Shown here in pieces: positions 1 through 31,458 of a DNA stretch of 31,458 nt. The stretch is from a virus, in the IMG/VR virus record IMGVR_UViG_3300025853_000385, positions 1-31,458 of that record, one strand, 5' to 3'. The first letter of the stretch is position 1. Each line of letters starts with the position of its first letter. The notes beneath the pieces are model-generated. The model did not search any database. It was not told where the DNA came from and saw only the letters and a list, made by a program, of their open reading frames with translations. Made by a program: the position numbers and the translations under genes.

Positions 1-1
1 G

Positions 2-220
2 GCTATTGTACGTAAAACTGATAATAATACAGCGGTACCTACTAACATTCAGACATGGCGTGATGCTATTCGTACTAAAGCAACTGAAATGGAAACAGCT
101 ATTGATGGTGCTGCTGATACAGATGCAATCGCTGCTTTATTCGTAACGTATACTGAAGAAGATGATGGCAGCATAACTAAATCTGGCATTCTTTATGATT
201 GGCCTGAGTTAGAAGAATAA
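2..220 (+). CDS. Phage structural-region protein, 3' end only
   Basis: The reading frame is open from the left edge to a TAA at 218-220, giving the last 72 residues of a gene that starts outside the window. The visible part is acidic and helical-looking (TKATEMETAIDGAADTDAIA) and ends in DWPELEE. The stop overlaps the next start as TAATG, so it belongs to the same late operon as the tail fibre. Its position just before a tail fibre suggests a tail or tail-assembly role, but I recognise no family with certainty. It is truncated by the window, not broken. Confidence 0.7.
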   Translation, partial: AIVRKTDNNTAVPTNIQTWRDAIRTKATEMETAIDGAADTDAIAALFVTYTEEDDGSITKSGILYDWPELEE

Positions 221-423
221 TGTATTATTTTATTTCTGTAATTATGATTTCAATGCTCCCGACAGGAGAACCTCTTTTAGAACGTTCTGTTACTGGTCCT
301 TTTCTAAGTAAAGAAGATTGTGCTATATATAGTAATATAATTTATGATATAGCTAGACAAACAGAAGAAACTAATATAATAGACTCAGAATGTAGAAAGA
401 AAGATAAAGGAAAGACAGTCTAA
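220..423 (+). CDS. Small hypothetical protein with hydrophobic N-terminus
   Basis: This is a 67-residue protein of unknown function. The first 14 residues are hydrophobic (MYYFISVIMISMLP) and could be a short membrane anchor or signal segment. The rest is polar with two cysteines and ends in a lysine-rich tail (RKKDKGKTV). Start and stop are both coupled to neighbours by one-base TAATG overlaps, the strongest evidence that it is a real gene of the late operon. No family was recognised. Confidence 0.65.
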   Translation: MYYFISVIMISMLPTGEPLLERSVTGPFLSKEDCAIYSNIIYDIARQTEETNIIDSECRKKDKGKTV

Positions 424-1385
424 TGGCAAGCACATACACAACCAATCTTCGACTGACAAAACAAGCAGACGGAGAAAATCCAAATAGTTGGGGTCAAATC
501 CTTAATAATGGAGTTATCAGTCTTGTTGATGATGCCATTGCTGGGTATACTACTGTATCTCTTGGCAGTGCTGCAACTGTTACTTTGAGTGAAAATCAGG
601 GTTCTGGTGATCAGTCACGTTCTGCTATTCTTGAATTTAAAGGTAGTGTGGGTGGAGCGCATAATACTATTAATGTTCTTATACCTAATAATTCAAAAGC
701 ATATGTTGTAAGAAACTCTGTTTCCTATAATGATAGTAGTGATGCTATTGTTCTGAAGGTGGCTGGTAATACTGGCGTAACTATTACTGATGATTCTACT
801 GCAATGTATGTTACAAATGGAACAACTGTTCTTCCTGTAGCACAAACTACTTTTACTAACATCACAGCAACTGGTAATCTTGATGTAAAAGGCAATGCAA
901 GCGTAAGCGGAAATACAAATATAGGCGGAAATGCAAATATAAGCGGTACTCTTACTGTAGCGGGGGCGGTAAGTCTTGCTTCTACTTTGAGTGTTGGAGG
1001 GGCTGCATACTTCGGTAGCACCGTAACTGTTTCTGGTAAGGGTAAATTTATGACAGGTGCTTTTGCTCCAGTTGTTACTCTTGCAGATGCAACGTCTGTA
1101 GTGCCTGATCTAAATACTAGCAATGTCTTTGCTGTTACTCTAGCTGGTAATAGAACATTAGCTGCTCCTACTAATACATCTACAAATATTGGAGCTACTG
1201 GACATATTTTTGTTATTCAAGATGCTACCGGAAATCGTACACTAAGTTATAATACAGCTTATCAGTTTCCTGATGGAACTGTTCCAACTCTTACATCTAG
1301 TGCTGCTGCGGTAGATATTCTGTTCTATGCAGTTAGAACTACCACTAAAGTTGATTCAATTCTTATAAAGAACTTTACACGATAA
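423..1385 (+). CDS. Tail fibre protein
   Basis: This 320-residue protein is a likely trimeric tail fibre that contacts the host surface. The N-terminal part (about residues 1-140, beginning MASTYTTNLRLTKQADGENP) is of a kind common at the start of marine phage tail fibres, with a Trp-Gly pair (NSWGQILNNGV) that may mark the virion-attachment domain. Residues 151-204 are nine consecutive six-residue repeats of the pattern G-N-x-x-hydrophobic-x, as in beta-helical fibre shafts. The C-terminal part (about 210-320) would be the distal tip. The protein is short for a receptor-binding fibre, so it could be an adaptor carrying another fibre. Start and stop are TAATG-coupled on both sides. Confidence 0.8.
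   Translation: MASTYTTNLRLTKQADGENPNSWGQILNNGVISLVDDAIAGYTTVSLGSAATVTLSENQGSGDQSRSAILEFKGSVGGAHNTINVLIPNNSKAYVVRNSVSYNDSSDAIVLKVAGNTGVTITDDSTAMYVTNGTTVLPVAQTTFTNITATGNLDVKGNASVSGNTNIGGNANISGTLTVAGAVSLASTLSVGGAAYFGSTVTVSGKGKFMTGAFAPVVTLADATSVVPDLNTSNVFAVTLAGNRTLAAPTNTSTNIGATGHIFVIQDATGNRTLSYNTAYQFPDGTVPTLTSSAAAVDILFYAVRTTTKVDSILIKNFTR
873..1034 (+). repeat. Tandem 18-base repeats encoding fibre-shaft hexapeptides
   Basis: Nine 18-base units encode GNLDVK, GNASVS, GNTNIG, GNANIS, GTLTVA, GAVSLA, STLSVG, GAAYFG and STVTVS (residues 151-204 of the tail fibre). The third and fourth units (909-926 and 927-944) differ at only two bases and look like a recent duplication. Such a repeat can change fibre length by slippage. 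Confidence 0.75.
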
Positions 1386-3232
1386 TGGCGACTAAACTAG
1401 CAAAGTTTGAATTTCAGCAGGGGTTTCATAGAGAAACTACGCCTTATGCTGAAGGTCAGCGTTGGTTTGATGGTAACTATGTACGCTTTCGTGCAGGTCG
1501 TCCAGAGAACATGCGTGGCTATGAGACAAGAGCTTTGGGAGAAACCTTTGATGGCTCTGCCAGAGACTTGATTGTGTGGTCTGATTCTCAAAGCAAGAAA
1601 AGAGCTATCTTTGGAACTCCTGATAAGCTATATGCACATGAGGGTGATCAGCTATATGACATTACTCCTATTACTACAGCGGTAACTCTTACGGCTTGCT
1701 TTGGCACTTCGTCTGGTAGTGTGCGAGTATGTTGTTCTGATACTGCTCATAACCGATCTGTTGGTGATTATGTTTTCTTTACGTCTACTTCTGCTATAGG
1801 ATCAAGTAATGTTAGTCTTGCTAATAATACATATCCAATTGTATCTGTTGAGAATACAAATGTATTTACTATTAATGTTACAGCGGCAGCAGATACCACA
1901 GAAACTGGCGTAGGTAAAGCAACCTTTAATTATTACATACCTACTGGTAACTCCATAGCCGCTGCTGGTCTTGGATACGGTGCCGCTAGATATCAAGCTA
2001 CTGTCTGTGCGTCAAACACAAGGGCATGGAACCAACCTGCATCTGCTGGATCATCTGGTATTGTATTTGATATTACGCAGTGGAGTCTTGATAACTGGGG
2101 TGAAGATGTTATAGCCAATCGTAAAGGTAGCAATATATTCTACTTTGATAGTGATGCATCTACTATACCTACAAGAGCAACGTCTGTTACTACTTCTCCA
2201 GTAAGTTCTAATTCTATTATTGTGTCGCCAAATGATAGGCATCTTATTTGTCTGGGTACTAATCAATACTCACCTTCTGCTACTGTAAGTGGCACCTTTA
2301 ATCCTATGCTGGTGCGTTGGTCAGACCAAGATGATAGAACTAACTGGGTTCCTTCTGTAAGTTCTACTTCTGGCGAGGTTGTTCTTACTGATGGCACAGA
2401 AATTGTAGGGGCAGTTCGCTCTAAGAATGCTATTAACATTTGGACAGATAATGCATTGTGGCTAATGGAGTTTGCCGGACCTCCATTCACCTTTAGATTT
2501 ACACAGGCTGGTACAAACTGTGGTATGGTGGGCCAACATGCTGGTATTGACTTTGGTGGTGTTACATATTGGATGGGTTTTGATAACTTTCATAAATTTA
2601 CTGGTCAAGTAGAAGATGTACGATGTACGGTACGTCGTTATATCTTTGATGATATCAATAGAGAGTATTATGATAAAGTATACGCAGGACTGAACTCAGA
2701 GTTCAATGAGATAGTTTGGTTGTACCCTTCTGGTAATAATACTGAATGTAATAAATATGTAATATATAATCCAGTAGATGACTATTGGATATACGGCGAA
2801 ATGATCTTTACAACTTTTGCAGATAAGGAAGTTTTTGGAAACACAATTACAACAGGCGTTACTGCTGCTGGTAATAATATTTATAACAATGAACCTGTAT
2901 CTGTCTTCACGGGTAGTGGTGAAGCGATTACATCTTTTATTGAGTCTGGCGATTTTGACATTGATGATGGTAACGCTATCATGTTTATGAATAGGATTAT
3001 TCCTGACTATGATTTGTCTGGTGGTAAGATAAAGATGAAGTTTACAACCAAGCAGTATCCAGAAAGCACCGAGTCAGTAACAAAAGAGTTTGATATTACG
3101 AATACAACAGAAAAAGTAAACTTCAGGAGTAGAGGAAGGCAAGCGAAGGTACGGGTATCTTGTGCTTCAAATAATGCAAGCTGGCGTTGGGGATCGATTC
3201 GGCTTGGCATACAAGGTGATGGAGCAAGGTAA
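1385..3232 (+). CDS. Large structural protein, tail nozzle/DNA-stabilisation-like
   Basis: This 615-residue virion protein has a family-typical start (KFEFQQGFHRETTPYAEGQR then WFDGNYVRFRAGRPE). Many short beta-strand-like stretches and aromatic motifs occur through the middle (WMGFDNFHKFTG, FNEIVWLYPSG, YVIYNPVDDYWIYG), consistent with a beta-propeller-like fold. Proteins of this type are common in marine podovirus and metavirome genomes. Their place between the tail fibre and the internal proteins suggests a tail-tube/nozzle or packaged-DNA-stabilising part comparable to P22 gp10. That role is inferred from fold appearance and context, not from a diagnostic motif. The start overlaps the previous stop (TAATG), as does the end with the next gene. 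Confidence 0.65.
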   Translation: MATKLAKFEFQQGFHRETTPYAEGQRWFDGNYVRFRAGRPENMRGYETRALGETFDGSARDLIVWSDSQSKKRAIFGTPDKLYAHEGDQLYDITPITTAVTLTACFGTSSGSVRVCCSDTAHNRSVGDYVFFTSTSAIGSSNVSLANNTYPIVSVENTNVFTINVTAAADTTETGVGKATFNYYIPTGNSIAAAGLGYGAARYQATVCASNTRAWNQPASAGSSGIVFDITQWSLDNWGEDVIANRKGSNIFYFDSDASTIPTRATSVTTSPVSSNSIIVSPNDRHLICLGTNQYSPSATVSGTFNPMLVRWSDQDDRTNWVPSVSSTSGEVVLTDGTEIVGAVRSKNAINIWTDNALWLMEFAGPPFTFRFTQAGTNCGMVGQHAGIDFGGVTYWMGFDNFHKFTGQVEDVRCTVRRYIFDDINREYYDKVYAGLNSEFNEIVWLYPSGNNTECNKYVIYNPVDDYWIYGEMIFTTFADKEVFGNTITTGVTAAGNNIYNNEPVSVFTGSGEAITSFIESGDFDIDDGNAIMFMNRIIPDYDLSGGKIKMKFTTKQYPESTESVTKEFDITNTTEKVNFRSRGRQAKVRVSCASNNASWRWGSIRLGIQGDGAR

Positions 3233-3507
3233 TGGCAAGATACCCAACCCTTCCGCAGAATATGTCTACGGATGACATCAGACGGATGTATAATGAAATA
3301 CAACGATGGGGATCAATACTAATTAGTGAACTAAACAATAGAGATACTGTGGTAGATAGTACACCAGCAAGTAATATTTATCGTGTGGTAACTGTTACAA
3401 GTATTGGACGACCACAGAAGGGAGACATAGCATATTCAGCAAGCACGGGGAAGTTTAAAGGATATGTAAGTCTTGGTATTGAAACATCTTGGCAGGACTT
3501 AAACTAA
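3232..3507 (+). CDS. Small structural-operon protein, unknown function
   Basis: This 91-residue protein has a helical N-terminal half (NMSTDDIRRMYNEIQRWGSI) and a beta-rich C-terminal half ending YVSLGIETSWQDLN. It is tightly coupled (TAATG at both ends) between the nozzle-like protein and another small gene. The layout, a short oligomerisation helix followed by a small beta domain, would suit a minor tail or connector component. I recognise no named family. Confidence 0.65.
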   Translation: MARYPTLPQNMSTDDIRRMYNEIQRWGSILISELNNRDTVVDSTPASNIYRVVTVTSIGRPQKGDIAYSASTGKFKGYVSLGIETSWQDLN

Positions 3508-3713
3508 TGGATAATAGAGATCGCATCAATCTTATTAATAGCAGCACTTTTTTTGGTAACCTAAACACTGGTCAGTTTATAGATCACAGTAGATTTCGCA
3601 TGGACCAGAAAATAAAAGAATTTGGGAAAATCAAGGATTCGGTGTATAATAATAATAGTAACTTTATTGCAGATCAAACCTTTTCTCAATCTAATTATGG
3701 GCGAATAAAATGA
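3507..3713 (+). CDS. Small structural-operon protein, unknown function
   Basis: This 68-residue protein is rich in Asn, Lys and Phe and has no membrane segment. I chose the ATG at 3507, which overlaps the preceding stop as TAATG. An in-frame TTG at 3489 would add six residues but lies inside the previous gene and is less likely. The end overlaps the next ATG by four bases (ATGA). Function unknown; context suggests a minor virion or assembly protein. Confidence 0.6.
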   Translation: MDNRDRINLINSSTFFGNLNTGQFIDHSRFRMDQKIKEFGKIKDSVYNNNSNFIADQTFSQSNYGRIK

Positions 3714-4336
3714 ATATAAATCAAGATATCAAAGAAACTGTTAGATTGAGTGCGCTTGATAACTTAGCTGCAAGGGCTGGGATTACTCGTGAACAAGTAG
3801 ACAATGCTAAAAGAGTACTAAGTACATCTAATCAAGATGCTATGGAAAGAGAGATGGGGCAGATGCAACCACCTCCAATGGCTCCAATGTCTCCCGCTCC
3901 AGCACAGCCAATGCCTTCTGACCCTCAAAGAATGGCACGAGTAAAAGCAATTCAAAATGCATTGAGAACTGAGTCACAGTTAGATAATCTTGCTATGATG
4001 AAGATGCGTCAGGCCAAAGAAGGTGGTATGGTGTATAGTGGATACTCTGGTATGGTTCCCGGCGAAGGTCATGGTATGGAGGATAATGTTTACATGCCAA
4101 TAGTAGATAGGGCTGAAGGACAACAGGTTGCTACACTTGCTGTTAGCCCTGATGAGTATATTGTAGATGCTGCTACAGTAGCTGCTCTTGGAAATGGAAG
4201 TTCTGATGCTGGTGCAAAAGTACTAGACAAAACAATTAAAGATATACGGCAAGAAGCATTTGGTACAACCAAACAGCCGAATCAAATTAATGGCCTTGCC
4301 TCGTTGCAACAGGCTCTAGAATCAAATATAGGATAA
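3710..4336 (+). CDS. Structural-region protein with conserved DEYIVDAATVAALGNGS domain
   Basis: This 208-residue protein has three parts. Residues 1-45 are a helical N-terminus. About 46-70 is a low-complexity Met/Pro/Gln linker (PPPMAPMSPAPAQPMP). The C-terminal domain contains GGMVYSGYSGMVPGEGHGME followed by VSPDEYIVDAATVAALGNGS and then DAGAKVLDKTIKDIR. A domain with this gly-rich entry and 'EY-V-A--V-ALGNGS--AGAK' pattern recurs in marine phage virion proteins next to internal proteins. Its role is not known to me; an assembly or scaffold-like role is possible. ATGA coupling to the previous gene supports the start. Confidence 0.65.
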   Translation: MNINQDIKETVRLSALDNLAARAGITREQVDNAKRVLSTSNQDAMEREMGQMQPPPMAPMSPAPAQPMPSDPQRMARVKAIQNALRTESQLDNLAMMKMRQAKEGGMVYSGYSGMVPGEGHGMEDNVYMPIVDRAEGQQVATLAVSPDEYIVDAATVAALGNGSSDAGAKVLDKTIKDIRQEAFGTTKQPNQINGLASLQQALESNIG

Positions 4337-4346
4337 GGAAAGCATA

Positions 4347-6440
4347 ATGTCTGTTTTAGATTTTTTGTTTGGCAGAAGTAAACCAACGCCAACTACAACC
4401 ACTCAGGTAACAACTTCTAAGCTTCCAGAAGAGATAGCTCCGTTTGTTAAAGAAGTTCTTGGTGAGGCGCAGCAGCTTTATGAGCAGCGCAAAGGAGAAG
4501 GATATAAAGAGTTTCCCGGTGAAACTGTTGCGCCTAGAACTGCTGAAGAGTTGGCAGCAATGGAAGGGTTGCGTAGTCTTGTAGGGACTCAAGAACCTTA
4601 TCGTGCTGAAGCTGAACAAATGATTAGGACAACGCCTACTCAGTTTACTGCTGAAGAAGCGCAGCGTCTGATGAGTCCCTATCAACGTGCTGTAACAGAC
4701 ATAGAAAAGCGAGAAGCTCAGAGGGCATTTGAACGTGACGTACAGCCAGCACTAGAGGCAAGGGCCATACAAGCTGGAGGAATGTCTGGTCTAGGTACGA
4801 GGGCTGCTGTACAGGCCGCAGAGGCTCAGAGAGCGCAAAGTCAGTTGCTTGCTGATATAGAAGCCAAGGGACAGCAACGTGCCTTTGAACAGGCTTATAG
4901 GCAGTTTGGAGATGAAACCGCAACCCAACGTCAGAGAGCTTTTGATATTGGTGATATTGGTACGCAGCGATTTAATATTGGATTGGCTGAACGAGGACTA
5001 CAGCAGCAGCTTGGTCAGGAAGATCGTGCTGAAGCACAGGCTCTGATAAACGAACAGTATGCAGAGTTTCTTGAGCGTGAGCAGTTCCCTGAAAGTACTC
5101 TTGCTCAGTACTCTAGTTTTGTTTATGGTAATCCATTCTTGAGAACTCCTGATACAACTCAGGCAACAACTGGGGTATTGCAGCCTACAACTTCTATGGG
5201 ACAGCAGCTTCTTGGTCTGGGTCTTACAGGCTTATCTACTTTTGGTGCAGGTACTAAAGGTAGTTTTAATCTTTCTGATTTCTCTCTTGGTAATATATTT
5301 AGAAGGGGTGGAGGCTCTGTTGCTGGTGGTCTAGCTTCCTTGCCTGTTGTTAAGCGTCAAGCCGGTACAAGAGTTGGTGTTTCGCCGTTGGTTGCAAGAA
5401 CAATGCAGAGGGGTCTTCCTCGTCCAACAGGAGGTCTTGAAGGACAACGTAAACTTGATCAAGCGGCTATAGCAAGAGACGTAGCTAGGAGAAAGGCTAT
5501 TGAGCAAGCAGGAAGAAAATATATAACTGATGCAGATAGAATAGCACAAGAAAGTATTGCAAATCAAAAAGCAGCTTTGATGAAACAGTTTGAAGGTGTT
5601 GATACTTTCTCTGGTCCTACAGGTGAAGCAATGAAAGCTTTGTATGCTCCGGATGTGGAGACTAAAGGTTTGGTTGGTGCGTTGAATGTGGCGCTTCCAG
5701 CGTTTATGTCTGAAAGATCAAAGATGCAGCAGGAAAGAAAAACTAAAGAAGCTACGATTGAATCCGAAAACATTGCTTTGCAAAGAGCAGCAAGCTTGGC
5801 TACTGTTGAACAAGAAAATAAATTAGCTGATAAACTAAGCAATGCACAAGAAAAAATAGACGCAGCAACTACAAAAGCTGAAAAGGAAGATGCAACCTAC
5901 GAATTAAGAATGGCTACTGCTGATCTAAATGCTATTAAAACAGCTACAGATATTTATAACAGCATGTTGGAGGCTGAAACAGAAAATATCAAAGCTCTAA
6001 CAGATAGGGCAAAGCTTGGTAAGATAGATCGCAATGATGCAAAAACAGTTCGGCAAATTGTTGCTGGTCAGTTTGGCTACGTCTTTGATGACGAAGGTCT
6101 AAAGATTGGTGGTGATGTTCTGGATAGTACTGATCCACGTCTTGTTGAATTTGAACGGGTTGCTGAAAGATTGTTAGATAAGTTGAGAGACACTGGTAAA
6201 GATTATAATAAGGTTCAAAAAGAAGCAAGAGTAATATCTGAAGAAAGGCAAGCAAAGGCGCTTATTGAAAGTGGAAATGTTCAGACTCTTGGCAGTGACG
6301 GTAAAATTTCTGTTACGAGAGGTCGAGGAAGAAATGCAAAGACTGTAAAGCAAGAACCTAAAAAAGGCACAATTTATAAACTACCTAGCGGTCGTTTTGG
6401 TAGATACATGGGTAATGGCAAATTTGAATCTGTAGAATAA
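4347..6440 (+). CDS. Internal virion (DNA ejection-type) protein, 697 aa
   Basis: Residues 10-250 are Gln/Ala/Glu-rich helices. They carry a pattern seen in marine phage ejection proteins: LPEEIAPFVKEVLGEAQQLY near the N-terminus, then an AGGMSGLGTRAAVQ stretch and repeated QRAFE units. Around residues 275-325 is a Gly/Leu-rich hydrophobic part (QQLLGLGLTGLSTFGAGTKG) that could insert into membrane. Residues about 460-590 form a long coiled-coil candidate, and the C-terminus is Lys/Arg-rich with KRQ/GRGRN segments. These traits, plus position just before a 1332-residue protein, suggest an internal core protein released into the host at infection. There is no enzymatic motif. An AAGGAAAG ribosome site precedes the ATG. 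Confidence 0.7.
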   Translation: MSVLDFLFGRSKPTPTTTTQVTTSKLPEEIAPFVKEVLGEAQQLYEQRKGEGYKEFPGETVAPRTAEELAAMEGLRSLVGTQEPYRAEAEQMIRTTPTQFTAEEAQRLMSPYQRAVTDIEKREAQRAFERDVQPALEARAIQAGGMSGLGTRAAVQAAEAQRAQSQLLADIEAKGQQRAFEQAYRQFGDETATQRQRAFDIGDIGTQRFNIGLAERGLQQQLGQEDRAEAQALINEQYAEFLEREQFPESTLAQYSSFVYGNPFLRTPDTTQATTGVLQPTTSMGQQLLGLGLTGLSTFGAGTKGSFNLSDFSLGNIFRRGGGSVAGGLASLPVVKRQAGTRVGVSPLVARTMQRGLPRPTGGLEGQRKLDQAAIARDVARRKAIEQAGRKYITDADRIAQESIANQKAALMKQFEGVDTFSGPTGEAMKALYAPDVETKGLVGALNVALPAFMSERSKMQQERKTKEATIESENIALQRAASLATVEQENKLADKLSNAQEKIDAATTKAEKEDATYELRMATADLNAIKTATDIYNSMLEAETENIKALTDRAKLGKIDRNDAKTVRQIVAGQFGYVFDDEGLKIGGDVLDSTDPRLVEFERVAERLLDKLRDTGKDYNKVQKEARVISEERQAKALIESGNVQTLGSDGKISVTRGRGRNAKTVKQEPKKGTIYKLPSGRFGRYMGNGKFESVE

Positions 6441-6442
6441 AG

Positions 6443-9400
6443 ATGGCTACATTTACTCTTCAAGAAGATTTAGAGCTTCTTAAACAAAGAGAAGCTGCTA
6501 CAGAGAATGTTCAAACTTCTGAACCTGTTTCAGAGGAACCTGTTGTTGCGCCTTCTTCAGCAGATCAGTTTGATGAAGACGGTAGATTAATAGTTCCTAT
6601 TACTCCTTCTTCTAATACCTTTACATTAGAAGATGATATTAAATTTCTTAAAGAACAGCAGCCGCCTGTTGATCCAAAGGAAGTAACTAGTCAACCAGCT
6701 ATGGAAGAAACTGTAACCAGTATTTCAATGGATGACTTGGAAAAAAATGAAGACTGGATTAATCTTGGAAAAAAGATTTACGAATATGAAGAGGGTAAAC
6801 CTTTTGATCCAGAAGAGGCAGGGTATGATAATCTAGGAGATTGGTTTAAGAACCGTCACTCAAAGTTAGGAAACAATCTTGTTAGCATGGGCATGACTGC
6901 ATTGAACATTGATGATATGCCGAACGATGTTCAAGATGCGTGGCTGGATTCTTTAGACCTGTATGAAAAAGCTGATCCAAATATGGAAAGTTTTTTACGT
7001 GCTGTAAAGAATACTCTATACGATCCAACTACACTTGGTAGTATTGTTTTAACTGGAGGTATTGCAGGTGTTGCTAGATTACTTGGTGGAAAGGCCGCTA
7101 GCGCTGCTGCACGTTTTTCTTTTAAAGAGCAGCTAAAGAAGCAGTTAGCTCAAAACGGTTTAACTAAAGAGGTTATTGAGAAAAATGCTGACAGTCTATT
7201 TGTAAAAGAGGCTGTAAAAAAAGCTAGAAAAAAAGCTGCTAAGACAGCAGGTAGGTATACTGCTGCTGTTGCTGTTCCTAGTGGTGCTGCTTATAGTGGC
7301 GCCTTTGATGTTTCTCAGCAATATATTGTTGAAGCATCAGTTGATCCTTTACAAACTGCGGGTATGGCTACTATTGGCGGCATCACTGCTGGTATTGGCG
7401 GTAGATTTATACCTTCGTTTGGTGAAAAGATTGGACGTGCAGTAGCTGGAGATAAGATTGTTGAGAAGGCTGCTAAAGAAGCATCTGAAATAGCATCTAC
7501 TCCTAATGTAAAAGTAGATACAGAAGTTGTTGGAGACAGTGCAAGGTCTAAAATAACTGAAATACTTGCAGGAATTAACACTGGTGCTGGTAGGCTGTTT
7601 TCTTCTACTGCTGGACTGCCTAAAGAAATGTTTGATGCTGCTTTAAAAAGGTCTAGGGGACAGAACGCTCTTGCTCTGGAGATTAAAAGAACCATTCGTG
7701 GTATTAATAAAGAAATTAAAAGAGATAATAAAGCTGGTGCTAAGATAACTGATGATCAAGTTAATGATTTCTTTGACAGTGGGGTTGTATCTGAAAATCT
7801 ACAGGGAACAAAAACCCTTGAGAGGCTTCAGTCTGCTCGTGATGTTATAACAAAGAATGAAGACGAACTAAACAATGTCTTGGGCTTGGAAGGAAAACAG
7901 CGTATTGGTTATCGTAGAGAGGGTGATGGTACTTATATTACCAGAACCTTTGAAGCTAATAATAATGTGCAATATTTAAATAGAATTGAGGACGCTTTAA
8001 AGGGTAAGGTTAGCGGTGAGTTTCTTACAAAAGTAGATAACGCTCGTGCCTTTATAAAAGAAGAGGCTCGTAAAGCTAATAAGCAGCTAGACGATGAGAC
8101 CGTAGACGGCATGATTTTGGCTATGGTTCAACGATTGGCTAAACCTGCTGAGAAAGAAACAGTAATTACAATTAATCCTATGGACCTGCTTGGAAGTGTT
8201 GTTGGTAAAGAGGTCGCTAGTTCTGTTGCAAAGCAGTCTCTTAAACAAAAAAAGAATCTTGCTAAACCAATCCTTGAACTTCTTGGTGAAGAGCGTGGAG
8301 CTATAAGTCGCCTGTCAACGACATTGACAAAACAGAAGCAGCTTCTTAATGAAGTTGAGTTCTTAGCAGATGTTGATAAGTTTGCACGACAGGCTTTGAA
8401 AGATAGTGCTTCAGATAGAGCTACTGTTCAGCTTGGTGGTCTTGTTTCTTTTCTTCCAAAACAAACAGCTACTATTGTTCAGAAAAAAGCTCCTATTGTA
8501 GATGCATCAAAATCCTTTGAGGATTTAACCGCAGAAGTTTTAGGTGCAAGTATTGGGGGTAAAACGCCTCTGCTTAAAGATTTGTACACTTCTCCACAGT
8601 TCTATAAATTTATTAACAATGGTATAGACTATTGGTCTAATCCTAATAGTGTCGGCGGAAAGTTTACAGGACAGACCTTTGGTAATCTAGCTGCACTTGG
8701 TCAGGCTACTCAAACAATCTTTGACTTACCTGCATATCTTATCAATACATGGGGTGCTGTTCAGGGCTTGGCAACAAACGGCTATCTGTTTAGACCTATT
8801 AGAGGTGCCAAAGCAATTAAACAAGCTGGACAAGATTTATACAAAGAATACTTTGATGTTTCTGGATTGAGCGATGCTGGACTAAAACGTCTAACAAAGT
8901 TGAAAGAGCAGGGTGTTATTGATAGTGATCTGTCAGCAGAAATTATAAGAAAGAATATAAATCTGTATGGTAGGGAAGCTTCTAATGCTTTCTCAAAAGG
9001 CTATAGAAAAAGTATGGATGCTCTTAGTCAGGCGTATGGTACACCAGATACGTATGCAAAACTAGTTGCTCACAATCTAGAGATGAAACGTCTCAAGAAA
9101 ATATATCCTGATTTAGACGAAGATGAAATATTTAGTAGAGCATCGCAACGTGTACGAGATACTATGCCATCCTATACAGTTGCAAGTCCTTTTGCTCGTC
9201 AGCTTTCTAGGTTGCCGATTGGTACGTATGCTTTGTTTCCTTCTGAAATGGCAAGAACAACCAAAAACGTAATCAAGATTGGCGGTAAAGATTTAATTGA
9301 AGGTATTCGTACTGGAAATGTAGAACAAATGAAAACAGGTCTTGCTCGTCTAGGAGGTCTTACCGTAACTGCTGGTGGCCTTGCAGCATACGAAGAATCT

Positions 9401-10441
9401 AATAACGAAGCATATGGAATTACATCTGATAATCAAAGAGCATTGGATGCTTCGTCTCCACCATGGGGCCAAGGCGGTGGTAGAATTTTTCTACAAGGGT
9501 TTGAAGAAAATAAAGATGGTACAATTACTACCAGATATGTAAGCTCTGCTGCTTATGATGCTCAAGATTATCTGAAGGTTCCTATTAGACAGCTTATAGG
9601 CAGAGCCTTGGCTGGTGAACCTTTGGCTGAGTTTGAGTTTGAGCAGTTAGGAAAGAACGTAGCATCTTCCATCTTTGGACCTTATGTTAATCCAAAGTTC
9701 TTAACTGATTCTCTTTTGAACATTGCGTCAAAAGATACATATGATCCATCACGTCCCGGCGTTAATATAGAAAATATAAAACGTGGTGCGTTAGAATTAG
9801 CAAGCGCATTTGAGCCGGGAACTGTTGAGATTGTTAGAAAGTATCTGGATCAGCTAAGTGCTGAAGAGGTAGACGAAGTAGCTAGACAGGCCAATGGTTA
9901 TCCGCTATCGCCTGATGATCTTGAAACTTGGATGGCTACAGGTATTAGACCGCAGACTGTTGATGTTGATAAAGCAATTAGATCAAGTCTTAGTACAGAC
10001 CTTAGACAGCTGAAAGCAAGCGATAGTGAGTTCTTTAATTACTTACGTCAGATTAAACCACAAGCAGTTACAGAAGACCTTGCTAATCAGATTGTAGATG
10101 AGTATCGTTCACGTATGGAAGACAAACTAAATGTAACTCGCAAAATACGTGATAAGTTTGATATCTTTAATAACATCACATATACAGATAAAAAGGGAAA
10201 TGAAAAAACTTTTAGCGATACCAATCGTGTATTTAGAGCCGTCACAGACAATGGTCTTTTAGGAAAGCCGGATAATGATTTAGTTACCGCATCACAGGGT
10301 AGGTTTATTCCTATTGATCCTACTGATAGAAGGGTAATAAATCTATTTACAGAAAAGTTTGCGGACAAAGACCCAATGGGATTGTTGAGAAGACTTCAGG
10401 ATGTTCGTAGAGAATTTAGCTTAACTGATGTTGATGAGTAG
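6443..10441 (+). CDS. Very large internal virion (ejection) protein, 1332 aa
   Basis: This is the largest gene in the window and corresponds in size and position to T7 gp16-type core proteins. Residues 4-15 (FTLQEDLELLKQ) and 60-71 (FTLEDDIKFLKE) are a duplicated short motif, followed by acidic linkers. Gly/Ala-rich hydrophobic stretches (about 200-225 and 275-320) could span or perturb a membrane. The remainder is alpha-helical. A late conserved-looking block (PFARQLSRLPIGTYALFPSE, then a Gly/Ala helix TVTAGGLAAYEE) lies near residues 910-990. I see no lytic transglycosylase ES motif and no polymerase motifs, so it is not an N4-type virion RNA polymerase. The start lies two bases after the previous stop. 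Confidence 0.75.
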   Translation: MATFTLQEDLELLKQREAATENVQTSEPVSEEPVVAPSSADQFDEDGRLIVPITPSSNTFTLEDDIKFLKEQQPPVDPKEVTSQPAMEETVTSISMDDLEKNEDWINLGKKIYEYEEGKPFDPEEAGYDNLGDWFKNRHSKLGNNLVSMGMTALNIDDMPNDVQDAWLDSLDLYEKADPNMESFLRAVKNTLYDPTTLGSIVLTGGIAGVARLLGGKAASAAARFSFKEQLKKQLAQNGLTKEVIEKNADSLFVKEAVKKARKKAAKTAGRYTAAVAVPSGAAYSGAFDVSQQYIVEASVDPLQTAGMATIGGITAGIGGRFIPSFGEKIGRAVAGDKIVEKAAKEASEIASTPNVKVDTEVVGDSARSKITEILAGINTGAGRLFSSTAGLPKEMFDAALKRSRGQNALALEIKRTIRGINKEIKRDNKAGAKITDDQVNDFFDSGVVSENLQGTKTLERLQSARDVITKNEDELNNVLGLEGKQRIGYRREGDGTYITRTFEANNNVQYLNRIEDALKGKVSGEFLTKVDNARAFIKEEARKANKQLDDETVDGMILAMVQRLAKPAEKETVITINPMDLLGSVVGKEVASSVAKQSLKQKKNLAKPILELLGEERGAISRLSTTLTKQKQLLNEVEFLADVDKFARQALKDSASDRATVQLGGLVSFLPKQTATIVQKKAPIVDASKSFEDLTAEVLGASIGGKTPLLKDLYTSPQFYKFINNGIDYWSNPNSVGGKFTGQTFGNLAALGQATQTIFDLPAYLINTWGAVQGLATNGYLFRPIRGAKAIKQAGQDLYKEYFDVSGLSDAGLKRLTKLKEQGVIDSDLSAEIIRKNINLYGREASNAFSKGYRKSMDALSQAYGTPDTYAKLVAHNLEMKRLKKIYPDLDEDEIFSRASQRVRDTMPSYTVASPFARQLSRLPIGTYALFPSEMARTTKNVIKIGGKDLIEGIRTGNVEQMKTGLARLGGLTVTAGGLAAYEESNNEAYGITSDNQRALDASSPPWGQGGGRIFLQGFEENKDGTITTRYVSSAAYDAQDYLKVPIRQLIGRALAGEPLAEFEFEQLGKNVASSIFGPYVNPKFLTDSLLNIASKDTYDPSRPGVNIENIKRGALELASAFEPGTVEIVRKYLDQLSAEEVDEVARQANGYPLSPDDLETWMATGIRPQTVDVDKAIRSSLSTDLRQLKASDSEFFNYLRQIKPQAVTEDLANQIVDEYRSRMEDKLNVTRKIRDKFDIFNNITYTDKKGNEKTFSDTNRVFRAVTDNGLLGKPDNDLVTASQGRFIPIDPTDRRVINLFTEKFADKDPMGLLRRLQDVRREFSLTDVDE

Positions 10442-10453
10442 AAAGGAGTAAAC

Positions 10454-10837
10454 GTGGCTGATTGGGAATACTTTACTGAAGAAGAGATGGCCTGTAAAGG
10501 TACAGGTGAGTGTCATATGGACGAAGAGTTCATGGCACGGCTCATACGTCTAAGAGAAGATTATGGCAAACCTATGATTGTTTCTTCAGGATACAGAGAC
10601 ATTGCATATAACACTACAATAGGAGGCTCTCCTAACTCTGCACATATCTATGGTATGGCTGCTGATATTGTAGTGGGTGGGCATGATGCTTATCGACTTT
10701 TACGTCTGGCGATTGTACATGAGTTTACAGGTATCGGTATTTCTCAACGAGGCATGTTTGAGCGTAGGTTCATACATCTGGATACAATGGAAGATGGAGA
10801 TCACCATCCTCGTCCATGGGTGTGGAGCTACAAGTGA
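10454..10837 (+). CDS. M15-family zinc peptidase (endolysin)
   Basis: This 127-residue peptidoglycan peptidase cuts peptide cross-links in the host wall at lysis. The family's zinc site is complete: His64 and Asp71 in the SAHIYGMAAD motif and His108 in FIHLD, with SGYR (45-48) ahead of them. The length fits the compact Peptidase_M15_3 type. It has no signal peptide, so it needs a holin for access to the wall. The start is GTG, chosen because an AGGAG site sits six bases upstream and no ATG fits. The stop overlaps a GTG start of a 23-residue membrane peptide, and more small membrane genes follow, making this the late lysis cassette. Confidence 0.9.
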   Translation: MADWEYFTEEEMACKGTGECHMDEEFMARLIRLREDYGKPMIVSSGYRDIAYNTTIGGSPNSAHIYGMAADIVVGGHDAYRLLRLAIVHEFTGIGISQRGMFERRFIHLDTMEDGDHHPRPWVWSYK

Positions 10838-10905
10838 ACATAGGCTATGCTCTTGGTCTTTTTTATTTTGCGGTAATAGTCACTGCTATAATTCATTTTA
10901 CATAG
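10834..10905 (+). CDS. 23-residue single-membrane-span peptide
   Basis: A GTG at 10834 overlaps the peptidase stop (GTGA) and reads MNIGYALGLFYFAVIVTAII then HFT before TAG. Nearly all of it is one hydrophobic helix. The TAG overlaps the strong AGGAGGA ribosome site of the next gene. The coupled start and the membrane-spanning composition between endolysin and holin-like genes suggest a tiny lysis or lysis-timing peptide. Translation is not proven and it could be only a spacer. Confidence 0.45.
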   Translation: MNIGYALGLFYFAVIVTAIIHFT

Positions 10906-10914
10906 GAGGAGTGT

Positions 10915-11277
10915 ATGGAGGGAGCGATAGATATACGCTTGGTCGTTACTCTGGCTGGTATACTCTTTAGTGTGGCGGGAGCTAGTGCCGTAGCCAAGAT
11001 GCAGATTAAACAACTAGTAGAAAAACTAGAAGATGTTGAGCAACGTCTTCGTAAGATGGATGCTAGAAGTGATAAGCTAATAACTGCAACTGAAACGCAA
11101 GAACAAAGGATAAGCATTCTTGCTAAGATGGCAAGTCCAGAGAATCTCAGACGAGATCATATGCAACTAGCAGAGATGGTTACTCACATAGAAAGACTAC
11201 AAAAAGATTGTGATAGACTATATGCCATGCATAATGGCTCACACCCACCAGTAGCTAGTGAAAGGAAAGCAACATGA
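10915..11277 (+). CDS. Membrane-anchored coiled-coil protein of the lysis cassette (spanin- or holin-like)
   Basis: This 120-residue protein has one N-terminal transmembrane helix (about residues 8-27, RLVVTLAGILFSVAGASAVA). A charged coiled coil of about 70 residues follows (LVEKLEDVEQRLRKMDARSD onwards), and the tail is basic. This matches the shape of an inner-membrane spanin or an accessory holin. No cysteine or lipobox partner is visible beside it, so a complete two-component spanin is not shown. A near-perfect AGGAGGA lies four bases before ATG, implying strong translation. The end overlaps the next gene as ATGA. Confidence 0.65.
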   Translation: MEGAIDIRLVVTLAGILFSVAGASAVAKMQIKQLVEKLEDVEQRLRKMDARSDKLITATETQEQRISILAKMASPENLRRDHMQLAEMVTHIERLQKDCDRLYAMHNGSHPPVASERKAT

Positions 11278-11504
11278 GTCAAGATAATATTCCTGATAAA
11301 GAAACATATCAAGTCAACAGACGTAGAATGTGTTGGGTTGTTCTTGCAATGATGGCTGCTATGACTGTAGCGATCATTGGATGGCCGGAGAGATACCAGA
11401 ATGCTAACGTAATGGAGATGGCATATCTGGCATTATCGGGTCTTGTAGCTGCATACTTTGGAGCAACTGCATTTCAGTCCGCTAAAAGGACCATAAAAAA
11501 GTAA
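11274..11504 (+). CDS. Two-span holin-like membrane protein
   Basis: This 76-residue protein has a charged N-terminus (about residues 1-18). Two hydrophobic helices follow, around 19-37 (MCWVVLAMMAAMTVAIIGW) and 49-66 (MAYLALSGLVAAYFGATA). The C-terminus is basic (KRTIKK). Size, topology and place after the M15 peptidase fit a small class II-type holin that would release the endolysin. Its ATG overlaps the previous stop (ATGA). It is the last + strand gene and is followed by a terminator. A second, unrelated holin candidate is on the opposite strand at 12453-12854. Confidence 0.7.
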   Translation: MSQDNIPDKETYQVNRRRMCWVVLAMMAAMTVAIIGWPERYQNANVMEMAYLALSGLVAAYFGATAFQSAKRTIKK

Positions 11505-11574
11505 AACGCTCTGTATCGAGCTAGGAGCTAGGTTGCAGAAGAATCAGTACCTTTCGGCTAGGTACATACCTAAC
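11505..11574 (+). other. Structured 3' untranslated region of the late operon
   Basis: This 70-base stretch has no gene but several inverted repeats. GTACC (11548-11552) faces GGTAC (11560-11565 region), TAGGTA-CA-TACCTA is a perfect two-armed palindrome just before 11574, and GAGCTAG is repeated in tandem near 11518-11531. The CTAG tetranucleotide occurs four times between here and the terminator. The arms overlap, so alternative folds are possible. It could stabilise the late mRNA 3' end or belong to a short terminator-derived RNA. No tRNA fold was seen. Confidence 0.4.
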
Positions 11575-11619
11575 GGGCTAGAGAAGGCTACTCACCGCTC
11601 TTCTCTGGCCCTTTTTTTT
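11575..11619 (+). terminator. Strong intrinsic terminator of the late operon
   Basis: The arms GGGCTAGAGAAG (11575-11586) and CTTCTCTGGCCC (11600-11611) pair over 12 base pairs, with one U-G wobble on the + strand RNA, and are followed directly by eight T residues (11612-11619). On the - strand the wobble becomes a C-A mismatch and there is no T run, so it stops only + strand transcription, just before the convergent - strand genes. Confidence 0.92.
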
Positions 11620-11625
11620 ACAGAA

Positions 11626-11958
11626 TTAAAAAGAAATTTGTTGTGATTCTGGTTTTCCATCAATTAAAATCCAAGTATTAGTCTTTTTATTAAAACCTAA
11701 TAGTTTTACCCCCAAGCTTACTTGATTGTCTCTTAATTTTGGAAAGCACATCCGTTTTCCATCTGAACTTATAGAAACAGTTTTAACATCTATTTTTAAT
11801 ATTTCATTTGTTTCTAAATTTAAAGCTATTATATCAATAGGGCCAGTGGAACAATCATTACGAAAGACTTCATATCCCTGCTCAAGGAGCCAGCATACAG
11901 CTTTAAGCTCTAATAAATCTCCAACTTTCTTCGCTGCTAGTTTTGTATTATTTTCCAT
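11626..11958 (-). CDS. PD-(D/E)XK nuclease-like protein
   Basis: This 110-residue protein has the core layout of small PD-(D/E)XK nucleases. Glu17 lies in the first helix (GDLLELKAVCWLLEQGYEVF), Asp42 in GPIDIIAL, and the D-x-K pair Asp57/Lys59 in KIDVKT. It resembles single-domain Holliday-junction resolvase or restriction-like folds such as those grouped with phage and intron endonucleases. The substrate is unknown; resolving replication or packaging intermediates is plausible because terminase small subunit lies directly upstream. It is the last gene of the - strand block. Confidence 0.75.
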   Translation of the reverse strand: MENNTKLAAKKVGDLLELKAVCWLLEQGYEVFRNDCSTGPIDIIALNLETNEILKIDVKTVSISSDGKRMCFPKLRDNQVSLGVKLLGFNKKTNTWILIDGKPESQQISF

Positions 11959-11960
11959 AT

Positions 11961-12452
11961 TTACTCTACCAGTACGATATTCTCTTCTTTACTAACTTCA
12001 GACGGCTCTTCTGCATCGTCGCTATCAATTTCTTCAAATAATGAGTCAGCAAAGTCACACTTAGATAAAAGTTGTACAACCTTCTCTTCTCCTAGTACAT
12101 TGAGGCAACCAACGATGGCTGTCTCTAATGTATCCTTATCCATAGACATACCAGTATTACTATTAGCACCACGAATGCGGGATAATAACTCCAGTGCTTT
12201 AATGGCACTATTAGTATGTCCGTTTGCTTTGGCAAACTCGTACTGATTTTCAATCTCTTCTATTACATTAACATCAGTTTCAAGTTGCTGTTCTAGTTCA
12301 TGTACCCTATCAATTACTTCTTGACTTTGAAGTAGTCGATAACCTTGATTATATGCAGAGGCTTCTGCGTAGCCAGCAGACTTTGCAGCCTCAGTTGCAT
12401 TACGGTGTAGCACATAAGCCTGTGCAAACTTTTCTTGCTTTTCGTTTAACAT
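11961..12452 (-). CDS. terS: Terminase small subunit
   Basis: This 163-residue DNA-packaging protein would recognise phage DNA and direct the large subunit. The N-terminus has the Terminase_2 signature: LNEKQEKFAQAYVLHRNATE, then AAKSAGYA and a following helix with QGYRLLQSQEVIDRV, forming a helix-turn-helix over residues 1-50. The middle is a probable oligomerisation coiled coil (52-95) and the tail is acidic. Unusually, it sits on the - strand with early-type genes instead of with + strand virion genes, and no large subunit is in the window. It starts directly after the holin stop. Confidence 0.85.
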   Translation of the reverse strand: MLNEKQEKFAQAYVLHRNATEAAKSAGYAEASAYNQGYRLLQSQEVIDRVHELEQQLETDVNVIEEIENQYEFAKANGHTNSAIKALELLSRIRGANSNTGMSMDKDTLETAIVGCLNVLGEEKVVQLLSKCDFADSLFEEIDSDDAEEPSEVSKEENIVLVE

Positions 12453-12854
12453 TTATTTCATGTTGTTTCTGGCAACACCTTTCCACTTTTCTGCTGTACG
12501 CATACCACCAAGACCAAGAAGGGCCATGATCAAGCTGATCAACTCTCCTGTCTCTAGGGCGGGGAGTGTTACCGTAGGATACCAAGTGATAATAACCCAA
12601 GATAGAATGGGTGCAAGAATAAACTGCCATGCCAAAGCAAAGCAGCATACCCACATGATAGCTGGCCTAGCTCCGCTCACAAAGATAGAAGGATGCTTTG
12701 CCTGTTCTATGTTCGCCTGTGCTTGAGCAAGGTCTAGTGATATCATCTGTGTCTGAAGCTCATGCTCCAGTTTTTTCTTAAGGTCTTTGTCCTCTACAAA
12801 CTTGTCAAGAACTTTACCTGCTACTCCAATTACAGAGTCTGCAATACCTAGCAT
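12453..12854 (-). CDS. Holin of the 3TM gene-transfer-agent type
   Basis: This 133-residue membrane protein has a soluble helical N-terminus (1-53). The signature HPSIFVSGARPAIMWVCCFA begins at residue 54 and leads into membrane helices at about 63-92. A last hydrophobic stretch at about 104-118 (ELISLIMALLGLGGMRT) follows a LETGEL turn. This layout matches the GTA_holin_3TM family, common in alphaproteobacterial phages and gene transfer agents. It would permeabilise the inner membrane at lysis. An AGGAG lies nine bases before its ATG. It is separate from the + strand lysis cassette. Confidence 0.85.
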   Translation of the reverse strand: MLGIADSVIGVAGKVLDKFVEDKDLKKKLEHELQTQMISLDLAQAQANIEQAKHPSIFVSGARPAIMWVCCFALAWQFILAPILSWVIITWYPTVTLPALETGELISLIMALLGLGGMRTAEKWKGVARNNMK

Positions 12855-12856
12855 GT

Positions 12857-13030
12857 CTAACTCCTATTACAGAAGGCATATATCTTCATGCCTTTACTTA
12901 GTTTATCAATCTTTGCAAGGGATGACACAGCGCTCTGACAGGCAACAGATGATTTAAAATCTTTATATGTTACCTCAACATCTGCACCGGCTTTGGTCCA
13001 CATCATTGCCACAACCACAAGAGTAAACAT
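12857..13030 (-). CDS. 57-residue exported peptide
   Basis: This short gene overlaps the methyltransferase stop as TAATG and ends just before the holin. The first 16 residues (MFTLVVVAMMWTKAGA) look like a signal peptide with an Ala-x-Ala-like cleavage site. The mature part is about 41 residues with two cysteines (Cys31, Cys54) that could form a disulfide. Its place next to the 3TM holin suggests a periplasmic lysis accessory or antiholin-like partner, which is inference. No family was recognised. Confidence 0.6.
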   Translation of the reverse strand: MFTLVVVAMMWTKAGADVEVTYKDFKSSVACQSAVSSLAKIDKLSKGMKIYAFCNRS

Positions 13031-13719
13031 TATTCTGACTCCTTTACATTTTTCATTTTAATTATACGTGGATACTGATCAATGCGATAGCCTTGCGTTT
13101 GATAGGTCTTTGGATTTTCTGTTACCATTGTATCAGCAAACATATAGATAGTCAAGTGTTTAAAGTTTCTGCTTTTCTCAGCCAGCATCTGAATCCAATC
13201 CTCTGGAGAGAAGATTGAGATATGAGCATTGCGTCCATCTGGTAGCGTCTTCACTGCTTCAAAGCAAGCTATGTTTAGAAAGACCATCTTCTTTGCATAA
13301 GAAAATATTTCATCTACCACCCAAGACAAGTCTTCCTCTGCTACATGTTCAAGAACATCTGTACAAATTACTGCATCTTTTTTGTGGATAGGAAGTTTAT
13401 TATACTTCTCGTAGCCGGGATCAAAAAGTTCATGCTCGTCAAGGCTCCAGTACTCAGGAAGAGGGCAGTCAATTTCGTTAGTTAATGTATGGTAGTCTTC
13501 GCTATAAAGAATACCCTTGCCACAACCATAATCAAGAATAGATTTACACTTATGCTGTTCAAGATAAGCCTTGATTATGTCAACAAACTTTAAAAGGCTA
13601 CGACCATTAAACATACCTGCTGCCTGATCATGCTTTTGTTCATACATCTTAATAAGATTACCATAATCATCAGAAGGATTATGCCTACTATTTGTGTTCT
13701 CTACATTAATATTAGTCAT
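13030..13719 (-). CDS. Class I SAM-dependent methyltransferase
   Basis: This 229-residue protein has the SAM-binding motif I at 61-69 (ILDYGCGKG) and a post-motif CTDVLEHV at 119-126, typical of small-molecule or sugar methyltransferases of the Methyltransf_11/23 type. Its acceptor cannot be read from sequence. It lies directly downstream of, and overlaps by eight bases, a glycosyltransferase/MTase-like/DUF115 protein, so a sugar or nucleotide-sugar-linked acceptor is likely. AAAGGA precedes the ATG by eight bases. A DNA methyltransferase role is unlikely because no target-recognition or NPPY/PC motif is seen. Confidence 0.8.
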   Translation of the reverse strand: MTNINVENTNSRHNPSDDYGNLIKMYEQKHDQAAGMFNGRSLLKFVDIIKAYLEQHKCKSILDYGCGKGILYSEDYHTLTNEIDCPLPEYWSLDEHELFDPGYEKYNKLPIHKKDAVICTDVLEHVAEEDLSWVVDEIFSYAKKMVFLNIACFEAVKTLPDGRNAHISIFSPEDWIQMLAEKSRNFKHLTIYMFADTMVTENPKTYQTQGYRIDQYPRIIKMKNVKESE

Positions 13720-16066
13720 CGTAATATCCTTTAAACTGTGGCCTTGTTTCCTGTTCTACTTTGATGTCCCACAAGTCTGCAACCATAGTGTCTTTACCAT
13801 GATAGCAGAGTACACCCTCAAGACCGGGATCATTAAATACTTTCTCACAGTCTTGCGCCATAGCAAGCAACTCTCCTGTAGTCCAGTATGTTTTTTCCTT
13901 TACATTAACTTGTATATACTTTGGCTTAGGAACTTCTCCGCCTTCCAGATCACCAGTAGTCTCAGTCTTTTCTTCGTCAGTTGGCTCGTCTCTACAACAA
14001 TCAAAACCAAAGAGATGTATATCTCTGAAGCCCATAGTGTGCAGCATACCAATGCCACGCATAGCAGCACAGGTACCACCAGTAATAAGCGTAGCTCCCT
14101 GTGGAATACCAAGCTCATTGCTTAGTTTAACCTGCTGGTTTTCAATAGCCTTACCCTGCTCATCCTCTTCACGTAGAGAATCAGTGAAGGCATGCCATCC
14201 CCAGATTTTTGCATTACGTTCTATGAGATGCTCTGTAACAGATGGGTCTGTCATAGACGCAACAAAGAAGTTCATGTCAGGATCAAAGTCTTTGAACAAG
14301 TCTTTGCGTGTGATGTTGTGTGTGCTTTTACCAGTGATAGGTCTGGGATCAAGAACAATACAACCCCATGGAGTTATGCCATTCTTAATTAGACCCGGCA
14401 ATGCATGTTTAACTGTAAGAACTTTACAGTCAGGATTAAATGCAAGAAACTCTTCAAGCTTCGCATAGTCCAAATACGGACCAGCAGATACGATAGCCGC
14501 TCGGCCTCTGTGTGCAGGATGCTTCCGTACCCACCTGTCTTTATCAATGTGCTGAAGGTTTCTTTTAATATTACTTCGAATATATTCCTTCGGCACAGAG
14601 TCTCTGGGATGTACAACAATAGGAACCTGTTTCAGTTCCGCTGGAATATCCTCTAGCTTTTCGTCATGAAGGAAGACAACAAGGTGTGTGCGACCACCAC
14701 CAAGTACTCTGTCATCTGAAGGCAGAACATACTTACGCACTGTAGACTTTTCATCGAACGATGTCCAGCCATCTTCTGTTGTCTTCTCTTCATTAATCTT
14801 TTTGGTAGCGATAGAATCAAAAAGATTTTTCATACCCTGATATTTTTCTTCAGGGATTTTGTCCTCGTCGTCCTTCGTAAAGAAGTGATCACCCATGACA
14901 ACGGGAACATTCTTTAGAATATTATATTCGTGTTGGACAGTTTCGATACTGTTTCCACTGCCTATCAAAGCAAAGTCTACTTCATCAATATAGATAGAGT
15001 TAAGAGTATCTCTTACATTACCTTTATGTAACTCATAGGTAAACTCTTTACCCTTTTCTTTCTTTATGTATTGGGTGAACTCATCAAACCTTTTCGCAAC
15101 AGCACTCTTTGTGTTGTGAGGCTTGGCATTAAACTCTTCCTTATCCGTCTCTACTGTTGCATCTTCGAACAGATCGTAGCCAATGTAATGAACTGAATCT
15201 GTTCTATCAAATGCAGCAAGCGCCATCTCAATAGCACGGCCACCATTCCACGTCCCTGTTTCCAGAATAGTACTAGGCTTATAAAAACGAATAGTGTCGG
15301 CAAGCTGTTTATACCTACCGGGAAGAATGTCTGGAGTGGTTTCTGTTTCTGAAAGTTCAATCACTCGTTTACCAGAGCTATCCCTGACATTCATAGAACT
15401 TTTATCATTGATGTTTACTACTAGATTTTCTATACCAGTAAACTCATGGACGTTCATACCATGTGCTGTATAGATAGTAACAAGTCTGCTAAGAATAAAA
15501 GCAGCGGTCCATTCACGATAATTTGTAAACTCGCCTGACATGTAAGAGCCACGCCAATCGCCCATGATATCTACAGCAGTCTGACGTTTCAGATTAAACG
15601 CCATGATGTACGATGTCTCAGGCGTATAGATAAAGTCTACGTTATAGACGGGATCAGGGAAGTAATGATCAAGAGTGGAAGACCTAATGTCTTTAACTGT
15701 AGCGCACATGGGGTCAACCCAGATCAGCCAACCACCCTCATTGTTGAACGCACACTCAGTAATAGCGAAAACATCTGGCCCCGATGACAGCGCATCCAGA
15801 AGTTCTGTGTACTGCACCATACCATCTTCAGTACCATCGTGGGTGGGGTTCTCTTCTACAAACGTAACATACTCAGGAACGTCGTTAAGATTGTGGTAGT
15901 GAATGTTCTTCGCTTTGGGCAGAGAATAGTTACTAATATCTAGATTATAATAGTAACAGTGAAACTCTATATTAGGTTGCCAGTTTTCTTTGAACTCATT
16001 CAGAAGTTTGAAGCCATTTTTCTTGAGCTTCTTCTCGTCAAAGCATGTTACAATTTTATATGTCAT
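13712..16066 (-). CDS. Three-part glycosyltransferase / methyltransferase-like / DUF115 protein
   Basis: I chose the ATG at 16066 (784 residues), which overlaps the upstream glycosyltransferase stop by 11 bases. An open frame continues 43 codons further inside that gene and is probably not translated. Residues 1-230 resemble a GT-A glycosyltransferase (MTYKIVTCFDEKKLKKNGFK start; WLIWVDPMC at 113-121 in the DxD region). Residues about 250-400 carry ILETGTWNGG (267-276) as in Rossmann methyltransferase or cephalosporin-hydroxylase-like proteins. Residues about 515-784 carry GRAAIVSAGPYLD (521-533) and HLFGFDCC (684-691), the pattern of DUF115/MptE-like proteins, a domain also found in flagellin Maf glycosyltransferases. 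The likely role is making or attaching a modified sugar on virion or host surface. Domain calls are from motif appearance only. Confidence 0.65.
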   Translation of the reverse strand: MTYKIVTCFDEKKLKKNGFKLLNEFKENWQPNIEFHCYYYNLDISNYSLPKAKNIHYHNLNDVPEYVTFVEENPTHDGTEDGMVQYTELLDALSSGPDVFAITECAFNNEGGWLIWVDPMCATVKDIRSSTLDHYFPDPVYNVDFIYTPETSYIMAFNLKRQTAVDIMGDWRGSYMSGEFTNYREWTAAFILSRLVTIYTAHGMNVHEFTGIENLVVNINDKSSMNVRDSSGKRVIELSETETTPDILPGRYKQLADTIRFYKPSTILETGTWNGGRAIEMALAAFDRTDSVHYIGYDLFEDATVETDKEEFNAKPHNTKSAVAKRFDEFTQYIKKEKGKEFTYELHKGNVRDTLNSIYIDEVDFALIGSGNSIETVQHEYNILKNVPVVMGDHFFTKDDEDKIPEEKYQGMKNLFDSIATKKINEEKTTEDGWTSFDEKSTVRKYVLPSDDRVLGGGRTHLVVFLHDEKLEDIPAELKQVPIVVHPRDSVPKEYIRSNIKRNLQHIDKDRWVRKHPAHRGRAAIVSAGPYLDYAKLEEFLAFNPDCKVLTVKHALPGLIKNGITPWGCIVLDPRPITGKSTHNITRKDLFKDFDPDMNFFVASMTDPSVTEHLIERNAKIWGWHAFTDSLREEDEQGKAIENQQVKLSNELGIPQGATLITGGTCAAMRGIGMLHTMGFRDIHLFGFDCCRDEPTDEEKTETTGDLEGGEVPKPKYIQVNVKEKTYWTTGELLAMAQDCEKVFNDPGLEGVLCYHGKDTMVADLWDIKVEQETRPQFKGYYDD

Positions 16067-16826
16067 AGGGTTTGATAATTCCTTTTCCGGCAAGGTAGGT
16101 GTAGTCTCCATTCCACTCGGAAGCGTATCTTCCGTCAATGTCTCTTGCACATTTCCACTGTCTAAACCACGGCCCTCCTGTAGTGAAGTGAACATTCTTT
16201 GCTTCTACTTCCGCTGGAGAATGACCATCAAGCCAGTTCCACTCCTGATGCATACTGCCAATGTCGCCCTCTTTATCTGGAAGCCACTGAAAACCATGAA
16301 GCCAAGAACCTGTCTGGGTGTTTACCTCCAGAGGCGTTAGTCGTTTGTTAAGCTCGTGACCGCAGTTCCAAAGAATAAGGCTTGACCAGTTCTTGCGCCG
16401 ATAAGTTTCCTGCTTTCGTCCATCCATCTTATATTCTTCGGTAGGTTCATATTGATGCTTAACGCAGTATAATGGATAGTAATCCATGTTGTATTCTTCA
16501 AACAATTCATTGATGTCTGTGCGAAGATACATGTCGCAATCCATATACAAAGCCCATCCCTGATACATGTTCAAGGCAGGGACAAGAAAACGTGTGAAGC
16601 TAAAGTCTGTAGAGAACGGTTTGCCATCTATGTCATCAATCATCTGCCCATCTTTAACGGTGTGCTTACGATTATACAGACCCATACGTTCTACAACATC
16701 TTTACGAATTGGTTTAATAGTTACGTTGTCAACTGCAATACGTTCAATAGTAAACTTCAATACTTCATAAGCTACTTCTTCTCTGGGATCGTAGCCAATA
16801 TAAACTGTGTTGGGTGACTTTCTCAT
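16056..16826 (-). CDS. Glycosyltransferase with DxD motif (GT-A fold, GT8-like)
   Basis: This 256-residue protein has an N-terminal strand-turn (TVYIGYDPREEVAYEVLKFT), which matches nucleotide-sugar transferases that begin with a 'YIGYD' strand. The metal/sugar-nucleotide motif DCD is at 96-98 within WALYMDCDMYL, with an acceptor-side WNCG and a late His in VHFTTGGPWF. The start at 16826 is chosen because AGGAG lies just upstream; an in-frame ATG 16 codons earlier falls in the preceding hairpin and is unlikely. It is cotranscribed with the three-part protein and the methyltransferase downstream. Confidence 0.82.
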   Translation of the reverse strand: MRKSPNTVYIGYDPREEVAYEVLKFTIERIAVDNVTIKPIRKDVVERMGLYNRKHTVKDGQMIDDIDGKPFSTDFSFTRFLVPALNMYQGWALYMDCDMYLRTDINELFEEYNMDYYPLYCVKHQYEPTEEYKMDGRKQETYRRKNWSSLILWNCGHELNKRLTPLEVNTQTGSWLHGFQWLPDKEGDIGSMHQEWNWLDGHSPAEVEAKNVHFTTGGPWFRQWKCARDIDGRYASEWNGDYTYLAGKGIIKPYDI

Positions 16827-16845
16827 GATATCTCCTATGTAAAAT

Positions 16846-16872
16846 GGGGGAGCAAACGCTACGCACTCCCCC
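16846..16872 (-). terminator. Hairpin attenuator between hsp20 and glycosyltransferase
   Basis: GGGGGAG (16846-16852) and CTCCCCC (16866-16872) form a perfect 7-bp GC-rich stem with a 13-base loop. On the - strand it lies 8 bases after the Hsp20 stop and is followed by ATTTTACAT, a weak T run, then by the AGGAG of the glycosyltransferase. It probably terminates part of the transcription from the Hsp20 promoter and lowers expression of the downstream genes, or protects the Hsp20 mRNA 3' end. Confidence 0.6.
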
Positions 16873-16880
16873 AAGTTTAG

Positions 16881-17324
16881 TTACAGGCTGTAAATCTTTT
16901 CTTTCTTGTCTTCAGGTACTACCTTTTGAAGCTTGATGGTAAGCAAACCATCTTTAAAAGAAACATCATCTACAACCACGTCTTCGGCAAGAGTAAAAGA
17001 CTTTGAGAAGGGTCGCTTCGCTATGCCTTTATGTACGATCTTTTCATCGTCTTCTTCTTCGACTTTCTTGCCGCTGATAGTTAGCTTGCTGTGTTCTGTT
17101 TTTACTTCCAACTCCTCTTTGGTGAAACCAGCAGTGGCTAACTCAATCGTATATTTCCCATCACCTTCTTCTACTAGATTATGCGGTGGGTAGGCATTAT
17201 AAACATAACCACCTACTTCATTCTTCATCTTTAGCATATCTCTAAAGAGTTGCTCATGCCCCACAGTCCAAGAACAGAACTTGGAAAAGAAGGGATCATC
17301 GCTCGCCGTCCTATATGCGTTCAT
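16881..17324 (-). CDS. hsp20: Small heat shock protein, Hsp20/IbpA type
   Basis: This 147-residue ATP-independent chaperone holds unfolding proteins. The N-terminal arm ends in YPPHNLVEEGDGKYTIELA, close to the YPPYN entry of IbpA. The alpha-crystallin domain covers about 50-138, with the hallmark GIAKRPFSKSFTLAEDVVVD and DGLLTIKLQK. The C-terminal tail holds an I-x-L-like anchor (KIYSL). It has its own leader with a perfect-consensus promoter and an AAGGAG site eight bases before ATG, so high expression is expected. Hsp20 genes are known in marine phages, where they may support virion assembly or host proteostasis. Confidence 0.93.
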   Translation of the reverse strand: MNAYRTASDDPFFSKFCSWTVGHEQLFRDMLKMKNEVGGYVYNAYPPHNLVEEGDGKYTIELATAGFTKEELEVKTEHSKLTISGKKVEEEDDEKIVHKGIAKRPFSKSFTLAEDVVVDDVSFKDGLLTIKLQKVVPEDKKEKIYSL

Positions 17325-17382
17325 ATCATTTCTCCTTATAGCAAGTTGATATAACGTGACCCATTATTGGCATCACACATAT

Positions 17383-17411
17383 ATTATACTACCTGTTAGG
17401 TATTTTGTCAA
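17383..17411 (-). promoter_or_regulatory. Perfect-consensus sigma70-type promoter for hsp20
   Basis: On the - strand TTGACA (17406-17411) and TATAAT (17383-17388) are separated by exactly 17 bases. The spacer contains TACCT-AAC-AGGTA, an inverted repeat that could be an operator. The promoter lies inside the 3' end of the DUF1289-like gene, whose TAG is at 17389-17391. It shares the 12-mer GTATAATATATG with the promoter at 21644-21672. Confidence 0.9.
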
Positions 17412-17496
17412 GGACTTTTTTACCTTTCTGTATTATTTCTTCTATAGTTCTACCGCAACCAATGCAGTAACGGTTATCTTCATCTAGTTTACACAT
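17389..17496 (-). CDS. 35-residue DUF1289-like cysteine protein
   Basis: The ATG follows the RNR stop by four bases. The peptide begins MCKLDEDNRYCIGCGRTIEE and ends in a Lys/Arg-rich tail. Three cysteines in the pattern C2...C11-x2-C14 followed by GRT-xE match the core of DUF1289, small bacterial proteins whose Cys residues suggest metal binding. It is shorter than usual family members. Its last codons double as the hsp20 promoter. With no clear ribosome site it is probably translated by coupling to RNR. Function unknown. Confidence 0.7.
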   Translation of the reverse strand: MCKLDEDNRYCIGCGRTIEEIIQKGKKVLDKIPNR

Positions 17497-17500
17497 CTTT

Positions 17501-19186
17501 TTACACGCCACAGCTACCACCATGTCCAGTAATATCGCAGATGTCGTGTGTCTCTAGTCCTTCTTCAAACTCTTCACCAAGCTTTTCTACAGCTTCAGAA
17601 TACGGCACCGAAGAAAGAGGCTGTCCTCCCCTACACCCGTCAGGGTACACCGTGAAACCTCGCAGCCTGTGAGCATAAGAAGCAAGAGTATTGGTAAACT
17701 CATCAACTGTATCTTCATTGTTAAGTTTACTCCCCCACTTGGGCAGATTGATAGTACTACTAATGGACATATCAACGTAGTCTTGTACATCTGCCTGAAA
17801 CTTCATACGCCTTTTGTAGTCTTCTGCAAGATCAAGAGCAGACTCAATGTTTGCTGGGTCTACGCCGTACAGATCAATGATCTCCTGTGCTGCGCTGTCC
17901 ACCACATACTGATAGTGCCAACGGTTGCCACCTTTTAGATACCTACGCTTATAGGCAACTGCAAAGATAGGTTCAACACCCGTAGAGGTTCCAGCTAGAA
18001 TACCTATTGAGCCGGTAGGAGCAATGGCACGATTTGCGACAGGGCGACTACACCCAAGAGTACTACTAAAGTCGGCGCTAACGTGGTCACTAACTCCTTT
18101 ATAGACTGCCAACCACTTGTGAAGTCCTTCGGTAACTTCATACTTCTGTCCTCCTTTAATCAACCATTCGTGCATACCCATAAGACCAAGACCAAGCCTA
18201 CGATTCTTTTCTCTTGTCTTGTAAACTTTGTCATAGGGTAGCTTGGCTCTGAGTGTGCCGCACAGAAGAAACTTAGTGCCAAGCTCGACTACATCTGCAA
18301 ACTCTTTTAGATCGTCAATGCGCCCCATATTAATAGAGCCAAGATTACAAACATCAGAATCATCTTCGGATGTAACCTCCGTACAAGCGTTACGTAGTGT
18401 CTCATTTTCCTTCTCAAAGAAATTGAAAGAGAACCCCGGCTCGGCGGTAGATAGGGCTTGTCTAACATTCTGCTTAAAAGTATCCCCAACATCTCCTGTC
18501 TTCCAGTAGTTAAGTAACCATTCAGTATCGTAGTTAACGCTGATGTTTGTCATATCCAGTGGAGCATTGAAGTTAAAGTCCTGCTCTTTGATCTGACCAA
18601 CAGAGAAACCTGTCTCTCCTACGGGCATATCATACCAGTTCTTACTGGCAAGAAACTTATCAACGTCGGGATGTTTCCAGTTAAGGCTGGCATAGATAGC
18701 AGACCTACGACTACCACCCTGCATAACACGACGACCAATCTCATTGATCATCTGCATCTTTGGAATAGGGCCGGAGGCAAGACCACCAGTGCCGTTAAGT
18801 ATACGTCCCTCTTCACGATACACGGAGTAGTCGATACCAATACCACCGCCTGTCATCAGGCAGGACTCAGACTTCCAAGAGATGTCAGCCCAATCTTCTC
18901 TAGTATCTTCCTCTGCACGTAGCAGATAACAGTTATTAAAGAACTTGTTATCACGTCCAGCATAATAAAGATAACGACCACCGGGAATAAACTTCAGGTC
19001 GGTGATCATACGCTTCAGTTCGTCCTTGTCTTCCTTCGGTAGGTAGTCCTGACACACATCATCTACCAGTGTGGCCGCTAGTGCATCCCATGTCTCACAC
19101 CCATGGTGGGCATACTTATGTTTGAATATGTCTTCGCTAAACTTGGAGCGAAACATAGGATTTTCATTAGATCGAAATTGTGGCAT
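17501..19186 (-). CDS. nrdJ: Class II (adenosylcobalamin-dependent) ribonucleotide reductase
   Basis: This 561-residue enzyme reduces ribonucleotides to deoxyribonucleotides for phage DNA synthesis, using coenzyme B12 that the host must supply. Key residues are visible. Cys86 (FFNNCYLL) and Cys280 (CNLGSIN) are the disulfide-forming pair. Asn266, Cys268 and Glu270 lie in NACTE, the radical-site motif (more usually NPCGE). APTGSIGILAGTSTGVEPIF is the phosphate-binding segment. The C-terminal cysteines Cys550 and Cys559 can be re-reduced by thioredoxin. There is no small-subunit or NrdD/glycyl-radical feature, which supports class II. AAGGG precedes ATG by about nine bases. It is cotranscribed with replication genes. 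Confidence 0.92.
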   Translation of the reverse strand: MPQFRSNENPMFRSKFSEDIFKHKYAHHGCETWDALAATLVDDVCQDYLPKEDKDELKRMITDLKFIPGGRYLYYAGRDNKFFNNCYLLRAEEDTREDWADISWKSESCLMTGGGIGIDYSVYREEGRILNGTGGLASGPIPKMQMINEIGRRVMQGGSRRSAIYASLNWKHPDVDKFLASKNWYDMPVGETGFSVGQIKEQDFNFNAPLDMTNISVNYDTEWLLNYWKTGDVGDTFKQNVRQALSTAEPGFSFNFFEKENETLRNACTEVTSEDDSDVCNLGSINMGRIDDLKEFADVVELGTKFLLCGTLRAKLPYDKVYKTREKNRRLGLGLMGMHEWLIKGGQKYEVTEGLHKWLAVYKGVSDHVSADFSSTLGCSRPVANRAIAPTGSIGILAGTSTGVEPIFAVAYKRRYLKGGNRWHYQYVVDSAAQEIIDLYGVDPANIESALDLAEDYKRRMKFQADVQDYVDMSISSTINLPKWGSKLNNEDTVDEFTNTLASYAHRLRGFTVYPDGCRGGQPLSSVPYSEAVEKLGEEFEEGLETHDICDITGHGGSCGV

Positions 19187-19201
19187 AGCTTTGTTCCCTT
19201 T

Positions 19202-19510
19202 CTACTTATCGTATTCCATTTCCAATATGAGTTGGGCATAGTGGATTGCTTTCTCAATATCCTTTCTTCCCTCCCCCTTAGTGCGATGTCGAGTAATGTA
19301 TTTTATCACATTGCCCTCCAGATAGTCAAGCCCATTGGCGTGAATATATTCAACTGGTTGTATCTTGCATCCCTTGTAGTGTTGTCCTCCCACCTGTTGT
19401 TCTAATGCTCTTTCTTCTTTCATGCGTCTAAGATAATAATCATAGTTGCGTTCCTCTTTTGGGTAGTTTGCTTCGTCATAGGAACGAGTTAAGCTTTCGT
19501 CTGATTTCAT
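19202..19510 (-). CDS. DUF3310 protein
   Basis: This 102-residue phage protein carries the DUF3310 signature: VGGQHYKGCKIQPVEYIHAN (40-59), then EGNVIKYITRHRTKG (65-79) and a terminal KAIHYAQLILE helix. The family is widespread in phages and often lies among nucleotide metabolism genes; its biochemical role is not settled. It sits just upstream of RNR. The start overlaps the previous gene by 35 bases but is supported by a GGAG eight bases ahead. A later ATG at residue 30 would still keep the domain. Confidence 0.85.
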   Translation of the reverse strand: MKSDESLTRSYDEANYPKEERNYDYYLRRMKEERALEQQVGGQHYKGCKIQPVEYIHANGLDYLEGNVIKYITRHRTKGEGRKDIEKAIHYAQLILEMEYDK

Positions 19511-19796
19511 TTACATTCTCCGAGGTTACAGCTTTAATTGCAAAGTTTCTAACAGTGTCTGGCTCTAGTCCGGCCATATGACATGTGCTTTCGAAGTTCT
19601 CACAGGTAACACCAACTGAAGCAAACACCCATGCTGATGCCTGATCTCTCTGAAGAGCAGTCTCATTAGTTTCATTAGGTTCTTTTGGCTTACTCATATC
19701 TAGCAACGCCTGAAGTATAATAGCTAGATTAAGAGTTCTGTCTGGGTCTTTTTGAGTTAGGTCATAAAGACTATCGAAGTCAAGGATGTCACTCAT
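19476..19796 (-). CDS. Hypothetical phage protein, 106 aa
   Basis: The start at 19796 is preferred because an AGGAGG lies eight bases upstream; an open frame extends 22 codons further with no ribosome site. The protein has an acidic N-terminus (MSDILDFDSLYDLTQKDPDR), a mid-region rich in Glu/Asn/Thr, and a C-terminal helical region with two cysteines (GVTCENFESTCHMAGLEPD). No family was recognised. It overlaps the GIY-YIG gene upstream and the DUF3310 gene downstream. Confidence 0.65.
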   Translation of the reverse strand: MSDILDFDSLYDLTQKDPDRTLNLAIILQALLDMSKPKEPNETNETALQRDQASAWVFASVGVTCENFESTCHMAGLEPDTVRNFAIKAVTSENVNEIRRKLNSFL

Positions 19797-20184
19797 CTTC
19801 AGCCTCCTGAACGGGGCGATAAAATTTCCCGCCCACATAGTTATTGTAGTAGGCGGGTTCATCCGTACCTTCTAACTTTGCTGTAAGAACTTTGTAGATC
19901 ATTTGAAAATAACACTCATAGTACCGAAGACTTCTTTTGTTTTTATACTCACCGACAACTTGAAACCGGAAATGTTTCTTGCCAATCTTCTTGATGTCTT
20001 CGTTAAGGTATTTACTAGAGCCTGTATATATTCTCCAATTAGATTCTACTTTCTTACCTTTACGTGTTACATAATATTGTTTACAACCAATGTAAGCTTT
20101 CTTAGTTTTCTTATTGGTTATTCGATAAACAAAGCCAAAGTTATTCTTTGTGTCAAACTCTTTATGATACTCCCAATGTGTCAC
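19789..20184 (-). CDS. GIY-YIG family nuclease
   Basis: This 131-residue single-domain protein has the GIY-YIG elements in order: FVY (18-20), YIG (31-33), an arginine in NWRIYTGSS (Arg51), Glu90 in RYYECYFQ and Asn114/115 in YYNNYVGG. The domain makes single- or double-strand DNA cuts. In phages it occurs in homing endonucleases and in host-DNA-degrading enzymes such as T4 endonuclease II. No DNA-binding extension is present, and it overlaps the exonuclease by four bases, so I favour an operon-resident nuclease over a mobile homing gene. Confidence 0.8.
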   Translation of the reverse strand: MTHWEYHKEFDTKNNFGFVYRITNKKTKKAYIGCKQYYVTRKGKKVESNWRIYTGSSKYLNEDIKKIGKKHFRFQVVGEYKNKRSLRYYECYFQMIYKVLTAKLEGTDEPAYYNNYVGGKFYRPVQEAEDE

Positions 20185-21041
20185 CAGTCAGTCACTTCCT
20201 CCACATCAGGTTCTTTAGCCACGTTGGTAAGATACCTGCGACCATGTGCATACTTGAAGACACGAATACCTTTACCTTGATTAGCATCAGCCCAACAGTC
20301 TCGCTTATAGCCACAATAAACACAACTAACAGGAAGCTTACGGTTGCCAGACTTACCATCAGGTAGATCGGAGTAGCACCTATCAGGTAGAGAATCCTGT
20401 GAAACCAATCCTTTAAGGTGAGAGATTCGCTGCTTGGCATTGATCATATCCATATGATGTAGTTTGGTAAGACATATCTCTCCTGTTGATTTGTTGATCG
20501 CAAGAAACGCCGCCTCATTAATACCATTAGCTTCTGCGTAAGCAGATATCTGTGCGATATAACCAAAGGGATCGTCCTCTGCTAACTTGTTGTGCTTAAA
20601 CTTGTCGAAGCCAATACCACTAGCAGACTTACAATCCACAACGACGCCATCAATAATACAATCTTGATGTCCGGTAACACCTTCTACCTCCACTTCTTTC
20701 TGCTGATCTTTCACCTCGTGTCCTGATATGGTAGAACATAGAAGCAAAAGCTCTTCAAGAATATAACCATATAGAAACTTGATACGTGTGGCTGGAGTTA
20801 GGTCGGCCTGATCAAGCGGCTGATTGACATCGTACCAGATGCGGCGGTCTGGCTTTCCAATAGCAGAGAGCCTTAGATTACCACGATCTTTGGGCGTGTC
20901 ATACATAAAGTCTTTAATGTGAACCTTCAGCATTTCACCAAAGGTGTCGATGTGTTTGTCTACTTCACTCTCGTCCATATCTATAGGATCAAGTGAGAAC
21001 AGACTATATATATCTTCAACGAGAGTGTCTATTGTTTTCAT
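20181..21041 (-). CDS. PD-(D/E)XK exonuclease, RecB/Cas4-like
   Basis: This 286-residue protein is likely an exonuclease for recombination or host DNA breakdown. The nuclease core is visible: Glu96/97 in the first helix, Asp127 in GHQDCIIDG, D-x-K at Asp136/Lys138 (VVDCKSASG) and the Q-x3-Y motif at 164-168 (QISAY). C240-x2-C243-x5-C249 (SCVYCGYKRDCW), with Cys102 or Cys222 as a possible fourth ligand, resembles the iron-sulfur cluster of Cas4/AddB nucleases. The ATG at 21041 lies right after a terminator-like hairpin and has no visible ribosome site, so expression may be attenuated, or start further in (residues 22 or 37). Confidence 0.82.
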   Translation of the reverse strand: MKTIDTLVEDIYSLFSLDPIDMDESEVDKHIDTFGEMLKVHIKDFMYDTPKDRGNLRLSAIGKPDRRIWYDVNQPLDQADLTPATRIKFLYGYILEELLLLCSTISGHEVKDQQKEVEVEGVTGHQDCIIDGVVVDCKSASGIGFDKFKHNKLAEDDPFGYIAQISAYAEANGINEAAFLAINKSTGEICLTKLHHMDMINAKQRISHLKGLVSQDSLPDRCYSDLPDGKSGNRKLPVSCVYCGYKRDCWADANQGKGIRVFKYAHGRRYLTNVAKEPDVEEVTDW

Positions 21042-21085
21042 AATAAAAAGAGGGAGGAAGCTGACTCAGAAACTCCCTCCCTCTT
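21041..21085 (-). terminator. Terminator/attenuator between SSB and exonuclease
   Basis: On the - strand AAGAGGGAGG and CCTCCCTCTT (plus-strand positions 21076-21085 and 21048-21057) form a perfect 10-bp stem with an 18-base loop, followed by TTTTATT directly before the exonuclease ATG. The stem and short T run fit a partial intrinsic terminator, which would let SSB be made in excess over the downstream nucleases and RNR. Confidence 0.75.
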
Positions 21086-21099
21086 CCTTTCTATGCTAG

Positions 21100-21558
21100 T
21101 TAAAAGGGAACGGCTTCAGAGTTCTGAACGTAACCACCATCGACCGGAGCAAAGTCTTCTCGGCTGTCACTATACTCAATGAAGTCAACAATCTGAACTG
21201 CTGCAAGGTCAGCAGAGATACCAGATTTACCAGCATAATTCCATTCGTAAGGAATAGCCTTAACATTTACTTTACTACCGTTGGCTACCAGCTTACCATT
21301 CCACAGATTATTCTGTGAGTCTTTTACAATAGGCGCTGCACGTTGCGTACCATCCTTACGCAGTACCTTGCGCTTGATGGTTACAAAGTCGCCACGATCA
21401 TCACCCTTGTTGGCGATGGGCAGTCCTGCGCTTTCAATGACAGAGCGATTGTCATCGTCCACCTCTACCTGAATGCTCCATACCGGGTCAAACTTGGTGT
21501 TCGGCTCAGTGATAGAAGCATAGTGGCACTTACCAGTAATGTAAATAGGATCGTTCAT
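21100..21558 (-). CDS. ssb: Single-stranded DNA-binding protein, T7 gp2.5-like
   Basis: This 152-residue OB-fold type protein coats single-stranded DNA and coordinates polymerase and helicase. The pattern YITGKCHYASITEPNTKFDP, then WSIQVEVDDDN and VTIKRKV, a KVNVKAIPYEWNYAGKSGI block and VQIVDFIEY matches the gp2.5/DUF2815 family. The C-terminus is acidic-to-neutral and ends in phenylalanine (SEAVPF), recalling the essential terminal Phe of gp2.5. It has its own promoter and structured leader, with a strong AGGAG, and a terminator-like hairpin after it, so it is set up for high expression. Confidence 0.88.
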   Translation of the reverse strand: MNDPIYITGKCHYASITEPNTKFDPVWSIQVEVDDDNRSVIESAGLPIANKGDDRGDFVTIKRKVLRKDGTQRAAPIVKDSQNNLWNGKLVANGSKVNVKAIPYEWNYAGKSGISADLAAVQIVDFIEYSDSREDFAPVDGGYVQNSEAVPF

Positions 21559-21577
21559 TTCTTTCTCCTTTTAAATA

Positions 21578-21613
21578 CCGCACCATTGCGGCCATGAATG
21601 GGGATCATTCCCC
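21578..21613 (-). promoter_or_regulatory. Structured SSB leader: two adjacent hairpins
   Basis: The SSB 5' leader holds GGGG-AATGAT-CCCC (21600-21613) and CCGCA-ATGG-TGCGG (21578-21591). GCACC and GGTGC flank the pair so they can also close a larger stem. The second hairpin ends about nine bases before the AGGAG. Since SSBs such as T4 gp32 bind their own mRNA leaders, translational autoregulation is possible; that is inference. Confidence 0.5.
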
Positions 21614-21643
21614 GGTGCTGTCTACTACAAAACAACAGCATAT

Positions 21644-21672
21644 ATTATACCACATGAGTTTGTGGTAGTCAA
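21644..21672 (-). promoter_or_regulatory. Near-consensus sigma70-type promoter for ssb and downstream genes
   Basis: On the - strand TTGACT (21667-21672) and TATAAT (21644-21649) are 17 bases apart. The spacer, with one flanking base, contains ACCACA-N6-TGTGGT, a perfect inverted repeat and candidate operator. The promoter lies immediately after the DNA polymerase stop and shares GTATAATATATG with the hsp20 promoter. Confidence 0.9.
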
Positions 21673-21677
21673 TAGCT

Positions 21678-23309
21678 TTAGTGTGTTTCTGCCCAATTAT
21701 TTCCAACTTTATAATCAGAATCTAAATCACACTTGAAGTTAAATACTTTCTGTGTTTGATACATAGCCTCCTTAGTTATCTTAGTGAACCTATTTATGTC
21801 TGGCTTCGCTACCTCGAACTGGTATTCGTCATGTACAGACGCTACCAGCTTGGCATCTAGGCCAGACTTCCTTACCCGTTTGTCTATCTCTACAAGCCAC
21901 TGCTTACAGACAATAGCGCCAGCACCTTGAAGCAAAGTATTAAGTGCTGCATGTTCTGACCTAATCATAAGACGCCTACCATCAAGGCCGGGAATACTGC
22001 CTTGCTGTGCAGCTTCTTGTATATTAGATCGCAGTGTACGCAGTGCTGGCATGTTAGCAAGGAACTTAGATATTAACTTCTGCCCCTTGCCAGTACCGCC
22101 TCCAACTATCTTACCAATCTTTGCTGGACCTGCACCATAAAGAAAAGCATAGATAAAAGTCTTTGCCTGATCTCTGTTGGACAGTCCTGCTGCACGTTGA
22201 TTGGCGGTATGAACATCGCCTGTAAGAACTTCGTTAGTGAAGTCAGCGTTGTTCATGTAGTGAGCGAGGCATCTAAGTTCAAGACCACTGGCATCCGTAC
22301 CTACAAGCTGATGGGTGTCAGGGTTAGAGATAGTCCATAGCTCACGACACTCTTTTCCATAGGGGCTGTACACAGCGGGAACCTGTGCCATGTTGGGGCT
22401 ATGATGTGCCATGCGTCCTGTAATAGTCTTGAGCGTTAACACTCTACCACGAACACGCATGTCCTCTCCACACTCTTTGATCCATGCCTTGAGCAGTCCT
22501 GTTCTTTTCTGTAGCAGAAAGTATCTACTAAACATCTGTGCTTCTGGCATATCAATCTTGGAGAGAACATCCTCATTGACAATCACATTGCCTTTGTCCG
22601 TGAGTTTATCCGGCTCCCATCCACGCTGCATCAGTCGGTCAGCTATCTGCTTACGACTAGCAATATTAAATGGTATCTCTTTAGTCTTTGTCTTTAACTC
22701 TACAATCGTAGGCTCAAACTCTTCCTGTGCATTTCGTTCGAGTTCGTGTTGCTCGTCCTCAAGTTTAGCAAGCAGTAGCTGTGCTTTCATAAGATCAAAA
22801 GCAAAGCCATTGTCCTGCTGTCTGTCGATTATAATACGGATGTTTCGTTCAAGATCATAGCACTGATTAGAAAACCTTTTCTTTTCCTTTTCTAAAGTTT
22901 GTGCAAGCTTGCGTGTCAGTTCGACATCACGCTGACAGTACTCCAACATGAGAGGAGAGAACTCACTGAAGTCATGGAAGTCAAGCTTTGCAAAACCAAG
23001 TCTTTCTCCCCACGACTCCAGTGAGTGACCACCCTCTCGCACCGGATTAAATAACTGCGACTCAAGCAGCGTGTCTCGAACCTGTAGCGGTGTGATAGAT
23101 GAGCCGGTGAATTTGTTTAGCAATGGTGCGTCAAAGCTAATGCCATTGTGCATAATGAACTGGTCAATCTTCTTGGACCAGTCACCAAACTCTTTACACT
23201 CGTCACCTACCCACTTACGTATCTCGCCCGTCTCATAATGCTGTGCGACTATGCAATGTATTTTCTTTGCATTGATAGCATCAGTCTCTATGTCCACTAC
23301 TGCTTTCAT
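21678..23309 (-). CDS. polA: Family A DNA polymerase (T7-like)
   Basis: This 543-residue replicative polymerase has proofreading. Exonuclease motifs: Asp6/Glu8 (DIETD), Asn55/Asp60 (HNGISFD), Tyr124/Asp128 (YCQRD). Polymerase motifs: A with Asp339 (TDASGLELR), B with Arg379, Lys383, Tyr387 and Tyr391 (RDQAKTFIYAFLYGAG), C with HDE at 493-495 (SVHDEYQFE). The residue equivalent to E. coli Phe762 is Tyr387, as in T7. It is much shorter than T7 polymerase (704), and there is little room for a thioredoxin-binding insert. It overlaps the upstream gene by 29 bases. Confidence 0.95.
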   Translation of the reverse strand: MKAVVDIETDAINAKKIHCIVAQHYETGEIRKWVGDECKEFGDWSKKIDQFIMHNGISFDAPLLNKFTGSSITPLQVRDTLLESQLFNPVREGGHSLESWGERLGFAKLDFHDFSEFSPLMLEYCQRDVELTRKLAQTLEKEKKRFSNQCYDLERNIRIIIDRQQDNGFAFDLMKAQLLLAKLEDEQHELERNAQEEFEPTIVELKTKTKEIPFNIASRKQIADRLMQRGWEPDKLTDKGNVIVNEDVLSKIDMPEAQMFSRYFLLQKRTGLLKAWIKECGEDMRVRGRVLTLKTITGRMAHHSPNMAQVPAVYSPYGKECRELWTISNPDTHQLVGTDASGLELRCLAHYMNNADFTNEVLTGDVHTANQRAAGLSNRDQAKTFIYAFLYGAGPAKIGKIVGGGTGKGQKLISKFLANMPALRTLRSNIQEAAQQGSIPGLDGRRLMIRSEHAALNTLLQGAGAIVCKQWLVEIDKRVRKSGLDAKLVASVHDEYQFEVAKPDINRFTKITKEAMYQTQKVFNFKCDLDSDYKVGNNWAETH

Positions 23310-23769
23310 TTTTCATATCCACTAGGTATGCATCTGCTGTTGGTATGTGAAAGAATTGTTCGCCCTTCCTGATGTTGCGGTTGGAAACTTCCTTAACTTC
23401 TGAGTTTAGCACAGTGTCGCCGTCAATGAACCATGCCTGTGTGCAGTCGTTACGAAAGACCACGAATGTAAGGAGATCATTATCGCATTCTTTCTTCCAT
23501 TTGTCAAGCAATCTTTTCTTTCTATATGGTATTCGTATCTCAGCCCACGAGTCGGGCCAAGGAGTTTTCCATGAATACTTTACCTCTACCTCGTACAAAT
23601 GTCGGGGTAAGTCGGGTGACACAGTGCTGACAATATCAAAGTAAGTTGTTTCATTAGTATCTATATTGTTGTGATCATTTTGTTTTAACCACGTAACCAT
23701 AGCATCTTTCGCAGCCTTATCGGCTACATCATACAATGCTTTGTCAAACTTCTTTTTAACCTCAGACAT
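23281..23769 (-). CDS. PD-(D/E)XK nuclease-like protein
   Basis: This 162-residue protein starts at the ATG at 23769, which overlaps the preceding stop; an upstream in-frame ATG lies deeper in that gene. The core has Asp45 (TYFDIVSTVSPDL), the E-x-K pair Glu62/Lys64 (LYEVEVKYSW), then a VVFRNDCTQAWFIDG strand-turn, the order expected of a PD-(D/E)XK fold. Cleavage activity and substrate are not known. It lies between the primase-helicase and polymerase genes, where T7-like phages keep endonucleases, so a resolvase or DNA-processing role is likely. Confidence 0.6.
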   Translation of the reverse strand: MSEVKKKFDKALYDVADKAAKDAMVTWLKQNDHNNIDTNETTYFDIVSTVSPDLPRHLYEVEVKYSWKTPWPDSWAEIRIPYRKKRLLDKWKKECDNDLLTFVVFRNDCTQAWFIDGDTVLNSEVKEVSNRNIRKGEQFFHIPTADAYLVDMKNESSSGHRD

Positions 23770-24043
23770 CTTCGTCCATCCAATCTTCATGTGGGAAGTG
23801 TTTCGCTTCAAATCCAATGCCTACTTCACTTTCATTTAGTTTAGTAAACAAATCAATTATATCTTTTCCTCCTAGTTGAGAATAGAACATTTTCTGTATT
23901 TTAGAAAGAGCATGTTCTTCTGATATTCCTGTACCCATAACTGTACCTACCAGTTTGATTGTTAGAACATAAGACTCTTCTTCAAATCCGTAGTCTTTAT
24001 TATGTCTATTCCAAAGTGGCTCTAGATTATCTTGTTTATTCAT
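23762..24043 (-). CDS. Hypothetical protein, 93 aa
   Basis: This small acidic protein begins MNKQDNLEPLWNRHNKDYGF, has a hydrophobic beta strand (YVLTIKLVGTVMGTG), then a helix starting EEHALSKIQKMF, and ends HFPHEDWMDEDV. It overlaps both neighbours by eight bases (primase-helicase upstream, nuclease-like gene downstream), which supports it as part of the replication operon. The strand-then-amphipathic-helix layout might form a small sensor or dimer domain, but no family is recognised. Confidence 0.65.
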   Translation of the reverse strand: MNKQDNLEPLWNRHNKDYGFEEESYVLTIKLVGTVMGTGISEEHALSKIQKMFYSQLGGKDIIDLFTKLNESEVGIGFEAKHFPHEDWMDEDV

Positions 24044-25661
24044 CTTCGTCCTCCACGAATGGGTTATCTACCTGCGTCATTCTACCAGTGTTGGAGTCGT
24101 AATGCAAGTAGCAAGCAATGCCCGTCTCACCAGTATACCTGTTCTTGAGAATGCGAATCGTAGTAGTGTTTGCCTCTACCTCATCCTCTGCCTGTTGGTT
24201 ACGCTCCAGAGCAAGCACAGCATCAGACAGATGTGCAATGGATGCAGACCCACGTAGATGTGACAGAGTAATCTCACGACCATCCTCATGCCCACGATCA
24301 CCGGCGGGGCGACGTAGGTGTGAGACAAGAAGCAAACCAATCTGCGTCTCCTCAACCAGAGAGCGTAGCTTGGTCATGAGAATATCAATAGACTTACGCT
24401 CGTCGCCGTTGTCTTCCTGACCGGACACAAGAATAGAAAGATGGTCAAGAATAATCCACTTGGTGTTGAGAGCCTTTGCCATGTACCGTACACGGTTGAG
24501 AATCTCATCGTTGTCCATGCTTCCGAAGTGATCGAACACATAGAACCTGCCGGTGCCGAGCGTCTTTTCTTGCCACTCATCAAGCTGTTCTTGTGTGTAC
24601 TGTTCACGAATCTCCTTGATGTACAGACGTGCATTAGCTTCCACACTCATGAGATTGAACGCAGTCTGCTTAGTGTTCTCCTCCATTGCAAGGACGCCAA
24701 TGTTCTCCTCAGTATTGTGCATCAGGTGATACATTAGCTCACGCATGATACTGGACTTGCCCATACCAGCGCCAGAAGTAAACGTGATAAGCTCTCCGGT
24801 ACGCATACCATACGTCTTCTCGTTCAGCTTTGACCACGGGTAAGGACAGGTCTGATTGTGCGTCTCTTCGTACAAGCTGCGACCAAGATCAGCAAGGTTG
24901 ATAATACCTGCTGGTGTGTAGGTCTGTGCGTTCCACCATGTCTGCACGAACTTCTCACGCTGACCGACCTTCAGATACTCGTTAGCATCCTTCAGTTCGA
25001 GGCTCATGATCTTACACTTGTTAGGCTCGAACAGCTTTGCCACAGCCTGCTGTGCATCTTTACCTTGCTGGTCGTTGTCAAAGCACAGAACAATCGTATC
25101 AAACTTATTGAGATAGTCCAGCGCCTGACGGCAGTTCTTCAGCGCAGACTGTGCGCCATTCTTGATAGATACGACCGGCCACTTCGACCCAAGAAGCTGA
25201 TACGCACTCATCGCATCAAGCTCGCCCTCACATACGGTAATGAACTTACCTGCCTGACCAAAGATGTTCTGACCAAACAGTCCTGCATCTGACAAGTTGC
25301 CCTCCGACCAGAACTGCTTGTCGCTGGTGCGGCGGAACTTAGTTCCGATGTGGTTGCTGTTCTTGTCGTAATACTTGTACATGTGTTCGGTGACCATGTT
25401 GCCGTCCTTGACAACCGACACACCATAACGCTTACAGGTATCTAAAGTAATCTTACGATCAGGAATATCAGAAACAATAAAGTTCTTAGCTTGCTGGTTC
25501 ATGTTAACAATCTTTTTGGGTGCAGGTGTGTGTTGCATTTGGTTTCCATTCTTGTAGGGTTTCGCTTCATCGCAGCTAAAACATTTTGTACCCCAATCGT
25601 AGTACGCTAGTGCGTCGGATGATCCGCAGTCGGGGCAGGGTTGGTGCGTTTTGTTTTCCAT
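24036..25661 (-). CDS. Bifunctional primase-helicase (T7 gp4-like)
   Basis: This 541-residue replication protein makes primers and unwinds DNA. In order: a CHC2-type zinc finger with Cys9, Cys12, Cys27 and Cys30; a TOPRIM primase domain with Glu145 (CEGELDA) and DND at 195-197; then a RecA-like DnaB/gp4 helicase with Walker A GAGMGKSS (297-304), Asp406 in IILDHLSIL (Walker B) and a late SHLRRPAGDRGHEDG/HLRGSASIAHLSD segment. The ATG at 25661 is chosen for the GGAG seven bases upstream; an in-frame TTG at 25673 overlaps that site. It lies just after the 25675-25726 hairpin and heads the core replication genes. Confidence 0.95.
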   Translation of the reverse strand: MENKTHQPCPDCGSSDALAYYDWGTKCFSCDEAKPYKNGNQMQHTPAPKKIVNMNQQAKNFIVSDIPDRKITLDTCKRYGVSVVKDGNMVTEHMYKYYDKNSNHIGTKFRRTSDKQFWSEGNLSDAGLFGQNIFGQAGKFITVCEGELDAMSAYQLLGSKWPVVSIKNGAQSALKNCRQALDYLNKFDTIVLCFDNDQQGKDAQQAVAKLFEPNKCKIMSLELKDANEYLKVGQREKFVQTWWNAQTYTPAGIINLADLGRSLYEETHNQTCPYPWSKLNEKTYGMRTGELITFTSGAGMGKSSIMRELMYHLMHNTEENIGVLAMEENTKQTAFNLMSVEANARLYIKEIREQYTQEQLDEWQEKTLGTGRFYVFDHFGSMDNDEILNRVRYMAKALNTKWIILDHLSILVSGQEDNGDERKSIDILMTKLRSLVEETQIGLLLVSHLRRPAGDRGHEDGREITLSHLRGSASIAHLSDAVLALERNQQAEDEVEANTTTIRILKNRYTGETGIACYLHYDSNTGRMTQVDNPFVEDEDE

Positions 25662-25674
25662 AAACTTCTCCAAA

Positions 25675-25726
25675 TTAATTGAGCCTTAGTAGTTTCGTAG
25701 AAACTTCACTACTAAGACTCAATTAA
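25675..25726 (-). ncRNA. Bulged stem-loop ahead of primase-helicase (element H2)
   Basis: As - strand RNA: a 16-bp outer stem (TTAATTGAGTCTTAGT with ACTAAGGCTCAATTAA, one U-G wobble), a five-base 5' bulge AGTGA, a 6-bp upper stem AGTTTC/GAAACT and a three-base loop TAC. It begins two bases after the preceding stop and ends just before the GGAG of the primase-helicase. The same architecture with different pairing bases occurs at 31389-31441. On the + strand the wobble would be a C-A mismatch, so the structure is made for the - strand transcript. It is possibly an RNase III-type processing site or mRNA stabiliser. Confidence 0.75.
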
Positions 25727-25728
25727 GT

Positions 25729-25941
25729 TTACCATTTACCTTTGCTATTTTGATACAGTTCCAAAGATATTTCTCTTCGCTCTGCTGCTAACTCCTTCTC
25801 CAGTGATATCAGCGTTTCAATCTGGTCAACTCTTTCAAGCTTACGCCATGCTGCTTTGAAAGATGTTTGCATTTTACCTCGTGTCTTTGGTTTATATACT
25901 TCAATAAGAACTTCCATCTCTTTATCCTTTTTGGATTTCAT
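25729..25941 (-). CDS. Hypothetical basic helical protein, 70 aa
   Basis: The ATG at 25941 is chosen for an AGGAG six bases ahead; a longer in-frame start at 26052 lies inside the neighbouring 52-residue gene. The protein is rich in Lys/Glu/Arg and almost wholly helical (MKSKKDKEMEVLIEVYKPKT start; a later LEKELAAERREISLEL coiled-coil-like helix). It could bind nucleic acid or a host protein, but no family was recognised. It is the last gene before hairpin H2. Confidence 0.65.
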   Translation of the reverse strand: MKSKKDKEMEVLIEVYKPKTRGKMQTSFKAAWRKLERVDQIETLISLEKELAAERREISLELYQNSKGKW

Positions 25942-26080
25942 ATACTCCTCTTGCAGATTTGTGGGTAAGATGTTGAGTGAGGTTGTCTCTGTTTCGAAGC
26001 TCTTCCTCGGCTTCTTTTTTCGTGCGAAAATTCTTGACAACCACATCACCAAACTCCTTCTTCAATATTAGCTTCCACAT
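25922..26080 (-). CDS. Hypothetical small protein, 52 aa
   Basis: It begins MWKLILKKEFGDVVVKNFRT, continues with KKEAEEELRNR and ends RGVYEIQKG, a compact beta-hairpin plus helix layout common in phage early proteins. The ATG at 26080 has GGAG six bases upstream; another ATG four codons earlier is possible. It overlaps ThyX by 13 bases and the next gene by 20 bases. Function unknown, but the folded-looking sequence and tight coupling support a real gene. Confidence 0.65.
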   Translation of the reverse strand: MWKLILKKEFGDVVVKNFRTKKEAEEELRNRDNLTQHLTHKSARGVYEIQKG

Positions 26081-26700
26081 AACGCACTCCATGATACAGG
26101 AAAAAGTTCATTCATGTGAGTATCAATCTCCTTTGCAATCTCTCTCGTCTCTAGCTGTGCATCTTTGGCGTTGCGTAACTTAACAACTCTAGCGAAAGCC
26201 ATAAGTGTACCAGACCAGTACCACTCTGTCAATAGACTTTGTGGTAGTATTGCTCTGGCTTGTTCTGCACATACACCGGAGTCAATCATAGCTTTGTAAG
26301 CATCGGCACAGTGGCGTTCCGCATCACTGAACATATGATCCATCACAGACTGCGAGGCCACTCTCTTTCTGAGCGAACCCTGCTTGATATCGTCGGACGC
26401 TTGCCGCCAGTAGTCAGGCTTCCAGAACTCTGGCTCTGTCTTAATGTAGCGGCGGCTGACCTCGTTCCAGACCAGACCTACCTGATGCTTCATCAACTGA
26501 CGTGCTACAAAGACAGGAGCTTTAATCCTGAACTGTGCGGAGGCATGACCAAAGGGTGTCCAGTGATTATGCTTTGCTAGATACTGTATTAGTTTAGTGT
26601 CTCCGTCTGACAGTTCCTTGCTCTCCTTATTGAAGCTAACTCTTGCTGCGTTAACCACAGATAGATCACTACCCATGTGATCAATCAGTTCAACTGTCAT
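26068..26700 (-). CDS. thyX: FAD-dependent thymidylate synthase
   Basis: This 210-residue enzyme makes dTMP from dUMP using methylene-tetrahydrofolate and flavin. The family core is clear: PFGHASAQFRIKAPVFVARQ (49-68) and KHQVGLVWNEVSRRY (71-85), corresponding to the RHR...SxNExSxRY signature. ARAILPQSLLTEWYWSGTL (148-166) follows with the conserved arginine (Arg149). The usual RHR reads KHQ here and the Ser six residues on is Val/Trp, a divergence shared in kind by some phage ThyX proteins; activity is still likely. It pairs functionally with the RNR at 17501-19186. Confidence 0.93.
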   Translation of the reverse strand: MTVELIDHMGSDLSVVNAARVSFNKESKELSDGDTKLIQYLAKHNHWTPFGHASAQFRIKAPVFVARQLMKHQVGLVWNEVSRRYIKTEPEFWKPDYWRQASDDIKQGSLRKRVASQSVMDHMFSDAERHCADAYKAMIDSGVCAEQARAILPQSLLTEWYWSGTLMAFARVVKLRNAKDAQLETREIAKEIDTHMNELFPVSWSALCGS

Positions 26701-26875
26701 CGTAGGCTTCCTCCCAGATATTTTCTATGAAACTTTCTTTGTCGTCCATAATCTCGTCAGCCTCTAGTCGGGCCAGCCTCTTTGCTTCTTTGTCGTTATA
26801 GCCTTCGGACTTGTACTGTCCCACCAGTGAACGAAACAATTCTTTTCGTTCTTTCTGCCAAAGGTTTCTGCTCAT
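26690..26875 (-). CDS. Hypothetical helical protein, 61 aa
   Basis: This highly charged helical protein begins MSRNLWQKERKELFRSLVGQ, continues with a DKEAKRLARLEADEIM helix and ends in an acidic segment (IWEEAYDDS). It overlaps ThyX by 11 bases and the preceding gene by one (TGATG). No family was recognised. Confidence 0.65.
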   Translation of the reverse strand: MSRNLWQKERKELFRSLVGQYKSEGYNDKEAKRLARLEADEIMDDKESFIENIWEEAYDDS

Positions 26876-27045
26876 CAGTCTAAATCCTCTAGGTCTTTGA
26901 AAAATTGGTTCCTGTCTTCAACACTATTAACATTATAGCCTGACTCTTTCATTAGCTGCCAGACTTCTACAGAATATCCAAGACTTTTTCTTAGAACATC
27001 TTCTTTCTGTAGTCGGTGCCAATCAAAGTCGTACACCTTTGTCAT
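26875..27045 (-). CDS. Hypothetical protein, 56 aa
   Basis: This gene begins MTKVYDFDWHRLQKEDVLRK and ends FFKDLEDLD. Two helices with several aromatic residues and a Gly-Tyr turn (SGYNVNSVEDRN) suggest a small folded helical protein. Its TGA overlaps the next ATG by one base (TGATG), and its start overlaps the coiled-coil gene upstream by 23 bases. It fills an otherwise unexplained gap between credible genes. Function unknown. Confidence 0.65.
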   Translation of the reverse strand: MTKVYDFDWHRLQKEDVLRKSLGYSVEVWQLMKESGYNVNSVEDRNQFFKDLEDLD

Positions 27046-27205
27046 CGTGTTCTACCCATGTGGTATTTGCCTCTGTTTGTTTTATTTTTGCTAACTCTTC
27101 TCTTAATTGTTTAATTGTATTTTCCTGTTCTCTTACCCTACCTTTCAGTTGTTTAACATGGGTGTTTAGAGTCTCCCAAGCGGACTGTAGCTGTTTGTCA
27201 GACAT
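27023..27205 (-). CDS. Small coiled-coil protein, 60 aa
   Basis: Residues about 8-45 are a clear coiled-coil candidate with a heptad-like pattern (LKGRVREQENTIKQLREELA). It ends with an acidic/basic tail (TTWVEHDDKGVRL). It probably dimerises. It could be an adaptor or anti-host factor, but nothing identifies it. It lies 12 bases after the SleB-like hydrolase stop. Confidence 0.6.
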   Translation of the reverse strand: MSDKQLQSAWETLNTHVKQLKGRVREQENTIKQLREELAKIKQTEANTTWVEHDDKGVRL

Positions 27206-27217
27206 ATTATACTCCTG

Positions 27218-27700
27218 TTAATTGCGAGTGTCAAGATAAAAGATGTGACTACCAACCTGCCCTAGCACCATGAAGTCCTCATCGGTTGCCCAATAAGGGG
27301 TAACGTAGGCGGCATGGTAATGAGTAGCACCTCCCGTCTGACTCAGAATAGCACCTTTTAGAGCAAGCTCTGCTGCGCTGACCGACTCTCGATAAGCATC
27401 AACATTGGCTATGGTTTCCGGCTTACCGTCACACCAGTAGGAGAACTGACATTTGTTTCGTACAAGTTTACCTTTCCACTTCTTTCCTTGATGTACTACA
27501 TCACAGATGTTATCTGGATAACGATGCGACTCTACTCGTGCAAGGATAACATTAGCTACCGCAAGCTGCGCAACAAACGGTTCTGAACGTGCCTCAAAAT
27601 AAACTGCTTCTGCGAGACATGATAGTTCATCAGCTTTTACAGTTACACTTTTAAGAGTTACTAATAAGGTAGCTAGTAGAAAAATACCAATGTACTTCAT
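27218..27700 (-). CDS. Secreted cell-wall hydrolase, SleB (Hydrolase_2) family
   Basis: This 160-residue lytic-transglycosylase-like muramidase acts on peptidoglycan. The start at 27700 is fixed by an ATGA overlap with the upstream gene; an in-frame ATG 21 codons earlier is unlikely. Residues 1-22 (MKYIGIFLLATLLVTLKSVT then VKA) form a signal peptide or signal-anchor, and the domain starts LSCLAEAVYFEARSEP with the family's catalytic glutamate, then VANVILARVESHRYPDNICD and the later HYHAAYVTPYW. Export means it could act without a holin. It lies among early-type genes, far from the + strand M15 endolysin. Confidence 0.87.
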   Translation of the reverse strand: MKYIGIFLLATLLVTLKSVTVKADELSCLAEAVYFEARSEPFVAQLAVANVILARVESHRYPDNICDVVHQGKKWKGKLVRNKCQFSYWCDGKPETIANVDAYRESVSAAELALKGAILSQTGGATHYHAAYVTPYWATDEDFMVLGQVGSHIFYLDTRN

Positions 27701-27894
27701 TGTAACTTCTCTATCTTTATATTGAAGGGAAAACCTGTAGACAATTCTCGTATACCATGACACATAAGATAGGCGACAGCATCCTCATAATGATCGAAGA
27801 TATATACTTCTTCCTTCTCCTGATCTATCATAACATCAAAGTTATCTATGTCAGTAACTGTGTCGTCTTCAGATTGAGTTATGATGTAGGACAT
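27697..27894 (-). CDS. Hypothetical acidic protein, 65 aa
   Basis: This acidic protein begins MSYIITQSEDDTVTDIDNFD, then has a VYIFDHYEDAVAYLMCHGI segment, and ends NIKIEKLQ. The strand-helix-strand pattern suggests a small alpha/beta domain. An AGGAG lies nine bases before the ATG, which overlaps the stop of an 18-residue frame (TAATG). It overlaps the SleB-like start by four bases. No family was recognised. Confidence 0.65.
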   Translation of the reverse strand: MSYIITQSEDDTVTDIDNFDVMIDQEKEEVYIFDHYEDAVAYLMCHGIRELSTGFPFNIKIEKLQ

Positions 27895-27950
27895 TACGTT
27901 ACTCCTGCGAACAATATATCAATAAGTATTCTTATCAAGTCTAAGTTCAT
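27894..27950 (-). CDS. Possible 18-residue hydrophobic micro-protein
   Basis: The ATG overlaps the stop of the 47-residue gene (ATGA) and the TAA overlaps the next ATG (TAATG). The product would be MNLDLIRILIDILFAGVT, a short amphipathic helix. Coupling at both ends is what the real genes here show, but the frame is so short that chance, or a translation bridge between neighbours, cannot be excluded. Confidence 0.35.
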   Translation of the reverse strand: MNLDLIRILIDILFAGVT

Positions 27951-28090
27951 CGACCTTGTCCTCTATACTTTTTCCAGTTAAGTTTCTTGTGTTTGTTTTT
28001 GGGACGGGATAAATTTCCCGCCCCTATTGATGTACGCTTCTTGATTCGATGTAGTGTCGGGTCGTACTTGCCGTCAGATTTCTTAGACAT
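27947..28090 (-). CDS. Small basic protein, 47 aa
   Basis: This strongly basic protein begins MSKKSDGKYDPTLHRIKKRT, continues SIGAGNLSRPKNKHKKLNWK and ends KYRGQGR. The SRPKNKHK...KYRGQGR pattern resembles short basic proteins I recall from marine phages. With 14 lysines/arginines clustered, RNA or DNA binding is the natural guess. It overlaps the DUF932 stop by eight bases and the micro-frame by four. Confidence 0.65.
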   Translation of the reverse strand: MSKKSDGKYDPTLHRIKKRTSIGAGNLSRPKNKHKKLNWKKYRGQGR

Positions 28091-28943
28091 TCTCCAGTTC
28101 CTTCCAGTGGGTTGAGTCCATCATCTTCCGTACTTTATCTTCACGCAGGACTCTGGTGTTCTCTTTTGGTACGTGCGTAGACCATGCCGTAGCAGCCTGA
28201 TATGCAGTCCAGAGTGTGCCTTCAGTACGCTCCCCATACTTCTCATAGTTGCCACGCCCAATAATGTGACGGTTCTCCTCGTCAAATGTTTTCATCAGGT
28301 TGGAGAGCATCACCTTGTTAGGTACCTGTGCTTTGGTCACGTTGTCCAGACGCTTTGCCAGTGTACGGCTAAACAAATTGATAGCCTGATCTCTGGACAC
28401 GGGGGTCTGATACCAGCGGTGCATCTTATTTATACCAGCGTTGGAGATATAGTCCGATGCTGCCCTGATCTTACCTGCAAAGCTCGGCACAGAGAAGTTC
28501 TTAGAGTGACGGCCATAGACATACGCCAGCTTGTTGCCGTCAACCAGAGTATTATAACATGCGGAACGAAAGTATCCCATCATCCCGTTGTTAGCCCATG
28601 TCCTGTTGTGGCTGGTACGAAACTTGAACTGCGGCGTGACCATATCGTTCCTGCCATCAATGGTTGTGGACTCCGCAAAGAACTTAGCAGTAAGCTCTAG
28701 CTGCATACCATCATTGATGACGTTGGTTTCAAATTTAGCAGCCTCTAGATCAATGCCTGACATATTGATTGACTGTTCAAGGTTCTCCACAATATCAAGA
28801 TATTGTACAGGTTCGTAGCTATCAGATACAATAGCTAGTGTCTGTCCAGTATCTACACGACGCAAGCCCACACCAATGTCAGTCGGTACGTCTTGCAGGT
28901 CAAACTTCTCTACAGAAAAGTTAAGTTTGTCATGGTCAAACAT
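28083..28943 (-). CDS. DUF932 (phage/plasmid-like) protein
   Basis: This 286-residue protein is of the DUF932 family, common on phages and plasmids and without a firm biochemical role. Family traits: an N-terminal domain with VGLRRVDTGQTLAIVSDSYE then PVQYLDIVENLEQS; a central beta strand ELTAKFFAESTTIDG with TPQFKFRTSHNRTWANNGMM; a CYNTLV segment; and a helical C-terminus with an AYQAATAWSTHV stretch. In other phages it is an early gene, consistent with its place here. Start and stop overlap neighbours by eight bases each. Confidence 0.85.
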   Translation of the reverse strand: MFDHDKLNFSVEKFDLQDVPTDIGVGLRRVDTGQTLAIVSDSYEPVQYLDIVENLEQSINMSGIDLEAAKFETNVINDGMQLELTAKFFAESTTIDGRNDMVTPQFKFRTSHNRTWANNGMMGYFRSACYNTLVDGNKLAYVYGRHSKNFSVPSFAGKIRAASDYISNAGINKMHRWYQTPVSRDQAINLFSRTLAKRLDNVTKAQVPNKVMLSNLMKTFDEENRHIIGRGNYEKYGERTEGTLWTAYQAATAWSTHVPKENTRVLREDKVRKMMDSTHWKELENV

Positions 28944-29097
28944 TTTGATTATCTCTCATCTTTAGGTTGAAACGGATTTGATGTAGTTGTTGGATGCACT
29001 GTGACACTTTGTCACTGTCTTCCATCGTTACTGAGCCATTCAGTTGAAGCTGGCTCAGTATCTCTAGCGTCTCCTCTATTGCTTCAACAGTGTTCAT
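28936..29097 (-). CDS. Hypothetical helical protein, 53 aa
   Basis: It starts MNTVEAIEETLEILSQLQLN and ends IRFNLKMRDNQNV, with two amphipathic helices joined by a short turn, a likely dimeric helical hairpin. Its frame overlaps its neighbours by 14 and eight bases, in line with the packing of this operon, and a GGCG/GGAG-rich stretch precedes it weakly. No family was recognised. Confidence 0.6.
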   Translation of the reverse strand: MNTVEAIEETLEILSQLQLNGSVTMEDSDKVSQCIQQLHQIRFNLKMRDNQNV

Positions 29098-29302
29098 CGC
29101 CCCAACCCCTGTAGCCGTCGGTCACAGACACCAGTTCATGCTCAAGCCAGCCATTGAGTTCTTCAATATCAATGTCCTCTGGCTTTGCATCAAAGGCAAT
29201 AAGTTCCATATACTCCTCTACCATAGGGCGACACCACTCATCACCACCATAGCGAAGAAACTTCTGAACATCTTCGATGTCTTTAAACGCAGGAATATTC
29301 AT
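29084..29302 (-). CDS. Hypothetical acidic protein, 72 aa
   Basis: The ATG at 29302 is preferred: GGAGGAG lies six bases upstream, and an in-frame TTG five codons earlier sits on that site. The protein is acidic, with a central VEEYMELIAFDAKPEDIDIE and a Gly/Trp-rich end (SVTDGYRGWGDEHC). The previous stop is one base before the ATG. No family was recognised. Confidence 0.65.
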   Translation of the reverse strand: MNIPAFKDIEDVQKFLRYGGDEWCRPMVEEYMELIAFDAKPEDIDIEELNGWLEHELVSVTDGYRGWGDEHC

Positions 29303-29303
29303 G

Positions 29304-29525
29304 TTACTCTCCTCCAAGTTGGATATCTTTTAATGTATAATCTGCTAGTATACCATTAAAGGTGTTAGAAATCAAGCACAATCCGTTTAGCACGGACGGT
29401 GCATTAGTCATAGTAAAAACCATAGCCGCCATCAGGGACTGCTCGGCTATGCTTAGGTCGTCCACGTCCTCCTGTTGTAGCAGTGTTAGTTCGTTGTAGA
29501 CCTGATCGAACACTTTCATTTCCAT
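29304..29525 (-). CDS. Hypothetical protein, 73 aa
   Basis: It begins MEMKVFDQVYNELTLLQQED and has a mid-helix with several methionines (SLMAAMVFTMTNAPS), a cysteine, and an acidic end whose codons contain the ribosome site of the next gene. It is coupled to the next ATG with a one-base gap. It shares 122 bases with another open frame (29404-29562) in a different phase. This one has the more protein-like composition and I take it as the main gene here. Confidence 0.6.
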   Translation of the reverse strand: MEMKVFDQVYNELTLLQQEDVDDLSIAEQSLMAAMVFTMTNAPSVLNGLCLISNTFNGILADYTLKDIQLGGE

Positions 29526-29562
29526 ATTCTTGTTCCTCTATTATATCATACAATGCGTTCAT
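29404..29562 (-). CDS. Possible overlapping gene, 52 aa, AT-hook-like
   Basis: The ATG overlaps the previous stop as ATGA, the coupling seen throughout this operon. The frame runs MNALYDIIEEQEYGNESVRS, then a GGRGRPKHSR stretch resembling an AT-hook (R-G-R-P core), and ends DGGYGFYYD. It overlaps the 73-residue gene by 122 bases in another phase, so one of the two may be chance. If real it could be a small minor-groove DNA-binding protein. Confidence 0.35.
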   Translation of the reverse strand: MNALYDIIEEQEYGNESVRSGLQRTNTATTGGRGRPKHSRAVPDGGYGFYYD

Positions 29563-30095
29563 GCTACCTTCGCCACCTCTGCTGCCATGCCAATGGTATA
29601 CCATACCGGCTCCGGTGTAAAGTTCCAATGTGCCATGTATGACTTCTCTCTGATATAGTAGTTACGATACCCCATGACGGCATCACCTTCTGCTTTACAG
29701 TAATCAGGCATACACTGCGGCGGCTCTGTTAAGCCTGTCTCAATGCCTTCAAAGCCTTCATTCAAAGAGCTTGGCAATACATATAAGTAGTCGCCCAATC
29801 TGATTTGACTGCCATGTATTTTATCATAGCGTTTGGTGTACTCCTTACATAGTTCTTGAAACAATTTATTCAACCAGAAATAATTACCTGCCGACTCTCT
29901 GGCCCACACAGCAGACGGATGGTTCTTGTGCGTTGCTTTATATAAGCCTACACGATCTGCCCACTCGTCGCCATCCAGTACACGATGCGCTGTGCTAAGT
30001 AGCTGTGCATATTCCAAGATCATCTTGACCACATGCTTGTCGCAGTGCATCTCAGCACAGGTCTTTGGGTTTTTATGTAGATAGAATATATTCAT
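29559..30095 (-). CDS. Conserved phage protein of unknown function, 178 aa
   Basis: This protein has a distinctive phage-conserved start, MNIFYLHKNPKTCAEMHCDK then HVVKMILEYAQLLSTAHRVL. A THKNHPSAVWARESAGNYFW block, an LPSSLNEGFEGI segment, a PPQCMPDYCK turn and AVMGYRNYYIREKSYMAHW near the end follow. Several His, Cys and Asp residues (HCDKH, HKNHP) could bind metal. I recall proteins of this type in many phages, usually without function; a DNA-repair or nucleotide-related role is only a guess. The start follows the previous stop by two bases, with AAGGA upstream. Confidence 0.7.
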   Translation of the reverse strand: MNIFYLHKNPKTCAEMHCDKHVVKMILEYAQLLSTAHRVLDGDEWADRVGLYKATHKNHPSAVWARESAGNYFWLNKLFQELCKEYTKRYDKIHGSQIRLGDYLYVLPSSLNEGFEGIETGLTEPPQCMPDYCKAEGDAVMGYRNYYIREKSYMAHWNFTPEPVWYTIGMAAEVAKVA

Positions 30096-30097
30096 TC

Positions 30098-30343
30098 TTA
30101 TTCCTTTGGTTGAAGTTTAAGATGGCTTACTTTTTCTTGTCCCATTTGATCGTTAAGGTAGCTTAACTTATGTGCGCCCTGTATAAGTTTTTGATACTCA
30201 GACATGAATAGATCACCATCACATTCCTGCATTTGGTTAGTAGCACTAGATATAAGTTCGTGTATCTTACTAATATATTCTTCTACAGTGTATTGTACAC
30301 TATCACCATAAAACCAGTTGTATTTCTTCGCTTCATTACTCAT
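30098..30343 (-). CDS. Hypothetical helical protein, 81 aa
   Basis: The N-terminus is aromatic (MSNEAKKYNWFYGDSVQYTV). Helices follow: EEYISKIHELISSATNQMQE and FMSEYQKLIQGAHKLSYLND. The end is basic (KVSHLKLQPKE) and its codons hold the ribosome site of the next gene. It starts inside the last codons of the basic 53-residue gene (eight-base overlap). The helical-bundle look suggests a small regulatory or binding protein; no family was recognised. Confidence 0.65.
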   Translation of the reverse strand: MSNEAKKYNWFYGDSVQYTVEEYISKIHELISSATNQMQECDGDLFMSEYQKLIQGAHKLSYLNDQMGQEKVSHLKLQPKE

Positions 30344-30497
30344 CAGTTATCTCCGGTTTAACATCCTTCTTTTTATTGGGAAGGATGCGATTGCGGTACA
30401 GGTATTGCTCTAATACCTTTGCATGGGGATTGCGTTTCACTCCATGTCCACGCTTGGAGTTCCCCACAGAACCTTTACGCTTTCTTTTTTCTCCCAT
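30336..30497 (-). CDS. Small basic protein, 53 aa, overlapping its neighbour
   Basis: An ATG at 30497 opens a frame MGEKRKRKGSVGNSKRGHGV, then KRNPHAKVLEQYLYRNRILP, then NKKKDVKPEITDE. AGGA and CAGGA lie just upstream. It overlaps the 60-residue gene by 61 bases in another phase. The GNSKRGHGVKRNPHAK pattern looks like a conserved class of short basic phage proteins with an NP-x-AK core, and about one third of the first 25 residues are Lys/Arg. RNA or DNA binding is a reasonable guess. Confidence 0.65.
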   Translation of the reverse strand: MGEKRKRKGSVGNSKRGHGVKRNPHAKVLEQYLYRNRILPNKKKDVKPEITDE

Positions 30498-30619
30498 TCC
30501 TGATGTCCTTTTACATATGCTTTATACATAGCATCACGCTCGTCAAGATTATACCACCACTGTGGCATCACATTGTAGGATAACTGTTGCAGTTCGTCCC
30601 ACTCTTGTTTAGATAACAT
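30437..30619 (-). CDS. Hypothetical protein, 60 aa
   Basis: It begins MLSKQEWDELQQLSYNVMPQ, followed by WWYNLDERDAMYKAYVKGHQ and EWEKKESVKVLWG. It is rich in Trp and charged residues, which suggests a compact helical fold. The start overlaps the previous gene by 11 bases. Its last 61 bases also encode the N-terminus of the basic 53-residue protein. No family was recognised. Confidence 0.6.
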   Translation of the reverse strand: MLSKQEWDELQQLSYNVMPQWWYNLDERDAMYKAYVKGHQEWEKKESVKVLWGTPSVDME

Positions 30620-30824
30620 AGACCTGATCCTTTTTCAGCCACTCAAGTTGAAGCATAGCTATATCATACGCCTGTGCTGGCGTCAAGTCTTTTAGAGAGT
30701 ATATCGTATACATAAGACCAGCCTCTTCGCCTCTAGTCTTAATCTTCTTACGGGTTCTAGTGTCCCACGATATCTTCCACTTGTCACCACCAAGCTCTAT
30801 CTCTACGAAATCAATCATCGACAT
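30609..30824 (-). CDS. Hypothetical protein, 71 aa
   Basis: An N-terminal beta hairpin (FVEIELGGDKWKISWDTRTR) is followed by a Lys/Arg stretch (KKIKTRGEE) and a C-terminal helix with the pattern LTPAQAYDIAMLQLEWLKKD. Start ambiguity is small: ATG at 30824 or two codons later, both overlapping the upstream gene end. The beta-hairpin plus helix layout could be a small nucleic-acid-binding domain. No family was recognised. Confidence 0.6.
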   Translation of the reverse strand: MSMIDFVEIELGGDKWKISWDTRTRKKIKTRGEEAGLMYTIYSLKDLTPAQAYDIAMLQLEWLKKDQVYVI

Positions 30825-30990
30825 GCTCTACCTCCATGTTAGGTACAAAGTTTTTATCTGTAAATAACTGTAATTCAAAGCGTTTGTTATCTCTATCCGT
30901 AACAGTCACGGTTACAGTTGTGAAGGTATCAAAGCTGCTATCTTGCCTTACTTTGATATTCTCTACGCCGTGTATGTGTAGTGCGTTCAT
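30811..30990 (-). CDS. Hypothetical beta-rich protein, 59 aa
   Basis: The ATG at 30990 is preferred because it overlaps the previous stop as TAATG and has GGAG eight bases ahead; an in-frame ATG at 31008 is deeper in the upstream gene. The sequence has a Thr/Val strand repeat (TFTTVTVTVTDRDNKRFELQ) and an acidic end (EVEHVDD), consistent with a small beta sheet. No family was recognised. Confidence 0.6.
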   Translation of the reverse strand: MNALHIHGVENIKVRQDSSFDTFTTVTVTVTDRDNKRFELQLFTDKNFVPNMEVEHVDD

Positions 30991-31139
30991 TAGTTCATCT
31001 CCAGCCATTCTGATTCAGTTCTACGTGCAGCTTCTTTGTAGGTTTCAGGATCGCCTTTCGGCCACCCATCCAACTCCAGATACTCCACCCACAAGTCAAA
31101 GATATTTTCTTTGAGCATTTCGTTTTCATGGTTACTCAT
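30990..31139 (-). CDS. Hypothetical protein, 49 aa
   Basis: This gene starts MSNHENEMLKENIFDLWVEY, then LELDGWPKGDPETYKEAARR, and ends TESEWLEMN. It is acidic and helical, with a GWPKGDP turn. It overlaps the preceding gene by eight bases and the next by one (TAATG). The coupling at both ends and filling of an otherwise empty gap support it. Confidence 0.65.
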   Translation of the reverse strand: MSNHENEMLKENIFDLWVEYLELDGWPKGDPETYKEAARRTESEWLEMN

Positions 31140-31353
31140 TTATCTTTACCTCTGCTTCGGTTTCGATCCATACTTTAGCACCACAACTCAGTGGCTTGTC
31201 AGGACTATATACTATTTTACATGGTCCGTCAACATAAACTTCGTGAGCATAGTTATTATCTTTGTATGTCTTCACGGTTATCACTGGCTCACGTTCGCCA
31301 CTCTTGGCGTTACTCTTGATAACATGCTGATTTATGTGGATAACTTTCTTCAT
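31132..31353 (-). CDS. Hypothetical protein, first gene after leader hairpin, 73 aa
   Basis: The ATG at 31353 is chosen: TTGGAG lies about eight bases upstream, and an in-frame TTG at 31365 falls on that site. The protein (MKKVIHINQHVIKSNAKSGE onward) looks beta-rich, with EPVITVKTYKDNN, a VYVDGPCKIVYSP segment and a final VWIETEAEVKINE. It is the first gene after hairpin H1 and so may be the most strongly expressed of the small early genes. No family was recognised. Confidence 0.65.
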   Translation of the reverse strand: MKKVIHINQHVIKSNAKSGEREPVITVKTYKDNNYAHEVYVDGPCKIVYSPDKPLSCGAKVWIETEAEVKINE

Positions 31354-31388
31354 GTCAATCTCCAAAAAACAGTCCTATAATGGAATAA

Positions 31389-31441
31389 TTAATAGGCGTT
31401 ATGTAGTATCGTTAGATACTCTACTACATAACACCTATTAA
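31389..31441 (-). ncRNA. Bulged stem-loop in the leader of the small-gene operon (element H1)
   Basis: As - strand RNA: a 16-bp outer stem (TTAATAGGTGTTATGT with ACATAACGCCTATTAA, one U-G wobble), a five-base 5' bulge AGTAG, a 6-bp upper stem AGTATC/GATACT and a four-base loop TAAC. It lies about 20 bases ahead of the ribosome site of the first gene. It has the same design as 25675-25726 with compensating base changes in both stems. Flanking sequence 31354-31388 is AT-rich leader; no promoter was recognised between the hairpin and the window edge. Confidence 0.75.
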
Positions 31442-31458
31442 GTTAAGCGGCAATTGCT

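Follow-up and report, generated by a model that had tools for sequence, protein, structure and literature searches.

What kind of signal is an imperfect hairpin that occurs twice, with different stems and the same architecture, on one strand of an uncultured virus genome? The window, by which we mean the whole 31,458-nt stretch analysed (IMG/VR record IMGVR_UViG_3300025853_000385), is a virus record with a T7-type replication module (primase-helicase, DNA polymerase, gp2.5-like SSB and Cas4-type exonuclease), and it also encodes ribonucleotide reductase and thymidylate synthase. The first-pass annotation had placed hairpins of like architecture at 25675-25726 and 31389-31441, and both were found at those coordinates, on the minus strand. 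Read on that strand, copy 1 consists of the 5′ arm TTAATTGAGTCTTAGT (25726-25711), an AGTGA bulge or purine strand (25710-25706), an upper stem of AGTTTC (25705-25700) with GAAACT (25696-25691) around the loop TAC (25699-25697), and the 3′ arm ACTAAGGCTCAATTAA (25690-25675), with a U.G wobble at 25717/25684. Copy 2 likewise comprises the 5′ arm TTAATAGGTGTTATGT (31441-31426), AGTAG (31425-31421), an upper stem of AGTATC (31420-31415) with GATACT (31410-31405) around the loop TAAC (31414-31411), and the 3′ arm ACATAACGCCTATTAA (31404-31389), with its U.G wobble at 31433/31397. Copy 1 lies at the primase junction: the stop codon of a 105-aa gene (25729-26046, minus strand) ends 2 nt before it, and the T7-type DNA primase-helicase gene (24036-25661, minus strand; phrog_239, E 5e-181) follows directly, with GGAG at 25671-25668 and its ATG at 25661, 13 nt after the hairpin. 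Copy 2 precedes a 73-aa gene (31132-31353, minus strand; phrog_8676). Contig G006, which is fuller, shows a 222-aa gene whose end lies 1 nt ahead of copy 2's hairpin; this contig places the window in the early-operon map, with two more copies upstream of the window's end.

Both hairpins stand out from the surrounding sequence. Within the window, no other inverted repeat with such spacing exceeds them in length, and the core pattern has an expected count of 0.00 in window shuffles. Minus-strand RNA is predicted to fold at -27.0 (copy 1) and -29.0 kcal/mol (copy 2), with z-scores of -7.4 and -8.7 and none of 200 shuffles as good; plus-strand RNA folds more weakly (-20.1 and -23.8 kcal/mol). A covariance model trained without copy 1 recovered it at 51 bits (E = 7e-10), and copy 2, which is in the training set, scored 71 bits. 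With filters off, a covariance model search detected no third copy in the window, and no mismatched-stem copy, of the kind that the first-pass annotation had named as counter-evidence, was seen on the opposite strand.

The window holds other features of interest. Its best Rfam match is to the ROSE_3 RNA thermometer, in the 5′ UTR (17319-17379, minus strand) of an Hsp20 gene (16881-17324, minus strand; PF00011, E 9e-18). At 30.7 bits, this match falls short of the gathering score, 43; UUGCU faces AGGA in this UTR and a sigma-70-like promoter (TTGACA...TATAAT) lies upstream, making a phage heat-shock RNA thermometer possible. A strong hairpin followed by a U tract at 21048-21085 (minus strand), between the gp2.5-like SSB and Cas4-type exonuclease genes, is terminator- or attenuator-like, and the strongest fold on both strands, at about 11551-11635 between two convergent operons, is probably a bidirectional terminator. 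An 827-aa protein (13712-16195, minus strand) carries an MptE-like domain (PF01973, E 2e-14), with a weak methyltransferase match and no PHROG match.

Relatives of the window extend the pair to a large family. A protein search with the window primase returned 63 viral loci, among which close relatives keep the hairpin and two relatives at 75-76% carry one with quite different sequence and the same architecture. The core AGTRGAGTATCTTRCGATACT has exact matches in 63 stretches of IMG/VR, further contigs were added by two variant cores, and the outer arms pair in all 73 distinct hairpins parsed. One further pattern match, at L162, is attributed to chance, being without phage-group markers and without a model match. 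The 50-base element occurs on about 100 uncultured marine phage contigs (contig names counted across the primase search and the three core searches), with from 1 to about 11 copies per record by the covariance model. Model matches are always stronger on one strand of each record, raw match counts including echoes of these hairpins on the antisense strand. Of 82 hairpin loci, 79 carry marker genes of a single phage group, and the primases compared (n = 31) are at least 56% identical. The first-pass annotation was right about the two copies, but understated the scope of a family that reaches about ten copies in a genome.

Outside this group, the core was absent from 84,980 prokaryotic species genomes. 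Among cultured phages, blastn with hairpin queries gave nothing but two chance partial matches and megablast of the window and contig G003 gave no match, while a descriptor scan of regions of HTVC115P, Aeromonas phage 1233, HTVC111P and DSL-LC04 detected no such hairpin. None of the Rfam covariance models matched the hairpin and no description of it was found in the openly accessible literature; in the sources searched, it is apparently an undescribed RNA signal.

The alignment of 67 copies establishes how the stem evolves. Both sides have changed in 16 of 16 outer-stem pairs, with 88.9% of outer-stem cells pairing (68.4% in shuffles) and a covariation score of 0.55, as against 0.17 in shuffles and at most 0.17 when the arms are slid. 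Pairing drops to chance level beyond the 16 lower pairs; the modal 3′ arm is 21-22 nt long, and about 8 pairs below the apex many copies have a mismatch or wobble, often A.G. The hairpin is a conserved, covarying RNA structure, and the proposal that stems differ yet stay paired, made from two copies and open to checking by a covariance search of relatives, holds at every outer-stem pair in the relatives so found. Non-redundant hairpins (n = 67) contain 23 G-U and 8 A-C pairs (p = 0.011), and outer-stem positions 7-9 alone contain 29 G-U and 2 A-C pairs before redundancy removal. Since G-U outnumbers A-C, the sense-strand RNA is favoured as the functional form, in agreement with the strand assignment of the first-pass annotation; with a modest bias and copies that are only partly independent, this counts as support, not proof. 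At positions 1-6 below the bulge, almost no G-U occurs among hundreds of covarying pairs across all copies, which is unusual for an RNA helix, and DNA-level correction of one arm by the other may contribute.

Placement is as regular as structure. Copies are on the sense strand, in the gap between a gene's stop codon and the ribosome-binding site that follows. Typically they start within 0-10 nt of the preceding stop codon or overlap it, and a start codon that has a Shine-Dalgarno match comes 10-40 nt after their end. No covariance match falls inside an ORF; the flanking-gene table comes from a simple ORF caller, and some opposite-strand neighbours in it are probably spurious ORFs. In the five genomes mapped, all copies belong to the early/replication operon divergent from the terminase gene, where they are densest at the 5′ end and occur last at the primase or DNA-polymerase/SSB region; the late operons of these genomes contain none. 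Single copies are dispensable, because two phages with 99% identical flanks (L146:10518-10581 and L091:4519-4527) differ by the clean presence or absence of one hairpin, with TTAATTAA and the stop codon left behind in the hairpin-less phage. A good sigma-70 -10 box lies 19-25 nt before two hairpins (L071:783 and L136:646). These two are the only ones of 107 that directly follow a good sigma-70 match. A promoter role was rejected, given that there is no general enrichment of such matches upstream.

While stem sequences vary freely, the apex is nearly invariant, and it can be folded in two ways. The minimum-energy fold of the window copies continues the lower stem to 19-20 bp, topped by an internal loop of purines and a mini-hairpin of 2 bp. 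In this class of fold, the lower stem is lengthened by AGTA/TACT, G.A and A.G are opposed in tandem, and GTA/TAC closes a TCT loop. The bulged fold is predicted to be about 4-5 kcal/mol weaker. Accordingly, the five-base bulge described in the first-pass annotation can form and has evolutionary support, but is not the predicted ground state. Upper-stem pairs of the bulged model change together (ATC/GAT, TTC/GAA, TAC/GTA, AC/GT and AAC/GTT), and in a few variants the upper stem is broken while GA/GA is retained and the inner pairs covary (GT/AC, TT/AA and AC/GT). Of 51 apical variants, three of which are parsing artefacts, 42 fit the bulge, 40 the tandem G.A fold and 34 both. A need to form both folds, or a binding protein, could explain the near-invariance, and the apex is probably fixed by one or the other. 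It is unlikely, if conceivable, that the hairpin is a new kind of bistable element, in which a protein-recognized apex switching between the bulged and tandem G.A folds ties together the whole early regulon.

The reading tentatively preferred is that of an intercistronic mRNA processing or stabilizing hairpin acted on by a host nuclease. The element would act in cis in the polycistronic early/replication transcript, forming a double-stranded rod of about 21-22 bp with an AT-rich base (P1), often one mismatch, a further helix (P2) and the sequence-conserved apex. RNase III, or another host nuclease specific for double strands, would cut in or next to it; the upstream message would thereby gain a protected 3′ end, and the gene downstream a new 5′ end, as at T7 sites R0.3-R1.3. 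Both the cutting and the choice of enzyme are inferred. The mapped genomes encode neither a T7-type RNA polymerase (the search detected that of T7 and that of Aeromonas phage 1233, used as positive controls) nor an RNase III, so host enzymes would be used. RNase III needs no near-invariant apex, and something more specific may therefore bind there. The near-absence of G-U below the bulge and the dispensability of single copies count against the processing reading.

The bulged RNase III hairpins of T7 early mRNAs, put forward as a parallel in the first-pass annotation, do agree in layout, early-operon placement and a shared multi-copy core. At the T7 sites (R0.3, R0.5, R1, R1.1 and R1.3), as in this family, several irregular hairpins lie between early genes, the first copy is in the leader, and a shared core (AAGGTC.../...GGCCTT in T7) sits above varying lower stems. 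About two helical turns of double-stranded RNA are also available, with 16 lower pairs, or 21-22 including the upper stem. In T7 sites, however, the 3′ side carries an asymmetric internal loop beneath the upper stem, whereas the present family has an unbroken 3′ arm and its irregularity, a bulge or tandem G.A, is 5′ or apical, often with one mid-stem mismatch; the sequence differs, and copies number up to about ten, with none in the mapped late operons. Lacking the 3′ internal loop, and with cleavage a prediction only, the hairpin is not filed as a T7-type site. The broader proposal of a phage RNA motif is borne out, as are its action on the sense strand and the covariation of its stems in relatives.

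Several other readings account for parts of these data. The near-invariant apex above a free stem, the multi-copy, regulon-like distribution and the sites just before start codons would suit a protein-binding operator, in which a phage or host RNA-binding protein reads the apex (AGUAG-AGUAUC-UUAC-GAUACU or the tandem G.A form of it) and controls in concert how the neighbouring early genes are translated or degraded; the 34 variants that keep both folds are what a switch would need. The MS2/R17 and T4 gp43 operators are similarly short hairpins with a conserved apex and bulge near start codons, but they include or abut the ribosome-binding site, whereas here the Shine-Dalgarno sequence usually lies beyond the hairpin. 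No candidate binding protein was identified, and an operator is possible, though on the unlikely side. RNA-based antitermination, in which the hairpins would modify the host RNA polymerase that transcribes the early operon, as HK022 put or lambda boxB do, would fit the lack of a T7-type polymerase in the mapped phages, the density of hairpins at the early-operon start and the two copies that follow a good -10 box. HK022 put and lambda nut are also early-operon RNA hairpins of phages using host RNA polymerase; they occur, however, as one element per operon near the promoter, and put is a double hairpin, whereas this family has up to about ten single, intercistronic hairpins and no general promoter enrichment upstream, leaving antitermination improbable.

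A DNA-level or selfish origin, as a cruciform, a single-strand hairpin or a spreading repeat whose pairing is kept by arm-to-arm correction, would explain why arms are more alike within contigs (identity 0.55) than between them (0.43), the clean presence or absence leaving TTAATTAA, and the scarcity of G-U in the first six pairs. The bias of G-U over A-C and the sense orientation between stop and start codons speak against it, and the copy loss looks like a deletion between palindromic arms; overall, it is judged rather improbable. Bacterial REP and IS200-type palindromes are likewise dispersed, imperfect and found after stop codons, but the present core is absent from the prokaryotic species genomes and its orientation is fixed. 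A mobile element is disfavoured by the lack of a Y1 transposase in 12 phage records (controls detected). Promoters for an N4-type virion polymerase are not favoured either, because pairing is constrained in the outer stems and the ORF calls in the two longest maps reach at most 1332-1544 aa, the N4-type enzyme being about 3500 aa. Strong hairpins after stop codons could be intrinsic terminators, but no U tract follows (T makes up a mean fraction of 0.29 of the 8 nt that follow, and 5 or more T occur there at only 5 of 103 hairpins), and this role is very improbable.

The finding is real and larger than first noted, its function being inferred. Few phages are known to carry systematically repeated RNA elements of conserved structure within their operons, and this one is common to a whole uncultured marine phage group with primases down to 56% identity. 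The family supplies an RNA-family model, and the ambiguity between bulge and tandem G.A is directly checkable by probing. It also poses the question of whether a shared core marks RNA cutting or protein binding, and offers a handle on how this group of marine phages shapes its early transcripts.
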